Positions 1-64,000 of a stretch of DNA of 64,000 nt are shown here, piece after piece. Made by a program: the position numbers and the translations under genes. Source of the DNA: Thiomargarita sp. (GTDB lineage: Bacteria > Pseudomonadota > Gammaproteobacteria > Beggiatoales > Beggiatoaceae); contig DYNP01000003.1 of the NCBI GenBank assembly GCA_020721005.1, forward strand, positions 186,001 through 250,000, written 5' to 3'. How positions within the stretch are numbered: position 1 is the stretch's first letter; each line of letters opens with the position of its first letter. The notes beneath the pieces are model-generated. The model saw nothing but the letters and a program-made list of their open reading frames with translations, ran no database searches and was not told the origin of the DNA.

Positions 1-2260
1 TCAAATCTCCCATCATTGCCAAATCCAACAAAATCTCACTCTGTTCCGCCGACAACTTCACCTTACTTGCTGATTTCCCAACCGACTCAACTGACGCTAT
101 AATTTCCGACTCCAACACTGGCAATTCCTTAACTGGATTGATCTTATCTCGAATCCAAATCAGTCCCAGCAAGATACCCATTTTTTCCAACAACAACTCA
201 GCCCGAATGGGTTTTCCGATAAAATCATTACAACCAGCTTCTCGAGTCTCCTGTTGCTGAATATCCAAAATACTGGCCGAAGTGGCCAAAATCGGCACCT
301 CTTTTAAGGCCACATCCTTTCGGACTTGGCGCGCTAACTCAAACCCATCCATCACCGGCATCACCAAATCTGTAATAATCAAATGCGGGGACCAATTTTT
401 AGCCATTGCCAAAGCCTCTCCCCCTTGAGTTGCTTCCAACACCTGAAATCCCAAATTGCCCAATAAATTCAACAAGAAAGAACGATTCTCCTCGCGGTCA
501 TCCACCACTAAAATATTACGTGCCCCCCCCTCAAACCCAATGATTGGCGCCTCAATCACCGGCTGCTCAAAATACAATAATTCTGGCACCTCAAACACTT
601 GTAAATCAAACCAAAAACGACTGCCATGTCCAAACTTACTTTCAACCTGAATGTTTCCCCCCATCTTCTCCACAATCCGTTGACTGATTGTCAATCCCAA
701 ACCAGTGCCTTCGGCCTTATAATTGTTAATTTCTCCCTGTTGAAATGGACAAAACAACTTATCCAACTTATCTTCAGCAATACCTATGCCGCTATCTTCA
801 ATTAGGAAGCGCAAGGTTACTGTCTGATCGATGTAGGACAATACCATGATTTTAAAATAAATTCCACCTTGAACAGTAAATTTCACTGCATTCCCCAACA
901 AATTGGCCAATACCTGACGCAATCTCACCTCATCTCCTCGAATACAACTTGGCAAGGCAGAGGGGGCTTCAAATACCAAAGCAATGCCCTTTTGCTCAGC
1001 TCGCATTTTAAACAAAGCCACCAAAGTTTGCAAAAACCGCCCAAAATGAAAATCACTATTGGCAATTTCAATTTTTCCCGCCTCAATTTTTGACAAATCC
1101 AAAATATCATTGATTAAGGTCAACAGATATTCCCCACTGCGAGCAATCACATCAATGCCCCCTTGTTGTTTGGCAGTCAACTGTTTGTCACGCTTGAAAA
1201 TTTGTGCATAACCTAAAATTCCATTGAGAGGTGTGCGCAATTCATGGCTCATATTTGCCAAAAATACACTTTTGGCCTGATTGGCTGCCACAGCAACCAG
1301 CTGAGCCTGCTCAGCCTGTTCCTTAGCCGTGCGTAAAGCTTCTTCTGCCTCTTTGCGTTGCGTAATATCTTGAAAAACCACCACCGCTCCCACAATTTCC
1401 CCCTGTTCGCGGATAGTATTAACTCGACATTCCACTGGGAATGCTTGCCCATTCTGTCGATAAAAGACCTCTTGCTCACTGTGATAATGATCGCTGATTT
1501 GAGCAAAGGCACACAATGGGAAATGACGATCGATTACTTTTTGTTGAGGGTAAACAATCTCATCAAAGGGTTGACCGATCAATTTATCGGGAGGCTCAAT
1601 TCCCAGCATTTTGGCAGCAGCAGGATTCACAAAACTGGCCATGCCCAATTCATCTAAACCGCAAATGCCATCCCCGGCAGCGGCTAAAATCAACTGCATC
1701 TGCTCATGACTTTTTTGCAATTGTCGCGTACGTTGGTTAATTTCTTTTTCCAAGGGAATCAGAGCCAAACGGGTCAAAGTTACCCATAAAATAACTCCCA
1801 ACAACACGATGATCACCACAAACAACATTGCCAATTGCCATCCCAATTGCATCACCACGATGTGAATGGCGGTTAAATCCCGAGTCATTTCCAATTTTAA
1901 AAAATTATCGGGGGGAAAATGGACGAGATAATTTAAAGTCAGCACTTTAACAGCCGTTGGGGCTGCCTGCTGATAATTCAGCAAAGCAAAGCCATTTTTA
2001 AAAGTAGCTTGCAATTCCACGATATGTTGATGTTGTTCACTCCAAGTGATTAAAAATTGGTTCACCGTTGAAAAATCCCCTTTTAACAGGGATTCTGTAA
2101 TGAATTCCCCCATCAGGTTCAGTTCCAATTGGGCATGTTTTTTTTCCTCTTGGAACAAGGATTGACGTTGATGGGATAAAATAACTAAGGTGGCTGTGAT
2201 GAAAAAAATCAACAGGATACCCAACAGTAATAACATTAAACGGTGTTGATAATGAGACAT
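1..2260 (-). CDS. Hybrid sensor histidine kinase, C-terminus cut by window edge (HK1)
   Basis: A membrane hybrid histidine kinase that starts at the ATG at 2260 and is still open at the left edge (about 753 codons seen). In order: a transmembrane helix near residues 8-28, an extracytoplasmic sensor of about 110 residues, a second helix near 140-165, a PAS domain at about 185-305, HisKA with phospho-acceptor His339 (MSHELRTPLNG), a HATPase domain, and a receiver with acceptor Asp631 (TDLVMPVMDG) and Lys in FIGKPI. It ends inside a helical tail (LLDLAMMGDL) shared with the two other kinases here. The sensor region is clearly paralogous to that of the kinase at 4996-7440. The ligand is unknown. 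The transcript runs leftwards out of view. Confidence 0.93.
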   Translation of the reverse strand, partial: MSHYQHRLMLLLLGILLIFFITATLVILSHQRQSLFQEEKKHAQLELNLMGEFITESLLKGDFSTVNQFLITWSEQHQHIVELQATFKNGFALLNYQQAAPTAVKVLTLNYLVHFPPDNFLKLEMTRDLTAIHIVVMQLGWQLAMLFVVIIVLLGVILWVTLTRLALIPLEKEINQRTRQLQKSHEQMQLILAAAGDGICGLDELGMASFVNPAAAKMLGIEPPDKLIGQPFDEIVYPQQKVIDRHFPLCAFAQISDHYHSEQEVFYRQNGQAFPVECRVNTIREQGEIVGAVVVFQDITQRKEAEEALRTAKEQAEQAQLVAVAANQAKSVFLANMSHELRTPLNGILGYAQIFKRDKQLTAKQQGGIDVIARSGEYLLTLINDILDLSKIEAGKIEIANSDFHFGRFLQTLVALFKMRAEQKGIALVFEAPSALPSCIRGDEVRLRQVLANLLGNAVKFTVQGGIYFKIMVLSYIDQTVTLRFLIEDSGIGIAEDKLDKLFCPFQQGEINNYKAEGTGLGLTISQRIVEKMGGNIQVESKFGHGSRFWFDLQVFEVPELLYFEQPVIEAPIIGFEGGARNILVVDDREENRSFLLNLLGNLGFQVLEATQGGEALAMAKNWSPHLIITDLVMPVMDGFELARQVRKDVALKEVPILATSASILDIQQQETREAGCNDFIGKPIRAELLLEKMGILLGLIWIRDKINPVKELPVLESEIIASVESVGKSASKVKLSAEQSEILLDLAMMGDL

Positions 2261-2366
2261 GCGATGATAAGCAGGGAATGATTTAAGGTGAAAGGGAATG
2301 GTGAAAAATAAAATGGACTAGCACTGCATATATAGCTAACGAACTACAAAAAGAAACCTTACATCC

Positions 2367-2511
2367 CGCAGATCCTATTAGGAGTTACGCAGTTGAATCG
2401 TTATTCAATTGATTTTATTGAAATATCGAAAAATCGCTCAAAATACTAACTTTTTGAATAAATTGAAAATTAGATTTGAACTGCGTAACTTCTACCTATA
2501 TAGGATCTGCG
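2367..2511. repeat. Long inverted repeat upstream of HK1
   Basis: The left arm at 2367-2394 (CGCAGATCCTATTAGGAG and on) pairs with the right arm at 2479-2511, which ends ATAGGATCTGCG. The match is imperfect and the loop is about 85 bases. It abuts a second palindromic element at 2501-2658, so the HK1 upstream region is largely mobile-repeat sequence. No convincing gene is seen in 2261-2875. Confidence 0.6.
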
Positions 2512-2658
2512 AGCGTTTTTTGCGAAGCGTATCAATTAAGGAAGGCAAGTATTTGAGTTTCCATAATTTTGTGGCACAAGGTGTTCATTCGGTAAATTGG
2601 GAACCTACAGGAACAACGCGACAGATGCGCTTCGCAAAAAACGCTCAGCACATCCTAC
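2501..2658. repeat. Dispersed palindromic element, diverged copy
   Basis: The left arm at 2501-2532 and right arm at 2625-2658 are imperfect inverted copies built on GAGCGTTTTTTGCGAAGCG and ATGCGCTTCGCAAAAAACG. The interior shares GAGTTTCCATAATTTTG with a cleaner copy at 17540-17656. A 125-codon open frame crosses it, but its sequence is that of the repeat. It looks like a MITE/REP-type element with no coding capacity. A smaller hairpin (ACGCGC, 7-base loop, GCGCGT) lies at 2743-2761. Confidence 0.7.
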
Positions 2659-2844
2659 TAAATACATATAGTTTAACTTGTTTGGTTGAGTTGCCCATTT
2701 TCTCTCTTTACCTCCCCGTTTTTCCCCAATATTTTAGCATAGACGCGCTACCAGGGCGCGTAATTATTTGGAACAACAGAGATTGAATCCTATTCATACG
2801 GGAAGATTGATTGATAAATGACTGGCCGCAACGTGATCAAAATG

Positions 2845-2869
2845 AGTTCCCAAGTTGAACTTGGGAACT
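2845..2869 (-). terminator. Hairpin downstream of the DUF2887 gene
   Basis: A perfect 10-bp stem (AGTTCCCAAG, loop TTGAA, CTTGGGAACT) lies 6 bases past the stop of the leftward gene at 2876. Read leftwards it is followed by CATTTTG, a weak T-tract. A similar TTCCCAAG/CTTGGGAA hairpin at 39591-39611 shows this is also a dispersed motif, so a terminator role is likely but not certain. Confidence 0.45.
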
Positions 2870-2875
2870 AAAAAA

Positions 2876-3850
2876 TTACCTGGAATCACAACGAGTTAAC
2901 CATTGTTCCAAATCAGTCTCGTTGCTAAAATCTAACACCGCTTCAGCCAAGGCCTCTAACTGTGAAACTGTCAATTGTTGTATGCGCATCTCTTGAGCAA
3001 CTGACAAACTACCCTGCCGTTTTCGAATCAATCGCATAACCAAATTGATCGCTTCATCCTTATGCCCTTCCTGAAGTCCTTTTTGAAGTCCTTTCTGAAG
3101 TCCTTTCTGAAGTCCTTCCTGAAGACCCTCATTACGACCTTCCTTATGACCTTTCCTTATTCCTTGTTCAAGTCCCGCTTGAAGTCCCTTTTCTTGAGCC
3201 TCTTGCCAAATTTCTTGATAAAAGCGAGTTTGAGTGATGTCTGCCGTTTTTAAGTCCAACATCTTTAAAATCTCCTCAGTAGTTAATTGTGGGAATTTGT
3301 TGGTCAGTATGATCTCCACCAGATTTAACTGGTGTCGCAATTCTGTTTCATTCTCTACACTGTCCAGAATCCATTTTGCCAATTCGAATGCCTCTGATTT
3401 CTTCACCGTCAGCAATTTTAATAAACCCAAATTTGGAGTCAATTGTTCCTTTTTTAACGACTTCAAATCTTCCAAGTAGAATTCCTTCACTCGTTCGTTC
3501 AAGTAGGGTTCATAAGGCACTCGAGACCCCAAATCTTGTTTACGATTTGGCAAAATTAACAGTCCATACCAGGGTCTTTCGATACGATATTGATATAAGT
3601 ATAAAAATATTTCAGCGAAATATCGTCCATAAAATTGCTGATCTTGCTGCATCTGAGCTTCTAAAATCACCAGTGGTAAATTTAAATCATCTCCAATTGG
3701 GGTCAATAACCCATCCAATGCGAATCCTTGCTCTTTGATCACAGGCGCACTGTAGCTAAATTCACAATCGGCAGGAATTTTTGGCAACAATTCCTTGATC
3801 AAATCCGGCTGAGATAGAAATATTCGATAAAATAATTTATCGGTTTTCAT
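2876..3850 (-). CDS. Rpn-superfamily PD-(D/E)XK nuclease, DUF2887 type
   Basis: This 324-residue protein matches the DUF2887/Rpn family (recombination-promoting nuclease, often annotated as putative transposase). The N-terminal half holds the nuclease core: Asp in FALDGLL and the ExQ pair in VILEAQ, then QFYGRYFAEIFLYLYQY. Residues from about 215 on are a glutamine-rich helix with 4-residue repeats (GLQK) encoded by a 12-bp tandem repeat at about 3069-3125, then a short C-terminal domain. An in-frame ATG at 3262 is preceded by GAGGAG with 9-base spacing and could give a separate 128-residue C-terminal product. In E. coli Rpn proteins such internal products act as inhibitors of the full-length toxin. 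Function here is inferred from family only. Confidence 0.85.
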   Translation of the reverse strand: MKTDKLFYRIFLSQPDLIKELLPKIPADCEFSYSAPVIKEQGFALDGLLTPIGDDLNLPLVILEAQMQQDQQFYGRYFAEIFLYLYQYRIERPWYGLLILPNRKQDLGSRVPYEPYLNERVKEFYLEDLKSLKKEQLTPNLGLLKLLTVKKSEAFELAKWILDSVENETELRHQLNLVEIILTNKFPQLTTEEILKMLDLKTADITQTRFYQEIWQEAQEKGLQAGLEQGIRKGHKEGRNEGLQEGLQKGLQKGLQKGLQEGHKDEAINLVMRLIRKRQGSLSVAQEMRIQQLTVSQLEALAEAVLDFSNETDLEQWLTRCDSR

Positions 3851-3898
3851 GCCAAATTATTCCAATTATCTGATCTGTATGACTCAGCCACAAATTGA

Positions 3899-4735
3899 TT
3901 ACTTAATTTCTTTTAACATGGTCCTCAGCAAATCATAGTCTTGATCAGTGACTGGGACAAATCCGGTAACGTTTTTTCCAATGGCTGATAACACTTTGTC
4001 AGCCTGTGGGGAAGTTTTGAGTTGATATAAAGCCGTTTGCAGTTTTTCAATCAGTGTGGGCTCTAAATCGCTACGAGTGACCAAAATATGAGTGGAGACT
4101 GGAGGAGATTCGGCCAACAATTTTAAATTTAGACTTTGATTTTCTTCAAAAATTTCTTGAGTAATTGCCCCAGCGTCATAGTTACCAGATAGGACGCTGA
4201 AAATCACATTTTTGTGGTTGTTGAGGAAGTCGTACCCGGCTAATTTTTCCAATGGCACCTCGGCTTTTTTGAGCATGTAGCGCGGGACTTGAGTGCTCAA
4301 AGTAGAACTGGGATCACCAAAGGCAAAACGTTTGCCGGCAAGCTCTTCCAGTTTTTTTAGGGAACTGCCGGGTGCGGTGAAAATGATGGATTGAAACGTC
4401 GGTTTGCCATCGATTTCATAACGAACCAACAGGGGTTTTTTGCCATACTTTTCGACCAATTCGATATAGCTGCTGCCCCCCATAAACGCAATATCCAGCT
4501 GATCTTTACCGGCATTTTCGACATGATCCGCATAGTTTTTGGTAATTTTTAGGGTGACGGGAATACCCACGGCCTGGCCAAGATAATCTGCTAAAGGAGT
4601 ATATTTATGCAGGAGTTCATGGGCCGTAAGATAGGGCATGAAGCCAAAGGTCAGTGATTTGGGGGAGTCTGCGTGCAGTGCAGAAATAAAGAGGAAAGGG
4701 ATGAGTAACAAGGTGTGTTTAAAGACAATGGGCAT
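3899..4735 (-). CDS. PhnD-like periplasmic substrate-binding protein
   Basis: A 278-residue protein with an N-terminal signal peptide (FKHTLLLIPFLFISALHA, cleaved before DSPKS) and the PhnD/SsuA fold: FGFMPYLTAHELLHKYTPL at the start of the mature protein, IAFMGGSSYIEL, and FGDPSSTLSTQVPRYML. Homologues bind phosphonates, phosphite, thiamine-related or other small anions, or serve as sensory partners of histidine kinases. No ABC permease or ATPase is adjacent. It lies about 260 bp downstream of the hybrid kinase at 4996-7440 on the same strand, so a sensing role is plausible. The ligand cannot be told from sequence. Confidence 0.85.
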   Translation of the reverse strand: MPIVFKHTLLLIPFLFISALHADSPKSLTFGFMPYLTAHELLHKYTPLADYLGQAVGIPVTLKITKNYADHVENAGKDQLDIAFMGGSSYIELVEKYGKKPLLVRYEIDGKPTFQSIIFTAPGSSLKKLEELAGKRFAFGDPSSTLSTQVPRYMLKKAEVPLEKLAGYDFLNNHKNVIFSVLSGNYDAGAITQEIFEENQSLNLKLLAESPPVSTHILVTRSDLEPTLIEKLQTALYQLKTSPQADKVLSAIGKNVTGFVPVTDQDYDLLRTMLKEIK

Positions 4736-4995
4736 GAGAAGTACTCCATAATGAAAAAAGGATAATTTAAATTAGTTTAGCAGATTGAAAAGGGGGTTAC
4801 AAATGGAATTTTGCGGGAATTATTCCTCCCTCCTTGATGAAAAGGGGTCAAACCAAAGGATTAGTTCTCCTCTCTTTAGTAAAGTAAGGATATTTACAAA
4901 AGAAAAGCAACTTTTTCAAAGATTATCTTCATCCTCTGTTGACCAGGGGAACTCACCGTACACATTCCAGTCGCCTTCCCTTCAGTCTCAAACTC

Positions 4996-7440
4996 TCACA
5001 AATAATTCTCCAAGAGATCGCAAATACCTTTTTCATCAAAACTCTTTGCCAATTTACGCACTTTTTCTGCAAAACTGGTCAACTCTCCATTCTCCTTGGC
5101 AAACTCCTCAGTCTTTTTCGAAATTTCCATAAGATCCCCCATCATAGCCAAATCAAACAATAAGTTAGCCTGTTCCTTGGAAGGACCGGTCAGTGAAACT
5201 TCAAAATTCAACGGGGCTATTAATTCCAATTCTCGTTGCTCAGCAGTAGGAAAATTGAGATGCTCATAAATCCAAGTGAGACCCAAATGCACCTGAATGA
5301 GATCTAACAAGTGATCAGCCCGAATGGGTTTGCTGATGAAAGCATTACAACCCGCTTCCAAACTCTGTTGATCATGTTCAAATACACTGGCTGAATTGGC
5401 AATGATCACCGTATCTTCAAATTTGGGAATTCTTCTGAGTTGACGAGTTACTTCAAAGCCATCCATGATTGGCATGACCAAGTCAGTCAAAATTAAATCT
5501 GGATTCCATTGGCGGGCTTTTTGCAACCCTTCTTGACCATTACTGGCTTCCAAAGTCTGAAAACCCAAGGGACTGAGCAGATTGACCAATACCGAACGAT
5601 TTTCCATTTTGTCATCAATAATCAATACTTTACACTCTTTTTCTTGATAGGGACTGGGCGTGAACTGAAAGCCTACGATGATCGGTGGAATGTCGCGTGT
5701 GCTTTTAATCAAGCCAGAAACTTCTTGAAATCGCAATTCGGTCCAAAAAGTAGCGCCCTGCCCCAAGTTGCTCTTAACTTGCAATTCTCCTCCCATCATT
5801 TGTACTAATTTTTTGGTAATGGACAATCCCAAACCTGCACCTTCGGGTCGATATTTTGGATCTCCAACTTGTTGAAAAGGAATGAAAATTTTCTCAATTT
5901 CCTCTTCGGCAATGCCAATGCCTGTGTCTTCAATTTGAAAACGCAAGGTTCGATAAGGATAAGTTTGACCCGGATCAGAATTGGGACTGTCAACCACCCC
6001 TATTTTCAAAGCAATCCCTCCAGATTCAGTAAATTTAACCGCATTACTGAGCAAGTTGATGAGAATTTGTCGCAATCGGGTCTCATCAGCTCGAATGCCT
6101 AAAGGTAACGGGGAAATGGGCTCATAAATAAATGACAATTTCTTTTGAGCAGTGCGAATTTGGAACAATTGGATAATTTCTCGGACAAACTCATTGAAAT
6201 TGAAGTCAGTGAGATATAATTTCATGTGCTCAGCTTCAATTTTGGAAATGTCTAAAATATCGTTAACCAAGGTCAATAAATATTCCCCACTTTTGTGGAT
6301 GACTTGCACTCCTTCTCGTTGTTTATCAGTGAGTTGTCGATCACGATCAAGAATTTGAGCATAGCCTAAAATGCCATTAAGAGGGGTGCGCAATTCGTGA
6401 CTCATATTGGCTAAAAAAGTGCCTTTGGCTCGATTCGCCAATTCTGCATCTAATTTAGCCTGTTCCGCATGTTCCTTGGCTTGCTGCAGAGCCAGCTCAA
6501 TGTGTTTGCGTTCCGTAATATCGACCCCGGTGACTACATAATGGCTGATATTTCGAGACTGATCATCATGCAAAGTGGCACAGTTCCATACAATGTGTTT
6601 GTGTGTACCTTGACAAGTGGTGATCACAGTCTCGCAACCATGACGAGGTCGACTGTGTTGAAGTTGTCGGAGCAGAGTGCGCATGCGCTCAAATTCCATT
6701 TCCGGAAAAAAGTCATTGAATGAACGTTGCTCCACCTGTTCTGAAGCATAGCCAGTGACGTCAGTGGCTGCCCGATTAAAGCGCTGCACTTTGGTTTGTG
6801 GATCTAGGACGATGACCAGCGCGCTGATGGTGTCTAAAATTACGGTGACAAAGTCTCGCTGCTTTTGTAAGGATTCGTTGGCCAGTTGCAATTCAAGCGT
6901 GCGTTTTTTGATCTCATTCTCCATGGGTAATAGGGCAATTTTAAACAGGGTAAAGGCCAAGATCAATCCCAATAGACTGATCAGTAAGGTAGAAATTACC
7001 ATGAGTTGAAAGGTGAGTTGATGGGTAATGCCATGGATGTGACTGAGATCGTAAATTATACTCAATTGCAAATGATTGCGAGGAGAGAATGAGATATGGC
7101 GACTGATAGCCAACGTTTCTTTAGATTTTACATCTTTGGCATAATCAACCAATTTAAAGTCATTTTTTCCCAAAGCCTGCATGTTGAGAATATAATGGCG
7201 ATGTTGACACCATTCCAGAAGAAATTGGCTGACAGTCACATAGTCTTGCTGTAGAAAAGATTCCTTGATAAAACCACTGATAAGATCAATCTCCAACTCG
7301 GCCCGTTTGGTCTCTTCTGTCAACAAAAGTTGATGTTGTTGAGACACGATCAGCAATGTGGATAAGGCTAGAAAACCAGTCAATATGACCAGAAAGAGGA
7401 AGAGGAGTCGTTTTTGTAAGGGGGGGATATTTTTAAACAT
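4996..7440 (-). CDS. Hybrid sensor histidine kinase (HK2)
   Basis: An 814-residue complete hybrid kinase. A transmembrane helix at about 11-31 and another at about 140-165 flank a periplasmic sensor related to that of HK1. A PAS/PAC segment follows (about 196-310, ending VVTGVDITERKHIE), then HisKA with His348 in MSHELRTPLNG and a HATPase domain with N-box NLLSNAVKF, DTGIGI and GAGLGLSITKKL. The receiver has Asp653 (LTDLVMPIMDG) and Lys in FISKPI. The last 80 residues form a helical tail (LLFDLAMMGDLMEI...) shared by all three kinases. There is no HPt histidine. Its likely partner is the PhnD-like protein downstream. The leftward promoter must lie in 7441-7854. Confidence 0.95.
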   Translation of the reverse strand: MFKNIPPLQKRLLFLFLVILTGFLALSTLLIVSQQHQLLLTEETKRAELEIDLISGFIKESFLQQDYVTVSQFLLEWCQHRHYILNMQALGKNDFKLVDYAKDVKSKETLAISRHISFSPRNHLQLSIIYDLSHIHGITHQLTFQLMVISTLLISLLGLILAFTLFKIALLPMENEIKKRTLELQLANESLQKQRDFVTVILDTISALVIVLDPQTKVQRFNRAATDVTGYASEQVEQRSFNDFFPEMEFERMRTLLRQLQHSRPRHGCETVITTCQGTHKHIVWNCATLHDDQSRNISHYVVTGVDITERKHIELALQQAKEHAEQAKLDAELANRAKGTFLANMSHELRTPLNGILGYAQILDRDRQLTDKQREGVQVIHKSGEYLLTLVNDILDISKIEAEHMKLYLTDFNFNEFVREIIQLFQIRTAQKKLSFIYEPISPLPLGIRADETRLRQILINLLSNAVKFTESGGIALKIGVVDSPNSDPGQTYPYRTLRFQIEDTGIGIAEEEIEKIFIPFQQVGDPKYRPEGAGLGLSITKKLVQMMGGELQVKSNLGQGATFWTELRFQEVSGLIKSTRDIPPIIVGFQFTPSPYQEKECKVLIIDDKMENRSVLVNLLSPLGFQTLEASNGQEGLQKARQWNPDLILTDLVMPIMDGFEVTRQLRRIPKFEDTVIIANSASVFEHDQQSLEAGCNAFISKPIRADHLLDLIQVHLGLTWIYEHLNFPTAEQRELELIAPLNFEVSLTGPSKEQANLLFDLAMMGDLMEISKKTEEFAKENGELTSFAEKVRKLAKSFDEKGICDLLENYL

Positions 7441-7779
7441 AATCGTTACTCTTTATATTCAATTATTCCCTATTTTAGGGAAAAACCGACCTTCCTGACC
7501 AAGGACGGTAATTTTCTCGAAAAAAAGGGGATAACAGGTTGTTTTCAATTTAGAAAATTCTAATATTATTATGTTACAAGAAACTTGTTTGTTTAAAGGC
7601 AGTAGATGAGAATCACAAATGAAAACTGTTTTTATAACTCTAAAATAGTAGCATAATTTATTTTTTTGTTCAAAATAGTTAAATTCATATAAAATTGTTC
7701 AGTCAATCAAGCTATTATGATTCATAGTGGTTAAAATTAGTTAATAAGAGGCGCGGTTAAGATAAGCAAGAAATGAGAA

Positions 7780-7817
7780 AAAGTAGACTATTTATGAAAA
7801 TTGGTCTACTTTATAAT
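7780..7817 (+). promoter_or_regulatory. Inverted repeat overlapping a TATAAT box, upstream of the SBP gene
   Basis: A perfect 9-bp inverted repeat, AAAGTAGAC (7780-7788) and GTCTACTTT (7804-7812), runs into TATAAT at 7812-7817, about 38 bp before the ATG at 7855. No good -35 box is seen, as expected for an activator-dependent promoter. The layout suits an operator over a promoter, or a transcribed hairpin. The rest of the 414-bp divergent gap 7441-7854 is AT-rich and holds nothing else I can name. Confidence 0.4.
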
Positions 7818-7854
7818 AGTCAATGATAAATTATTTCGATAAAAGGAGTAGATA

Positions 7855-8649
7855 ATGAAAAATTATGGGTTGGTTAGCGTATTTATAATGTCATGTATGG
7901 GATCGGTAGGAGCAGTGGCGGATTCCAACTTAGTCATTGCTGGTACTGGGGACAGTCAAGTACTGTTAAGTATCCTGGGAGAACAATTTGAACGTGTCCA
8001 CGGTGAGGTCAGTGTCGAAGTGCCCGAAAGTATTGGTTCCAGTGGGGGCATCAAAGCCGTGTCAAGAGGCAAGGTCGATCTGGCTAGAACTGCCCGTCCT
8101 TTAGAAGAAAGAGAAAAACCGGGATTGGTGGAAGTGCTGTTTGCCAAATCTCCCATTGTTTTCACAGTTCATCCTTCAGTAACTGGTGTTCACAATTTAA
8201 CTGTTGAACAGATGTTAGGAATTTATGCCGGCAAACATGTAAATTGGCAAGAATTGGGGGGACCTGATCACAAAATATATGTGTTGGATCGAGAAACAGA
8301 TGATTCTTCTCGGCGTTTGATCACAAGCACCTTTCCAAAATTCACTGCCCTAGAATCGGCAGTCAGAGTGGCTTATAGCACCCCGGAAGCTGTGGATCTG
8401 CTGACTAAAAATCAATTTACCTTGGGTTATTTACCTCTCTCTGTCGCTCAACATGAACAACTGACTGTATTACCTTTACAGGGAATGGCCCCCACAGAAA
8501 ACACTTATCCCCTATTGACTCCCTTCTATCTGGTCTTTAAATCACCAGCCAATCAAATAGTTGAGCAATTTTTAGCATTTATTTTTTCCCCTCAAGGTCA
8601 ACAAATTATGAAGGAAGCTGGAGTTATTCCCACAAATCCCTCTAAATAA
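7855..8649 (+). CDS. PstS-like periplasmic substrate-binding protein
   Basis: A 264-residue protein with a signal peptide (about residues 1-22, ending GAVADS) and the PstS-type phosphate-binding-like fold: VIAGTGDSQVLLSILGEQF, SIGSSGGIKAVSRGKVDLA, and the late FLAFIFSPQGQQIMKEAGVIP typical of PBP-like domains. It is shorter than PstS (about 320) and has no pst transport genes nearby. A GGAG lies 8 bases before the ATG. The next gene, 196 bp downstream on the same strand, is a hybrid histidine kinase, so it may be a periplasmic ligand sensor for that kinase. Specificity for phosphate is not shown. Confidence 0.85.
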   Translation: MKNYGLVSVFIMSCMGSVGAVADSNLVIAGTGDSQVLLSILGEQFERVHGEVSVEVPESIGSSGGIKAVSRGKVDLARTARPLEEREKPGLVEVLFAKSPIVFTVHPSVTGVHNLTVEQMLGIYAGKHVNWQELGGPDHKIYVLDRETDDSSRRLITSTFPKFTALESAVRVAYSTPEAVDLLTKNQFTLGYLPLSVAQHEQLTVLPLQGMAPTENTYPLLTPFYLVFKSPANQIVEQFLAFIFSPQGQQIMKEAGVIPTNPSK

Positions 8650-8707
8650 TCTTTTTCCGCGGAATATATGGTTAACGAACTGTAGAAGGAGAAAGATCAT
8701 ACATTAC

Positions 8708-8734
8708 GGTGCAATACGCTAACGCTATTGCACC
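8708..8734. repeat. Short palindromic repeat between SBP gene and HK3
   Basis: GGTGCAATA (8708-8716) and TATTGCACC (8726-8734) form a 9-bp stem around CGCTAACGC. It lies in the 196-bp gap before the kinase gene. It resembles the dispersed REP-like hairpins found elsewhere in the window and could attenuate or stabilise the shared transcript. Confidence 0.5.
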
Positions 8735-8845
8735 CTATGAGATTACACCTTACGCATTGGCAACTTTCAAACTCCATTCCCTCAAACAAAAAACTTACTT
8801 TTTCCCCCTTATTTTTAAAGCAGCTGCTTTCATTGAGAAAAATTT

Positions 8846-11347
8846 ATGTTTCAGAAAATTGCCACGCGCTTCATTTTGGCACAAATTTTATTAGTGTTGT
8901 TGATAATTACCTTAATTGGTACAACCACTTATTATATCATGTCCCGTCAACTACACATTCATGAGGCTCAGCGATTACAAATTGCAGCCACTGCCTTATC
9001 TAACATTATTTATCATACCTTAGAAAACAAGAGTAATTTACTCACAAAATTGGCTACAGGTCGTCATATAGAACAATATCTCAATAATTTCAACTCAGCC
9101 ATATTAGAAAAGACTTTTTTAGAACTGAATACCACTTTCCCAATCATCAGTTATGTGGAAAAAACCGGTTGGGAGGAAATCAAAATTGCGCAAGGCAAAG
9201 TCAGCGAAGATTTACTCAACATTGCTGATTCTCCCTTATATTTGCAAAGCCAAACTTTACCCAATCAGGTTTTGATTACCCCAGCTTTTCAATCAAAAAC
9301 CTTACATGAGCCTGTTATTGAATTGGGATATCGTCATGTCAACTATTTTGATGAAGACTTGGGATTGGTGACAACGGTATTGCCACTGTCAGAAATATTT
9401 GAAAATCTACGAGAAATTGAATTGGGAACAGGCAGTTGGTTGGCGGTATTAAATCAACAACGACAACTGGTTTATGCTCCCATTCCTGACACCTTGACTT
9501 TAACTTTGGAAAACACGGCAACCAGTTCCGAGTTGTTGAAATTATTAGATAATGAGCAACGTATTATGGGACAATATGAATTGCTGGGCACCCCTTGTTT
9601 CTTAGCAGTTACCACAGTCCCAATATACAATTGGAAAGTGTTAGTTGCCTTACCTGAACAGATATTTTTTCAACCCTTACGACAATTGCAATTCCAAACA
9701 GGACTTTTTTCAATTTTAATGTTATTTATCAGTGTGGGACTGGCTTATTTATTCGGTAAAACAGTCACTCGACCCATTTCCACTTTAACTCAAGTTGTTA
9801 CCCATATTACTCAAAGTGGAGACTTTTCTAAAGTGGTGCCTGTGGAGCGCCAAGATGAATTAGGAAAATTGTCTATTTCATTCAATCAAATGTCCCAACG
9901 CCTTTATGAATTGGTCAATTGTTTAACCGATGAAAAACGAAAAGCGGAACAAGCTCGACAATTGGCAGAATCTGCAAATCAAGCCAAAAGTATATTTTTG
10001 GCGAATATGAGTCATGAATTGCGCACCCCATTAAATGGAGTGCTTGGATATGCCCAAATTTTGGGTCGAGATCCAACATTAACTGACAAGCAACGAGAAG
10101 GTTTGCAAATTATCCAACGCAGTGGAGATTACTTGCTGAATTTAATCAATGATGTCTTGGATTTATCTAAAGTAGAAGCTGGAAAAATTGAATTTCACCC
10201 TGCTGATTTTCGATTTGATGAATTTCTGCAAAGTTTGATCGATTTATTCAGTTTACGCGCTCAACAAAAGGATCTGTTATTCCAATGTCAACCTTTATCT
10301 CCTCTGCCTAATTTGGTACACGGTGATGAAAAGCGATTGCGACAAGTTTTGATCAATTTAATTGGAAATGCAGTGAAATTTACTGAGCATGGTCAAGTCG
10401 TGTTACAGGTGACACAACGTAATGAACACATTGACTTTGCAGTAATAGACAGTGGAATTGGAATTGCTGACGCTGATCAGGAGAAAATTTTCCTTCCTTT
10501 TCAACAGGTTGGAGATGTTAATTATCAGGCTCAAGGAACTGGGTTGGGATTGGCGATTACGAAAAAATTGGTGGATATGATGGGGGGGAATTTGGAAGTG
10601 GAAAGCGTTTTGGGCCAAGGCAGCACTTTTAAATTTTCTATTCAATTGCCAGAAGTTTCTTGTCCTGTGACTGAAATTTCTCCCAAAATACCCCTAATTG
10701 TGGGATTTGAGGGCCGGGTGCGAAGGATTTTGGTGGTGGACAATATTCGGGATAATCGTTTGATTTTAATAAATTTATTAAGTCCCTTGGGATTTGAAGT
10801 TTTGGAAGCAACTAAAGGTGAGGAATGTTTGACGATTTTAGATAAAATCCGTCCAGATCTCATTTTAACTGAATTGAGAATGCCAGGCATGGAGACCTCT
10901 CAACTGATTTGTCGAATTCGGCAACGTTTTGGGGAGTCTGTGCCACCTATTTTAGCTTTGTCCGCCAACATTTTTATCAATACTCAACAGGCTGGAGCAA
11001 GAATTGGATATGATGATTTTATTGCTAAACCGATTGTTGTGGAGGCATTATTGGAGAAATTACGGGTTTATTTAAATTTAGTCTGGATTTTCCAACAAGG
11101 GGGATATTGTGGGGAACGGAATCTGGGAGAGGGGCTAGATGGTGAAGAGTTGGCGGGACCTTCTCAGGAAGAAGCTCGTGTTTTGTTGGATTTGGCATTG
11201 CAGGGAGATATCGGGGGAATTATCGATTGTGCTGAGCGGTTAATTCAGGAGAATCGACAATTGGAACGGTTGGGGAAACGAATTGTGCAGTTGGCAAAAA
11301 ATTTTGAAGAGCGGAAATTATGTGAGTTGGTAGAGAGGTATTTGTAA
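8846..11347 (+). CDS. Hybrid sensor histidine kinase with altered receiver (HK3)
   Basis: An 833-residue membrane kinase. A helix at about 8-30, a large periplasmic sensor (about 31-285, dCache-like by length), a second helix near 290-310, then HAMP (TRPISTLTQVVTHI). HisKA has His390 (MSHELRTPLNG), and HATPase motifs NLIGNAVKF, DSGIGIAD and GTGLGLAITKKL follow. The C-terminal receiver is unusual. The position that is the acceptor Asp in the two sister kinases is Glu676 (LTELRMPGME), and the acidic pair is Asp-Asn (VVDN, Asn633) where the sisters have Asp-Asp. The Lys in FIAKPI is kept. The same helical C-terminal tail as HK1/HK2 ends the protein. It probably works with the PstS-like protein upstream. 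Confidence 0.95.
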   Translation: MFQKIATRFILAQILLVLLIITLIGTTTYYIMSRQLHIHEAQRLQIAATALSNIIYHTLENKSNLLTKLATGRHIEQYLNNFNSAILEKTFLELNTTFPIISYVEKTGWEEIKIAQGKVSEDLLNIADSPLYLQSQTLPNQVLITPAFQSKTLHEPVIELGYRHVNYFDEDLGLVTTVLPLSEIFENLREIELGTGSWLAVLNQQRQLVYAPIPDTLTLTLENTATSSELLKLLDNEQRIMGQYELLGTPCFLAVTTVPIYNWKVLVALPEQIFFQPLRQLQFQTGLFSILMLFISVGLAYLFGKTVTRPISTLTQVVTHITQSGDFSKVVPVERQDELGKLSISFNQMSQRLYELVNCLTDEKRKAEQARQLAESANQAKSIFLANMSHELRTPLNGVLGYAQILGRDPTLTDKQREGLQIIQRSGDYLLNLINDVLDLSKVEAGKIEFHPADFRFDEFLQSLIDLFSLRAQQKDLLFQCQPLSPLPNLVHGDEKRLRQVLINLIGNAVKFTEHGQVVLQVTQRNEHIDFAVIDSGIGIADADQEKIFLPFQQVGDVNYQAQGTGLGLAITKKLVDMMGGNLEVESVLGQGSTFKFSIQLPEVSCPVTEISPKIPLIVGFEGRVRRILVVDNIRDNRLILINLLSPLGFEVLEATKGEECLTILDKIRPDLILTELRMPGMETSQLICRIRQRFGESVPPILALSANIFINTQQAGARIGYDDFIAKPIVVEALLEKLRVYLNLVWIFQQGGYCGERNLGEGLDGEELAGPSQEEARVLLDLALQGDIGGIIDCAERLIQENRQLERLGKRIVQLAKNFEERKLCELVERYL

Positions 11348-11361
11348 GGAAATTCCCAGTG

Positions 11362-11393
11362 AGGATAACTTGTTTTTGAACAGAGGTTATCCT
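11362..11393. terminator. Hairpin between convergent HK3 and glnD
   Basis: AGGATAAC (11362-11369) and GTTATCCT (11386-11393) form an 8-bp stem with a 16-base loop in the 65-bp gap between two convergent genes. Position suggests a bidirectional terminator. The lack of a clear T-run keeps confidence low. Confidence 0.4.
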
Positions 11394-11412
11394 TTGAGAA
11401 AAGGTGAGCAAT

Positions 11413-14094
11413 TCAGGGTTTTTTAGGGGTCAAGGGTTTGCCTTCTAACAGTTGAGAGAGTTTTTCACAAAGACAGTCGATTTGATCGGCAGAATATAAT
11501 GCTTCTTGATTGTCATCGGTGATGAAAAAGATGTCTTCTACTCGAGAGCCAAAGGTGGCAATTTTTGCCCTTTTAAGACGCACTTGACAGGCGGCAAAGG
11601 CTTGGGCAATGTGAGATAATACTCCTGGACGATCGGTGGTGATGACTTCTAAAACACTGTGTTTATTGATAGGATCGTGTTTGAAATTTAGGCGAGTGGG
11701 CACTGAGAAGTGTTTGATTTGACGAGGAATATGCCGATGAATGGGGCAAAAAGCTGGGGCTTCTGGACGGCTGAGCAATTTACGAAATCCTTCTAAAATA
11801 TCTGCGACTCGCTCATGTTGCACAATTGCAGTCCCATCGCTTTCTAAAAAGGTGTAGCTGGCAATGATGTATTCTTTTTGGGTGTGGATCAGGTAAGCAT
11901 TGACAATGGTGACTCCTTTTTGTTCAAGGTAATGGGTCATTTCGGCAAATAGATATTTTTTGTCTCGCACATAAATCATGATCTCAGTGATGCCCTGAAT
12001 GTTATGACGTTCTAAAACCAAGGGGATTTCAGGTGTTTTATGATCCAAAATCACTTTGGTTTCCCGAGCAATGTCTTGTGGAGAGGAGCATAAAAAATAG
12101 TCATCTCCCAGGTTGTCCCATAGAGTTTTCACCAGCCCCCATTCTATGCCCTGCAGCAAGGATAGGGTTTCTCTTTGAATGTTTTCAACCAGTCCCCGTT
12201 TGTCGACTGCAGTGATAGCTCCTTGATTCAAAAAATCTTGGGTTTTATGATATAAATCAGAGAGTAAGACGGCTTTCCAACCATTCCACAAATTGGGATT
12301 GGTGGCGCGAATGTCGGCAACGGTCAACAAATATAGGTAGTCTAAGCGCACTGGGTCGCCAACTTGTTGGGCAAAGGCTTTGATGACTGCGGGGTCTGAG
12401 GTGTCTTGACGTTGGGCTGTCATGGACATTTTGAGATGATAACGCACTAACCAGGCGACGAGACGGGAATCGTTGTCACTTAAACCATGGGCTTGACAAA
12501 AATCAAGGGCTTCTTTTTCACCGAGTTCCGAGTGGTCTCCTCCTTGTCCTTTGGCAATGTCATGAAACAGTCCCGCCAAGTACAGTAGTTCCGATTTGGG
12601 AATGTTTTCCATAATTTTGGAGCATAAGGGCAGTTCCTGCTGATAATAGGGAATGGCAAAGCGTCGCAGGTTTCTTACGACAAATAGGCTGTGTTGATCA
12701 ACGGTGTAGACGTGAAATAGGTCATATTGCATTTGTCCCACAATTTTTCCAAATGAGGGAATGTAGGCAGCGAGAATGCCATAGCTGTTCATGCGTCTTA
12801 AGGCATGAATGAGACCTCGAGGTTGTCGAATCATTTCATAAAACAGGCTGCGGGCTCGCAAGTCATTGTGAAAGGCGTGATCAATCAAATAGTTGTATTG
12901 TCGTATCAAACGGATGGTACTGGCTCTTACTCCTTTAATTTCAGGGTGTTGTTGCATAAGCAGGAAGATTTCCAGTAAAGCAAAAGGGTAGTGCATAAAT
13001 ACTTTGTTATGGGTGACTTCGATGAAATCATTGCATATTTGGAAACGTTTGTTTAATGGGTACAGGGTGATCGGGGTGTCTGCATAGAGAATGGCTTCTT
13101 GAAACAATTGTAACAGCATATCATTTAAGCTGCTGATTTCTTTGGCAGTTCGGTAGTAACGGCGCATGAGTTTTTCCACTCCCAAGTGCTTATGGTCGTC
13201 TTGATAACCGAGTCGAGTGGCAATGGCGCGTTGGTAATCGAATAGCAGTCGGTCTTCTCGCCGCCCGGCAATTAGATGTAAATGACCACGAATTTGCCAA
13301 ATAAAGGTTTGGGCTTCCATGAGCGTTTGGTATTCCAATTCGGTCAAAAAACCGTATTGGACCAAGTCATGCAGTGTGGTTGCCCCAAAATGGCGCTTGG
13401 CAACCCAGCCAATCATGTGAATGTCGCGCAATCCCCCGGGACATTCTTTAATATTGGGCTCTAAACTGTAAGCAGTGTCATGGTATTTGAGATGGCGCTG
13501 AGCTTGCTCTTGCATTTTGGTGGCAAAAAAGTCTTTGACTGGCCAAATGTATTCCGGGCTCACCTGATTTTGCATGGTTTCAAATAACTTTTTGGGACCG
13601 CTCAGCAATCGGGCTTCCATCAGATTGGTGACAACGGTGATGTCAGTTTTGGCTTCTCGTTCGCATTCTAATAAAGTGCGAACACTGTGCCCAACTTGTA
13701 AACCGATGTCCCATAGCCAAGTGACCAGGCGTTCAATGCATTGTTGAACTTTCAGGTCTGGAATGGTTTCTAGTAAAATCAACAGGTCCACGTCTGAGCC
13801 CGGGTGCAATTCTCCACGTCCATATCCTCCAACTGCTACCAAAGCCACTTGTTGAGATTGTGGGCAAATACAGAGTTCCTTACTTACGTGTCGCAAAATT
13901 TGGTCAACCAGCCAAGCGCGTTGGCTGACTGATTCTGCCGCATTGGGTGCTTGTTCAAAACGGGTTTTTAGGACTTCTTGGCCTTGTTTGAAGGTTTGAC
14001 GAAATAGTTTGATGGGATTGGCGTTAGTTTTTAATTCTTCTTGAAATTTTTGGGGATCAAAGAGTTGTGGGTCAATATAGTTGTTTAGATACAT
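11413..14094 (-). CDS. glnD: [Protein-PII] uridylyltransferase/uridylyl-removing enzyme
   Basis: GlnD adds and removes UMP on PII proteins in response to glutamine and so sets nitrogen status. At 893 residues it has the full family length. The nucleotidyltransferase motif VGGYGRGELHPGSDVDLLIL lies near residue 90. The GlnE-like helical domain, the HD domain with LFHDIAKGQGGDHSELG, and two C-terminal ACT domains (EMTHYLEQKGVTIVNAYL and VITTDRPGVLSHIAQAF) follow. I use the ATG at 14094; an in-frame TTG at 14106 is possible, but neither has a strong Shine-Dalgarno. It is the last gene of a leftward run that begins at ybaB, 12 bp after the gene at 14107-15024. Confidence 0.96.
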   Translation of the reverse strand: MYLNNYIDPQLFDPQKFQEELKTNANPIKLFRQTFKQGQEVLKTRFEQAPNAAESVSQRAWLVDQILRHVSKELCICPQSQQVALVAVGGYGRGELHPGSDVDLLILLETIPDLKVQQCIERLVTWLWDIGLQVGHSVRTLLECEREAKTDITVVTNLMEARLLSGPKKLFETMQNQVSPEYIWPVKDFFATKMQEQAQRHLKYHDTAYSLEPNIKECPGGLRDIHMIGWVAKRHFGATTLHDLVQYGFLTELEYQTLMEAQTFIWQIRGHLHLIAGRREDRLLFDYQRAIATRLGYQDDHKHLGVEKLMRRYYRTAKEISSLNDMLLQLFQEAILYADTPITLYPLNKRFQICNDFIEVTHNKVFMHYPFALLEIFLLMQQHPEIKGVRASTIRLIRQYNYLIDHAFHNDLRARSLFYEMIRQPRGLIHALRRMNSYGILAAYIPSFGKIVGQMQYDLFHVYTVDQHSLFVVRNLRRFAIPYYQQELPLCSKIMENIPKSELLYLAGLFHDIAKGQGGDHSELGEKEALDFCQAHGLSDNDSRLVAWLVRYHLKMSMTAQRQDTSDPAVIKAFAQQVGDPVRLDYLYLLTVADIRATNPNLWNGWKAVLLSDLYHKTQDFLNQGAITAVDKRGLVENIQRETLSLLQGIEWGLVKTLWDNLGDDYFLCSSPQDIARETKVILDHKTPEIPLVLERHNIQGITEIMIYVRDKKYLFAEMTHYLEQKGVTIVNAYLIHTQKEYIIASYTFLESDGTAIVQHERVADILEGFRKLLSRPEAPAFCPIHRHIPRQIKHFSVPTRLNFKHDPINKHSVLEVITTDRPGVLSHIAQAFAACQVRLKRAKIATFGSRVEDIFFITDDNQEALYSADQIDCLCEKLSQLLEGKPLTPKKP

Positions 14095-14106
14095 AAGGGG
14101 TACCAA

Positions 14107-15024
14107 TCAGCTGATATGGCAATGGACGGTCAGTAAATTGTCTATTTTGAGTGGGGGGGTCATGGTGATCGTGAGGGTTAATAAATCAGGGTGAGTTAAA
14201 AATTGAGTGAGTTTGGTAAATAAGGTTTGTTGACCTGTGATTTTGAAATTTCCATCAGTCATTTTTACCCAGTTTGTAAGGGATTGATTGAGTTGGGTTA
14301 TGAGCAAATAGACTAGAGTTTCTCGGTCAGTACCTTGTGTTTGAGCCCAACGGGCTACCATTTTTTTAATCAGCCCGGCTTCTTGGAAGTGCAGGGTGAT
14401 CTGGTGAAGACTGAATTCTTCAATTCTCAGGGGCCAATGCACCGGGGTTGTTAAAGGTAACCAGTTGATTGATAAAGTGAATTTTCCCCAGTTTGCATCA
14501 GTAAGTTCGACAGTAGTTTGTAATTGTGTGGCCACTTGAGTTAAGTGCAGATAGCCTTGCAGTTGCAAGTGGGAATATCCCATATTTTGCAAATCTTGTG
14601 GCGTTGGAATAAAAGGGGCATAACCTAAGGATTTGGCCAGTAAGGGAATTTCCCAAGAGTTTGTATGGATGGCAAAATTGGCATCTTGAAATTCCAATGA
14701 TAAGGGCAAATAGGCTAACCCAGGCAGGGCGATTGGGTGCGAGCCAATCTGTAAAGTCAAAAGGGAAGTGGTTGGCAACAGGGCGCCCATCAGCAATGAG
14801 CCAATGGATGATAATTTAAGATTGGCTATGGACAGTGACCGAGGGGGCTGTAAAGTAAAGTGTTGAACAGTAATATTCCCTAACCAGGAGAATTGTGCAG
14901 TTTGATAAGAGAAAAAGGGTTGTTTCTCAGTTAAATATTGGTTTAATTGATGGTCCCAATAGGCTTTGCCTGCCCCTAGGGCTAAGGCGCTTGCCAGTAA
15001 CAGTGTAGCAGTGACTTTACGCAT
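14107..15024 (-). CDS. Membrane-anchored periplasmic protein of unknown function
   Basis: A 305-residue protein I do not recognise. An N-terminal helix (about residues 4-20, TATLLLASALALGAG) is followed by a beta-rich region with no further membrane segment. That is the build of DUF945/AsmA-like anchored periplasmic proteins (FFSYQTAQFSWLGNITVQHF resembles their opening strands), but I see no diagnostic motif. It lies between dnaQ (72 bp upstream) and glnD (12 bp downstream) on the same strand and is probably co-transcribed. There are no cysteines for a lipobox. Confidence 0.7.
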   Translation of the reverse strand: MRKVTATLLLASALALGAGKAYWDHQLNQYLTEKQPFFSYQTAQFSWLGNITVQHFTLQPPRSLSIANLKLSSIGSLLMGALLPTTSLLTLQIGSHPIALPGLAYLPLSLEFQDANFAIHTNSWEIPLLAKSLGYAPFIPTPQDLQNMGYSHLQLQGYLHLTQVATQLQTTVELTDANWGKFTLSINWLPLTTPVHWPLRIEEFSLHQITLHFQEAGLIKKMVARWAQTQGTDRETLVYLLITQLNQSLTNWVKMTDGNFKITGQQTLFTKLTQFLTHPDLLTLTITMTPPLKIDNLLTVHCHIS

Positions 15025-15096
15025 GAAAGTGACGAATATACAGTGAGTTAGTTGGTGAGAATGGGGGAGGCAAGTGTACCCGTTCCCCTGGATTTG

Positions 15097-15822
15097 TCAT
15101 GGTCGAAGGGTAGATTCAAGGGTTAACCATAAGCAATTGCCTGTTGTGGTTTTGTCCAATTTTGCGAGGTAACGTTGATGCGCTTCCAATTCCTCGGCGG
15201 TGGGCAGGAGAATGGGTAAGGGTGGACGTGGTTGTGCAACTCGTGGGGACTGGGTGGAATTTGGCGAAGAATTTGAGGGTTGAGCATGGGTGAGCAGACT
15301 GACTTGCCCTCCGGTCATGGCCAGATAGGTTTCGGCCAGAAGTTGGGCATCCAATAGGGCCCCATGGAATTGGCGCCTGGCATTGTCAATGTGATAACGT
15401 TTGCATAGGGTGTCAAGGTCGTTTTTTTGGCCGGGATGCAGACGTCTTGCCAAGCTCAGAGTGTCGAGAACAGTGCAGTAATTGGTGAGAGGTCCCCAAC
15501 CCATTTTGAGGCGTTGCAGTTCATGGTTGAGAAAGCCAACGTCAAATTCTGCATTGTGAATGATCAACTCAGCGCCTTGAATGAATTGTATCAATTCTTG
15601 AACAATGTCAGTAAAGCGTGGTTTGTCTTTTAAAAATCCTAAGGTTAATCCATGAACTTGTTGGGCACCGGCATCAATTTCCCGATCGGGTTGTAAGTAG
15701 CAGTGGAATTGTTGACCGGTGACTTTACGATTGAGAATTTCAACGCAGCCAATTTCAATGATTCGATGTCCCTGTTGGGGACTGAAACCGGTGGTTTCGG
15801 TGTCTAGGACGATTTGTCGCAT
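15097..15822 (-). CDS. dnaQ: DNA polymerase III epsilon subunit (proofreading exonuclease)
   Basis: 241 residues, close to the usual 243. It supplies the 3'-5' exonuclease of the replicative polymerase core. The DEDDh motifs are all visible: [11 protein letters not shown] (ExoI, Asp7/Glu9), [14 protein letters not shown] (ExoII), and [17 protein letters not shown] (ExoIII with His and Asp). The C-terminal tail is proline/serine rich, as expected for the linker that binds the alpha subunit. The first 19 bp overlap the end of rnhA on the same strand, which suggests translational coupling. Confidence 0.96.
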
Positions 15823-16283
15823 GCAATTTCCTGTATTATTTGTTCCAGTCCCTGATTGGCCAATTGGTCAGCCAATTCGTTTTGAGGGTGACCCGAATGT
15901 CCTTTTATCCATTGCCAGTCGATTTGATGGGACTGAGTGATGGCGTGCAGGCGTTGCCACAGATCTTGATTTTTAACTGGTTGTTTATTGGCGGTTTTCC
16001 AGCCTCGAGCTACCCAGTTGTTGAGCCATTCTGTAATGCCTCTTTTAAGATATTGGGAATCAGTGGTTACACATACTTGACAGGGACGTTTGAGGGTTTC
16101 CAAGGCTATAATGGCAGCCATCAGTTCCATACGATTATTGGTGGTGTGGGGCTCTCCTCCATATAACTGTTTTTCGTGGTGTTGGTATTGCAATAACACA
16201 CCCCAGCCACCGGGACCGGGGTTGCCTCGACAGGCGCCGTCGGTGTAAGCTCTGACAAGATGATCCATGGAGTTATTGCTCAT
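15804..16283 (-). CDS. rnhA: Ribonuclease HI
   Basis: 159 residues. It degrades the RNA strand of RNA-DNA hybrids. The catalytic acids are in place: [16 protein letters not shown] (Asp), [10 protein letters not shown] (Glu), [11 protein letters not shown] (Asp), and [16 protein letters not shown] (His/Asp). The start at 16283 is not strongly marked; a second ATG five codons later (16268) would also give a full enzyme. It overlaps the upstream methyltransferase by 11 bp and dnaQ by 19 bp. Confidence 0.96.
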
Positions 16284-17049
16284 GAGTTTTTTTAAGAGGG
16301 GCTACTGCTTCTGTGATCAGGTTTTTTTGTACCTGCCATTTAGGACGAATGGGGGTGAGGGCAGTGATGCGTTTTTTGACGACTAATAGATAGACTGCTC
16401 CAAAGCGATAAAGCCAGCGTTCGGCAAATTTTTCCAGCCAGGGGAGGTCTTGAGTGGAGGTTGAATAAGTGGAGTTATTGGTTAGGGAATTTTGCAGCCG
16501 TTTTGAAAGGGAACAGGCCAGGAAAAATGAGGTGTGATGGATCACTTCTAAATTCAACGAGGTCAACCATTCTCTAAGTGGATAGGAATAGGAGAGTTTG
16601 TTGGGTAGAATTTGTGAGCGACCCGGCAACCAACGAGTTAATTCCCATAAACTGAGTTTGTTGAATCCCAAGATGATCAGGTGTCCTTCTGGAAGTAAGA
16701 CTCGTTTTACTTCTTCTAAAATCAGGTAGGGTTGTTCGGCATAATCAAGCAGATGGGGAAGGAGAATGACATCGATACTGTCTTGGGCAAAGGGCAGTTG
16801 ATGAGGATGGGCACAGAGAGTGGAGTAACTGTTATCAAAGGGGGGTCCAATGGGGTTGTCTAAGAGGTAACGATGGATGATGCGGCTGCTGTTGAGCAAT
16901 TGTCCTTGTCCGATGTTTCCGATTTGTAGTAGATAAAAGCCAAACAGGTGGGGTAAAATGGGTTGTAAGTGCACCATTTCTGAATTTAACAGGTGTTGTC
17001 CCAGGGGGGATTGAAACCAGTTTAGTAATTCATGGGAATAGGTTGTCAT
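16273..17049 (-). CDS. SAM-dependent methyltransferase next to rnhA (YafS-like)
   Basis: 258 residues of class I methyltransferase type (Methyltransf_11 region): [20 protein letters not shown] followed by [19 protein letters not shown]. The N-terminal GxGxG SAM loop is weak, as in other YafS-like proteins. Its position directly before rnhA–dnaQ is conserved in gammaproteobacteria, where the E. coli relative is yafS. The substrate is not known. It lies 30 bp after ybaB and overlaps rnhA by 11 bp. Confidence 0.88.
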
Positions 17050-17079
17050 GAAGGTGGTGAGTCAAATCCAAGGTGAGTT

Positions 17080-17403
17080 TTAAAAGGGGAGTTTAAAGCC
17101 TGGGGGCAGACCGAATCCACCGGCCATTCCGGCCAGTTTTTCTTGGCTGACTTTTTCCACTTTGCGCACGGCGTCATTGATTGCAGCGGCAATCAGGTCT
17201 TCTAACATTTCCCGATCTTCATTGATCAGGGTGGGATCGATGATGACTTGGCGTACATCATGGCGGCCAGTCATGATGATTTTAACCAGTCCTCCTCCAG
17301 CTTCTCCCGTGACTTCTAGGTCAGCCAATTCTTGTTGGGCTTTTTGCAAGTTGTTTTGCATTTGCTGGGCTTGCTTCATTAGGTTGCTAAATCCACTTTT
17401 CAT
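17080..17403 (-). CDS. ybaB: YbaB/EbfC nucleoid-associated protein
   Basis: 107 residues, the usual size. The N-terminal helix ([20 protein letters not shown]) is followed by the strand-rich core [20 protein letters not shown] and the final [12 protein letters not shown]. Members bind DNA as dimers. In many relatives it is found with dnaX and recR; neither is here. It appears to open the leftward run to glnD. Confidence 0.95.
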
Positions 17404-17539
17404 AGAGGGGGTGTCTCCAAGGTAAGGTTTGAATTATAGTCATGGCTTAGGTAAGTGTGTTTTTTGGGGGTTATTTACCGATTTTATGGTAAATTACGAG
17501 TTATGAACGATTGGGCCTGTATCTCATGTTGTATCTCGT

Positions 17540-17656
17540 GTAGGATGTGCTGAGCGTTTTTGCAAAGCGCATCAATCGAGGAAGACACAATATTCGAGTT
17601 TCCATAATTTTGGAACGCGACAGATGCGCTTTGCAAAAACGCTCAGCACATCCTAC
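17540..17656. repeat. Palindromic element with perfect 33-bp arms
   Basis: The left arm at 17540-17572 starts GTAGGATGTGCTGAGCG; the right arm at 17624-17656 is its exact reverse complement, ending CGCTCAGCACATCCTAC. The 51-base centre includes GAGTTTCCATAATTTTGG, shared with the diverged copy at 2501-2658. There is no coding capacity. It lies between gmhA (ends at 17685) and ybaB (starts at 17403). It looks like a recently spread MITE/REP-type repeat and could act as a transcriptional barrier. Confidence 0.85.
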
Positions 17657-17684
17657 ATGATTATATGACATGGGGACTCATAAT

Positions 17685-18260
17685 TTATAATTCGTCAATC
17701 AGGTCACACAGGCAGTGAATGATGAGCAAGTGTATTTCTTGAGCTCGGGCTGTGGATTGAGTGGACACTCGCAGTTCAATGTCAGTTTTTCTTAGCAGAG
17801 TGGATGCTGTTCCACCTTGACGTGCACTGAGTAGAACGATGTGCATGTCTTGGGTGTGAGCCATTTCAATGGCTTTGAGAATGTTGCTGGAATTACCACT
17901 GGTGCTGAGTGCCAACAGGCAGTCTCCAGGTTGTCCAAGTGCTTGAATTTGACGTGAAAAAACTTGTTCATAGCCTCGATCGTTGGCAATTGAGGTAAGG
18001 GCAGAGTTGTCAATAGTTAGGGCAATGGCTGGCAGTCCAGGGCGATTTTTTTCATAGTGGTTGAGCAATTCAGAGGAAAAGTGTTGGGCTTGATCAGCTG
18101 AACCTCCATTCCCACAAGCTAGAATTTTGTGCCCTTGTTGTAGGCAATGGTGTAATTTATATCCCGCATTGACTATGTCAGAAATCAATTGGGACTGAGT
18201 GTGAATAGCCAGCTCACAGTGTTGAGTAAAGTGGTGTTGTAAGCGGTCAGATGGGGTCAT
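17685..18260 (-). CDS. gmhA: SIS-domain phosphoheptose isomerase / DiaA-like protein
   Basis: 191 residues from the ATG at 18260, which overlaps the galE stop in an ATGA. An ATG nine codons earlier is possible but would overlap galE by 31 bp. It has the SIS sugar-phosphate fold: [56 protein letters not shown], and [20 protein letters not shown]. This fold covers GmhA (sedoheptulose-7-phosphate isomerase for LPS heptose) and DiaA (DnaA-binding regulator), which are hard to split by sequence. The partner galE favours a sugar role. Confidence 0.85.
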
Positions 18261-19237
18261 AGGGTGTTGTGGGTGTGGACTTGCCAAGCATGGTCGATGA
18301 GGGTAGCAAGTTCGGGATAACGGGGTTGCCAGTGCAGTTGGGTGATGGCCAGACGCGCGTCAGCGATCAGGGAGGCAGGATCGCCAATGCGTCGATTTCC
18401 AAGTACAGTGGGAATGGGGTGACGGGTGATTTGTCTGGCAGTGTCAATGACTTGTTTGACTGAGAATCCTTGACCGTTGCCAAGATTGTAAGCCGCACTG
18501 GGACCGCCTTGGAAAAGGTGTTGCAAGGCCAAAAGGTGGGCTTGACAGAGGTCATCAACGTGGATATAGTCTCTGATACAACTGCCATCGAAAGTTGGAT
18601 AGTCTTCGCCAAAAATGGTGATGTGAGGGCGTTGTCCCGCTGCCACTTGAAGGACCAAGGGAATGAGGTGAGTTTCGGGGTGATGGCGTTCTCTTAAACG
18701 AGGATCTGGAGCTGCGCCGGCAGCATTAAAATAGCGCAGGCAGATGGATTTGAGTTGGTAGGCTCGTTCGTAATCAGCCAGTATTTGTTCAATCATCCAT
18801 TTGGAAAGTCCATAAGGATTAATGGGTTGCTTAGGATGTTGTTCATCAATGGGCAGGTAATGAGGTTCCCCAAAGATAGCAGCACTGGAGGAAAAAATGA
18901 GGTTTGAGACTTGGTGAGCCACCATGGCATCTAAGAGGTTGAGAGTGGCTGCCACATTGTTTTGGTAATATTTGCCGGGATTGATAAGAGATTCTCCGAC
19001 TTCGATAAAAGAGGCGAAGTGCATCACTCCATCAATTTGGTATTGTTTAAATACTTGAGCAAGATCAGTGGGATGGTGTAGATCGCCGCGGATGAATTCC
19101 CCACCGATAACTGCATCTCGATAACCGTGGGATAGGTTATCGAATGTGATCACGGAGTAACCAGCGTTCAATAGTTTGTTGACCATATTGGCGCCAATGT
19201 AGCCGGCACCCCCCACAACTAAAATTGTTGTTCTCAC
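18257..19237 (-). CDS. galE: UDP-glucose 4-epimerase
   Basis: 326 residues. It interconverts UDP-glucose and UDP-galactose with bound NAD. The Rossmann motif [16 protein letters not shown] is at residue 6 on. [11 protein letters not shown] supplies the catalytic Ser region, and [12 protein letters not shown] is the YxxxK motif. [19 protein letters not shown] is typical of GalE. The downstream SIS gene overlaps by 4 bp. The UDP-galactose product could feed the UDP-galactopyranose mutase encoded at 46233-47360. Confidence 0.96.
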
Positions 19238-19281
19238 ATTCGACTCCCTAAAGTATGGTTCAGTCCCCTATCAAGTTGAAA

Positions 19282-19767
19282 TTAACCAATGCCTTGTACC
19301 AGTCTTTGTAGGGCAGTCACTACCGCTTGGTAACGAATACTCCGTCTATCACCAGTAAAAAATACGCGTTGGGCATAGGTATTGTTGGGAAAGGCGTAGG
19401 CAATCCACACGGTACCCACAGGTTTTTGGGGACTTCCCCCACTCGGTCCGGCAATTCCAGTGATAGCCACTCCCACTTGAGACTGACTGCAGGCAATGGC
19501 GCCTTTGACCATTTCCAAAGCTGCTTGTTCACTGACTGCGCCATATAGGTGCAAAGTTTCCGCTTTCACGGCCAATAAGTCTTGTTTGGCTTGATTGGAA
19601 TAGGCGACAAAACCGCGATCAAACCACCCAGAACTTCCTGGAATTGAGGTAATGGCTTCGGCTATCCAACCCCCAGTGCAAGACTCTGCAGTGACCAAAT
19701 ACCAGCCTTGCCGTTGTAAACGGGCACCCAACTCAGTTGCAAAATAATCAATATCGAGAAAACTCAT
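19282..19767 (-). CDS. pncC: CinA-family nicotinamide-nucleotide amidohydrolase (PncC)
   Basis: 161 residues, equal to the stand-alone C-terminal domain of CinA. It deamidates nicotinamide mononucleotide for pyridine nucleotide recycling. Motifs seen are TAESCTGGWIAEAITSIPGS, GFVAYSNQAKQDLL, VGVAITGIAGPSGGSPQKPVG and a late RRSIRYQAVVTAL. It starts the leftward run pncC–galE–gmhA, 44 bp before galE. In many genomes it precedes recA, which is not here. Confidence 0.93.
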   Translation of the reverse strand: MSFLDIDYFATELGARLQRQGWYLVTAESCTGGWIAEAITSIPGSSGWFDRGFVAYSNQAKQDLLAVKAETLHLYGAVSEQAALEMVKGAIACSQSQVGVAITGIAGPSGGSPQKPVGTVWIAYAFPNNTYAQRVFFTGDRRSIRYQAVVTALQRLVQGIG

Positions 19768-20059
19768 TGTAGTTAAAATAGGGTTAATTGAAATAAGGGT
19801 GAACTTTGCATAATATATCTTAAAGGTTGTGATTTCAATGCGTCAAGAATCGAGTTATCCCTCTGCAATGACTTCCTATTTGACTTGAAGAGGAAGGATT
19901 GGGTGGCTACTCTAAATTGCTACTTTGAGTCAGTTTGAAATCAAGGCTATAATTTAAACAACTTACGGGTTTTGGACAAGTCACCGTTCAAGTTATTTTC
20001 GCTTTAAAAGTAGGAGGTTGACTTAGAAAGTCCTTTAAACTGGAATTTTAGTAAGGATA

Positions 20060-20123
20060 ATCCCCTTTAAAAGGAAGATTTCCAAGTGAAAGTTTGTCGC
20101 GGGGGAGTCTTTTAAAAGGGGAT
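20060..20123. repeat. Inverted repeat in the 420-bp pncC/ABC gap
   Basis: ATCCCCTTTAAAAG (20060-20073) pairs with CTTTTAAAAGGGGAT (20109-20123) with one extra A and a 35-base loop. Similar CCCCTTTAAAAGG palindromes recur in the window. It lies about 65 bp before the ABC ATPase start at 20188. I see no gene elsewhere in 19768-20187; it must carry divergent promoters for pncC and the ABC gene, but I cannot place them. Confidence 0.5.
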
Positions 20124-20187
20124 GCTCCCTCAATTTACAGACGTATTATAGATGTGTTATAGACGTAGAACTCCACATTAGGTTGAC

Positions 20188-20973
20188 ATGAGTTTGAAAC
20201 ATTACCTCAGGTTGCAACACATCAGTTTACAGCAAGCTAAGCACTGGGTGCTCAAACACATCTCCCTTGCTTTTGGTCCCCAACAACTCACAGTATTGTT
20301 AGGACCTAATGGCTCTGGCAAAACTTCTTTATTGAAACTGTGTGCAGGGCTCTGGCAACCCAGTCAGGGGCAAATTACCTTGTATGACAAAAATCTAGGC
20401 GATTATCCCCGCCGACAACTGGCTCAACAATTGACTTTCGTACCCCAAAAAATTCACTTTCATTTTGCCTTTACTGTAAAAGAAACAGTCATGATGGGTC
20501 GTCACCCTCATCTTAACCGATTTCAAAACACCCATGCCCATGACGAACAATGCGTGGCAGAAGCTTTGCGACACACCGATCTTATGCACCTTGCCCATCG
20601 TCCTGTCACCCAACTGTCCGGAGGAGAACAACAACGCGTGTCCATTGCGCGCAGCCTTGCCACCCAAGCCCCCATCATCCTATTGGATGAGCCCACTGCC
20701 AACCTGGATATTGCCCACAGTTTGAGCCTTTTTAACCTGCTCAGGGAATTGGCCCAACAAGGCAAAACAATTATATTCTCAACCCATGATCTTAACCAAA
20801 TCATCAATTATGCCGATCAAGCTATCTTACTAAACCAAGGTACAGTTTATCATGCTGACACTCCGGAAAAAGTACTGACAGAAGCCGCTGTGCAACAAGT
20901 TTTCAAAGTAAATTTGGAAAAACGCCAATTTTCTCAGCAAGCCACTTCTCTATTTTTCTCAAAAATGCAATGA
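20188..20973 (+). CDS. Orphan ABC transporter ATPase, FecE/BtuD/HmuV type
   Basis: 261 residues with a complete nucleotide-binding domain: Walker A LLGPNGSGKTSLLKL (about residue 38), the Q-loop in FVPQKIHFHF, signature QLSGGEQQRVSIARSLA, Walker B IILLDEPTANLD and the H-loop FSTHDLNQI. The spacing and MMGRHPHLNRF are typical of ATPases of iron-siderophore, heme or cobalamin importers. No permease or binding protein is encoded nearby. It stands only 21 bp before dndC on the same strand, so it is either a transport remnant or now expressed with the dnd genes. Confidence 0.9.
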   Translation: MSLKHYLRLQHISLQQAKHWVLKHISLAFGPQQLTVLLGPNGSGKTSLLKLCAGLWQPSQGQITLYDKNLGDYPRRQLAQQLTFVPQKIHFHFAFTVKETVMMGRHPHLNRFQNTHAHDEQCVAEALRHTDLMHLAHRPVTQLSGGEQQRVSIARSLATQAPIILLDEPTANLDIAHSLSLFNLLRELAQQGKTIIFSTHDLNQIINYADQAILLNQGTVYHADTPEKVLTEAAVQQVFKVNLEKRQFSQQATSLFFSKMQ

Positions 20974-20994
20974 CTTGCAATATGGACCTTAAAC

Positions 20995-22500
20995 ATGGCA
21001 CTGCCCACTGATGCTCTAAACACTTTTTACCTCAATGATCAACCTGTTACTCACTTACTCACTGAAATTCAACAACTTTACCAAGCTGACCATCGTCCTT
21101 GGGTCATAGGTTTCAGTGGTGGAAAAGATTCCACACTGATCCTAGAATTGGTCTATTTTGCCCTGTTATCCCTCCCCATTGCTCACCGACACAAACCCCT
21201 GTTTGTGGTCTCTTCAGATACCTTGGTAGAAACTCCCAGAATCGTTGACCTGATCAAAAATACCTTACAACAAGTGGAACAAGCCGCTCACCGTGACCAA
21301 ATTCCCCTGACCACTCACTTGGTTTACCCTGAAATTAAAAATACCTTCTGGGTCAACTTATTAGGAAAAGGCTACCCTGCTCCTACCAGTCACTTTCGTT
21401 GGTGTACTGAGCGTCTGAAAATCCTGCCCATCAACCGTTTCATCTTACACACCATTTCTCGTTACCAAGAAGTGATCATTATCCTAGGTTCCAGATCCCA
21501 AGAAAGTGCCAGTCGGGCGCAAATCCTCAAGAAACATCGCATTCAAGGCTTGAAACTCTCCAAACACACTACCTTATCAAAAGCTTATATTTACACTCCC
21601 ATTGAAAATTGGTCACTGGAATCAGTTTGGGAATTTCTTCTAACTGTTCCCAAACCTTGGGGAGGAAATAACCAGGAACTGTTTGAATTATATAAAGATT
21701 CTCAAGCGGGAGAATGTCCTTTGGTCATCGACAATTCCACCCCCTCTTGTGGAAACTCTCGTTTTGGCTGTTGGGTATGTACCGTGGTTAAAAGGGATCG
21801 GGCTATGGAAGGTCTCATTGACCGGGGGGAAAACTGGATGCAACCCTTGTTGGATTTTCGCAATCACCTTGCTCACACCACCTTGCCAGAAAAAAAGCAT
21901 ACGTTCCGTAATTTTAAACGACGCAGCGGGAAAGTCGCTTATCCTCGAAGTGAAGGGCAACTTGAGACTGATCCCCCTTCAATCAAACATGTCCCGGGAC
22001 CTTATTGGTTGAAATATCGGCAACAATGGTTAAGAGAATTGTTAACGTTACAACAGGATTTGCGCCAGCGAGGACATGCTATCACTTTGATTACTGAAGC
22101 AGAATTGCATCATATTAGATGGGAATGGGCTAATGATCCAAATGAGCCGGACTGGACTGATATTTTACCGGGCATTTATAGGGAAATTGTGGGTCAAGAT
22201 TTGGAATGGGTGGAGAATGACGCGGGTCATTTTACCAAACCCGATGCAGAATTATTGGCAGAATTAGAACGGGAATTTGCAGTGCCAGCCATTTTGATCA
22301 TGAAATTGTTGGAATTGGAATTGTCTATGGAGGGACTGAGTAAACGCACAGGCATCTTCCAGAAAATTGAGACTATTCTCACTCAGGATTGGGGCAGTTT
22401 GGAAGAAATTAATCATCGCAATGCTGCCTTGCAAGTCAACAATCGCTATGAGCAACGGGTGGATATGTTACAACGAGAATTAAAAAAGTGGGAACTGTAA
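20995..22500 (+). CDS. dndC: DNA phosphorothioation sulfurtransferase DndC
   Basis: 501 residues. DndC is a PAPS-reductase-like ATP pyrophosphatase that takes part in replacing a non-bridging phosphate oxygen in DNA with sulfur. The PP-loop GFSGGKDSTL starts at Ser41. HFRWCTERLKILPINRF and ILGSRSQESASRA follow. Cys241, Cys252, Cys259 and Cys262 (the last three in CGNSRFGCWVC) are the likely ligands of its iron-sulfur cluster. It is first of dndC–dndD–dndE. The cysteine desulfurase DndA and the regulator DndB are absent here, so sulfur would come from a desulfurase encoded elsewhere. Confidence 0.95.
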   Translation: MALPTDALNTFYLNDQPVTHLLTEIQQLYQADHRPWVIGFSGGKDSTLILELVYFALLSLPIAHRHKPLFVVSSDTLVETPRIVDLIKNTLQQVEQAAHRDQIPLTTHLVYPEIKNTFWVNLLGKGYPAPTSHFRWCTERLKILPINRFILHTISRYQEVIIILGSRSQESASRAQILKKHRIQGLKLSKHTTLSKAYIYTPIENWSLESVWEFLLTVPKPWGGNNQELFELYKDSQAGECPLVIDNSTPSCGNSRFGCWVCTVVKRDRAMEGLIDRGENWMQPLLDFRNHLAHTTLPEKKHTFRNFKRRSGKVAYPRSEGQLETDPPSIKHVPGPYWLKYRQQWLRELLTLQQDLRQRGHAITLITEAELHHIRWEWANDPNEPDWTDILPGIYREIVGQDLEWVENDAGHFTKPDAELLAELEREFAVPAILIMKLLELELSMEGLSKRTGIFQKIETILTQDWGSLEEINHRNAALQVNNRYEQRVDMLQRELKKWEL

Positions 22501-22537
22501 TGTTCAAATCAGCAAGGGGTTTTCAAGAGTTGAAGTC

Positions 22538-24544
22538 ATGATTTTAAAAACATTGGTCATCTGTGATGTGGGACCTTTTCAAGGGCGTCATGTATTTGAT
22601 TTAACGCCAAAAATTCGTTATGGTCATCCTTGTCCAATCATCCTATTTGGAGGCTTAAATGGCACGGGTAAAACCACGGTATTGATGGCCATTCGATTGG
22701 CTTTTTATGGTCGGCAAGCTTTGGGTGCTACGGTGACTAAGAAGGATTATCATCGTTATTTGGGGGAAATAATTCATAAAAATACAGTCAGTTTGACTGT
22801 GGCTAAGGCAGCTGCGGTCGAGCTTACTTTCAGTTATGCTCAACAGGGAGAAATTCATGAATATCAGGTGCAGCGGCTTTGGTATTATGAGCAGGAGGAG
22901 GTGCGAGAAGAATTGAAAGTCTACTGTGATTCTGCTCCTGTTGAGGAAGGAACTGTGGAGGTTCAGCAGAAATTTTTAAGTGAGTTAATCCCAATTGGAG
23001 TGGCTGAGTTGTTTTTTTTCGACAGTGAAAAAATTACTGCGTTGGCAGAAGATGAATCTGGGGAACAGTTGCATCATGCCATTCGTAGGTTATTGGGATT
23101 GGATATTGTTGAACGTTTACGCGCTGATCTTAATACTTATGTGCATCGTCAACACCCGGTCGTATTGCCAGATAAGTTGGAGCAGGAATTGGGGAAGTTG
23201 GAGCAGAGTTATCAGAGTTTATTGGCACAACAGTCTCAAGAGGTATTGGCGGTAGAAGAGATTGATCGGGAATTGAAAGTGTTGGCCAATGATATTGAGC
23301 AATTGGAAAATGTTATCAATGAAGCCGGTGGGAATTATTTGAAAGGGGTAGATAGAGGGCAATCGCGGCAAACTGATCTGTTGGCAGAAAAGGCAAGTTT
23401 AGAGGATCGATTGCGCATCAATTTAGGGGGTGCTTTTCCCTTGTCGTTATTGGAAAAGTCTCTTCAGCACTGCCATGGATGTTTGAAGTCAGAGGGGGAA
23501 TTTGAGAAACAACAAAGGACTGAGGCTTTTTTACAGGCTCGTTTGTCGGTCTTACAAAGTCGTCTTATGAATGTGGTGCCGAAAAAATACGAAAAAGCGG
23601 TATTTAAGGTGCTTGAAGAGGTACTTGTGCCTGGAGATTTGTCAAGTGAAAAACGAAAGGGAACGCATCTGTCAGCAAGTGCAATTGCTTCCCTTGAGCA
23701 TTGGATATCGCGGGTGATTCCGGAAAGTGCCAGTGAGTTTAGGAAGTTGAGGGAAGAATTGCGGGCTGTGGAGCAAGAGTTGGGTAAGTTGAGCAAGCAA
23801 TTGGTTCAAGTTCCACACTCTTTGACTTTTCAAGCAGATGTGCAGATTTTACAGGAAAAATCTCAGCAGTTGGGAGTTTTACAAACTTCTCGGCAATATC
23901 ATCGGCAGAAGATTCGGGAATTATTGTCTCAAGCTATCGCAGTGGCGGAGAAACAGCGGAAGGCTCGGGATGAGGTGACTAGGAGTTGGCGGATTAACAA
24001 GGCGGTTTTGTACGCCAGTCAAGCCAGACAGTTATTGGAAGCGTTCTCCAACCGCACAGCAAGTCGGAAGGCTCTGGAGTTGGAGCGGAAATTTATGGGC
24101 ATTTTTCAGCATTTGTTTCGTAAGGGTCTCATGAATTTTCAGGTCCATATCAATCCGGAGAGTTTTAAGGTCCATTGGTTGGATGGGCAAGGTCAGCCGG
24201 TGGCAAGGCGTCAGTGGTCAGCCGGCGAGTCCCAAATATATGCTTTGGCCATTTTGGAGGCTTTGGCGAAAACTTCTGGACGTCAATTCCCGATTGTCAT
24301 TGATGCGCCCTTGGGAAAATTGGATTCTCAGCATCGTGCGCTTTTGATCAAATATTATTTTCCGCGCGCCAGTCATCAGATCATCTTATTGTCGACCGAT
24401 ACAGAGGTGGATAAAGATTTTTATCTGTTGTTAAGTACGGCTATCTCTCATGCGTTTCATTTGCATTATGATCCCCAAAAGGGTTATTCTCAGGTGGAAA
24501 AAGGTTATTTTTGGCGTTCAGAAGTTAAGGGTCATGAGGGATAA
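22538..24544 (+). CDS. dndD: DNA sulfur modification ATPase DndD
   Basis: A 668-residue SMC/Rad50-like ATPase of the phosphorothioation complex. Walker A is at about residues 38-46 (FGGLNGTGKTTVL), long coiled coils run from roughly 200 to 530, and the ABC-type signature (QWSAGESQIYALAILEAL) and Walker B with Asp589 (PIVIDAPLGKLD) are near the C-terminus. FFFDSEKITALAEDE is also typical of DndD. A CHGC pair (Cys312, Cys315) sits in the middle of the coil region. It follows dndC by 37 bp and dndE starts about 90 bp after it. Confidence 0.95.
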   Translation: MILKTLVICDVGPFQGRHVFDLTPKIRYGHPCPIILFGGLNGTGKTTVLMAIRLAFYGRQALGATVTKKDYHRYLGEIIHKNTVSLTVAKAAAVELTFSYAQQGEIHEYQVQRLWYYEQEEVREELKVYCDSAPVEEGTVEVQQKFLSELIPIGVAELFFFDSEKITALAEDESGEQLHHAIRRLLGLDIVERLRADLNTYVHRQHPVVLPDKLEQELGKLEQSYQSLLAQQSQEVLAVEEIDRELKVLANDIEQLENVINEAGGNYLKGVDRGQSRQTDLLAEKASLEDRLRINLGGAFPLSLLEKSLQHCHGCLKSEGEFEKQQRTEAFLQARLSVLQSRLMNVVPKKYEKAVFKVLEEVLVPGDLSSEKRKGTHLSASAIASLEHWISRVIPESASEFRKLREELRAVEQELGKLSKQLVQVPHSLTFQADVQILQEKSQQLGVLQTSRQYHRQKIRELLSQAIAVAEKQRKARDEVTRSWRINKAVLYASQARQLLEAFSNRTASRKALELERKFMGIFQHLFRKGLMNFQVHINPESFKVHWLDGQGQPVARRQWSAGESQIYALAILEALAKTSGRQFPIVIDAPLGKLDSQHRALLIKYYFPRASHQIILLSTDTEVDKDFYLLLSTAISHAFHLHYDPQKGYSQVEKGYFWRSEVKGHEG

Positions 24545-24633
24545 TACCAGTTTAAGAGGTTGTACCCGTGGCAGTATTGGCATTGTGGAGGTTGCCTGTT
24601 CAGCTGGCTTGGCATAAAATTGAAAGGGAAGAA

Positions 24634-24993
24634 ATGATGTTTTTAGGCAAACATGTTGTGGTTTCGAAGATCGTGGTTGAGCATTTAAAAACTTTAAAAA
24701 CCAAAACTGGAGTTCCGGTCCCAGTGTTAGCCCGATTGGCATTGACTTGTTCCATGCGAGAAGGGGCAGTTTGCCCACCTCAGGCAATCAAAAGTGAGAG
24801 AGGAATGGTTTTTGAGACCTCGGTATTGTTGGGGGAATATGCTTTGTTATACGAGTGGCTGTTGAAGGAGGGGTCCCAACTTGATCATTCTCAGGAATTG
24901 GGGGAGCAATTGGTTAATCATCTTGATCGGGGGTTGAAATATTTGAAAAATGCTCGAAACTTGGTAGAGTTGTTGGACCGGTTGATCGGGTAA
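24634..24993 (+). CDS. dndE: DNA sulfur modification protein DndE
   Basis: DndE is a small DNA-binding partner of DndC/DndD. From the ATG at 24634 the product is 119 residues, matching the usual length of about 118, and an AAAGGGAAG Shine-Dalgarno precedes it. A GTG at 24568 would add 22 residues unlike the family. The core VSKIVVEHLKTLKTKTGVP, then VLARLALTCSMREG, fits DndE. Later GLKYLKNARNLVELLDRLIG is helical. It ends the dnd operon; a repeat element starts 53 bp downstream. Confidence 0.9.
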   Translation: MMFLGKHVVVSKIVVEHLKTLKTKTGVPVPVLARLALTCSMREGAVCPPQAIKSERGMVFETSVLLGEYALLYEWLLKEGSQLDHSQELGEQLVNHLDRGLKYLKNARNLVELLDRLIG

Positions 24994-25103
24994 GTTCTCG
25001 CCTTTTGTTAGGGAAAAGGTGAAGAGAATGGTACGTGTATTACAGTAGACCTCTTGCAAAAGTAAATGATGCGATACGAAAAAATGAAAGGGAAATCCCC
25101 ATT

Positions 25104-25337
25104 GGAGTGGAGGCTTTAGCCGGTACCTTGGAGTGGAGGCTTTAGCCGGTACCTTGGAGTGGAGGCTTTAGCCGGTATCTTGGAGTGGAGGCTTTAGCCG
25201 GTACCTTGGAGTGGAGGCTTTAACCGGTACCTTGGAGTGGAGGCTTTGGCCGGTATCTTGGAGTGGAGGCTTTAGCCGATATCTTGGAGTGGAGGCTTTA
25301 GCCGGTACCTTGGAGTGGAGGCTTTAGCCGGTCAGTG
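25104..25337 (+). repeat. Tandem array, nine 26-bp units
   Basis: Units begin at 25104 and recur every 26 bp exactly to 25312 (core GGAGTGGAGGCTTTAGCCGG). They differ mainly at one or two bases (GGTACC or GGTATC, one AACCGG, one GGCCGG). There are no unique spacers, so it is not a CRISPR array. It is the left arm of the element 25047-25588. Confidence 0.9.
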
Positions 25338-25384
25338 GTAGGCCCTTGCAATTTGTGTATGTGGGGGGATGCCTACGGCTGACC

Positions 25385-25580
25385 GGCTAAAGCCTCCATT
25401 CCAAGGGCTTACCGCTGACCGGCTAAAGCCTCCACTCCAAGGGGCTACGGCTGACCGGCTAAAGCCTCCATTCCAAGGGTTTACCGCTGACCGGCTAAAG
25501 CCCCCATTCCAAGGGCTTACCGCTAACCGGCTAAAGCCTCCATTCCAAGGGCTTACCGCTAACCGGCTAAAGCCTCTGCA
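25385..25580 (-). repeat. Tandem array, six 36-bp units in opposite orientation
   Basis: GGCTAAAGCC recurs at 25385, 25421, 25457, 25493, 25529 and 25565, an exact 36-bp period. The reverse complement of each unit contains the same roughly 21-bp core as the 26-bp array plus a 10-bp insert (CAGCGGTAAG). The two arms can therefore pair, yet grew with different repeat units. Confidence 0.9.
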
Positions 25581-25670
25581 AGAGGTCTAGTTGTTAACAT
25601 GTTGATAAGGTAGGTAAACCAAAAGAGGTTTGCTTGACCTGCTTTTGAGTATGCTCTTTGTGGGCCAGTT

Positions 25671-26444
25671 TTAGATCGGAGGTGTTTCCCCCTTGCCTAA
25701 GGTTAGGATTTCTGTACCTTGTTCTGTAATCAATACCGTATGTTCCCATTGGGCAGAAAGATGATGATCTTTGGTCACCACCGTCCAACCGTCAGGGAGG
25801 AGTTTGACTTCTTTTCGGCCAGCGTTGATCATGGGTTCAATTGTAAAAGTCATTCCGGGCAGGAGTGTTGGTCCTGGATCAGATTCTCGATAGTGAAGCA
25901 CTTGAGGTTCTTCATGAAATTCTCGTCCAATACCGTGTCCACAATATTCTCGAACCACGGAGCAATTTCTGGATTCTGCGTAGGTTTGGACCGCTCGCCC
26001 AATGTTATTGAGGGGCACTCCAGGCAGGGCTTCCCGAATACCTATCCACAGACATTCATAGGCCACATCGATTAAACGTTGAGCGCGGATACTTGGCTTA
26101 CCCAGGCAAAACATACGGCTTGCGTCGCCATGAAAGCCGTTTTTGATAACTGTTATATCAATGTTGAGGATATCCCCATTTTTTAGTACTTTGTCACTGG
26201 GGATACCATGACAGACTTGATGATTAACGGAGGTACAAATTGATTTCGGAAAGCCTCGGTAATTGAGTGGCGCAGGGACAGCTTTTTGAACGTTGACAAT
26301 GTAATCATGACACATTCGGTCCAGTTCATTGGTCGTAATGCCCGGTTGCACGTAAGGGCTGATCATGTCCAGGACCTCCGCGGTTAAACCCCCAACAACA
26401 CGCATTTTTTCAATGTCGGATCCGTTCTTTATTGAGATAGGCAT
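25671..26444 (-). CDS. map: Methionine aminopeptidase, type I
   Basis: 257 residues. It removes the initiator methionine from nascent proteins. All metal ligands are visible: Asp in NIDITVIKNGFHGDASRMF (both Asp), His in GHGIGREFHEEPQVLHY, Glu in FTIEPMIN, and Glu in SAQWEHTVLITEQG. It is divergent from rpsB, the classic arrangement in gammaproteobacteria. Confidence 0.97.
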   Translation of the reverse strand: MPISIKNGSDIEKMRVVGGLTAEVLDMISPYVQPGITTNELDRMCHDYIVNVQKAVPAPLNYRGFPKSICTSVNHQVCHGIPSDKVLKNGDILNIDITVIKNGFHGDASRMFCLGKPSIRAQRLIDVAYECLWIGIREALPGVPLNNIGRAVQTYAESRNCSVVREYCGHGIGREFHEEPQVLHYRESDPGPTLLPGMTFTIEPMINAGRKEVKLLPDGWTVVTKDHHLSAQWEHTVLITEQGTEILTLGKGETPPI

Positions 26445-26735
26445 AATAATAGTTTGAGAAGAACCAGCTTTTATGATATAAGATCGCGGTTTTTCAGTGA
26501 AGAGCCCCCCTGAAAAAACTCAGGCAAATCGTAGAGAAAACACTATTAATTCAATTCACACGTATATCGTCACCTACATTAGGGTGCTCCTACTGTCTGT
26601 AAACGGGGAAATGTAACTACAGTATAAGGGAAAATGTGACCCAAATAAATGGGCCTTAGACCTTGAACCCAGCTGATTGTAGTAGTCAATGTCGGGGGTA
26701 TACGGAGGAATAACCCAAACAACTAAGGTAAAGCA
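26445..26735. promoter_or_regulatory. Divergent control region between map and rpsB
   Basis: A 291-bp non-coding gap must hold the promoters of map (leftward) and of rpsB–tsf (rightward). In related bacteria the rpsB leader is bound by ribosomal protein S2. I cannot place the -10/-35 boxes or an S2-binding fold with confidence. The rpsB Shine-Dalgarno is AAGGT about 5 bases before the ATG. Confidence 0.35.
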
Positions 26736-27506
26736 ATGGCCAGCAAAATCACTATGCGTCAAATGTTAGAAGCGGGGGTTCATTTTGGACACCAGACCCG
26801 TTATTGGAATCCCCAAATGGCGCCCTATATTTTTGGTGAACGCAACAAAATTCACATCATCAATTTAGAACATACTCTTCCGATGTACAATGAAGCTGCG
26901 AATTTCTTGGGTAAACTGATAGCCAGGAAAAGTACAGTGTTGTTTGTAGGCACCAAGCGCGCTGCTCAAGAATCCGTTAAAGAAGCTGCAATTCGCTGCG
27001 GCATGCCTTACGTCAATAGACGTTGGTTGGGAGGAATGCTCACCAATTATAAGACCGTGCGTTCTTCGATCAAGCGCTTGAAGGAGTTAGAGCTTATGAT
27101 CAGCGATGGCACTCTTGCCGAACTCACGAAGAAGGAAGCATTGTCTCGTCGTCGGGAATTGGAAAAGCTCGAACGCAGTTTGGGGGGTATCAAGGACATG
27201 AATGTACTGCCAGATGCACTGTTTGTCGTGGATGTGGGGTATGAAAAAATTGCCATTAAGGAAGCAGTCAAATTGAGAATACCTGTTGTAGGTATTGTGG
27301 ACACCAATAACTCCCCTATCGACATTGACTATATAATACCTGGCAACGACGATGCCATTCGCGCAATCAGTCTTTATGTCAATGGTATGGCAGAAGCTCT
27401 ACTCGAATCGAAGGAGGCCAGTTTGCAGCAGCCAGTCGATGGTTACATACTGCAGGACGATGTTAAATCGGAGACGACAGAGAGTCCTCAAGAAAAAGCA
27501 GGGTAA
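26736..27506 (+). CDS. rpsB: 30S ribosomal protein S2
   Basis: 256 residues, slightly longer than the E. coli protein (241) because of a charged C-terminal tail. The start [54 protein letters not shown] and [20 protein letters not shown] are diagnostic. It opens the rpsB–tsf–pyrH–frr cluster, but a 412-bp gap full of hairpin repeats separates it from tsf. Confidence 0.98.
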
Positions 27507-27570
27507 AGAAATTTTCTTCATTTAAGTTCAGTAGGTTGGGTTGTGACGCGTTTCTTTGCGCCATAGGCCC

Positions 27571-27607
27571 GGTAGGATAAACTGACGATAAAAAGACTCA
27601 TCCTACC
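27571..27607. repeat. Stem-loop after rpsB
   Basis: GGTAGGAT (27571-27578) and ATCCTACC (27600-27607) form an 8-bp stem with a 21-base loop, 65 bp after rpsB. Just before it, AGGTTGGGTTGTGACGCG and GTTTCTTTG resemble (inverted) sequence at about 60100-60121, so this is part of a dispersed repeat. It could terminate rpsB transcripts, but there is no T-run. Confidence 0.45.
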
Positions 27608-27631
27608 ATGCTGTCCTTAACCCCCCAACCC

Positions 27632-27815
27632 CCCTTGGAAAAAAGGGGGGCTATTTAGTTTTCCTTCCTGGGAAAAAAGAGGGGCTATTTAGTTCTCCCT
27701 CCTTGGAAAAAAAGAGGGGCTATTTAGTTCTCCCTCCTTGGAAAAAGGGGGGCTGTTTAGTTCCCCCTCCTTGGAAAAAAGGAGGGGCTACTTAATTCTC
27801 CCTCCTTACCAAGGA
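27632..27815 (+). repeat. Tandem hairpin-forming repeats, about five units of 33-35 bp
   Basis: GGCTATTTAGTT-type boxes recur at about 27651, 27685, 27720, 27753 and 27788. Each unit also has CCTCCTTGGAAAAAAGGAGG-like sequence that folds on itself (CCTCC against GGAGG). Unit length varies by one or two bases and several units carry point changes. The array lies between rpsB and tsf, which are normally tightly coupled. Confidence 0.8.
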
Positions 27816-27870
27816 GGGGCAGGGGGTGGTTCTAAGTGATTGATGGGCTTCCCGTTGGTCAGCCCATCCT
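27801..27870. repeat. 70-bp dispersed repeat, copy A
   Basis: From CCTCCTTACCAAGGAGGGGC to GGTCAGCCCATCCT. It is repeated almost exactly, in inverted orientation, at 34379-34448. It contains its own hairpin (GGGCTTCCCGTTGGTCAGCCC). The two copies bracket the tsf–rseP gene block. Confidence 0.8.
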
Positions 27871-27918
27871 ACCCATTAAGAAGTATACTTTTCAACAATT
27901 TAATACAGGAAAAAGCGT

Positions 27919-28791
27919 ATGGAAGTCACCGCATCTTTGGTAAAAGAGCTACGAGAACGTACCGGAGCTGGGATGATGGAATGTAAAAAATCTTTAGTGG
28001 AACACGGCGGAGATATCGAAGCCGCAATTGAAGCTATGCGCAAATCAGGACAAGCTAAGGCAGCGAAGAAAGCGGGGAGAATTGCCGCTGAAGGTGTAAT
28101 CGTGCTCTCTCTGCAAGATCAACGCGCCGCCATGGTCGAAGTCAATTGCGAAACCGACTTTGTTTCTAAGGGGGACGATTTTAAACAATTTGCTGAAGCA
28201 GTGGCGAAACTCGCTGTGCAGCAGTCGTCAACAGAAGTATCTGATTTACTTGATATGCGTTTAGACACTGGCAAAACAGTCGAGCAAACCCGCCAAGACC
28301 TCATCGCTAAGTTCGGAGAAAATATTAACCTTCGTCGAGTTACTACTTTGAATGCTAACTGTTTGGGTTCTTATCTGCACGGCAATCGGATTGGAGTCTT
28401 GGTGAATTTAGAAGCTGGCAATACTCAATTGGCAAAGGATATCGCAATGCACATTGCAGCCAGTCGTCCTATATGCGTATCTTCAGAACAAATCCCACCT
28501 GCTGAGTTGGACAAGGAACGTGAAATTTATCGGGCGCAAGCGGCAGAAACTAAAAAGCCCGCCGATATCATTGACAAAATGGTAGAAGGACGCATGAAAA
28601 AGTACTATGGGGAAGTTACCCTGCTTGGTCAACCCTTTATCAAAGATCCGGAGCAGACCGTCGGGCAGCTATTGAAAGCCCAACACGCGCAGGTCCTGAG
28701 TTTTCAACGGTTTGAAGTGGGAGAGGGCATAGAGAAAAAGGTCGATAATTTTGCGCAAGAAGTCATGCAACAAGTGCAGAGCAATCGTTAG
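27919..28791 (+). CDS. tsf: Elongation factor Ts
   Basis: 290 residues. It is the guanine nucleotide exchange factor for EF-Tu. The start VTASLVKELRERTGAGMMEC, KKSLVEHGGDIEAAIE, VEVNCETDFVSKGDDF, and MHIAASRPICVSSEQIP are diagnostic. The ATG at 27919 follows CAGGAAAAAGCGT. It lies 28 bp before pyrH. Confidence 0.98.
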   Translation: MEVTASLVKELRERTGAGMMECKKSLVEHGGDIEAAIEAMRKSGQAKAAKKAGRIAAEGVIVLSLQDQRAAMVEVNCETDFVSKGDDFKQFAEAVAKLAVQQSSTEVSDLLDMRLDTGKTVEQTRQDLIAKFGENINLRRVTTLNANCLGSYLHGNRIGVLVNLEAGNTQLAKDIAMHIAASRPICVSSEQIPPAELDKEREIYRAQAAETKKPADIIDKMVEGRMKKYYGEVTLLGQPFIKDPEQTVGQLLKAQHAQVLSFQRFEVGEGIEKKVDNFAQEVMQQVQSNR

Positions 28792-28819
28792 CAGGCAGTA
28801 GAATCGAAAAGGCAACCCA

Positions 28820-29530
28820 ATGTACCCTAGAGTCTTATTGAAAATCAGTGGAGAAGCCCTGCTGGGACAAACTGAATTTGGAATTGACCCCGCAATCATT
28901 CAAAGAATTGCATTGGAAATTCAAGACATTATGAAACTGGGAGTCCAACTGGCACTCGTGATTGGGGGAGGTAATCTGTTTCGAGGAACAGGCCTCACTG
29001 CCAATGGCATTGATCGAGTATCCGCTGATTACATAGGCATGTTGGCTACCGTTATGAATAGTCTTGCTATGCAGGATGCCCTGCAAAAAATCAATACTGA
29101 AACTCGTGTCATGTCTGCAATTCAGATGGGACTTATTTGCGAAGAGTACACCCGCCGAAAAGCGATAAGTCATTTGCAACGAGGACGGGTTGTCATCTTT
29201 GCGGCGGGCACCGGCAACCCATTTTTCACCACTGACACCGCTGCCAGTCTCCGCGCAATAGAAATCGATGCCAAACTCCTCGTTAAAGCCACCAAGGTGG
29301 ACGGAGTTTATGACACAGATCCCCTAAAAAATCCAACTGCCCAACGACTCACTCGACTGACTTACAATGACATCATCTCGCGCCAATTGGGCGTCATGGA
29401 CACCACTGCCGTTGTCCTCTGTCGAGATAACAATATGCCATTGAGAGTATTAGATCTCAACAAAATGGGCACCCTAAAGCGTGCAGTCATGGGCGAAGAA
29501 GAAGGCACTTTTATCTATCATGAGGTATGA
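28820..29530 (+). CDS. pyrH: UMP kinase
   Basis: 236 residues. It phosphorylates UMP to UDP. The amino-acid-kinase fold is seen in [47 protein letters not shown] and [17 protein letters not shown]. The frr start follows its stop after 3 bases. Confidence 0.98.
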
Positions 29531-29533
29531 GTT

Positions 29534-30094
29534 ATGACTATAGAACAATTGAGGAAAGATCTTGAAGTTCGGATGGGCAAAAGTGTCGATGCTTTAAAGG
29601 CGGAATTTGTAAAAATTCGCACCGGTCGCGCTCACACCTCCTTGCTCGATCATGTCATGGTGCCCTACTATGGGAATCAAGTACCTATCACTCAAGTTGC
29701 CAATTTGACTGTCCTAGATCCGAGAACTTTGGGCGTCACGCCTTGGGAAAAAAGTATGGTTTCCGTCGTTGACAAAGCCATTCGAGACTCTGATTTGGGA
29801 TTAAATCCCACCAATGTTGGCAATCTGCTGCGAGTTCCTTTGCCCCCTATGAATGAGGAGCGGCGTAAAGAACTTGTCAAAGTCGTGCGCCATGAAGCTG
29901 AAGGAGGACGAGTAGCAATCCGTAATATTCGGCGTGATGTGTTACATGAGTTAAAAACCAGGGTCAAAAATAAGGAAATTTCCGAAGACGATGAGCGACG
30001 GCAAGAGGACGTGGTACAAAAACTTACCAATTTATACATAGGTAAGATTGACAGTATTCTTACTGAAAAAGAGGCAGAGTTAATGGAAGTCTAA
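29534..30094 (+). CDS. frr: Ribosome recycling factor
   Basis: 186 residues, close to the usual 185. It splits post-termination ribosomes with EF-G. RTGRAHTSLLDHVMVPYYGN, GLNPTNVGNLLRVPLPPMNEE and RNIRRDVLHELK are diagnostic. It sits 3 bp after pyrH and 2 bp before uppS. Confidence 0.98.
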   Translation: MTIEQLRKDLEVRMGKSVDALKAEFVKIRTGRAHTSLLDHVMVPYYGNQVPITQVANLTVLDPRTLGVTPWEKSMVSVVDKAIRDSDLGLNPTNVGNLLRVPLPPMNEERRKELVKVVRHEAEGGRVAIRNIRRDVLHELKTRVKNKEISEDDERRQEDVVQKLTNLYIGKIDSILTEKEAELMEV

Positions 30095-30096
30095 TC

Positions 30097-30843
30097 TTGG
30101 ACTTGGCACTTTCCCCCACTCAACTTCCCCGCCATATTGCCATCATCATGGATGGAAATGGGCGTTGGGCTAAACAACGCAACCTCCCTCGCCATGCCGG
30201 TCATATCGCCGGAGTGGAAACGGTGCGGGAGGTTGTGCGCATTTCCGCTGAATTGGGCATAGGAGTCCTCACCCTATTCGCCTTCAGCAGTGAAAATTGG
30301 CGCCGTCCCCGAGAGGAAGTGGGTTTGCTGATGAATTTATTCTTGACCGCTTTGCAACGAGAGATCACGCGTTTACATAAAAATCAAGTGCAGCTGCGGA
30401 TCATCGGCGATCGCACGGCTCTACCTAAGCCTTTGCAGGATAAAATTGACTCCGCCGAAACCTTGACTCAACACAATACCGGACTTAAACTCGTCATTGC
30501 CGCCAACTATGGGGGACATTGGGATCTTACGCAAGCCGCTCGTCAACTCTATGAGCAGATCCGCGCTGGCCAAATAACCCCAGAAGACGTCACTCAAGAA
30601 CGACTCGGAGCACACACCTGCCTTGCCAATTTACCTGACCCCGACCTGTTTATCCGTACTGGGGGCGAACAACGAATCAGCAACTTCCTACTTTGGCAAC
30701 TCGCGTACACAGAACTCTATTTTACCGAAACACTCTGGCCGGATTTTAATACCACCGCCTTCCAACAAGCCCTCCGCTTTTACGCCACCCGGCAAAGACG
30801 ATTTGGGCGCACCGGTGACCAAATCCAACAGGACACTCCTTAA
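30097..30843 (+). CDS. uppS: Undecaprenyl diphosphate synthase
   Basis: 248 residues. It makes the C55 lipid carrier for cell wall and LPS sugars. HIAIIMDGNGRWAKQ near residue 13 holds the catalytic Asp; GVLTLFAFSSENWRRP and DLFIRTGGEQRISNFLLWQ follow. There is no ATG before the active site, so the start is TTG at 30097, with GGAAG 7 bases upstream. Its stop shares one base with the cdsA start. Confidence 0.97.
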   Translation: MDLALSPTQLPRHIAIIMDGNGRWAKQRNLPRHAGHIAGVETVREVVRISAELGIGVLTLFAFSSENWRRPREEVGLLMNLFLTALQREITRLHKNQVQLRIIGDRTALPKPLQDKIDSAETLTQHNTGLKLVIAANYGGHWDLTQAARQLYEQIRAGQITPEDVTQERLGAHTCLANLPDPDLFIRTGGEQRISNFLLWQLAYTELYFTETLWPDFNTTAFQQALRFYATRQRRFGRTGDQIQQDTP

Positions 30844-31658
30844 TGCTACTGCACAGACTCCTCACCGCCGCCCTGCTCATCCCCTTTGTAATCTGGTTCT
30901 GCCTCTATTTTTCAACTCCCCTATTTGAGGTAGTTGTAGCACTCATCATAGCCTTGGCAGCCTGGGAATGGTCAAAACTCAGCGGACGCTTAACACCAAT
31001 GAGAAGGTCCCTTTATGTGATTTCGACCTTAGTCATCTACCTACTCAGCTATGAACTGACTAAATTCAATTGGTTTCTCTATACCCTGTTGATCACAGCC
31101 AATTTGGGTTGGATCCTGGCGTTTATAAACCTCTTGCGTTATGAAAAAAATCCCCAACGAAAACTCCTCAACCCCTTGATCAGCAGTCTGATAGGATGGG
31201 GGGTACTGATACCTGCAGGAGTTGGAATCGTCACCCTCCACGCCCATTCACATTCCCCCCAATTATGGCAACTGTACCTGTTAATCCTGATCTGGACTGC
31301 CGACAGTGGCGCCTATTTCGTCGGCAAACAATGGGGAAAGCATCCTCTTGCTCCCAATATCAGTCCCAAAAAAACTTGGGAAGGAGTTTTTGGCGGCTTA
31401 CTGCTCAGCAACCTATTCATCATCAGTTATGGCCTATATCTCGGAAATACTCTAAAAGGCATGATGACCTGGCTACTGCTCAGTAATCTTACCCTGGTAG
31501 CCTCCGTTATCGGCGACCTGTTTGAAAGTCTCATGAAACGACACAGTGATCTAAAGGACAGTGGACAATTACTGCCCGGACATGGCGGAATATTGGATCG
31601 GATAGACAGTCTCACCGCCGCCATTCCTGTCTTCACCTTAGGAATTCTCCTGACATGA
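30843..31658 (+). CDS. cdsA: Phosphatidate cytidylyltransferase
   Basis: A 271-residue integral membrane enzyme that makes CDP-diacylglycerol. It has about eight hydrophobic helices and the family signature near the C-terminus: SLMKRHSDLKDSGQLLPGHG followed by GILDRIDSL. The start codon overlaps the uppS stop by 1 bp, and its end overlaps dxr by 4 bp. Confidence 0.97.
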   Translation: MLLHRLLTAALLIPFVIWFCLYFSTPLFEVVVALIIALAAWEWSKLSGRLTPMRRSLYVISTLVIYLLSYELTKFNWFLYTLLITANLGWILAFINLLRYEKNPQRKLLNPLISSLIGWGVLIPAGVGIVTLHAHSHSPQLWQLYLLILIWTADSGAYFVGKQWGKHPLAPNISPKKTWEGVFGGLLLSNLFIISYGLYLGNTLKGMMTWLLLSNLTLVASVIGDLFESLMKRHSDLKDSGQLLPGHGGILDRIDSLTAAIPVFTLGILLT

Positions 31659-32839
31659 TTCCCAACCCGAACAAAGTCACTCTCTTAGGATCCACGGGAT
31701 CGATTGGAGTCAACACCTTAACCGTGATTCAACACCATCGTAAACGCTATGAAATCATAGCCTTGACTGCCAACACCCAAGTAGAACGGATGGCGGAACA
31801 ATGTCGAGAATGGCAACCTCGTTACGCAGTAATGGTCAATGAAATTGCAGCCGAACAATTACAGCAACGCATTCAACATACTGCCCCGGATACCACTGTT
31901 CTCACTGGTCAATCGGGACTTCTAACAATTGCTCAATTACCCGTCGATACTGTCATGGCAGCCATTGTGGGAGGTGCGGGATTACTGCCGACTTTGACCG
32001 CAGTGGCCCACTGTCAACGATTGCTATTGGCCAACAAAGAAGCTCTGGTCATGGCTGGCAAACTGTTTATGAACACCTTACGAGCCCACGGCACCGAATT
32101 AATTCCCATTGACAGCGAACACAATGCCCTTTTCCAAGCCCTGGCTCTCACCCCCAGCGAGTTGGGTCAAGCCGGTCTATTGGACCAAAAAGGAGTCTCA
32201 CGGCTGCTGCTCACTGCCTCCGGAGGCCCCTTTTTACACACCTCAGACCTCTCCCAAGTCACACCTGAACAAGCCTGTGCCCATCCTAATTGGGTCATGG
32301 GCCGCAAAATCTCAGTTGACTCCGCCAGCATGATGAATAAGGGACTGGAAGTCATTGAAGCCTGTTGGTTGTTTGCAGCAGATACCCAACAAGTGCAAGT
32401 ACTCATTCACCCTCAAAGCATCATCCATTCTCTCGTTGACTACCAAGACGGCTCAACCTTAGCTCACCTGGGCAACCCAGACATGAAAGTCCCCATCTCT
32501 CATGCCTTAGGATGGCCGGAACGCATTCATTCCAAAGTCAACTCTCTCAACCTATTAAACACTCCACGTCTTGAATTCTTACCCGTTGACCCTCTAAAAT
32601 TCCCCTGTTTGAACCTGGCCATCCAAGCCCACAATATTGGAGGGACCGCGCCAGTTGTGCTAAATGCTGCCAATGAAATCGCAGTGGCTGCCTTTTTGGA
32701 ACGTAAAATTCCCTTTACAACCATTCCCCAAGTTATCGAAAAAACGCTGGCTGAAATAACCCCGCTTCCGATTACCAACCTAGAAGTGATACTGGCCGAA
32801 GACGCGAAAGCTCGAGACCATGCAAGCACCTTATTCTAA
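31655..32839 (+). CDS. dxr: 1-deoxy-D-xylulose-5-phosphate reductoisomerase
   Basis: 394 residues. It is the second step of the MEP isoprenoid pathway, NADPH dependent. VTLLGSTGSIGVNTLTVI is the nucleotide-binding start, then LLANKEALVMAGKL, PIDSEHNALFQAL, LLTASGGPFLHT and MGRKISVDSASMMNKGLE. The start overlaps cdsA by 4 bp (ATGA). It supplies isoprenoids to the uppS step encoded two genes upstream. Confidence 0.98.
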   Translation: MIPNPNKVTLLGSTGSIGVNTLTVIQHHRKRYEIIALTANTQVERMAEQCREWQPRYAVMVNEIAAEQLQQRIQHTAPDTTVLTGQSGLLTIAQLPVDTVMAAIVGGAGLLPTLTAVAHCQRLLLANKEALVMAGKLFMNTLRAHGTELIPIDSEHNALFQALALTPSELGQAGLLDQKGVSRLLLTASGGPFLHTSDLSQVTPEQACAHPNWVMGRKISVDSASMMNKGLEVIEACWLFAADTQQVQVLIHPQSIIHSLVDYQDGSTLAHLGNPDMKVPISHALGWPERIHSKVNSLNLLNTPRLEFLPVDPLKFPCLNLAIQAHNIGGTAPVVLNAANEIAVAAFLERKIPFTTIPQVIEKTLAEITPLPITNLEVILAEDAKARDHASTLF

Positions 32840-32953
32840 ACTGACACATTTAGAACTAATACCACTGGTTTGAACCCTATAACTCATTCCCTTCCCTAAC
32901 ATGGGGCTGACTCGTCCAAGCAGTTACCCCACGCACCCTGATTAGGAACCCCA

Positions 32954-34321
32954 ATGATTCTCAATATCCTGTTTTTCACCGGCGCCTTCCTCCTAGCCAT
33001 CGGACTCCTGGTCACAGTCCATGAATGGGGACATTACTGGGTTGCCCGCCAAATGGGAGTTAAAATAGTGCGATTCTCAATTGGCTTTGGTCGCCCACTC
33101 TGGCAACGCCAATTCGGGGACGATCGCACCGAATTCATCCTGGCGGCCATTCCCTTAGGGGGGTATGTCAAAATGCTCGACGAACGAGAAGGAGAAGTTG
33201 CCTCCCATGAACTGTCCAGAGCCTTCAATCAACAATCCCTAGCCAAACGAGCGGCCATCGTGGTCGCAGGTCCACTATTCAATCTACTCTTTGCTATCCT
33301 TGCTTATACCAGCATGTATATGTTAGGCATCAGCGGACTTAAACCCATCATCGCAGAAGTAATTCCAAACTCTCCAGCTTATGAAGCGGGATTTTCTGCC
33401 CACCAAGAAATTACTGCTGTTAATGGACAAACCGTGACTCGTTGGGATAACATCTCTCGCCTCACCTTACAAACCCTGATGGACAAACTGCCTCAAGCCA
33501 CTTTTACAGTAAAATCAAAAGATTATTCCCCCCAACAACTGATCATCAATTTGGAAAACATCTCCCTCAATGATGCAGCGGAACGAAACTTTTTAGAAAA
33601 ACTGGGCTTTAAACCTCACTACCCTTCCCCTCCTGCCATCATTCGAAAATTACAACCCAATAGCGCAGCTTCTCGCGACGGTTTACACCCAGGGGACCGC
33701 ATTATTTCCCTCAATTCTCAACCGATTCACAACTGGCAAGAATGGGCGCAAACCATCTCCACTCACCCTAGACAAGCCTTGGTGGCTGAAATTCAACGAG
33801 GTGCCGATATCCTCACTCTAACTCTCACTCCCGATGATTTTGAAGGAAAGGGTCGCATGGGGGTCTATGGTCCCGAAGACTACAATATTCCCGCTGAATA
33901 CCTGAGCACGGAACGTTATGGACCTTTCCGAGCCTTACTCATGGGTATAGAAAATACCACCACCATGTCTATACTTACTTTACGCCTGATTTGGAAAATG
34001 TTGTCCCTACAAATCTCAGCCGATAAAATTAGCGGTCCCCTCAGCATTGCCGAATATGCCGGCAAATCAGCTCAATTGGGAATGGTGGCCTTCCTTTCCT
34101 TTTTAGGACTGGTCAGTGTCAGTTTGGCAGTCTTAAACCTGTTGCCCATTCCTCTCTTAGATGGGGGGCACCTATTTTTCTACACTCTTGAATTCATCCG
34201 TGGAAAACCTTTACCTGAGGAATGGGAATATTTGCTGCAAAAAATTGGTCTCACCCTGTTAATATCACTGATGGGACTGGCTCTGTTCAATGATTTAACT
34301 CGTTGGTTTAGTGGAGGATAG
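32954..34321 (+). CDS. rseP: Site-2 intramembrane zinc protease RseP
   Basis: 455 residues. It cleaves the anti-sigma factor RseA in the envelope stress response. VTVHEWGHYWVARQMG gives the HExxH site in the first membrane helix. Two PDZ regions occupy about residues 120-290. NLLPIPLLDGGHLFFYTLE is the second catalytic motif. The position between dxr and bamA is the conserved one. Confidence 0.97.
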   Translation: MILNILFFTGAFLLAIGLLVTVHEWGHYWVARQMGVKIVRFSIGFGRPLWQRQFGDDRTEFILAAIPLGGYVKMLDEREGEVASHELSRAFNQQSLAKRAAIVVAGPLFNLLFAILAYTSMYMLGISGLKPIIAEVIPNSPAYEAGFSAHQEITAVNGQTVTRWDNISRLTLQTLMDKLPQATFTVKSKDYSPQQLIINLENISLNDAAERNFLEKLGFKPHYPSPPAIIRKLQPNSAASRDGLHPGDRIISLNSQPIHNWQEWAQTISTHPRQALVAEIQRGADILTLTLTPDDFEGKGRMGVYGPEDYNIPAEYLSTERYGPFRALLMGIENTTTMSILTLRLIWKMLSLQISADKISGPLSIAEYAGKSAQLGMVAFLSFLGLVSVSLAVLNLLPIPLLDGGHLFFYTLEFIRGKPLPEEWEYLLQKIGLTLLISLMGLALFNDLTRWFSGG

Positions 34322-34378
34322 TCCTTCCTTCCTCCTATAAATAAAGAAACTTTTACATCATTCCCCTAAAAGTTTACT

Positions 34379-34492
34379 AGGATGGGCTGACCAACGGGAA
34401 GCCCATTAATCGTTTAGAACCACCCCCTGCCCCTCCTTGGTAAGAAGGGGAGCACAGGTAGGATGGGGCTGACCAACAGGAAGCCCATCAAT
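34379..34492. repeat. 70-bp dispersed repeat, copy B, plus partial copy
   Basis: 34379-34448 is the inverted partner of 27801-27870. A second, partial copy of the GGGCTGACCAAC-type hairpin follows at 34459-34492 (AACAGG in place of AACGGG). It fills most of the 278-bp rseP–bamA gap. I see no gene there. Confidence 0.75.
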
Positions 34493-34599
34493 CGCGTCTT
34501 TAGAATAGTTGACACCGTGTGTAAAACCCAGCACCGTGTGCCAAGCTACCGCTTGTATTCCCCTTCCTAATTTCTCAGTTCAGTTAATCTAAGGTCTTA

Positions 34600-37023
34600 A
34601 TGAACACGTTGATAATATCCAGGCTATTATACTTGAGCATGTCACTCTGTTTAGCCCTATCCAGCAACAGTTTTGCAGATTCTCCCCTTAAAGGAGGATT
34701 GGCAGACAACCTCATCGATCTTTCAGAAGAAGAGGAAGAGGAATTCTCCCCCGTGCCCCTCGCTTCCTTACCCAATATCTCTCAACGATTCCCATCGTCC
34801 TCAGACACCCTTTTTGTCATAGAAAAATTCCAACTTGAAGGTTTACAATTCAATTCTGAAAGCAACGTGCTCAGCTATCTTCCCCTCAAAGTGGGAGATT
34901 CCCTAACACTCCAAGACACCCATACCCTCATTTCAACCTTGTTTAAAACTGGATTGTTCAAAGACATTCGTTTGGAAAGAGCAGGGAACACTCTCATCAT
35001 TCACCTGGCTGAACATCCAGTTATCTCAGAACTCCATTTTGTTGGCAATGACGACTTGGAAACTGATACTTTACGTAAAGCCTTGAAAGGCATTGGTTTT
35101 GCAGAAGGCCGCGTCTATAATCAATCCGTTTTGGAACGCGTTAAATTGGAATTGCAACGCCAATATTTTAACCTTGGCAAATATGCAGTGCAACTGGATG
35201 CCAATGTTGTGCCCCTAGATGATCAACGGGTCAAAATTACCCTCACCATCTCAGAAGGCGTGGTAGCCAAAATTCGCCAAATCAACATCGTTGGTAATCA
35301 CACCATTCCCACTTCCAAATTGTTAGCAGAAATGCAACTCTCCATTGGGGGTTGGTTCAGCTGGTTTAGCAGTCGTGACCAATATTCTCAAATGAAATTA
35401 GCAGCGGATATTGAAACCCTACGGTCCTATTATTGGGACCATGGCTACCTCAACTTCTCCCTTGATTCTACTCAAGTTTCTATCACTCCAGACAAGAAGG
35501 ATGTCTATATCACCCTCAACCTCACTGAGGGTAGACAATACACAGTAGACAAATTGGAAATCACTGGGAACTTGGTAGTGAATGCCGAAGAATTACGCAG
35601 TAAAATTACCCTAAAACCCGGTCAATTGTTCTCGCGCAAAGCGGTTTCCAGCAGCGTGGAAGCTCTGATAGAAAGAATTGGGGATGAAGGCTATGCATTT
35701 GCCAACATTAACCCGGTACCCACTCCTCATGAAGAAACTGGTAATGTCGATCTCAACTTCTTCATCGATCCCGGTAAGCGAGTGTATGTGCGGAAAATTC
35801 AATTCAAAGGGAACACTAAAACTCGTGATGAAGTATTGCGGCGTGAAATGCGACAATTGGAAGGTGCTTGGCTATCTACCAAAAATCTCAAGCGCTCTCG
35901 AGAACGTTTGGAACGTCTTAATTATTTTGAAGAAGTACAAGTAGAAACCCCCTTGGTGGAAGGCAGTCAAGATCAAGTTGATGTCAACTTTAGTATCGTG
36001 GAAAGCCCTTCTGGCAATATTTTGGCTGGAGTTGGCTATTCCCAAACTCAAGGGCTGCTCCTGAATGCCAGCATCATACAGGATAATTTTTTAGGCTCAG
36101 GCAAACGGCTCGGAGCCACTTTTGACAACAGTCAAGTCAATACCGTTTACAATTTTTCCTATTTCAATCCGTATGTTACCATTGATGGACTCAGTCGAGG
36201 TTTCAATGTATTTTACCGCACCACCGATGCTGAAGAAGCCAATTTGAGTCGCTACAACACCGATGCCTATGGCGCCAATTTGACTTATGGTATTCCCATT
36301 ACCGAATTCAGTTATATCCGGTTGGGAGGTGATTTTGATCACACTAAGTTAAAGACAACTTTGGGAAGTGCGCAAGAAGTCTATGATTTCATTCGTGAAG
36401 AAGGTGAAGTTTATGACACCTACCGTCTGACTGGGAATTGGACTTTTGACACTCGAAATCGTTCCCTATTGCCCGATCGAGGCTGGTTATCCTCATTTAA
36501 TACGGAGATTGCTTTGCCAGGAGGAGATTTACTCTATTATAAAACCCGTTATCGCCAACAATGGTTATATTCCCTGATCGAAGATTATGTTCTCTCTTTG
36601 GAAGGAGAATTGGCTTATGCCAACAGTTATGGCAAAACCAAACGCCTACCCTTTTTTGAAAATTACACTGCAGGAGGTCCACGGACAGTCCGAGGTTTCA
36701 GAGAAAACACCTTAGGTCCCTTAGACTCTAATCGTCGACCTTTGGGAGGTAATATGAGAATTATTGGTAACGCCGAACTGATTTTGCCACTTCCCTTCGT
36801 GGAAAAAGCCAAATCTTTACGAGTCTCTGCCTTCCTAGACGTAGGGAATGTGTACGCAGTGGATGAAGAATTTGACTTCAATGAATTGCGCTATTCTACC
36901 GGTTTATCCACCATTTGGATTTCCCCCATTGGTATTCTAACCTTCAGTTTAGCTAAACCCTTGAATCCAAAGGAAGGCGATCAACAGCAATCTTTTCAAT
37001 TCTCGATTGGTACCAATTTTTAA
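34600..37023 (+). CDS. bamA: Outer membrane protein assembly factor BamA
   Basis: 807 residues, the core of the BAM complex that inserts outer-membrane barrels. A signal peptide ends near residue 26 (SNSFA). An unusually long acidic linker (residues about 27-68, with LSEEEEEE) precedes five POTRA domains (from VIEKFQLEGLQF to about 435). The C-terminal barrel has the VRGF box (GPRTVRGFRENTLGP) and ends in aromatic F. It is followed by skp and lpxD, as usual, but a mobile repeat sits between. Confidence 0.97.
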   Translation: MNTLIISRLLYLSMSLCLALSSNSFADSPLKGGLADNLIDLSEEEEEEFSPVPLASLPNISQRFPSSSDTLFVIEKFQLEGLQFNSESNVLSYLPLKVGDSLTLQDTHTLISTLFKTGLFKDIRLERAGNTLIIHLAEHPVISELHFVGNDDLETDTLRKALKGIGFAEGRVYNQSVLERVKLELQRQYFNLGKYAVQLDANVVPLDDQRVKITLTISEGVVAKIRQINIVGNHTIPTSKLLAEMQLSIGGWFSWFSSRDQYSQMKLAADIETLRSYYWDHGYLNFSLDSTQVSITPDKKDVYITLNLTEGRQYTVDKLEITGNLVVNAEELRSKITLKPGQLFSRKAVSSSVEALIERIGDEGYAFANINPVPTPHEETGNVDLNFFIDPGKRVYVRKIQFKGNTKTRDEVLRREMRQLEGAWLSTKNLKRSRERLERLNYFEEVQVETPLVEGSQDQVDVNFSIVESPSGNILAGVGYSQTQGLLLNASIIQDNFLGSGKRLGATFDNSQVNTVYNFSYFNPYVTIDGLSRGFNVFYRTTDAEEANLSRYNTDAYGANLTYGIPITEFSYIRLGGDFDHTKLKTTLGSAQEVYDFIREEGEVYDTYRLTGNWTFDTRNRSLLPDRGWLSSFNTEIALPGGDLLYYKTRYRQQWLYSLIEDYVLSLEGELAYANSYGKTKRLPFFENYTAGGPRTVRGFRENTLGPLDSNRRPLGGNMRIIGNAELILPLPFVEKAKSLRVSAFLDVGNVYAVDEEFDFNELRYSTGLSTIWISPIGILTFSLAKPLNPKEGDQQQSFQFSIGTNF

Positions 37024-37092
37024 ACCAAATAAGTGAATAATTACTTCTCCACCTCAATCCATTTTGAAAAACAATTGGTTTCTTGCTAAAAT

Positions 37093-37347
37093 AGACCTCT
37101 TGCAAAAGTATGCGATAAGGAAAAAATAAGAGTTGCGTATCAGTTAAGATAGGTTGGAGTGGAGGCTTTAGCCGGTCAGTGGTAGGAACTTGCAATTTGT
37201 ATATATGGGGGGGATGCCTACGGCTGACCGGCTAAAGCCTCCATTCCAACCTACCTTTTAGAGCCCCACTCCGGCTAAAGCCTCCACTCCAACGGAGATT
37301 TTCGTTTTATTTTTTCGTATCGCATCATTTATTCTTGCAAGAGATCT
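37093..37347. mobile_element. TA-flanked non-autonomous element (copy 2)
   Basis: A 255-bp relative of the element at 25047-25588. The ends AGACCTCTTGCAAAAG and (inverted) CTTGCAAGAGATCT are flanked by TA on both sides. The right end carries TTCGTATCGCATCATTTATT, the reverse complement of the left end of copy 1. It has one left unit and two right units of the GGCTAAAGCCTCC core, against nine and six in copy 1. It fills the bamA–skp gap (37024-37440), where no gene is seen. Confidence 0.75.
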
Positions 37348-37440
37348 AATGTCTTCCAATCCTGGATAGATTTGGATTTTTACAAAAATATCTTTATAAT
37401 CAACCCGTTTGTTCAACCTTAATTATTTTTGGAGTGCCCC

Positions 37441-37953
37441 TTGAAAAAACTAAATTGCCATTGGATAGCCTCATTATGGTTTATACTTGCGTTTGCCACA
37501 GTCAATGCTGCCGATTTGAAAATTGGTTTTGTAAATGCCGTCAAACTCATGGAAACTGCCCCTCAAGTGGAACAAGCTAATAAACGCTTGGAACAAGAAT
37601 TTGCTCCACGTCAACAACGTTTAGTCAGTGCCCAACAAGAAGTGAAGAATTTGGAAGATCGCTTGGCCAAAGATAGCAATATCATGAGTGAAAGCGAGGC
37701 CAATAAGTTGAATCAAAACATTCGAGAAAAACGGCGGGATTTGAAACGGCAGCAAGATGAATTTCGGGAAGACTACAATATTCGGCGCAATGATGAATTG
37801 GACAAGTTGCAAAAGAGAATCATTGAAGTAATTCAAGCCATTGCCAAAGAAGAGAAATATGACTTCATTCTCAGCGATGGAGTTGTCTGGGCCAGCAGTC
37901 GTGTGGATATTACTGAACAAGTTTTACAACGCCTCCAACAACAAAACCGTTAA
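37441..37953 (+). CDS. skp: Periplasmic chaperone Skp/OmpH family
   Basis: 170 residues. It escorts unfolded outer-membrane proteins to BamA. The signal peptide (KKLNCHWIASLWFILAFATV, cut after NAA) is followed by LKIGFVNAVKLMETAPQ, then a long charged coiled coil (about residues 40-130) and EEKYDFILSDGVVWASSRVD. I use the TTG at 37441, with GGAG 6 bases upstream; no suitable ATG exists. Confidence 0.93.
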   Translation: MKKLNCHWIASLWFILAFATVNAADLKIGFVNAVKLMETAPQVEQANKRLEQEFAPRQQRLVSAQQEVKNLEDRLAKDSNIMSESEANKLNQNIREKRRDLKRQQDEFREDYNIRRNDELDKLQKRIIEVIQAIAKEEKYDFILSDGVVWASSRVDITEQVLQRLQQQNR

Positions 37954-38014
37954 CTTTTTTCCTTTGCAAACTTAGCCCTTAAGAGTTAATAATAGCCACC
38001 ACGGTTACTTAATT

Positions 38015-39049
38015 ATGAATTTGGCAATGTTGGCAGAAAAAATCTGTGCTCGTTTAGAAGGTGCCTTGATTGACCTGCCGATTCAGGGAGTCTCCACTCT
38101 GACCAGGGCAGGCCCCCAAGAGATCAGTTTTTACTCTAATGGGGCATATAGAGAAGAGCTCGCCAAAACTCAAGCCGCGGCAGTCATCATTGCCCCCAAA
38201 AACCGCCATTTGTGTAAAGTTCCTGTCTTGCTGATCGAGAATCCCTATTTAGGTTATGCTCGAGCCGCCAACTTATTCAATCCCCCTGCTCCCATTATTC
38301 CGGGAATACATGTCACTGCTTGGATTGCCCCCACCGCTAACATTGCTCCCACCGCCCACATAGGAGCCAATGCGGTGATCGAAGCAGAAGCCGTTATTGG
38401 AGACCACAGTTTCATAGGTCCCGGTTGCATCTTGGAAACTGGAGTGCAGGTGGGTGCCTATTGCCAATTAAAGGCTCAAGTCACTTTGTGCACCTTAACT
38501 CGTTTAGGGAATAGAGTCATCATTCATCCAGGCGCTGTGATCGGATCAGACGGATTTGGGTTAGCCAACGATCAAGGTGTATGGATAAAAGTGCCTCACT
38601 TAGGGGGAGTTATCTTGGGCGACGATGTAGAAATTGGAGCCAACACCACCATTGACAAAGGTTCATTGGGTGACACAGTGTTAGAGAATGGGGTCAAATT
38701 GGACAATCAAGTCCAAATTGCCCACAATGTTCACATTGGGGAACATACAGCCATTGCCGGTTGTGTGGGCATTGCCGGCAGCACTCGCGTCGGTAAACAC
38801 TGCATTATTGGGGGAGGAGTTGCCATTGCTGGACATCTTGAATTGGTGGATCATGTCCATATTACGGGAGGTTCTATGATTCTCCAATCAATTGATACCT
38901 CGGGTATTTACTCCTCGGGAACACCCTTGCAAACCAATCGGGCTTGGCATCGTAACTATCATCGTTTCAAACAATTGGACGAGTTATTCAAACGTTTACA
39001 ACAACTGGAAGAACAAGTCAAGCATCTGCAAGACCCTCCATCCGGCTGA
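38015..39049 (+). CDS. lpxD: UDP-3-O-(hydroxymyristoyl)glucosamine N-acyltransferase
   Basis: 344 residues. It is the third step of lipid A synthesis. An N-terminal uridine-binding domain (about 1-100) precedes a left-handed beta helix of hexapeptide repeats (IGANAVIEAEAVIGDHSFIG) with the catalytic region VQIAHNVHIGEHTAIAGC. A C-terminal helix (ELFKRLQQLEEQVKHLQ) ends it. In most relatives fabZ, lpxA and lpxB follow; here a terminator does. Confidence 0.97.
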   Translation: MNLAMLAEKICARLEGALIDLPIQGVSTLTRAGPQEISFYSNGAYREELAKTQAAAVIIAPKNRHLCKVPVLLIENPYLGYARAANLFNPPAPIIPGIHVTAWIAPTANIAPTAHIGANAVIEAEAVIGDHSFIGPGCILETGVQVGAYCQLKAQVTLCTLTRLGNRVIIHPGAVIGSDGFGLANDQGVWIKVPHLGGVILGDDVEIGANTTIDKGSLGDTVLENGVKLDNQVQIAHNVHIGEHTAIAGCVGIAGSTRVGKHCIIGGGVAIAGHLELVDHVHITGGSMILQSIDTSGIYSSGTPLQTNRAWHRNYHRFKQLDELFKRLQQLEEQVKHLQDPPSG

Positions 39050-39086
39050 TTTTAAAGAAAGCGAGTAAAATAAATTTAATCCGCTT

Positions 39087-39115
39087 CCCCCTCCTTTGAA
39101 GAGGGGGATTTTTTG
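39087..39115 (+). terminator. Rho-independent terminator after lpxD
   Basis: Stem CCCCCTC / GAGGGGG (39087-39093 and 39101-39107) with loop CTTTGAA, then ATTTTTTG. It lies 38 bp after lpxD and would end the long envelope transcript. Confidence 0.8.
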
Positions 39116-39186
39116 TCTGAATCAGAATTTTCAGGATTATAGAATTTTCAGAATGAGATTAAACGGTGTTGTCGTAAGATATTACC

Positions 39187-39371
39187 CTAAAGAGCCAAAC
39201 ATCGGATTTGCACGGCAGCTAAGAATGAAGAAGAGTTTTTGGCATCGCTTGTAGCATACCCTGCCACTCTTTAAGATGCAAAAAAACCTTCTTAACCAGA
39301 AGTCTGACCTTGTAAAATTCCCTATCATATTCACGCTGATACATTTTTTGACGATACTGTCTATCAGGTGC
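39187..39371 (-). pseudogene. Remnant of an IS5-family transposase C-terminus, frameshifted
   Basis: Read leftwards, one frame gives QYRQKMYQREYDREFYKVRL, then FLHLKEWQG. After a shift of frame the sequence continues YATSDAKNSSSFLAAVQIRC, then LAL and a stop. Together this matches the end of IS5-family DDE transposases (ERYK...IE..F..LK.WRGIATRYAKN...SFLAAVQIRC). Only about 60 codons remain, with no start and no terminal repeats in view. The surrounding 39120-39750 region is otherwise AT-rich with two palindromes (39567-39581, GACCGC/GCGGTC; 39591-39611, TTCCCAAG/CTTGGGAA) and no other gene that I can support. Confidence 0.7.
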
Positions 39372-39751
39372 AATTTATAGTATTTTATTTTTATATTGAT
39401 TTGTTATTAATAAGCATATTACCTAAAAATAGGGAGGAAAATCAGCCCTTTTTGTCGTATAAACAAAGGTAGCCAGCTAATGACGGTATAGATTGAAAAA
39501 TGGGAGGCTTGATTTTCATGGATTTGGTAATGATTGTGTCCCTTTGTTCCTGTTTTTATTCATACAGACCGCGGCGCGGTCGAGACTGTATTCCCAAGTG
39601 GCACTTGGGAACGAAGTAACGAGGTAAACGAGGTAACGATAAATCTGTTGTCCACCACCCCACACAAACTTTTTTACTTTTCCCCTCATATCTCTCTTTC
39701 AACCTTTTTGATGACACAGCCTAGACGTTGAGAGAAAATAAATCAATTCCC

Positions 39752-41239
39752 ATGATGCACATTTATCCCAGTTCCTTACCATTTGCTTTTGCCAAACGAC
39801 ATGGAGTCCTGCTTACTCATATCGAAATGGGACAGGCTCATATTAGCTATCGTCCCGGTCTCTCTTTAGCAATTTTCAATGAAGTGAGGCGTTTTTTGGG
39901 TTTGCCTTTGATTTTACAAGCTATTTCTGCAGCTCAGTTTGATCAGCTTTTGACCACTCATTATGAGCAGCAGGCCAATCAATCCATGCAAGTTATGGAG
40001 GGTTTGGGGGAGGAATTGGATTTATTTCAAGTGGCGCAACAGCTTTCTGAACCAGAAGATTTGTTAGAAAGCAATGATGATGCCCCAATTATTCGTCTGA
40101 TCAATGCTTTGTTTTCTGAGGCTATCAAAGAGGCGGCTTCTGATATCCATATCGAACCCTTTGAGAATCGACTGGTGGTGCGGTTTCGAGTTGATGGTTT
40201 GTTGCGAGAAGTGGTGCAGCCACGAAAGGTTTTGGCGCCCCTGTTGGTGTCTCGTATCAAGGTGATGGCTAAATTAGACATCGCCGAAAAACGTTTACCC
40301 CAAGATGGACGCATTTCTTTGCGCATTGCCGGGCGAGCTGTGGATGTGCGAGTGTCTACCATTCCCTGCAGTCATGGGGAAAGGGTGGTGTTGCGTTTGT
40401 TGGATAAACAGGCTGGACGTTTGGATTTGCAGCAAATTGGGATGGCCACCGAGACTTTGGAACAGTTGCAACATCAGTTACAAAAACCGTTTGGTATTTT
40501 GTTGGTGACCGGTCCCACAGGTTCGGGAAAAACCACCAGTTTATATGCGATGTTGAATCATTTGAATAATCGACGTTGCAATATCATGACTGTTGAGGAT
40601 CCGATAGAATATTACTTGGATGGTATTGGGCAAACTCAAGTGAATCCCAAAACCAATATGACATTTGCCAGAGGGTTACGCGCTATTTTGCGTCAAGATC
40701 CAGATGTGGTCATGGTGGGAGAAATTCGAGATTTGGAAACTGCTCAAATTGCGGTGCAATCCAGTTTAACCGGGCATCTGGTATTGTCTACTTTGCATAC
40801 TAATACGGCTATTGGAGCTGTGGCTCGCTTAAGAGATATGGGAATTGAATCATTTTTATTGGCTTCCAGCTTGATTGGAATAATGTCCCAACGATTGGTC
40901 CGATTGTTATGTCCTTCTTGTAAAGTGATGCGGATTTTGGAACCTTCTTTGTTACAGAGACTTGCCATTCCCATGTCTACACAGGATAAACGATCGGGTT
41001 ATTTTGCAAGTGGTTGTGAGCAGTGTGGTTTTATGGGTTATCGGGGCCGCACCGGAATTTATGAGTTTATTGTGGTGGATAACCCATTACGGGCTCTCAT
41101 TCATGATGAAGTGGGACAGCATCAACTGGAAGCTCATATTGCCCAAAAAACAGTCTCCATTCAAGAAGATGGGATTCGACGCGCTTGGAATGGAGACACT
41201 TCTTTTGAAGAAATCTTAAGAATAACCCAAGTTGATTGA
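39752..41239 (+). CDS. gspE: Type II secretion ATPase GspE
   Basis: 495 residues from the ATG at 39752; an upstream in-frame TTG at 39728 adds eight residues and looks less likely. It powers pseudopilus assembly at the inner membrane. The N-terminal GspE domain is followed by ASDIHIEPFENRLVVRFRVD, Walker A GPTGSGKTTSLY (about 254), the Asp and His boxes (MTVEDPIEYYLDGIGQTQVN, STLHTNTAIGAVARL), Walker B DPDVVMVGEIRDLETA, and a C-terminal zinc site CPSC...CEQC. The downstream gsp genes are not adjacent; gspF is 13 kb away. Confidence 0.93.
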   Translation: MMHIYPSSLPFAFAKRHGVLLTHIEMGQAHISYRPGLSLAIFNEVRRFLGLPLILQAISAAQFDQLLTTHYEQQANQSMQVMEGLGEELDLFQVAQQLSEPEDLLESNDDAPIIRLINALFSEAIKEAASDIHIEPFENRLVVRFRVDGLLREVVQPRKVLAPLLVSRIKVMAKLDIAEKRLPQDGRISLRIAGRAVDVRVSTIPCSHGERVVLRLLDKQAGRLDLQQIGMATETLEQLQHQLQKPFGILLVTGPTGSGKTTSLYAMLNHLNNRRCNIMTVEDPIEYYLDGIGQTQVNPKTNMTFARGLRAILRQDPDVVMVGEIRDLETAQIAVQSSLTGHLVLSTLHTNTAIGAVARLRDMGIESFLLASSLIGIMSQRLVRLLCPSCKVMRILEPSLLQRLAIPMSTQDKRSGYFASGCEQCGFMGYRGRTGIYEFIVVDNPLRALIHDEVGQHQLEAHIAQKTVSIQEDGIRRAWNGDTSFEEILRITQVD

Positions 41240-41300
41240 GAATTGCAGGGCATTCTTTGTTTGATTTACTTCCGATCCAATTTCATTTTATCAAACTTGC

Positions 41301-42329
41301 TTAATCTCCTCCCTTCCGACTGTCAATAGCTTCTCGTAACGCTTCCCCAATAAAAATCAGCAATACCAATGTTCCCACTAAAACGATAAAGGTGCTAAGA
41401 GACAGCCACCAAGAGGAAATGTTGGCCTTCCCTTGGGCTAATAATTCGCCCAAACTGGGTTCAGAAGGGGGTAGTCCCAACCCCAAAAAGTCTAAACTGG
41501 TTAAGGCCAAGATGGCACTGCTGATTCGGAAAGGTAAAAAGGTGATCACGGGAGTCATGGCATTGGGTAACAAATGGCGCCACATAATTGTGAAATTGGG
41601 CACTCCCAATGCTCGAGCTGCTTTTACATAATCCATGTTGCGACCTCGCAAAAACTCTGCTCGCACATAGTCAGCCAGTCCCATCCAACCAAATAGGGAC
41701 AGCAATACTAATAGTAACAACAGACTGGGATTGAAAATAGAGGCAAAAATGATCAACAGATATAATTCTGGCATACTGTTCCATATTTCAATAAAGCGTT
41801 GAAAAAATAGATCAATTCTGCCACCAAAATAGCCTTGAATGGCGCCAGCCAGAATGCCCATGGCAGTCCCAATGACAGTAAGTGCTAGGCCAAACAGTAC
41901 CGACAGTCGAAAGCCATAAATCAGGCGTGCCAACACATCTCGCCCTCGATCATCAGTGCCTAACCAATTGTCTTTGGAAGGTGGTGCCGGATTGGGTTGG
42001 GCATTGTCATAATTGATGGTGTTATAGGAATAGGGATTGGGGGCATACCATACCCAATTCCCATCCTGATTAAACTTTTCCTTCAAATAGTTATCCTGAT
42101 ATTCCGCTTCAGTCTCGAAGTCACCTCCAAACGTGGTTTCAGGATAGACAGTGACAAGAGGAAAATAGTAATCTCCTTGGTAAAAAATGACCAAAGGTTT
42201 GTCATTGCTCCACAATTCTGCAAACAGGCTAAGAATAAACAGAATACTAAAAATCCACAGGCTGTAATAGCCCCGACGATTTGATTTAAAGCGTTGCCAA
42301 GATCGTTGAGTAGAGGTTAAGTTGTTCAT
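41301..42329 (-). CDS. yejE: Peptide ABC transporter permease YejE
   Basis: A 342-residue inner-membrane permease of the YejABEF microcin C/peptide importer. The N-terminal helix (GYYSLWIFSILFILSLFAEL), a YejE-type periplasmic loop (YETEAEYQDNYLKE region), and five further helices are seen. The cytoplasmic coupling motif is YVKAARALGVPNFTIMWRHL. It overlaps yejB by 4 bp. No yejF ATPase gene follows; the next gene on the left is gspE on the other strand. Confidence 0.94.
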   Translation of the reverse strand: MNNLTSTQRSWQRFKSNRRGYYSLWIFSILFILSLFAELWSNDKPLVIFYQGDYYFPLVTVYPETTFGGDFETEAEYQDNYLKEKFNQDGNWVWYAPNPYSYNTINYDNAQPNPAPPSKDNWLGTDDRGRDVLARLIYGFRLSVLFGLALTVIGTAMGILAGAIQGYFGGRIDLFFQRFIEIWNSMPELYLLIIFASIFNPSLLLLLVLLSLFGWMGLADYVRAEFLRGRNMDYVKAARALGVPNFTIMWRHLLPNAMTPVITFLPFRISSAILALTSLDFLGLGLPPSEPSLGELLAQGKANISSWWLSLSTFIVLVGTLVLLIFIGEALREAIDSRKGGD

Positions 42330-43381
42330 TGTTGGACAGATTCAAATTGGATGCGGGGATCAATGAACACATAACTGAGATCAGTTAATAATTTTGCAAT
42401 TAATCCCAACAAGGTGAACAGATATAAGGTGCTTAAAACTACTGGATAGTCTCGTTTCAAAATCGATTCGTAGGAAAGCAGTCCCAATCCATCTAGGGAA
42501 AAGATGGTTTCGATCAATAAACTGCCAGTGAAAAATGCTCCGAGGAAGGCAGCTGGAAAGCCAGTGATTAAGGGAATCATGGCATTTCTGAAGATGTGTT
42601 TGTATAAAACCGCAGAGTCACTAAGTCCCTTGACTCGAGCAGTCAAAACGTATTGTTTACGAATTTCTTCAATAAAACTGTTTTTGGTCAATAAAGTCAT
42701 CACTGCCAGACTGCCGATAGTCATAGCTAAGACCGGTAGGGTGATGTGCCACAGGTAGTCTAGGATCTTTTGGTACCAATTTAAATGGTGCCAATTGTCA
42801 GAGACTAAACCTCGTAATGGGAAAATGTCCCAAAAACTGCCTCCCCCAAGTAGTACTAATAGTGCAAGTCCCAGTAGAAATCCAGGAATGGCATAGCCGA
42901 CCAAAATGAGGGTGCTGGTTACTACATCAAAGGAGCTTCCATCTCGCACTGCCTTGGCAATACCCAAGGGAATGCAGATGGAATAGGTTAGGAAAAAGGT
43001 CCAAAGTCCCAAACTGATGGAGACTGGCAGTTTGGAAATAACCAGATCGATCACTGGTTGATGATGATAGTAACTTTCTCCAAAATCAAAGGTTAGGTAA
43101 CGTTTCATCATGAGAATAAAGCGATCCACTGGAGATTTGTCAAAGCCATAGAGGACCTTCAATTCCTGAATGTGTGTTTCATCGAGCCCGGTGGCGCCTC
43201 GATATAAACCTTGAACTCCAGCTGAGGCTTCTCCTGTAACTTGGGAACTGTGTTTCAATTGGTTGATCAATTGTTCTACAGGTCCTCCAGGTACGAATTG
43301 GGTGATAATAAAGGTGATCAACATGATCCCAAACAAAGTGGGAATCATGAGTAAGATGCGTTTTAGGATGTAAGATATCAT
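42326..43381 (-). CDS. yejB: Peptide ABC transporter permease YejB
   Basis: 351 residues with six membrane helices, the partner of YejE. The N-terminus ISYILKRILLMIPTLFGIML and the coupling motif YVLTARVKGLSDSAVLYKHI are typical of the DppB/YejB group. It overlaps the FecR gene by 4 bp upstream and yejE by 4 bp downstream, so it is translationally coupled on both sides. Confidence 0.95.
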   Translation of the reverse strand: MISYILKRILLMIPTLFGIMLITFIITQFVPGGPVEQLINQLKHSSQVTGEASAGVQGLYRGATGLDETHIQELKVLYGFDKSPVDRFILMMKRYLTFDFGESYYHHQPVIDLVISKLPVSISLGLWTFFLTYSICIPLGIAKAVRDGSSFDVVTSTLILVGYAIPGFLLGLALLVLLGGGSFWDIFPLRGLVSDNWHHLNWYQKILDYLWHITLPVLAMTIGSLAVMTLLTKNSFIEEIRKQYVLTARVKGLSDSAVLYKHIFRNAMIPLITGFPAAFLGAFFTGSLLIETIFSLDGLGLLSYESILKRDYPVVLSTLYLFTLLGLIAKLLTDLSYVFIDPRIQFESVQQ

Positions 43382-44022
43382 TGGGGAGACTTGAAGGTTT
43401 CTGGGGGTTTGCGTCCAACAAAAGATTCTAGGTAAAAAAGATCTTCGTCAATGTGACCTTGCATACTGTCCGGGACCAGTTGAGGATTGGCTTGATCGTG
43501 AATCACACTGTAAGCAATATGATAACTGGCTTCAATCAGTTGTCGTTGGGATTGATTGCCTTCGGTGGTAAGTTCCGTTTTCCCGTAGCAAGTGCAAAAG
43601 TAGGTGCGATGGGGTTGGATTTGGATAAAAAAGCCAGTCCCACGGATTCCAATGGCAGCACTGGGTACTTGAATGCGTTTGGAACCCGCGTCAAAAGCGC
43701 CTATCAAGGTGCCGCTGATCAGACGCAGGGCTTTGACTATTGGATTTTTAGAGGAACCTTCTAACTGTAAGGTGGATTGTTCCCCCAATTGGTAGACATC
43801 TTGTCCAATCACAAAGATGACTTTCCCATCGGGACCGGTTTTGATGGTGTCTCCGGGTTGAACCAGCATTCTTAGATTGGCAGGTTGCCGATTGACAGAA
43901 ACGGGACCCTCTATTTCTCGGATGATGTCTGCATAAAGTAGGCTGGGAACAAGTTCTATCAAGAGAATGGAGCCAGCAGTGGTTAGAAAGTTTCTCCTAT
44001 TCAGGGGATAAGAGGAGTTCAT
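43378..44022 (-). CDS. FecR-domain protein with Tat-type signal
   Basis: 214 residues. The N-terminus NRRNFLTTAGSILL has a twin-arginine motif, pointing to export in folded form. A FecR beta domain follows (about 45-150: VLVQPGDTIKTGPDGKVIFV region, then PSAAIGIRGTGFFIQ). A conserved-looking YFCTCYGKTEL adds a CxC pair, with one more structure after it. FecR domains in such proteins can bind ligands or cell wall rather than act as anti-sigma regulators. It lies inside the yej operon between yejA (13 bp) and yejB (4-bp overlap), a place it does not hold in E. coli. Confidence 0.85.
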   Translation of the reverse strand: MNSSYPLNRRNFLTTAGSILLIELVPSLLYADIIREIEGPVSVNRQPANLRMLVQPGDTIKTGPDGKVIFVIGQDVYQLGEQSTLQLEGSSKNPIVKALRLISGTLIGAFDAGSKRIQVPSAAIGIRGTGFFIQIQPHRTYFCTCYGKTELTTEGNQSQRQLIEASYHIAYSVIHDQANPQLVPDSMQGHIDEDLFYLESFVGRKPPETFKSPQ

Positions 44023-44035
44023 GTGATTGAGTTTC

Positions 44036-45877
44036 CTATTTATTTTTGGAGTTTATTGAGTCATTAGAAGCGGGATCTGATTGTTCCCACCACCAAGTTT
44101 GAGCAACTGTTTCGGGAACATTGTAATATAAAGGCAATTGTTTAGGACGTCCAAATTTGTCCCAGTAAGCGGCTCTATGTACCCCAATATACCAGTTGGG
44201 AACTAGATATTCTCCTTGCAGCAATACGCGATCCAAGGCATGAGTGGCAGTGATCAGAGTTTTTCGATTGGGAGCATAAATGACTTTTTCAATCAGGCTA
44301 TCAATAATTGGCTCGGCAACTCCTGGCCAATTGTTGCTTCCTTCTTGGTGGGCAGCAGAGGAATGCCAGGCATTCATTAATTCATTGCCAGGCGATTGAG
44401 ATTGGGGAAAGGTGGAAACTATCATATCAAAATCAAAGTTATTCAAGCGTTTCTGATAGAGGGAAATGTCGATGAGACGATAGGTGAGTTCAATTCCCAA
44501 TTTCTTTAGGTTGCGGGCAAATGGTTCCAAAATGCGATCAAAGCCTTTTTGTACCAGTAACACTTCAAAAGTTAATTTTTGACCCTTGTTGTTTTGCAAG
44601 ATGTCCTCTTTCAATTGCCAACCGGCAGCAGTCAGTAAAGCTTTGGCTTGACGCAGGTTATCTCGTAGAGAATGAGGAGCTGCGCTGGAAACTGGTTGCC
44701 AGACTGTGGTGAGAACTTCGGAGGGAAATTGTTTGGGAAAGCGTTGTTGTATTGAGGTTAACAATTCCAATTCTTCACCTTGAGGAAGAGTTTTGGGGGC
44801 AGCAAGTTCGCTGTTGCTGAAATAGCTGTTGCAGCGTTGGTATTGTTTGAAAAAGAGGTTGTCATTGGCCCATTCAAAGTCGAAGGCTAAGTTGATGGCT
44901 TTACGAACTTGGAGGTCTTGGAAAAGTGGACGTCGCAGGTTGAACACGAAGCCTTGCATGCCAGCGTTATTTTGGTGAGGTAATTCGAGTTTTTTGAGTT
45001 GTCCACTGTCAAATTGGGGACCTACATAGTCTCGAGCCCAGGCTTTGGAGTTGTAGACCGCCATAAAATCGAATTCTTTGGCTTTGAGGGCTTCTAGGGA
45101 GATTTCCATGTCTTTGTAATATTTATAGGTGATTTGGTCAAAGTTGTAGGTGCCTTGTCGAACGTTGAGGTGATTGCCCCAATAGTTGGGGTTGCGGGTG
45201 TAGGTGATGTATTTGCCGGGGTCGTGATTTTTGATTATGTAGGGACCGCTGGCCAATAGGGGGGTGTTGACAATTTGATCAAAGGGTTTGCCTTGGGTTG
45301 AGGTTTTGGAGAAGATGGGAATGTCGGCTACGATAAGGTGCAATTCCGGGTTGATTTTGGCAAATTTGAATTTGATGGTGAGAGGATCAATGATTTCAGC
45401 CTGTTGGATGTCGTGCCAATAGAATCGGTATTGAGGATGGGCCTGGGGACTTTTTAGGGTGTCAAAGGAGAATTTTACGTCTTCTGCGGTGACTGGGCTG
45501 CCGTCGGAGAAGCGGGCTTGGGGGTTGAGTTGGAAAGTGACTGAGAGTTTGTCGGGGGCTAATTGTATGTCTTGGGCCAGTAGGGCATAGACGCTGAAGG
45601 GTTCGTCTTGGCTTTTGAGCATGAGGGTTTCAAAGAATAGGAGACCGAGACCATCGGCAGCTATGCCTTTGAGTAGAAAGGGGTTGAGGCTGTCGAAGCT
45701 GCCAAAGCCGGGCAGGATGAGTTCACCGCCTTTGGGGGCTGTAGGGTTGACATAGTTGAAATGTTTAAAATGGGGGGGGTAGGCGGGTGTGTAGCCTAAA
45801 GCAGCAGATGGTTCTGCAGGAAGAAATTGAGAGTAAAAGAGGAAGAGGGTGAGGATTCCCAGTAAGTATTGGCGCAT
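44036..45877 (-). CDS. yejA: Peptide-binding protein YejA
   Basis: 613 residues from the ATG at 45877, which has AAGGA 8 bases upstream and opens a proper signal peptide (RQYLLGILTLFLFYSQFLPA). An upstream ATG would overlap the previous gene. It is a family 5 extracellular solute-binding protein: HFKHFNYVNPTAPKGGELIL, FDSLNPFLLKG, SDGSPVTAEDVKFSFD, and GMQGFVFNLRRPLFQDLQVR. E. coli YejA (604 residues) binds microcin C-like peptides. It precedes the FecR, yejB and yejE genes. Confidence 0.94.
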   Translation of the reverse strand: MRQYLLGILTLFLFYSQFLPAEPSAALGYTPAYPPHFKHFNYVNPTAPKGGELILPGFGSFDSLNPFLLKGIAADGLGLLFFETLMLKSQDEPFSVYALLAQDIQLAPDKLSVTFQLNPQARFSDGSPVTAEDVKFSFDTLKSPQAHPQYRFYWHDIQQAEIIDPLTIKFKFAKINPELHLIVADIPIFSKTSTQGKPFDQIVNTPLLASGPYIIKNHDPGKYITYTRNPNYWGNHLNVRQGTYNFDQITYKYYKDMEISLEALKAKEFDFMAVYNSKAWARDYVGPQFDSGQLKKLELPHQNNAGMQGFVFNLRRPLFQDLQVRKAINLAFDFEWANDNLFFKQYQRCNSYFSNSELAAPKTLPQGEELELLTSIQQRFPKQFPSEVLTTVWQPVSSAAPHSLRDNLRQAKALLTAAGWQLKEDILQNNKGQKLTFEVLLVQKGFDRILEPFARNLKKLGIELTYRLIDISLYQKRLNNFDFDMIVSTFPQSQSPGNELMNAWHSSAAHQEGSNNWPGVAEPIIDSLIEKVIYAPNRKTLITATHALDRVLLQGEYLVPNWYIGVHRAAYWDKFGRPKQLPLYYNVPETVAQTWWWEQSDPASNDSINSKNK

Positions 45878-45888
45878 ATCAGAGTTCC

Positions 45889-46218
45889 TTAAAATTGGTT
45901 GGTAAAGTTGCTGCTTTTGACTTTGCCTTGTAGAAAGATGATGTTGGCTTTGGCTTTGTCGGTGACCCAAAACATGTTGGTGCCAGAGACTTCGCTGATT
46001 CCAAATATTTCTCCCACGCCAAGGGTGTCGACGCTGACGCTGGTGATGTCAGTGGGTTCGCCGAGAATTTTGATAACTTGTTGTTCAGTCATGCCTTTTT
46101 TGACGCGGAGAAAGTTGTCATAGGTGAGACCAGGGGGGATGGTGGCACAGTTCAGGAACAGGATTGGGATGAGTAGAGTCAACAGTAGTTTAAGGGAGGA
46201 ATGGCGCTGGGCATGCAT
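45889..46218 (-). CDS. Small outer-membrane-type lipoprotein (SmpA/OmlA-like)
   Basis: 109 residues. The N-terminal helix ends in the lipobox LFLNC, so the mature protein starts at Cys24. The body fits the small BLIP-like fold: YDNFLRVKKGMTEQQVIKIL followed by GEPTDI, as in BamE/SmpA and DUF3862 proteins. It lies 14 bp after glf and 11 bp before yejA. Its function is unknown; it is not BamE by context. Confidence 0.82.
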   Translation of the reverse strand: MHAQRHSSLKLLLTLLIPILFLNCATIPPGLTYDNFLRVKKGMTEQQVIKILGEPTDITSVSVDTLGVGEIFGISEVSGTNMFWVTDKAKANIIFLQGKVKSSNFTNQF

Positions 46219-46232
46219 AGTTGGGTCTGTGG

Positions 46233-47360
46233 TTAGTTTTGACAGATGACTGTTTTAAATAGGGTGAGGGCGCGGGCGACAGCTTGGTCCATGTTGTAAT
46301 ATTGGTAGTCTCCAAGACGTCCAGCAAAGAGGATTTGGTGTTTAAGGGATTCTGCCAGGTTGGCATATTTGCGGTAGAGTTCCCGGGTTTCTTCTTGGGG
46401 AATGGGATAATAGGGGAGGTTGTGGCCGGGTTGATAGGTTTGGGGGTATTCTTCTACGTAGGTGCTGCCTTGCATTTGTTGACCGGTGAGGTGTTTGAAT
46501 TCGGTGATGCGGGTAAATTGGTAGTCATTAGGGTAGTTTAAAGTGGCTACGGGTTGATGTTGGTGGTCGGGGGTGTGTATGAAGTTAAAGTGCAAGCTGC
46601 GGTAGGGTAATTCTCCAAATTGATATGAAAAGTATTCGTCGATGGGACCGGTGAAGATGAGGTGTCGGTAGTCAATTTGTCCTATGAGTTCTTGATAGGG
46701 GGTGTTGAGCAGCAGTTTGATGGCAGGGTGTTTGATGAGGTTGTTGAATAGTTTGGTGTAGCCGAGTTTTGGAAGTCCTTGATATTGGTCTTGAAAGTAG
46801 CGGTTGTCTCTACTGAGATGAATGGGAACTCTGGCTGTGACTCCCGGGCTGAGGGCTTCTGGTTTTATGCCCCATTGTTTGAGAGTGTAGTGGTGAAAGA
46901 GGTTTTGATAAATGTAGTCGGCTAGAAATTTGAGGTCTGGGGTGGGGGCAGTTTCTAGAATTTTTAGGATGGGAATTTTGGTGTTGAGCCCGTAGTGTTG
47001 AATGAGTTGGTGGGTGAGTTTGTCTGCATAGCGGGTTGGAAATAGTTGATATAGAGAGTTGAAATTAAAGGGAATGGGAATGGGTTTTCCTTCTACGAGA
47101 GCAAGTACTTGGTGGTGGTAAATTCGCCATTGGGTGAATTGACTGAGGTAGTCCCATATGTAGTGGGCATTGGTGTGAAAGATGTGGGGACCGTAGTGGT
47201 GAATGAGAATGCCATGCTCATCGTAGTCGTCATAGGCATTGCCGCCAATATGGGAACGTTGTTCAACGATGAGTACGGTTTGTCCAAGTTGGGAGGCGAT
47301 TCGTTCTGCCAATACGCATCCGCTGAATCCGGCGCCTACAATTAACCAGTCTATTTTCAT
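46233..47360 (-). CDS. glf: UDP-galactopyranose mutase
   Basis: A 375-residue flavoenzyme that turns UDP-galactopyranose into UDP-galactofuranose for surface glycans. The FAD motif WLIVGAGFSGCVLAERIA is at residue 4 on; EQRSHIGGNAYDDYDEHGIL and HHYGPHIFHTNAHYIWDYL are diagnostic. The C-terminal FAGRLGDYQYYNMDQAVARAL completes it. Galactofuranosyltransferases are not nearby. It leads the tight run glf–lipoprotein–yejA–FecR–yejB–yejE. Confidence 0.96.
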   Translation of the reverse strand: MKIDWLIVGAGFSGCVLAERIASQLGQTVLIVEQRSHIGGNAYDDYDEHGILIHHYGPHIFHTNAHYIWDYLSQFTQWRIYHHQVLALVEGKPIPIPFNFNSLYQLFPTRYADKLTHQLIQHYGLNTKIPILKILETAPTPDLKFLADYIYQNLFHHYTLKQWGIKPEALSPGVTARVPIHLSRDNRYFQDQYQGLPKLGYTKLFNNLIKHPAIKLLLNTPYQELIGQIDYRHLIFTGPIDEYFSYQFGELPYRSLHFNFIHTPDHQHQPVATLNYPNDYQFTRITEFKHLTGQQMQGSTYVEEYPQTYQPGHNLPYYPIPQEETRELYRKYANLAESLKHQILFAGRLGDYQYYNMDQAVARALTLFKTVICQN

Positions 47361-47486
47361 GTCAGTGTTCCAAAAGTGGGTGTCCCCTCTTAATTTTTTC
47401 TTGTCAAGGAGGGGAGCAGTTTTGTTTTCCTTGTAAAATCAGTAATTTGAATCAGGTTTTGAGAAAGGGGAATTTATTTTTTCTTT

Positions 47487-49670
47487 CTACTTGGGTGTGT
47501 ATAGGTAGTTGGGAGGTCCTTGATTTTTAAGGTGATGTACGATTCTTTGTACTTCTCGGGTTGTGATGGTGCTGGCATGGGCACGAATGGCTACACTGGC
47601 AGTTAAAAAGAGCATGTCTCCTTGTCCCAAGAGGGTTTCTGCGCCCATTTGGCCGAGAATGGTGCGGGATTCGCTTTTGTTGGTGACTTGAAAGGCGATG
47701 CGGGTGGAGATGTTGGCTTTGATGAGTCCGGTAATGACGTTTACAGTGGGGTGTTGGGTGGCAATGATGAGTTGGATGCCGGCCGAGCGGGCTTTTTGGG
47801 TGAGTTGGGTGATGTCGTTTTCAATATCCTCAATTTCAGGGTGTTTGGTTAATTCGGCCAGTTCATGTAGGATGATCAGTAGGGCAGGTAAGGGAAGATG
47901 GGTTGTGAGTTCTTCGGGGGGAAGTTGGGGAATGGCTTGGTTGTAGTCGTTGATGTTGCGGGTGTTGAGACTGGCCATGAGTCGGTAGCGTTTTTCCATT
48001 TCTTGTACACACCATTTTAGGGCTGCCGGGATGTGTTGGGGGTCGGCAATGATGGGGGAGATGAGATGGGGAAGTTCAGCATAGACTGAGAGTTCTTGTT
48101 GGGCGTTGTCGATCAATAGTAGGCGCAGTTGTTCTGGTTTGGCTTTGAATAGCAGGCTGAGCAACAGGGTGTCTATCATCATGGTTTTTTCAGTGCCCAC
48201 ATTGCCAGCTATGAGTAGGTGAGGAAGGCGTGCCAGGTCCAGGATGAGTGGGTGACCTTTGGTGTCTTGTCCAAGTCCCACAGTAAGTGGAGAGGTGCTT
48301 TGTTGATATTCTTGAGTGGTGAGTAGTTCTTTGAGGTGAATGGGTTGGCGTTCTGGATGTTCAATTTCCAAGTTGAAGAAGTTGGGTTGGGTTTCTAAGG
48401 TCCGTACGTAATTGATTTGTAAGGTTTTAGCCAAGGCTTGGTTTAATTCGTCCAGGTGTTGGGTGTTGATTGAAGTGTGCATTTGCACTTCAAAGTGGGT
48501 CAACACGGGACCAGAATGGATGTGTTGAATGGTGCATTCTATGGAGAGGGTTTTGAGCCCGTCTTGTAACCATTGCCCCAGTTTTTCAGGGGTGGGCAGG
48601 GGATTTTTTTTGGGTAGAGGGTTGAGTAGGGCGATGTCTGGAAGGGTCCAGGTGGGCATGGGTTGTTTGGGTTCTTCTATGGGAGAGATTGTGGGTTCAG
48701 CGGGTATTTCTAGGGTGTAATTGGGGTAAACGGGGTCTGTGATTGGAGGGGAATAGTGGTCTTTGGGTTTGACTGAAACGGAGTTACGACGGGCTTTTTC
48801 TTTGATAAAATAGTCGTCGTCTTCATAGTAGTCATCATAAGCTTCTTCGTATTCATCGGCCAATCGTTCCCGTTCTTTGCGCCAATCTGCCCGGCGTTTT
48901 TGCCAGCGTTGGTAGGTGTGTTGAGTGCCTTGTTGAAATTGTTTAAGGAGGTTTCTTAGGAGGTTGAGAAGTAGGAGCAGGGTTTGTTTAAGGTGTTTAA
49001 ATAGCCAAGGGAAAAAGCGGCGGCTGGCATATTTGTTGAGAACGGGGAGCCATTGTAGGGTATGGTAGCCTAGGGTGTCCATGAGTTTGAGCCAAGATAG
49101 ACCGGTGAGTAGGGTTACTCCCGTGAAAAACATGGCTAGAAATATGAGGGTAGCACCCAGGGGGTCTACGATGTCAACTAAAAGGTGTCCTACCCAAGTG
49201 CCGAGCAGACCACCGGCATGGCTGGGGAGGAGAATGCTTTCGGCAGAAAAGTGGACGATGGCAAGTCCGCAACCTGCAATTAAGGTGAGAACAAAGCCGA
49301 CACCTGGAATGATGAGGTCCTTAGGTTGAGCGAGAATGTCTCGGTGTTTGCCTTGGTAGATTAGCCAGCCGACATAGCCTACCATAATGGGGAATAGATA
49401 AGCAAAGTAGCCAAACCATAGGAAGAAAAGGTCGGCAAATAGGGCACCGGCCAGTCCTCCTTTATTTCTGATTTCTTCGACTTGGCCACCGTGGGAAATG
49501 CCAGGGTCAGCTGGGTAGTAGGTGACTAGGGAAATGAAGAGGTAGAGTCCTATGAAACTGAAAAAAATGAGGACGAGTTCGTTCAAACCGTGTCCAATGA
49601 GTTTTTGCTTGGGGGATGATCCCAGTTTTCGATTTGTACGTCGAGCCTGTTGATTCATACTGGTTCTCAT
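47487..49670 (-). CDS. ftsK: FtsK/SpoIIIE-like translocase with degenerate ATPase motifs
   Basis: 727 residues with FtsK layout. Four membrane helices occupy about 28-205 and a short basic/acidic linker follows. The alpha-beta motor is at about 345-700. The motor aligns well (ELSVYAELPHLISPIIAD; QEMEKRYRLMASLNTRNIND; VITGLIKANISTRIAFQV). But Walker A reads GNVGTEKT (489-496) with Glu494 where family members have Gly, Walker B reads LLIILHELAEL with His602 where they have Asp, and ATQHP replaces ATQRP. The C-terminal gamma domain that reads KOPS is absent; the protein stops after YLYTPK. Either a non-ATPase paralogue or a decaying gene. Another FtsK would be expected elsewhere. Confidence 0.88.
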   Translation of the reverse strand: MRTSMNQQARRTNRKLGSSPKQKLIGHGLNELVLIFFSFIGLYLFISLVTYYPADPGISHGGQVEEIRNKGGLAGALFADLFFLWFGYFAYLFPIMVGYVGWLIYQGKHRDILAQPKDLIIPGVGFVLTLIAGCGLAIVHFSAESILLPSHAGGLLGTWVGHLLVDIVDPLGATLIFLAMFFTGVTLLTGLSWLKLMDTLGYHTLQWLPVLNKYASRRFFPWLFKHLKQTLLLLLNLLRNLLKQFQQGTQHTYQRWQKRRADWRKERERLADEYEEAYDDYYEDDDYFIKEKARRNSVSVKPKDHYSPPITDPVYPNYTLEIPAEPTISPIEEPKQPMPTWTLPDIALLNPLPKKNPLPTPEKLGQWLQDGLKTLSIECTIQHIHSGPVLTHFEVQMHTSINTQHLDELNQALAKTLQINYVRTLETQPNFFNLEIEHPERQPIHLKELLTTQEYQQSTSPLTVGLGQDTKGHPLILDLARLPHLLIAGNVGTEKTMMIDTLLLSLLFKAKPEQLRLLLIDNAQQELSVYAELPHLISPIIADPQHIPAALKWCVQEMEKRYRLMASLNTRNINDYNQAIPQLPPEELTTHLPLPALLIILHELAELTKHPEIEDIENDITQLTQKARSAGIQLIIATQHPTVNVITGLIKANISTRIAFQVTNKSESRTILGQMGAETLLGQGDMLFLTASVAIRAHASTITTREVQRIVHHLKNQGPPNYLYTPK

Positions 49671-49958
49671 TCATTTGTCTCCAAAGATGATAGGGGTGAT
49701 GATGTATGATTAACTTTATAGTAGGAGCAGTTTGAGTCTTCCTTAAATGAGTAAGGATAGCCCGTTAAGTGATTGTTTAATGGTATTGAGATGATAATAC
49801 GTCTTGGTCTATAGTTCAATAATAATGGGTATGAATTATCAGAGTACGCCAATAAATCTGTGAATTTGGTGCTGAATTTTTCTGTCTTTATAGCCAAGTT
49901 GCAGAAATTAAGTCAGACAGTGTATCATTATTTGGTGTATTTAATTGAGACGACAACG

Positions 49959-50501
49959 GTGGAGCAATTTCGAGGTACAACTATTTTATCAGTTCGTCGC
50001 CAAGGACAGACAGTTATTGGCGGAGATGGTCAAGTCACTTTGGGCAATACCATCATGAAATCCAATGCGCGTAAAGTTCGCCGATTATATCATAATAAGG
50101 TGTTGGCTGGCTTTGCTGGTGGTACTGCGGATGCCTTTACCTTATTTGAGTTATTCGAGGGCAAGTTGGAGAAACATCAGGGACAACTTACTCGAGCTGC
50201 GGTGGAATTGGCCAAGGATTGGCGTACAGATCGTTTATTACGTCGATTAGAAGCATTACTGATTGTAGCGGATAAGACTGCCTTACTCACTATTTCAGGT
50301 AATGGCGACGTTATCGAACCAGAGAATGGCGTGATGGCCATTGGCTCAGGCGGTGCTTTTGCGCAATCAGCGGCTCAAGCCCTGTTAGAAAATACCGATT
50401 TAACTGCAATAGAGGTTGTTGAAAAGTCCTTACATATTGCAGCCAACATTTGTATTTATACCAATCACAATTTAATTATAGAAGTGTTAGACAATGGATG
50501 A
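49959..50501 (+). CDS. hslV: ATP-dependent protease subunit HslV
   Basis: A 180-residue peptidase ring subunit. The start is GTG at 49959, giving [14 protein letters not shown]; the Thr after the propeptide (residue 7) is the nucleophile. An upstream ATG at 49860 adds residues unlike any family member. [40 protein letters not shown] and [15 protein letters not shown] are diagnostic. It precedes hslU by 5 bp. I could not identify a heat-shock promoter in 49671-49958. Confidence 0.96.
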
Positions 50502-50506
50502 GTTCC

Positions 50507-51835
50507 ATGAGTGAGATGACGCCTAAAGAAATCGTAAGTGAACTCGATAAGCATATCATTGGCCAAACAGCGGCCAAACGGGCAGTGGCCATCGCATTAC
50601 GTAACCGGTGGCGGCGTTTACAAGTGGAGCCCAGTTTGCGTAATGAGATCACTCCCAAGAATATCCTCATGATAGGTCCTACTGGAGTTGGTAAGACTGA
50701 AATTGCCCGACGCTTGGCTAAATTGGCTAAAGCGCCTTTTATCAAAGTGGAGGCCACCAAATTTACCGAAGTAGGCTATGTTGGACGAGATGTGGAATCT
50801 ATTATTCGAGATCTCATTGATATTGCAATAAAAATGATGCGGGAAGAAGCCGTGACCCGGGTTGAAAATCAAGCCCTAGATGCGGCAGAAGAACGAATTT
50901 TAGATGTGCTTTTACCTCCTCCTAGAGGAAATCGATTTGAAATCAACAACGATGACAACTCAAGCACTCGACAAAAATTTCGCAAATTGCTCCGCGAAGG
51001 GAAGTTAGATGAGCGAGAAATTGAAATTGAGACCAGTGAGACCCGAATTGGCGTAGAAATTATGGCCCCCCCTGGCATGGAGGAAATGACCAGTCAACTG
51101 CAAAGCATGTTTCAAAATATCACGGGTAATCGCACCAGAACCCGTAAATTACGTATTCTGGAAGCCATGAAAATACTTCGAGAAGAAGAAGCGGCCAAAC
51201 TGGTCAATGAAGAAGATTTGAAAATGCGAGCCGTTGAACGCGTTGAACAAAACGGCATCGTTTTCCTCGATGAAATTGACAAGGTCACCAAACGAGGAGA
51301 AAGCAGCGGACCGGATGTATCTAGAGAAGGGGTACAACGAGATTTATTACCCTTAGTAGAGGGATGCACTGTCAGCACCAAATATGGTATGGTAAAAACA
51401 GACCATATTCTCTTCATTGCCTCTGGCGCCTTTCACTTGTCCAAACCCTCGGACCTCATTCCAGAATTGCAAGGACGCTTACCCATTCGAGTCGAACTCA
51501 ATGCCCTCAGCGTTGACGACTTTGTGCGCATTTTGACCGAACCCAATGCCTCCCTAACTGAACAATACATTGCCCTGATGAAGACAGAGGGCTTCTCTCT
51601 TCAATTCTCTGCAACGGCCATTAAACGCATTGCTGAAATGGCTTGGCAAGTCAATGAACAAACAGAAAATATTGGGGCAAGGCGTTTACACACTGTTATG
51701 GAATGCCTGTTGGAACAACTGTCATTTTCAGCTCCGGACCTGTCTGGTCAAGACAAGATAATTGACCTTGACTATGTCGATGAACATCTCAAAGAGTTGG
51801 TCAACAATCAAGACCTCAGTCGATATATTCTTTAA
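50507..51835 (+). CDS. hslU: ATP-dependent protease ATPase subunit HslU
   Basis: A 442-residue AAA+ unfoldase that feeds HslV. I use the ATG at 50507 ([20 protein letters not shown]), the classic start; an ATG at 50498 overlapping the hslV stop is also possible. Walker [32 protein letters not shown], Walker [24 protein letters not shown] and [17 protein letters not shown] are present, with the I domain between. Confidence 0.97.
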
Positions 51836-51942
51836 GAATACCCCTTCCCCCCATTCAATTCTTCTCCCCTTTTCCAAAGGGGGAGCAGACAGCCTCCTTA
51901 CTCACAAATCTGAGGGTAAACAACAGACACTCAATTTCTCCC

Positions 51943-52866
51943 ATGAAATACGATATTACTCTAAAAGCCCTATTCCAACAAGTCCCTCAACAACTGTTTA
52001 ATATTCTCATTGGTCAACAACCCCAGGAAATACTGAATGTAGAATATCCAGCAGTACGAAATCGCCGACCAGACTTTGTCAGTCGCCTTAAAGATGGCAG
52101 TCTCTATCACCTAGAACTTCAAAGCGACAATGATGACAACATGCTCATGCGCATGCTAGAATACTTCTTCCTCATTAAACAACAATATAATCAAAGCATT
52201 ACTCAACAAGTTTTGTATGTAGGACGAGATAAAATAAACATGTCTGCTCACCTGTCTGAAAAAAATTTACAATTTAGCTATCAACTGGTAGATATTCGTG
52301 AAATAGACTGTGCCCCCTTATTACAAAGCTCCTCTTTGGAGGACAACTTATTGGCTATCTTATGCAAAATAGAACGAAAGACAGAAACTATACGAACCCT
52401 GTTGCAAAAAATAGCCAAATTACACGGCAATGCTAGACTAGACGCCTTAGAAAAATTACAAATTCTGGCAAATTTACGCAGTATAGAACTGCGACAAACC
52501 TTAAAACAGGAGGTTAAAAACATGCCTATTACAATAGACACCAGAGAAACCATTTGGTACCAAGATGGCTTTTTGGAAGGGGAACATAAGGGTAGATTGG
52601 AAGGGGAACATAAGGGTAGATTGGAAGGGGAACATAAGGGTAGATTGGAAGGGGAACATAAGGGTAGATTGGAAGGGGAACATAAGGGTAGATTGGAAGG
52701 AGAATCTCTCATACTACAACGTCAACTTACCCGACGTTTTGGCAATTTGCCAGGGTGGGCAACACAAAGGATTTCACAAGCTCAAGAGGAGCAATTGGAA
52801 TTGTGGAGTTTGCGGATATTAGAGGTAGATAAATTGGAAGACGTTTTTACGTCCCCTCTACAATAA
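51943..52866 (+). CDS. Rpn-family PD-(D/E)XK nuclease with internal start
   Basis: 307 residues of the Rpn (recombination-promoting nuclease) type. The nuclease core includes Asp in NRRPDFVSRL and the ExQ pair in YHLELQSDND, then MLMRMLEYFFLI. Residues 213-252 are five exact GEHKGRLE repeats, followed by a C-terminal domain (LILQRQLTRRFGNLPGWATQ; DUF4351-like). A perfect AGGAGG at 52508-52513, 8 bases before an in-frame ATG at 52522 (residue 194), would allow separate translation of the C-terminal part. A tandem copy of this 3' segment follows at 52894-53172. Rpn proteins in E. coli are anti-phage toxins controlled by such internal products. Confidence 0.9.
   Translation: MKYDITLKALFQQVPQQLFNILIGQQPQEILNVEYPAVRNRRPDFVSRLKDGSLYHLELQSDNDDNMLMRMLEYFFLIKQQYNQSITQQVLYVGRDKINMSAHLSEKNLQFSYQLVDIREIDCAPLLQSSSLEDNLLAILCKIERKTETIRTLLQKIAKLHGNARLDALEKLQILANLRSIELRQTLKQEVKNMPITIDTRETIWYQDGFLEGEHKGRLEGEHKGRLEGEHKGRLEGEHKGRLEGEHKGRLEGESLILQRQLTRRFGNLPGWATQRISQAQEEQLELWSLRILEVDKLEDVFTSPLQ
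52522..52866 (+). CDS. Candidate internal gene: C-terminal Rpn product (RpnS-like)
   Basis: In frame with the full gene, an ATG at 52522 has a textbook AGGAGG 8 bases upstream, a much stronger site than is seen at the full-length start. The product is 114 residues: a short lead (PITIDTRETIWYQDGFLE), five GEHKGRLE repeats and the C-terminal domain. In E. coli RpnA, the separately made small C-terminal protein blocks the full-length nuclease. That this happens here is inference, but the preserved duplicate at 52924 supports the site being used. Confidence 0.6.
   Translation: MPITIDTRETIWYQDGFLEGEHKGRLEGEHKGRLEGEHKGRLEGEHKGRLEGEHKGRLEGESLILQRQLTRRFGNLPGWATQRISQAQEEQLELWSLRILEVDKLEDVFTSPLQ
52579..52698 (+). 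repeat. Five 24-bp in-frame repeats in the Rpn gene
   Basis: Five identical 24-bp units encode GEHKGRLE each. The downstream duplicate has a single unit. Exact identity between units points to recent slippage, and unit number can change without breaking the frame. Confidence 0.95.
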
Positions 52867-52923
52867 CACATTTGCCAGATCCTTTTAGTTCCACGACAAA
52901 CCTTAAAACAGGAGGTTAAAAAC

Positions 52924-53172
52924 ATGCCTATTACAATAGACACCAGAGAAACCATTTGGTACCAAGATGGTTTTTTGGAAGGGGAACATAAGGGTAGATT
53001 GGAAGGAGAATCTCTCATACTACAACGTCAACTTACCCGACGTTTTGGCAATTTGCCAGGGTGGGCAACACAAAGGATTTCACAAGCTCAAGAGGAGCAA
53101 TTGGAATTGTGGAGTTTGCGGATATTAGAAGTAGATAAATTGGAAGAAGTATTTTTTGCGCCCCTCGTATAA
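52924..53172 (+). CDS. Detached duplicate of the Rpn C-terminal segment
   Basis: An 82-residue frame formed by a tandem duplication: sequence from 52894 copies that from 52492, 402 bp upstream, to the end of the gene. It keeps the AGGAGG (52910-52915), the 8-base spacer and the ATG, has one GEHKGRLE repeat where the parent has five (a 96-bp difference, exactly four units), and ends EEVFFAPLV where the parent ends EDVFTSPLQ. It has no nuclease part. It could be a stand-alone inhibitor or a neutral by-product of duplication. Confidence 0.65.
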   Translation: MPITIDTRETIWYQDGFLEGEHKGRLEGESLILQRQLTRRFGNLPGWATQRISQAQEEQLELWSLRILEVDKLEEVFFAPLV

Positions 53173-53271
53173 TAATTCGAGTCTGCTCAGTTCCACTTTT
53201 TGTAGAACTGAGCATAACAAAATTGAGCCAATCTAAACTGGTCAATTCAGCCAGATACAACTTCAATTCAG

Positions 53272-53868
53272 CTATTTTAAAATGGCAACGCTTAAATCAA
53301 CCTCAGTGAGAATGGCACCCGTTAAATTAGCTCCCCGTAAATCAGTTCGACTCAAATCGGCCTTGGTTAAAATAGCATTCCTGAGATCAGCACCCGTTAA
53401 ATCAGCGCCAGTCAAATCAGCGCCACTGAGATCAGCCTCACTTAAATTAGCCTCATACAAATCTGTCCAACGAAGATCTGCACCTCGCAGATTTGCCCCA
53501 CTCAAATTGGCCTCTGCCAAACTGGATTCACTTAAATCTGCCTTCCGTAAATCTGCTTCTCGCAAATCCGCTTCTCGCAAATCCGCATTGCTTAAATCTG
53601 CCCAACGCAAATCTGCTCCACTTAAATCAGCATCATTTAAGGTCGCCCTAAATAAATAGGCATAACTCAAATTTGCCAATTTTAAGTAAGCATTATTCAA
53701 ATTGGCATTTCTCAAATCTGCACCACTGAGATCAGCCCCATTTAACGAGGCCAAATTCAAATTAGCCCCATACAACTTAGCTTCACTTAAATCTTCCTCA
53801 TCTAATTGAGCCTCACTCAGATCGCAACCTTCACAACGATTGGTGGCCTTTAACTGTTCAATACTCAT
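53272..53868 (-). CDS. Pentapeptide-repeat protein
   Basis: 198 residues made almost wholly of A(D/N)LXX repeats after a short N-terminal segment (MSIEQLKATNRCEGCDLSEA with a CxxC). About 34 repeats would fold as a right-handed quadrilateral beta helix. No membrane segment or other domain is seen. Some relatives mimic DNA and protect gyrase, but most have no known role, and nothing here points to gyrase. It follows the Rpn locus on the opposite strand. Confidence 0.9.
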   Translation of the reverse strand: MSIEQLKATNRCEGCDLSEAQLDEEDLSEAKLYGANLNLASLNGADLSGADLRNANLNNAYLKLANLSYAYLFRATLNDADLSGADLRWADLSNADLREADLREADLRKADLSESSLAEANLSGANLRGADLRWTDLYEANLSEADLSGADLTGADLTGADLRNAILTKADLSRTDLRGANLTGAILTEVDLSVAILK

Positions 53869-54034
53869 TTAAAGGAATTCCTTGTTTTCTTTAAAATGGA
53901 TTCTATTTTAGGTCAATTGAAACTGAGTTATATTTTTAAAATTAGAGATTCTCAGTTAGATAAGAAGTATATTTCATTTCTCCTACTCAATGATTCATGC
54001 CAAGTTTCGTACCAAACACAATGGCTGGAGCACT

Positions 54035-54562
54035 TTATGTAAAGTACTGATGCAACTCCCTGTAGAGGCGACCATGAAATCGCTCTAATTCCGTATCCAC
54101 AGCCTCAATTAAACTCCCCCTCATATCCAACAACTCATCAAACAAACGGATCAAGTAGAGATTGGGTAAGGCTTGGGGACGAACTTCCAAAACCCGTTGA
54201 ATAGCCACACTTGGAGACAAATTGTGCTGACAAAGTATACCACAGGCAGTCGCAGTTGACCGAGAAATGCCAGCATGACAATGCACCAACAACTTACTCT
54301 CTGAAGTTAACCGTTTCGTAAATTCCAACAAATCCGTAACCTGTTCTGGAGTAGCCAATTGATAACCCACCGATTCTGGACCAAAATACTTTAAATCTTC
54401 CTCTGTAACATCATGAAAATAATAACAACGGTGAGCCACCCCCAAACCTGGCTGTGGTAATTGAACAGAAGATTCCGGATTGACCAAACTCACGACATCA
54501 GTAGCCCAGTGTTTAGAAATAGTATCTGCTTGAAACAAATCAGAAATTTTCAAATCAAACAT
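54035..54562 (-). CDS. Dual-specificity/tyrosine-type protein phosphatase
   Basis: 175 residues from the ATG at 54562, which has GGAGG 7 bases upstream; an ATG at 54628 would add 22 residues but lacks such a site. The CX5R catalytic loop is VHCHAGISRSTA with Cys95. The preceding HDVTEEDLKYFGPES region could hold the general-acid Asp. The N-terminal ISDLFQADTISKHWATDVVS resembles the opening of bacterial DSP-like phosphatases. The substrate is unknown. It stands alone between a pentapeptide-repeat gene and gspF. Confidence 0.85.
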   Translation of the reverse strand: MFDLKISDLFQADTISKHWATDVVSLVNPESSVQLPQPGLGVAHRCYYFHDVTEEDLKYFGPESVGYQLATPEQVTDLLEFTKRLTSESKLLVHCHAGISRSTATACGILCQHNLSPSVAIQRVLEVRPQALPNLYLIRLFDELLDMRGSLIEAVDTELERFHGRLYRELHQYFT

Positions 54563-54712
54563 TAAATTACCTCCATTTTGGATTAAAAAACTGTCATTCT
54601 GACTGGCATAACCCATAACCTTATACAATTATTATAGCATTATTTTAAGTAGACAAAACTGTTTCTAACTTAAAAAAACACCCACCCAAACACAACATTA
54701 AGGAAAACAACC

Positions 54713-55927
54713 ATGTCTCAACCCTTTTTTTACAAAGCAATGGACAATCGGGGACGCATTGTTCAAGGTCAACTAGATGCCAATAATATCAATGATTTAG
54801 AAGCCAGATTGGAGCGCATGGGACTTGACCTCATTGACTGCCATACCAGAAAAAAATTACATCTTCAAATCGGACAAGTTTCTCGTCCCGATCTGATCAC
54901 CTTTTGCTTCCACATGGCTCAACTGACCCGAGCTGGAGTTCCTCTTTTAGAAGGCATGGAAGACCTTAGAAACAGTCTCAACCCTTCTCGATTTCGAGAA
55001 GTTATTGCCATGCTTATTGAAAGTGTACAAGGAGGAGAACGACTCTCAGAAGCCATGGCCCATTTCCCCGACATCTTTGACCAAGTTTTCATCAGTTTAG
55101 TACGTACCGGGGAAGAAACCGGGCGCCTAAACACCATTTTTGAACACCTGACTGAATCTCTAAAATGGCAAGATGAAATGATTGCTCGCACCAAAAAACT
55201 GCTCATCTATCCCAGCTTTATGTTACTTGTCATCCTGACTGTCCTATTCTTCCTCATGATCTACCTAGTCCCCCAATTGATCATGTTTGTTAAAACTGTG
55301 GGCGAAACAGAACTTCCTTTGCACACTCAAGCACTTATTATAGTATCCAACTTTTTTGTCAACTATTGGTACGCCATTATAATCACCCCAATTATACTAT
55401 TTACAACGCTAAAAATTGCCATCAAAACCAATCCCTTAGTCGCTTTTAAAGTAGACCGACTGAAACTCAAAATATGGATTATTGGTCCCATTCTAGAAAA
55501 AATTATCCTAGCCCGTTTTGCCACCTTTTTCGCTCTACTTTACGGAGCAGGTATTACCGTACTAGACAGTTTAGAAATCAGCAAAAAACTGGCAAATAAC
55601 TTAGTCATCGAAGAAGCTCTACAAAGAGTCAGTGACCATATTGCCGAAGGCATGAGCATTACCGAAAGTTTTGAACGAATTGGACTGTTCCCACCCTTAA
55701 TTTTACGTATGGTCAGCGTGGGAGAAAGCACTGGAGAATTAGATAAGGCACTGTCTAATGTCAGTTATTTTTATAATCGAGAAGTTAAAGAAGCCATTGA
55801 AAAAATCCAAATTCTGATAGAGCCCGCCATGACTGTAATCATGGGACTCCTGTTAGGATGGGTCATGTTATCGGTTTTGGGACCTATTTATGATACCATT
55901 GCTGGATTTAAACCAACCAGGCCCTAA
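54713..55927 (+). CDS. gspF: Type II secretion inner-membrane protein GspF
   Basis: 404 residues, usual length. Two GspF domains (about 65-190 and 270-395) with membrane helices at about 170-195, 220-245 and 375-397. FFYKAMDNRGRIVQGQLDAN, LTRAGVPLLEGMEDL, LVRTGEETGRLNTIFEHL and MVSVGESTGELDKALSNVSY are diagnostic of the GspF/PilC family. With gspE 13 kb away and a GspL-like gene next, a dispersed T2SS is suggested; PilC cannot be fully excluded. Confidence 0.92.
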   Translation: MSQPFFYKAMDNRGRIVQGQLDANNINDLEARLERMGLDLIDCHTRKKLHLQIGQVSRPDLITFCFHMAQLTRAGVPLLEGMEDLRNSLNPSRFREVIAMLIESVQGGERLSEAMAHFPDIFDQVFISLVRTGEETGRLNTIFEHLTESLKWQDEMIARTKKLLIYPSFMLLVILTVLFFLMIYLVPQLIMFVKTVGETELPLHTQALIIVSNFFVNYWYAIIITPIILFTTLKIAIKTNPLVAFKVDRLKLKIWIIGPILEKIILARFATFFALLYGAGITVLDSLEISKKLANNLVIEEALQRVSDHIAEGMSITESFERIGLFPPLILRMVSVGESTGELDKALSNVSYFYNREVKEAIEKIQILIEPAMTVIMGLLLGWVMLSVLGPIYDTIAGFKPTRP

Positions 55928-55969
55928 CTAAACATCCCCCTTACCAAATAACTAATTTACAACTCTACC

Positions 55970-57589
55970 ATGGCAAAACGCATCCTATACCTGTCCGACA
56001 TGGACTGTTTGGCTTATCAAGTCAATGGCAATCACTTGACCTGCATACAAACTTTTACCCCCAATGCAGAACAGGAATTCACCCAATACCTGTTAGACGA
56101 CTTAAAAACCCCAATTATATGCCTGATAGATTCTGTTAAAGAAGAATATCAAATGACCAGCCTGCCTCATGTAGTGGGAATGGATCGGCAAAAATTATTA
56201 GCTCGTAAAATGCAACGCCTATTTGAATCCTCTAACTACACCTATGCTATGGTTCAGGGACGTTCTCAATCCGGAAGGGGAGACGATCAAATACTATTCA
56301 CCTCCTTAACTCAGTCCACCCTATTACAACCCTGGTTGCAACTGATTTTGACTCACAAAGTCCCTTTGGCTGGCATCTTTTCAATCCCCTTATTAACTCA
56401 TCTCCTGTTAAAAAAACTCACCTCCTCCAACCCATACACCCTATTGGTCATGTTGACCCCTAGGATCGCAGAGCACAGCCAATATGGACTGCGACAAAGT
56501 TTCTTTTCTCAACACTATCTGAAAATGAGTCGACTCAGTCCCCTAACTATTGATTCTGCCCCGGGAGAAGCTATTTTCGATCAAATTGTCAAAACCCAAC
56601 GTTATTTAGAAAATTCCCGAATTTTGCCCCCATTGGGACCAAAAAACTCCCTGCCAATTCTTATTCTAACTGAAAATTCTTTAAAAAACCAATTGGAAAC
56701 CTATCCTATTGAAAAATTGAACTCTTTTAGCCCTGTTTTTTTAGACATTGCCGAAATTGCTGAACAATGGAAACTGCTCCCAACCAATATTGAGCAACTG
56801 TTCCCTTACCATCTCATTTTGTACCTATTGAGCAAAGAATGGCATCTAAAAAACCATTATGCAAAGAGTGTAGAAAGACGCTACTTCACCTATCGAAAAG
56901 TACGGGCAATTTTATATTTATCCGCCCTATTTTCCATAGGGATAGGAACATTACTCAGTTATCAAACCTTTCAATTGATTCAAACCGTGCAACAACAAGG
57001 GGAACAGAAACGTTCCAAAGCCTTGCAGTTGATTGAAGAAACTGCTCGTTTACAAGGACAAGTGCCTAATTTACCTTTAGACATCGTATTAATTCGCAAC
57101 ATTGTAGATACAGGTTTATACCTGAAATCAATGACTTTATCGCCGGAACCTATTTTGCAAAAAATCAGCGCCATACTGGTTCAGCATCCCAATTTGCAAA
57201 TCCAACGTTTAGAATGGGAATTGAAAAATGATTTTCTACCACCGGCTGCTCCACCGAATCTCCTTTTAAATAAGGGATTTAACAAGGGAAATAAGGGCAA
57301 TATGCCCGTTGAAAAGCCAGGGCCGCCAGAATTTTTTTTGGAAAATTTACGCCTCTATGGACAAATTTCTCCATTTGGGGGTAATTATCAAAATGCTCTC
57401 TATCTGTTTGAACAATTTGCCAATGAAGTTCGTAAAAATAGCTATTTTTTTCAAGCAAATACTTTGCTGTCCCCTTACGATCCCAAAAAAGCTTTACAGG
57501 GTCAAATTGGCTCTACCACCGAAGTGGGAACCGCTCCGTTTACATTGGAAATTTCTGTTAAACACAACTATATTAAATTGTCCAATTAA
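55970..57589 (+). CDS. Putative GspL/PilM-PilN-like assembly protein
   Basis: 539 residues that I do not recognise by a named family. The N-terminal 300 residues are soluble, opening with RILYLSDMDCLAYQVNGNHL and ending DIAEIAEQWKLLP. A single helix (about 312-335, ILYLSALFSIGIGTLLSY) leads to a periplasmic part with a short coiled coil, a low-complexity insert (NKGFNKGNKGN at about 430) and a ferredoxin-like tail. That is the architecture of GspL or a PilM-PilN fusion, and it sits 42 bp after gspF. So an assembly-platform role is likely by context only. Confidence 0.6.
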   Translation: MAKRILYLSDMDCLAYQVNGNHLTCIQTFTPNAEQEFTQYLLDDLKTPIICLIDSVKEEYQMTSLPHVVGMDRQKLLARKMQRLFESSNYTYAMVQGRSQSGRGDDQILFTSLTQSTLLQPWLQLILTHKVPLAGIFSIPLLTHLLLKKLTSSNPYTLLVMLTPRIAEHSQYGLRQSFFSQHYLKMSRLSPLTIDSAPGEAIFDQIVKTQRYLENSRILPPLGPKNSLPILILTENSLKNQLETYPIEKLNSFSPVFLDIAEIAEQWKLLPTNIEQLFPYHLILYLLSKEWHLKNHYAKSVERRYFTYRKVRAILYLSALFSIGIGTLLSYQTFQLIQTVQQQGEQKRSKALQLIEETARLQGQVPNLPLDIVLIRNIVDTGLYLKSMTLSPEPILQKISAILVQHPNLQIQRLEWELKNDFLPPAAPPNLLLNKGFNKGNKGNMPVEKPGPPEFFLENLRLYGQISPFGGNYQNALYLFEQFANEVRKNSYFFQANTLLSPYDPKKALQGQIGSTTEVGTAPFTLEISVKHNYIKLSN

Positions 57590-57608
57590 GAGCTCTATTT
57601 GTAAACTA

Positions 57609-57638
57609 AAACATGTTGTTCGACAAAATAACATGTTT
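57609..57638. terminator. Hairpin between convergent genes (GspL-like / lptD)
   Basis: AAACATGTT (57609-57617) and AACATGTTT (57630-57638) form a perfect 9-bp stem with a 12-base loop in the 86-bp convergent gap. The stem is AT-rich. Read leftwards it is followed by TTAGTTT, so it may terminate lptD transcripts. Confidence 0.4.
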
Positions 57639-57675
57639 CTCACTTCCAACTCAGAACAACCAAATAAAATTCCAA

Positions 57676-59922
57676 TTAAAAATCATCATGATAACCAGGA
57701 ATACGTTGTTCCAAAAAGGAATCTGCCTTTTTTCCAATTCCAGTTAATCCTTTCAGTTCAAACTGTAAGAAAAACCCGTTTAAGTAACTGCTGCCATCCA
57801 CATTGTTCAAGTAACGTCGGGCAATTCCCCTGACTGCCCAACAGCAACTGTTGTATTCCAAACCAGCGAAAGTTTCCAATGTATTCTCATCTGGCAGAGA
57901 GTAATTCCAGCGTCCCAACATGCTCCAACGAGTACCAAGGGACCAATACCAGGAAATGTCGGTTTGTTCCAAAATAGAGTCTCGCAATCGATAGGATAAG
58001 TTGAGTAAATGTTCCCGGTCTGGATGGTAACGAGTTTTCAGGACTGTATGTTCAGTATTATCTTGATGGGAATCCCAACGAATTGTGGCAGCAGTTTCCC
58101 AATGGGGAGTCAATTGGCTGGAAAATTCCATAATTATGGGCGAAGATCCTTGAGTTAATTCTATGGCTTCAGTTTCTCCTGGTAGAGCTATTCGACGGTC
58201 CCGAAAATAATAGCTTTGTCCAACACTGGCACGTAAATATTCTTGCCCGGTTTCATCGCTAATCAGTCGGGAAGTAAGGGCTAAGCTGATTTGATGAGCA
58301 TCGTCAATTCGATCTGCCCCGCTGAATCGATTATGACGAAACAGTTGTCCAAAGGAAAAATCATATTCTGCAGTGTCAAAAACCGGTAAATTTTCTTGAG
58401 CCCGGTAGGGAGTGAAACGGTAAAATAGACGAGGTTCTAGAGTGTGAATACCATTTTTTCCCCACCATTCCCAATCTCGTTCCAAAAACAGTCCACTGTC
58501 AGTACTGAAGGTAAATAAGAGTCGGTCTGGAGTGTCATTGAGTTTGGAATCGTTCAATTTGTCCAAGTCGTAAAGAGTGTAACGAAGTGATAATTTGGGA
58601 ACGAGAAAGGTGCCGGAAGTGCGCCATGGGTAGACAAAAAGACCGGTTACATCGAAACGATTGCCTACAGGGGCAGTAATAATTTCCGTGTCCCGGGTAA
58701 AATGGGTGAATTCGGCAGTCAATTGGGAATTGAGTGCTCGATTGCGATTGGGCAGTGTTGTGCTCAATAATAATTGGGGTAAACGTTGATAGGGTTTTGC
58801 CCAAGGCGACGGATCTAGGGTTTGAAATCCTTGGAGACGAGTCAGCAGTTGCCAGCCTTCTCCAAAATAGTAGAGGTCCCCACGTCTTTCTAAGTGGGTT
58901 AAACTGGCAACATTGATATTGTTCCCTAATTCTTCAAAATAACGGGAATCGGAAGCATAGTTTACATTGAGGTCCGTGTACCAGCGGGGAGTGAGAATGC
59001 CTTGGTGTCGAAAGGATAGGGAGCTGCGATCTTTTCCAAAAGCTTGATCGTGGGGAAGATATTCAACTTCCAATTGTCCGCCAGTCTGAGTTGTCAGGTA
59101 ACGAAATTCAGTGTTCAGTAACAGTCCTCGTCGGGACATCATCCGAGTGGTCAGGGTTGCGTCATAATTGGGGGCTAAATTAAGGTAATAGGGAACGCTC
59201 AATTCAGTGCCTGTTTCATCTGAACTGCCGAGACTGGGAGGTAGAAAACCAGATTTTCTTGCCGAAGTGAGCGGAAAGGAGAGGTAAGGGCTATAAAATA
59301 CCGGAATGCCCAATAGATTGATTCTGACATGGCGTGCTGTTCCCATTTCAGTGTCTTCATTCAGTTCTACTTGACGGGCTTGTAATTGCCAGATTTGCTT
59401 TTCTGGGTCACAGGTGCTATAACTGGCATTTTCTAACATGATCTTATTCTCATTGACTTTGATAACTTTGTCAGCCAATCCCCAAGCCCGACGGTTCAAT
59501 AACCAATAACTGGCTTCATTCATTTCTCCACGATGTTCGGGCAACAACTTGATTTTTTGACCGCTGACGATAAACTGTTTATCCCATAAGGTAAACTGAT
59601 TGTCCGCAGCAATCTGTTCCTTATCTCGATCATAGACGATCAATTGAGTACTTAAAATTTGCTCATCCCGTTGCATCAGGACTTTCCCACTAAAAATAGA
59701 GATATTTTCCTGCTCTTGTAACACGGCCTCATCCGCAAATAACCGAATGCGACCCTTTTCAGAGGGAGGTAATTGCGGTCTAGGCGGAGCTATTTCAGTC
59801 AAGGGTTTACAAATCGCAAACTCTTCAGCAGCCAAGGCCGTACTGATAAAAAATGGAAGCCATCCTATGATAAAATAAAGTCGCACAATAATTAATCCAA
59901 CTGAATAAAAAAATTGCCACAC
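57676..59922 (-). CDS. lptD: LPS-assembly protein LptD
   Basis: 748 residues. It is the outer-membrane barrel that delivers lipopolysaccharide to the cell surface with LptE. The signal peptide (about 1-31) is followed by a periplasmic OstA-type jellyroll (DEAVLQEQENISIFSGKVLM; LLNRRAWGLADKVI) and a C-terminal barrel from about residue 210 that includes FYSPYLSFPLTSARKSGFLPP and ends in Phe. In most relatives surA follows; it is not here. No paired cysteine set typical of E. coli LptD is evident by eye beyond a few Cys (TCDPEK; NSCCWAV). Confidence 0.95.
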   Translation of the reverse strand: MWQFFYSVGLIIVRLYFIIGWLPFFISTALAAEEFAICKPLTEIAPPRPQLPPSEKGRIRLFADEAVLQEQENISIFSGKVLMQRDEQILSTQLIVYDRDKEQIAADNQFTLWDKQFIVSGQKIKLLPEHRGEMNEASYWLLNRRAWGLADKVIKVNENKIMLENASYSTCDPEKQIWQLQARQVELNEDTEMGTARHVRINLLGIPVFYSPYLSFPLTSARKSGFLPPSLGSSDETGTELSVPYYLNLAPNYDATLTTRMMSRRGLLLNTEFRYLTTQTGGQLEVEYLPHDQAFGKDRSSLSFRHQGILTPRWYTDLNVNYASDSRYFEELGNNINVASLTHLERRGDLYYFGEGWQLLTRLQGFQTLDPSPWAKPYQRLPQLLLSTTLPNRNRALNSQLTAEFTHFTRDTEIITAPVGNRFDVTGLFVYPWRTSGTFLVPKLSLRYTLYDLDKLNDSKLNDTPDRLLFTFSTDSGLFLERDWEWWGKNGIHTLEPRLFYRFTPYRAQENLPVFDTAEYDFSFGQLFRHNRFSGADRIDDAHQISLALTSRLISDETGQEYLRASVGQSYYFRDRRIALPGETEAIELTQGSSPIIMEFSSQLTPHWETAATIRWDSHQDNTEHTVLKTRYHPDREHLLNLSYRLRDSILEQTDISWYWSLGTRWSMLGRWNYSLPDENTLETFAGLEYNSCCWAVRGIARRYLNNVDGSSYLNGFFLQFELKGLTGIGKKADSFLEQRIPGYHDDF

Positions 59923-59954
59923 CCTAACAGGTGCAACACCCCGTTTTAGTCATG

Positions 59955-60121
59955 AGACCTCTTGCAAAAGACAACTCTGACCACTTTGAAGTCCGCGTAG
60001 GGTGGATAACTGTCTCTTTTCGTACCGTCATTGCCCTAACCTCAATAGGTGCATGACGCTGCGCCTATGCCCCTACGTTTATTATTTAGGGGGCAAAGAA
60101 ACGCACCACACTCCAACCTAC
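59955..60121. repeat. Repeat-element remnants between lptD and PP2C gene
   Basis: AGACCTCTTGCAAAAG (59955-59970) is identical to the left end of the elements at 25047 and 37093, but no matching right end or TA pair is seen. Further on, CAAAGAAACGCACCAC and CTCCAACCTACG resemble, inverted, the sequence after rpsB at about 27530-27560. The 275-bp gap therefore holds at least two decayed repeats and no gene. Confidence 0.55.
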
Positions 60122-60197
60122 GTGGGCTTTTGTAACAGTTCTATGATATTAGTTTGAGTGAACCCAGCAGTTATTTCAACGTTGATAAGGATAATCT

Positions 60198-61082
60198 ATG
60201 GAGTGGGAAATTGCAAAAGTAGCGCATATTGGTGGCCGCGAGGAACAACAAGACCAAAGTGCCTTCTTTTCCAATGGACAAGACCATTTACTGGTACTGG
60301 CAGATGGCATGGGAGGTCATGAAGGAGGAAAATTGGCCGCTCACGCGGTGATTGAAGCCGCCCGCCTTACTTGGCAGAATTATCAAGACTTTGAGCCCAT
60401 GTCCTTGTTATACACAATATTGGTTCGCGCTGAACAACTGATTGATGGCATTGGTGCCCAACTTAATATTTCACCTCACAGCACCTGTGTAATTTTATAT
60501 CTAACTGCCCATCAAGCCTACTGGACTCATCTTGGCGACAGTCGACTCTATCATTTTCGACGCCAGCAATTACTGAGGCGCACTCAAGACCATTCTGTTG
60601 TACAAATGCTGGTCGATTTGGGACGACTCCATGAACACTCGATGGCCAACCATCCTGATCAAGGTCGCCTGCTAAAATGGTTGGGGGGCAATCAGAAAAA
60701 CTTAGAGCCAGACTTTGGCCAAACTGTTATACGGTCTCAAAACTGCTTTGTATTGTGCAGCGACGGCTTTTGGGAACGCATTTCTCCTCAAGAAATGTCA
60801 AACGGTTTACAACGATTTGACCTTCCTCTATCAAAAATTGCCAAACACCTGGTTGCCAATGCCGTCCGGGCTGGGGGACCTCAAGGCGACAATGTGTCCG
60901 TCATCCTTGCCCGACCTAAAACAATTCCCAACCCTCGTTTGACCCAATTAAGTTACTGGTTACTGGGAATGATCCTATTACTGGCCCTCTCAATCTTGCC
61001 CATCCCATATTCCAATCCCCCACTCGATTCCTATGGCAATCAAAACACTCACCCTTCAATACAGATGATTTTAAAACCATGA
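60198..61082 (+). CDS. Membrane-anchored PP2C-family Ser/Thr phosphatase
   Basis: 294 residues. The PPM metal-binding and catalytic motifs are present: REEQQDQSAFF (motif 1 Asp), LVLADGMGGHEGGKLAAHAV, THLGDSRLYHFR, FVLCSDGFWERI and GPQGDNVSVIL. The N-terminal 245 residues are cytoplasmic. A C-terminal helix (about 253-272, YWLLGMILLLALSILPIPY) anchors it to the inner membrane. Its stop overlaps the start of the protease-FHA gene by 4 bp, so the two are made together. No Ser/Thr kinase gene is in the window. Confidence 0.93.
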   Translation: MEWEIAKVAHIGGREEQQDQSAFFSNGQDHLLVLADGMGGHEGGKLAAHAVIEAARLTWQNYQDFEPMSLLYTILVRAEQLIDGIGAQLNISPHSTCVILYLTAHQAYWTHLGDSRLYHFRRQQLLRRTQDHSVVQMLVDLGRLHEHSMANHPDQGRLLKWLGGNQKNLEPDFGQTVIRSQNCFVLCSDGFWERISPQEMSNGLQRFDLPLSKIAKHLVANAVRAGGPQGDNVSVILARPKTIPNPRLTQLSYWLLGMILLLALSILPIPYSNPPLDSYGNQNTHPSIQMILKP

Positions 61083-62287
61083 ACGGTTGGATAATACTCA
61101 GTTTCCTAACCTTAGTCAACTTAGCCAACCCCAATTTTGCTGAGTTAGACAAAAGTGTAGTACTTATCCTCAACCAACAAGGAAACATTGGCACTGGCTT
61201 CGTCATCAACCAACGTCCCCAAGTCGTAACCAACTATCATGTAGTAGCCAATGGAGGCTCACTTTCCGCAGCCCTCTCCCAAGATCACCGTACCGAACAC
61301 ATTGCCCTCAAACCAGCCCAACTCATCTGGTTTTCCCAAGAAAAAGACCTGGCTCTACTGGAAGTTCCCGGCTTAAACTGCCCTACTTTACCCCTCACCC
61401 CTTTTGAACCTGACAAAGGCAGTCCAGTCTATGCCATTGGTTTTCCAGAAGCCGCCGAAGTTCTCACTGAACGTTTAACTGCCGAAAGCAGTGTTACCAT
61501 GGGCACCCTCAGTCGAATGATCAATGCCACTTGGGAAGGCAATACCTCTCCATTTCGCATCATTCAACACACCTCAGAAATAAACTCTGGTAATAGCGGA
61601 GGTCCACTCCTAAACACCTGTGGACAAGTTATAGGTATCAACACCGTCAAAACCTCCCTCGTTGCCTCCCTGACCAGTGGCGAAATCATCAGTGGTGTCT
61701 TCTTTGCCAGCCACAGCTCAGTTCTAATTGACGCCCTGAAAAATCAACACATTCCATTCACTGAAATCACACAACCCTGTATAATAACTGAAAAAAATCC
61801 AGAATACATCTCCCAAAATAACTGGATTCAATGGACCATTATTGCCATTTTAACTGCCCTTTTAATCCTGCTGCTCATTTTACGGCAAAAACAACAATTT
61901 CTCATGGCCATTCCCCAATCCAATTATCCGAAATCCCATTCCAATCCAACAACTCCAACTCCCCAAACAACCTATTCCCTCATTGAACAAACCTCCCAAC
62001 AAGCCCTCTACCACATTCCCAAAACTCAAGCTTACACTTGGGACAAAGGATGGGTAATAGGAAGCTCCCCTCAACTGGCTGACTGCGTTTTTCCTCAAAT
62101 CAACCTATCCAATCGACACGCTCGTTTAATTCTCCTTAAAAATCAATTGCACATCGAAGACTTAAACTCCTTCACTGGTACCTGGGTCAACGGACAACAA
62201 TTAAAACCCTTTCAACCACTCCCCTTGACCTCAGGCAATCTGATCAAAATGGGACACCTGGAATTACAACTGGTGATTTCCGCCTAA
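61079..62287 (+). CDS. Transmembrane trypsin-like protease with C-terminal FHA domain
   Basis: 402 residues. A signal/anchor helix (about 1-20), then an S1C/HtrA-like serine protease with His54 (VTNYHVV), Asp90 (EKDLALLEV) and Ser173 (NSGNSGGPLL). There is no PDZ domain. A helix at about 247-268 (WIQWTIIAILTALLILLLIL) crosses the membrane, so the protease faces the periplasm and the C-terminal FHA domain (about 320-402) the cytoplasm. The FHA keeps Ser and His of LSNRHARL but has Ser for the usual Arg (IGSS for IGR) and Thr for Asn (SFTGTWVNG), so phosphothreonine binding is uncertain. Coupled to the PP2C gene upstream. Confidence 0.9.
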   Translation: MNGWIILSFLTLVNLANPNFAELDKSVVLILNQQGNIGTGFVINQRPQVVTNYHVVANGGSLSAALSQDHRTEHIALKPAQLIWFSQEKDLALLEVPGLNCPTLPLTPFEPDKGSPVYAIGFPEAAEVLTERLTAESSVTMGTLSRMINATWEGNTSPFRIIQHTSEINSGNSGGPLLNTCGQVIGINTVKTSLVASLTSGEIISGVFFASHSSVLIDALKNQHIPFTEITQPCIITEKNPEYISQNNWIQWTIIAILTALLILLLILRQKQQFLMAIPQSNYPKSHSNPTTPTPQTTYSLIEQTSQQALYHIPKTQAYTWDKGWVIGSSPQLADCVFPQINLSNRHARLILLKNQLHIEDLNSFTGTWVNGQQLKPFQPLPLTSGNLIKMGHLELQLVISA

Positions 62288-62326
62288 AAAATCAAAACCC
62301 ATTGACTCAAAACACACCCTAACACT

Positions 62327-64000
62327 ATGAAACTTCATCTCTTCACCTACCCACTCATCTTCCTAATCCACTCCAATCTAACCATTGCTGAAGATGACCT
62401 GCTTTCCCAACAACGCTGGCAATTTAAAGAAGCTCAACATGCTTTGGCTACCGAAAATTTTACCCTATTTAATCAACGCATTGAACAACTGCACGACTAT
62501 CCCATCGTCTATTACCTGCGCTATTTCTACCTAAAAGACCGCTTACATATCGCTCCCATTGCGGAACTATTTGACTTTCTCAACCACTATGCAGACAGTC
62601 CCATCACCCAACGACTCCAACAACAATGGCTCCAACAACTCGCCACCCAACAACAATGGGCCACTTTTTTAAGTGCCTACACTCCACAAACCGAAATCAC
62701 CTTACAATGCAATTACTTACACGCCCTACTTGCCACCGAAACCCCCTGGCAACCTGCAGACTTTACACAAGCCAAAGCCATTTGGATGGTGGACCATTCC
62801 CAACCTCAAGCCTGTGACTCTGCATTTGACTATCTCCATCAACAAACTCAACTGACCCCTCACGACTATTGGCAACGCATTCGTTTAGCCATACAAAAAG
62901 GCAATTTTAAACTGGCTCTACATCTTGGAAAACAACTGCCCAAAACCGATGTGCCCCTATTAAACCTATGGCAAAACCTCCATCATTCCCCAGAAAATAC
63001 CCTAAAAAACTTTAAACAAACCGACACTGAATTAACCAGAGAAATGCTAGTTTATGGACTCAAACAACTCGCCAACACCCAACCTGACAAAGCCAAAGAA
63101 TATTGGCAACTCTATCAGAAACAATATACATTTAACCGCGCCCAACGAAAAGAACTCCAACAACTGTTAGCTTCCAAAGAAACCGAAAAAAATCCACCTG
63201 TAACAACCGCTTGGAAAATAACCGATCCAAAATTCAACGAAGAAACTGGGCGAACTCACCTACAAAAAGCCTTGCTGCAACAAAACTGGTCAGAAATTGC
63301 CGAATCCACCCAAAATTTGCCAATTGCTGAAAACAACAAATTACGCTGGTCCTATTGGCGCGCCCGGGCTTTGGAACAATTGGGCAATATCACAGAAGCG
63401 GAACAATATTACCAAACTGTGGCTCAACAACGAGACTATTATGGTTTTCTATCTGCCGAACGTTTGGGAGAACCTTATCAATTACAAGTCCGTTCCCTAC
63501 CTCGTAACCTCCCTTTAGAAACTCAACTCTCGAAACGCCCGGGTATCATTCGAGCCAGAGAATTGTATTTCGTGGGACTGGCAGAATATGCTCAATTAGA
63601 ATGGAATACCGCCCTAGACAACACTTCTCCAGAAGAACTGCCGGCTGCCACCTGGCTTGCTCACCAATGGGGCTGGCATTACCAAGCCATTGTTACCATT
63701 GCCAAAATTCCATTTTGGGACGATCTGAATATCCGCTTCCCCCTTGCATTTCACGACGCCATTTCTCGTCATGCCGAAACCCAACAACTCCCATTGGCTT
63801 GGGTATATGCTATTGTTCGCCAAGAAAGTGCATTGCAAGTAGAAGCCAAATCCCGAGCCGGGGCTTTGGGACTGATGCAATTACTGCCCAGCACGGCCAA
63901 AGAAATGGCGAGAATACAAAAAGTTAACTTAGTGGACGATAACCTGCTCTTTACTCCAGACATGAATATTCAATTGGGCACGACTTACCTAAAAACCCTA
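62327..64000 (+). CDS. slt: Soluble lytic murein transglycosylase, C-terminus cut by window edge
   Basis: 558 codons are visible from the ATG at 62327 and the frame is open at the right edge. A signal peptide (KLHLFTYPLIFLIHSNLTIA) is followed by the all-helical U-shaped superhelix (about 25-470) and the start of the SLT catalytic domain: AWVYAIVRQESALQVEAKSR with catalytic Glu500, then AGALGLMQLLPSTAKEMAR. It cleaves peptidoglycan glycan strands to 1,6-anhydromuropeptides. It begins 39 bp after the protease-FHA gene on the same strand and may share its transcript. Confidence 0.94.
   Translation, partial: MKLHLFTYPLIFLIHSNLTIAEDDLLSQQRWQFKEAQHALATENFTLFNQRIEQLHDYPIVYYLRYFYLKDRLHIAPIAELFDFLNHYADSPITQRLQQQWLQQLATQQQWATFLSAYTPQTEITLQCNYLHALLATETPWQPADFTQAKAIWMVDHSQPQACDSAFDYLHQQTQLTPHDYWQRIRLAIQKGNFKLALHLGKQLPKTDVPLLNLWQNLHHSPENTLKNFKQTDTELTREMLVYGLKQLANTQPDKAKEYWQLYQKQYTFNRAQRKELQQLLASKETEKNPPVTTAWKITDPKFNEETGRTHLQKALLQQNWSEIAESTQNLPIAENNKLRWSYWRARALEQLGNITEAEQYYQTVAQQRDYYGFLSAERLGEPYQLQVRSLPRNLPLETQLSKRPGIIRARELYFVGLAEYAQLEWNTALDNTSPEELPAATWLAHQWGWHYQAIVTIAKIPFWDDLNIRFPLAFHDAISRHAETQQLPLAWVYAIVRQESALQVEAKSRAGALGLMQLLPSTAKEMARIQKVNLVDDNLLFTPDMNIQLGTTYLKTL

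Follow-up and report, generated by a model that had tools for sequence, protein, structure and literature searches.

A protease-FHA gene of Thiomargarita may belong to a dispersed copy of an envelope-signalling module

What is the role of a predicted membrane-anchored PP2C phosphatase whose gene overlaps that of a protein joining a trypsin-like protease to an FHA domain, with a lytic transglycosylase gene directly downstream? This arrangement lies at the end of the window, the whole stretch of 64,000 nucleotides of Thiomargarita sp. DNA that was analysed (Table 1). An ORF check bore out the frames, strand and coordinates of the initial annotation, including the 4-bp overlap between the first two genes and the 39-bp gap to slt. 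Beyond the window edge, the slt frame ends as a 644-aa frame in L003. The PP2C/protease-FHA and protease-FHA/slt junctions both lack a terminator-like match. Between positions 59,800 and 62,500, neither promoter-like matches (5 vs 3.8 in shuffles, sd 2.0) nor terminator-like matches (4 vs 2.7, sd 1.9) show a clear excess. A search of the window with kinase models gave 0 matches. The claim that no kinase is nearby thus holds at this locus but not beyond it: the genome as a whole gives 16 Pkinase matches, and linked kinases occur in relatives.

Table 1. Features of the PP2C, protease-FHA and slt genes, in positions of the window.
Feature	Position	Strand	Basis
PP2C phosphatase, 294 aa, cytoplasmic catalytic domain and C-terminal membrane segment	60198..61082	+	ORF; PP2C_2 9.4e-10; tree
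PP2C C-terminal hydrophobic segment, aa 251-269	60948..61004	+	hydropathy
Stop/start overlap, 4 bp, PP2C/protease-FHA genes	61079..61082	+	ORF coordinates
Trypsin-TM-FHA protein, 402 aa	61079..62287	+	ORF, Pfam, alignment, model
Trypsin-like domain (DegS-like, without PDZ), aa 38-187, His54/Asp90/Ser173	61190..61639	+	Trypsin_2 1.2e-26; Foldseek; triad
Predicted membrane-crossing helix of protease-FHA, aa 244-276	61808..61906	+	model; hydropathy
FHA domain, aa 325-392, Arg to Ser329, Asn to Thr366	62051..62254	+	FHA 7.2e-14; alignment
slt	from 62327, leaves window	+	39-bp gap after protease-FHA; Pfam SLT_L, SLT

The proposed catalytic triad is supported by alignment with 49 homologues. His54, Asp90 and Ser173 sit in the catalytic columns, in which 42 homologues keep His, 41 Asp and 35 Ser; the 50-protein alignment omits the L129 protease, whose FHA domain is in another frame, and L157 lacks the His column because its contig begins there. 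The best Foldseek match of the protease domain is the DegS protease domain (3lgi, 8.6e-15). No PDZ domain was found by Pfam at 0.001, and the membrane helix comes after the protease. The protein reaches 77.8 bits with the NCBIfam MarP model, below the cut-off of 250, and lies far under the cut-offs of the MarP and DegS models. By hydropathy the hydrophobic segment spans aa 250-268. Because Arg/Lys residues directly follow it, the protease is expected to lie outside and the FHA domain inside.

The two changed contact residues of the FHA domain are also real, as Arg is kept at the position of Ser329 in 46/49 homologues and Asn at that of Thr366 in 45/49. Only the window protein has lost both phosphate-contact residues among the 50 aligned proteins. 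Although the FHA domain itself is present, it fails the canonical phosphothreonine-binding set (Arg, Ser, His, Asn) at Arg and Asn, which suggests that this copy may not bind phosphothreonine. Given this loss of two contact residues, the protein might be retained in a complex independently of phosphate.

In relatives, the protease-TM-FHA protein belongs to a recurring multi-gene module, which comprises a small FHA protein, an ExbB/TolQ-like protein, a second FHA protein, a PP2C, one or two trypsin-TM-FHA proteins, a single-pass TolR-like protein and a kinase. The two small FHA proteins have no predicted membrane segments. Among 77 loci fetched with the TolR-like protein, all six component types occur in 22 and at least five in 35, and 20 control regions (380 kb), picked by the author rather than at random, yielded one FHA match. 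The TolR-like protein itself was detected in 67/77 loci by HMM and in 77/77 by tblastn, a frequency that is uninformative in loci selected by this protein; likewise, A3 was built from such loci and favours the detection of neighbours of like kind. The genes are tightly packed: 265 same-strand neighbouring component pairs lie less than 300 bp apart, with a median gap of 9 bp and 82 overlaps (mechanical starts), and in 28 of 39 loci no more than 200 bp separate the end of a trypsin-FHA gene from the start of the TolR-like gene on the same strand. The PP2C/FHA/protease combination recurs and is no chance neighbourhood, and relatives add to it kinases, more FHA proteins and two more membrane proteins.

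Co-occurrence across genomes points the same way, with P values that ignore genome kinship. Among 36 family genomes (out of 57; the divergent G036, of another family, is omitted), protease-FHA is present in 8, TolR-like in 9 and both in 8 (p 3e-7); ExbB-like is present in 9, in 7 of them with protease-FHA (p 3e-5). This test scores the split G001 frame and the truncated G030 ExbB-like gene as present, and excludes the weak TolR-like matches of G007, G011, G022, G023, G031 and G034 (E 2e-8 to 1e-4), ExbB matches weaker than 1e-30 (including the G035 fragment) and FHA-only relatives. In a class sample of 369 genomes, TolR-like occurs in 6 of the 7 carriers of a full protease-FHA protein (p 1.7e-10); the counts omit G102 and G307 (C-terminal TolR-like domain only) and G144, G232 and G260 (protease part only).

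Both membrane partners have features of proton-driven motors. The ExbB-like protein (L004:7041-7793) matches PF01618 (MotA_ExbB) at 1.1e-11 and has three helices. T172, T207 and T208 in TM2/TM3, which by position we take to be the motor threonines, are invariant in 60/60 rows, some genes being included twice under two locus ids. The TolR-like protein crosses the membrane once, by a helix that contains an Asp; it also has a long helix, and its C-terminal domain is a beta sandwich. All 8 rows of A1 and all 31 of A4 carry Asp17, partly by construction, since one search pattern holds this Asp. A Pfam ExbD/TolR domain was found neither in the G021 protein nor among the listed families (25 of 95) of 31 members, and no TerD match was seen in the G021 protein or among the listed families of these members. 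The model of the C-terminal domain is nearest to 2qng (unknown function, Z 10.6), followed by the TerD homologue 2qz7 (Z 10.2, 125 aligned, 3.6 A); vWA folds are absent among the model matches listed (VIA-align).

The protease component varies between loci. Ten tandem trypsin-FHA pairs were seen, and in every one the catalytic serine is missing from the upstream copy and retained in the downstream one. Many of these pairs come from related lineages (six loci labelled Latescibacterota/Gemmatimonadota, two Binatota), so the independent events number fewer than ten. A dead first copy in every pair seen points to a regulated heteromer. Four loci (L179, L187, L190, L199) show only a dead protease, and several others, for example L168, L173, L174, L182 and L188, show other components but no trypsin. 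Proteolysis therefore cannot be the sole output everywhere.

The form of the module that includes trypsin-FHA occurs in records with the labels Proteobacteria, Binatota, Acidobacteria, Latescibacterota, Calditrichia, Gemmatimonadota, Phycisphaerales and Arcobacter. Nitrincola alkalisediminis has all six types and a complete triad, an Alteromonas locus has a dead protease, and a Marinobacter locus lacks trypsin. A protein-pattern search of genome_contigs with the protease found no relative, whereas the TolR-like alignment did. Sixteen records of the phage collection match protease-FHA, of which 15 do so through the protease domain and one through the FHA part; none covers 80%. Among plasmids, one Rhizobium record encodes a TolR-like protein. 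In a plasmid variant of the module, the FHA protein has a weak vWA match. A shared hidden effector was rejected: in a clustering of the other frames, no extra gene family is common to more than 9 of 49 loci. The cluster that reaches nine loci resembles antisense frames of GC-rich DNA, and several other neighbour clusters resemble backbone genes. In L137, L139, L146 and L203, the kinase and trypsin-FHA genes flank a gene for an exported-looking protein (in one of them with a PPC-domain match just below cut-off), which is a possible partner or substrate. A protein of 232-248 aa with an FTP propeptide motif lies inside the module in L166, L168, L174 and a fourth locus; where checked, these loci have no trypsin match.

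In the window's genome (G000), three separate contigs carry the module, and a fourth holds a likely kinase. Contig C96 carries the PP2C and protease-FHA genes, C104 the FHA, ExbB-like, second FHA and core PP2C genes, and C11 the TolR-like gene. The ExbB-like and TolR-like partners, encoded away from the window, had been missed by the initial annotation. The kinase on C117 is 62% identical over 293 aa to a kinase of the Parabeggiatoa locus (10 of the 16 G000 kinases were compared), and is likely the module kinase of this genome.

The window PP2C is a different gene from the core PP2C on C104 and stands apart from it in the tree. It falls in a branch of 10 rows (97/79), 7 of which adjoin msbA, and this branch is present in genomes with and without the module. 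Judged by these neighbours, it may be a phosphatase that was recruited or has a broad role. The PP2C-protease neighbourhood is also present in G017, G021, G016 and G036 and, divergently, in G004, but the genes are non-adjacent in G001 and G003.

We regard it as an even call that the two window genes form the protease arm of a conserved module for envelope signalling, present here as a dispersed copy, in which kinase, PP2C and FHA proteins gate a motor-like complex and the protease. The ExbB-like and TolR-like proteins would assemble 5:2 into a motor-like complex driven by protons, with a periplasmic domain that senses the envelope or pulls on it. Threonine phosphorylation of module members would be set by kinase and PP2C and read by the FHA domains, which would thereby gather or gate motor and protease. 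As output, the active protease would cleave a periplasmic target, with modulation by its catalytically dead sister in loci that have one. The split of the window copy over contigs and the position of its PP2C outside the core branch were counted against this reading. So were the loci with a dead protease or no trypsin, the missing ExbD match of the TolR-like protein, and the separation of PP2C and protease genes in G001 and G003. A bolder form is tentative: an undescribed trans-envelope machine in which a proton motor with a TerD-like periplasmic sensor is coupled by kinase/PP2C/FHA clamps to an active/dead DegS-like pair, so that cytoplasmic phosphorylation would jointly with membrane energy decide proteolysis beyond the inner membrane.

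The same loss of Arg and Asn, msbA-linked PP2C branch and dispersal in G000 would fit a decayed or repurposed remnant, with a general phosphatase by chance beside an orphaned protease-FHA protein blind to phosphothreonine. We consider this rather unlikely, because both frames are intact with the triad and 4-bp overlap kept, all six component types persist in G000, and the PP2C-protease neighbourhood recurs in the five genomes named above. The murein-turnover link drawn from the neighbouring slt fared worse. A local three-gene circuit, in which PP2C and FHA tune the protease for murein turnover with Slt, could appeal to the close same-strand slt gene, to an MltB-type enzyme between two cluster kinases in G021, and to an SLT-like domain some 8 kb away from the G016 protease. 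The slt linkage is however not conserved in relatives. Slt matches occur in 53/57 genomes (some to the SLT domain only), yet among the matches listed, each of the 8 further protease-FHA genomes has full-length Slt away from the protease contig and none has it there, three of these protease contigs being just 3-11 kb. A clear MltB-type match occurs in 2/77 loci (L149, L171), with weak MltB or SLT matches in four more. The link through Slt was therefore rejected, and such a circuit is improbable.

An anti-phage role, in which the motor would be the sensor, as in Zorya, and the protease would act as effector, is unlikely. Loose PADLOC matches connect the ExbB-like protein to ZorA (3.5e-7, partial), the G021 kinase to mads_6 and PD-T4-6, the window PP2C to PDC-M21C (4.3e-13) and the protease to RT-Protease_XI (3.3e-17). 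The TolR-like and both small FHA proteins however lack a match at 0.01, the remaining matches are probably what any relative of such common domains would give, and no non-module family exceeds 9 of 49 loci. A catalogued defence system was rejected, as all PADLOC matches are loose. In the threonine-phosphorylation pathway of type VI secretion, the kinase PpkA, the PP2C PppA and Fha act together. The module follows a like kinase-PP2C-FHA logic, but VipB/TssC has no match in the window's genome, in a search that was positive for the E. coli control. An accessory regulator of type VI secretion was therefore rejected for this genome and is highly improbable.

Searches of an open-access library gave no description of the module, and it is apparently an undescribed way of signalling across the cell envelope. 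Proton-driven 5:2 complexes power flagella, nutrient import, outer-membrane upkeep and phage defence. If the module reading is true, it would represent a new use of the 5:2 motor, wired to serine/threonine phosphorylation and a membrane protease, and a new bacterial route from an internal phospho-signal to periplasmic proteolysis. The module resembles ExbB-ExbD, TolQ-TolR and MotA-MotB in its MotA_ExbB match, invariant TM threonines and single-pass partner with a helix Asp. It differs in that the partner has a long helix and a TerD/DUF2135-like sandwich without a Pfam ExbD match, and in that the motor genes are embedded in a kinase/PP2C/FHA/protease operon. With the TPH-vWA pairs it shares a TolQ-like gene without a classical TolR and a partner helix bearing an Asp, which binds protons in those pairs (PMC12204202); section 8 of that paper names vWA and not FHA, PP2C, kinase or trypsin, and the module partner is nearest to 2qng/2qz7. 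The type VI secretion pathway has the kinase, PP2C and FHA in common with the module, which has proton-motor-like and protease parts instead of a sheath; in G000, VipB has no match. Zorya, too, has several components, a MotA-like protein and its single-pass partner among them, but the TolR-like protein of G000, the ZorB counterpart, has no PADLOC match at 0.01. Finally, the window protein is similar to DegS/HtrA and MarP in its membrane anchoring and its trypsin-like His-Asp-Ser fold, which is closest to DegS without PDZ, and differs from them in that no PDZ was found and the anchor stands behind the protease, followed by an FHA domain.

The protease-FHA protein of the window belongs to a gene module that comprises a kinase, a PP2C phosphatase, small FHA proteins, an ExbB/TolQ-like protein, a TolR-like single-pass protein and one or more trypsin-TM-FHA proteases. 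An ORF check placed the PP2C, protease-FHA and slt genes of the window where the initial annotation had put them, and Pfam assigns PP2C_2 to the first, Trypsin_2 and FHA to the second, and SLT_L and SLT to the third. The surrounding genome (G000) comprises 4.05 Mb in 133 contigs, the window being G000:C96:186001-250000, and a divergent lptD lies upstream of the three-gene group. Because none of the terminator-like matches falls at a junction between the three genes, and promoter-like matches around them are about as numerous as in shuffles, their co-transcription is plausible from sequence.

The AlphaFold2 model of the protease-FHA protein (36 sequences; mean pLDDT 84.4) places a helix at 244-276 between the protease and FHA domains. 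Among solved structures, Foldseek ranks the PDZ-less DegS protease domain 3lgi first (8.6e-15), and an alignment of 50 trypsin-FHA proteins shows that the window protein keeps the catalytic His, Asp and Ser. Arg and Asn are phosphate-contact residues of FHA domains. Their reported alteration in the window protein is borne out by the same alignment, in which it alone lacks both; Arg is present in 46/49 and Asn in 45/49 of the other homologues.

The comparison covered 57 genomes, of which 36 belong to the family. Long protease-FHA relatives occur in genomes G003, G004, G008, G016, G017 and G021, with a split gene in G001 and a more distant relative in G036. The initial annotation had proposed searching other genomes for the gene pair and for linked kinases, and both were found. 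PP2C adjoins protease-FHA on the same strand in G016, G017, G021 and G036; it is divergent in G004, on a different contig in G001 and G003, and not visible beside protease-FHA in G008, where the contig begins. Kinases lie near protease-FHA in several relatives, as do small FHA proteins and a MotA/ExbB protein. The gene directly downstream in G001, G003, G004 (where a run of N interrupts it), G008, G017 and G021 encodes a protein of ~220-300 aa that has a single membrane helix at its N-terminal end. The suggested tie to murein turnover was not supported: Slt matches occur in 53/57 genomes, some to the SLT domain only, and among the matches listed full-length Slt shares the protease contig in none of the eight other protease-FHA genomes. 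An SLT-like domain lies ~8 kb from the protease in G016, in a 779-aa frame, and G021 carries an MltB-type gene between two kinases. The adjacency of slt in the window is regarded as incidental.

A scan of a contig collection with the TolR-like alignment yielded 133 relatives, the best 80 of which gave 77 loci, several from family genomes also included in the genome set. HMMs built in this analysis and run on the frames of these loci matched TolR-like proteins in 67, FHA in 55, ExbB in 52, kinase in 44, PP2C in 42 and trypsin in 41, counts that are lower bounds because many contigs are short. All six component types are present in 22/77 loci and at least five in 35/77. The commonest neighbour orders are FHA>ExbB (32), trypsin-FHA>TolR-like (29), FHA>PP2C (28) and ExbB>FHA (26), and the 265 component neighbour pairs have a median gap of 9 bp, with 82 overlapping. 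In twenty 19-kb control regions, taken from five of the same genomes, the HMMs matched once, to FHA; in the window they matched PP2C and protease-FHA only. With genomes taken as independent, protease-FHA (8) and TolR-like genes (9) coincide in 8 of the 36 family genomes (p 3e-7), and ExbB-like genes (9) accompany protease-FHA in 7 (p 3e-5). On the same assumption, 369 class genomes contain full protease-FHA in 7, the TolR-like N-terminal part in 9 and both in 6 (p 1.7e-10). The two genes are ~0.5 kb or less apart on one contig in 5/6, the exception being the window's genome.

Coordinates of window genes and module-related features (L, fetched locus; C, contig of G000)
Feature	Coordinates	Setting
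PP2C	window 60198-61082	+ strand
Protease-FHA	window 61079-62287	+ strand
slt	window, from 62327	+ strand
TolR-like gene	L101:9386-10045	C11
Separate kinase-PP2C pair	L103:7395-10836	G000:C108; not near any other module part
PP2C overlapping short membrane FHA protein	L068:3508-4907	behind msbA
PP2C overlapping short membrane FHA protein	L069:9085-10484	behind msbA
Caspase-domain (Peptidase_C14) protein	L062:9431-10807	a Thiomargarita genome; directly after TolR-like gene
Two frames with kinase and FHA matches	L131:14462-17951	Candidatus Thiomargarita nelsonii; near trypsin-FHA gene
Exported-looking protein	L137:7874-8956	between kinase and trypsin-FHA genes
Exported-looking protein	L139:12688-13776	between kinase and trypsin-FHA genes
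Exported-looking protein	L146:12649-14250	between kinase and trypsin-FHA genes
Exported-looking protein	L203:12553-14130	between kinase and trypsin-FHA genes
Plasmid module locus	L268:4859-22658	Rhizobium leguminosarum pRlBT01d (NZ_CP125637.1)

In G000 the module is scattered. Contig C104 carries, in order, a small FHA gene, an ExbB-like gene (PF01618, 1.1e-11), FHA2 and PP2C, and the TolR-like gene is on C11. All of these sites are separated from the ends of their contigs by 21 kb or more, so the split is no contig-end effect. FHA was detected at two places in the whole genome by Pfam and at a third (FHA2) by protein scan, all three in module loci. Ten of the 16 Pkinase matches were compared with module loci. 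The C117 kinase shares 62% identity over 293 aa with a kinase of the Parabeggiatoa locus, and the C77 kinase 34% over 486 aa with one adjoining a TolR-like gene in locus L143; the 19 kb retrieved around each contains no other module part.

The window PP2C falls, in a tree of 66, in a 10-row branch (97/79) nested in a 23-row branch (100/98). Seven members of the former adjoin a gene scoring over the MsbA cut-off (7/7 scanned). The C104 PP2C is placed on the opposite side with most operon PP2Cs, and the operon-borne PP2Cs of loci L153, L155, L163 and L164 group on the window's side, which indicates that two kinds of PP2C serve module loci. The pairs in L068 and L069 correspond to the window's PP2C/FHA pair minus the protease domain.

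The ExbB-like and TolR-like proteins may form a motor-like pair. In the ExbB-like protein, T172, T207 and T208 (numbered as in C104) fall within hydrophobic segments two and three and do not vary among 60 rows. The TolR-like membrane helix has an invariant Asp, also seen along 79 frames, though this is in part a product of how the search was constructed. The G021 TolR-like model (mean pLDDT 92.1) consists of a long helix (11-97) followed by a beta sandwich, the nearest solved structure to which is 2qng, of unknown function (Z 10.6, 126 residues, 3.5 A), followed by the TerD homologue 2qz7 (Z 10.2), 9a6r (9.8) and 7jtk (9.1); the next row scores 6.9. DUF2135 matches 3/31 TolR-like members, at best with 0.0015. 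Calcium binding is known for TerD, and by analogy the idea might be entertained for the TolR-like sandwich.

Tandem trypsin-FHA genes occur in ten loci, several from related lineages. The upstream copy has the catalytic Ser replaced by Phe, Tyr or Ala in 10/10, and His-Asp-Ser is intact in the downstream copy in 10/10. The full triad is kept in 34 of 49 homologues, one is truncated by the end of its contig, and Ser is absent in 14, namely the ten upstream tandem copies and four lone copies. These lone dead copies, together with loci without trypsin, suggest that some species may use the fold for binding or as a scaffold and that others may have replaced it. The periplasmic parts appear exchangeable, as judged from the exported-looking proteins (360-533 aa) and the plasmid variant. 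One of the former has a PPC-domain match just below the cut-off, and they are possible clients, either substrates or sensors. The plasmid locus encodes two PP2C, two kinases, ExbB-like and TolR-like proteins, a 1610-aa protein without a Pfam match, and no trypsin; the position that trypsin-FHA takes elsewhere is occupied by a 500-aa FHA protein that matches vWA_2 weakly (0.0014). On this plasmid the FHA protein seems to have had its periplasmic part exchanged.

The initial annotation had envisaged signalling across the membrane. What it saw is real, and this was the right kind of reading, made from a fragment. The main module parts lie outside the window (C104, C11 and, for a likely kinase, C117). 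The mechanism of the module is one that we infer, and the copy in the window may itself be altered. No paper describing this gene combination was recognised in the open-access literature, subscription journals being mostly outside this coverage, and the passages seen of PMC7159879, PMC8195603 and PMC12505986 contain no description of this operon. The module consists of known families in a combination not found described in that literature. Six loci from Hellea-type alphaproteobacteria (L189, L193, L195, L200, L201 and L205) carry an ExbB-like gene behind a pair of TolR-like genes, with no HMM match to kinase, PP2C or FHA. TolQ-like motors with vWA partners are described in PMC12204202, and these double loci are perhaps the heterologous motor pairs of that study.
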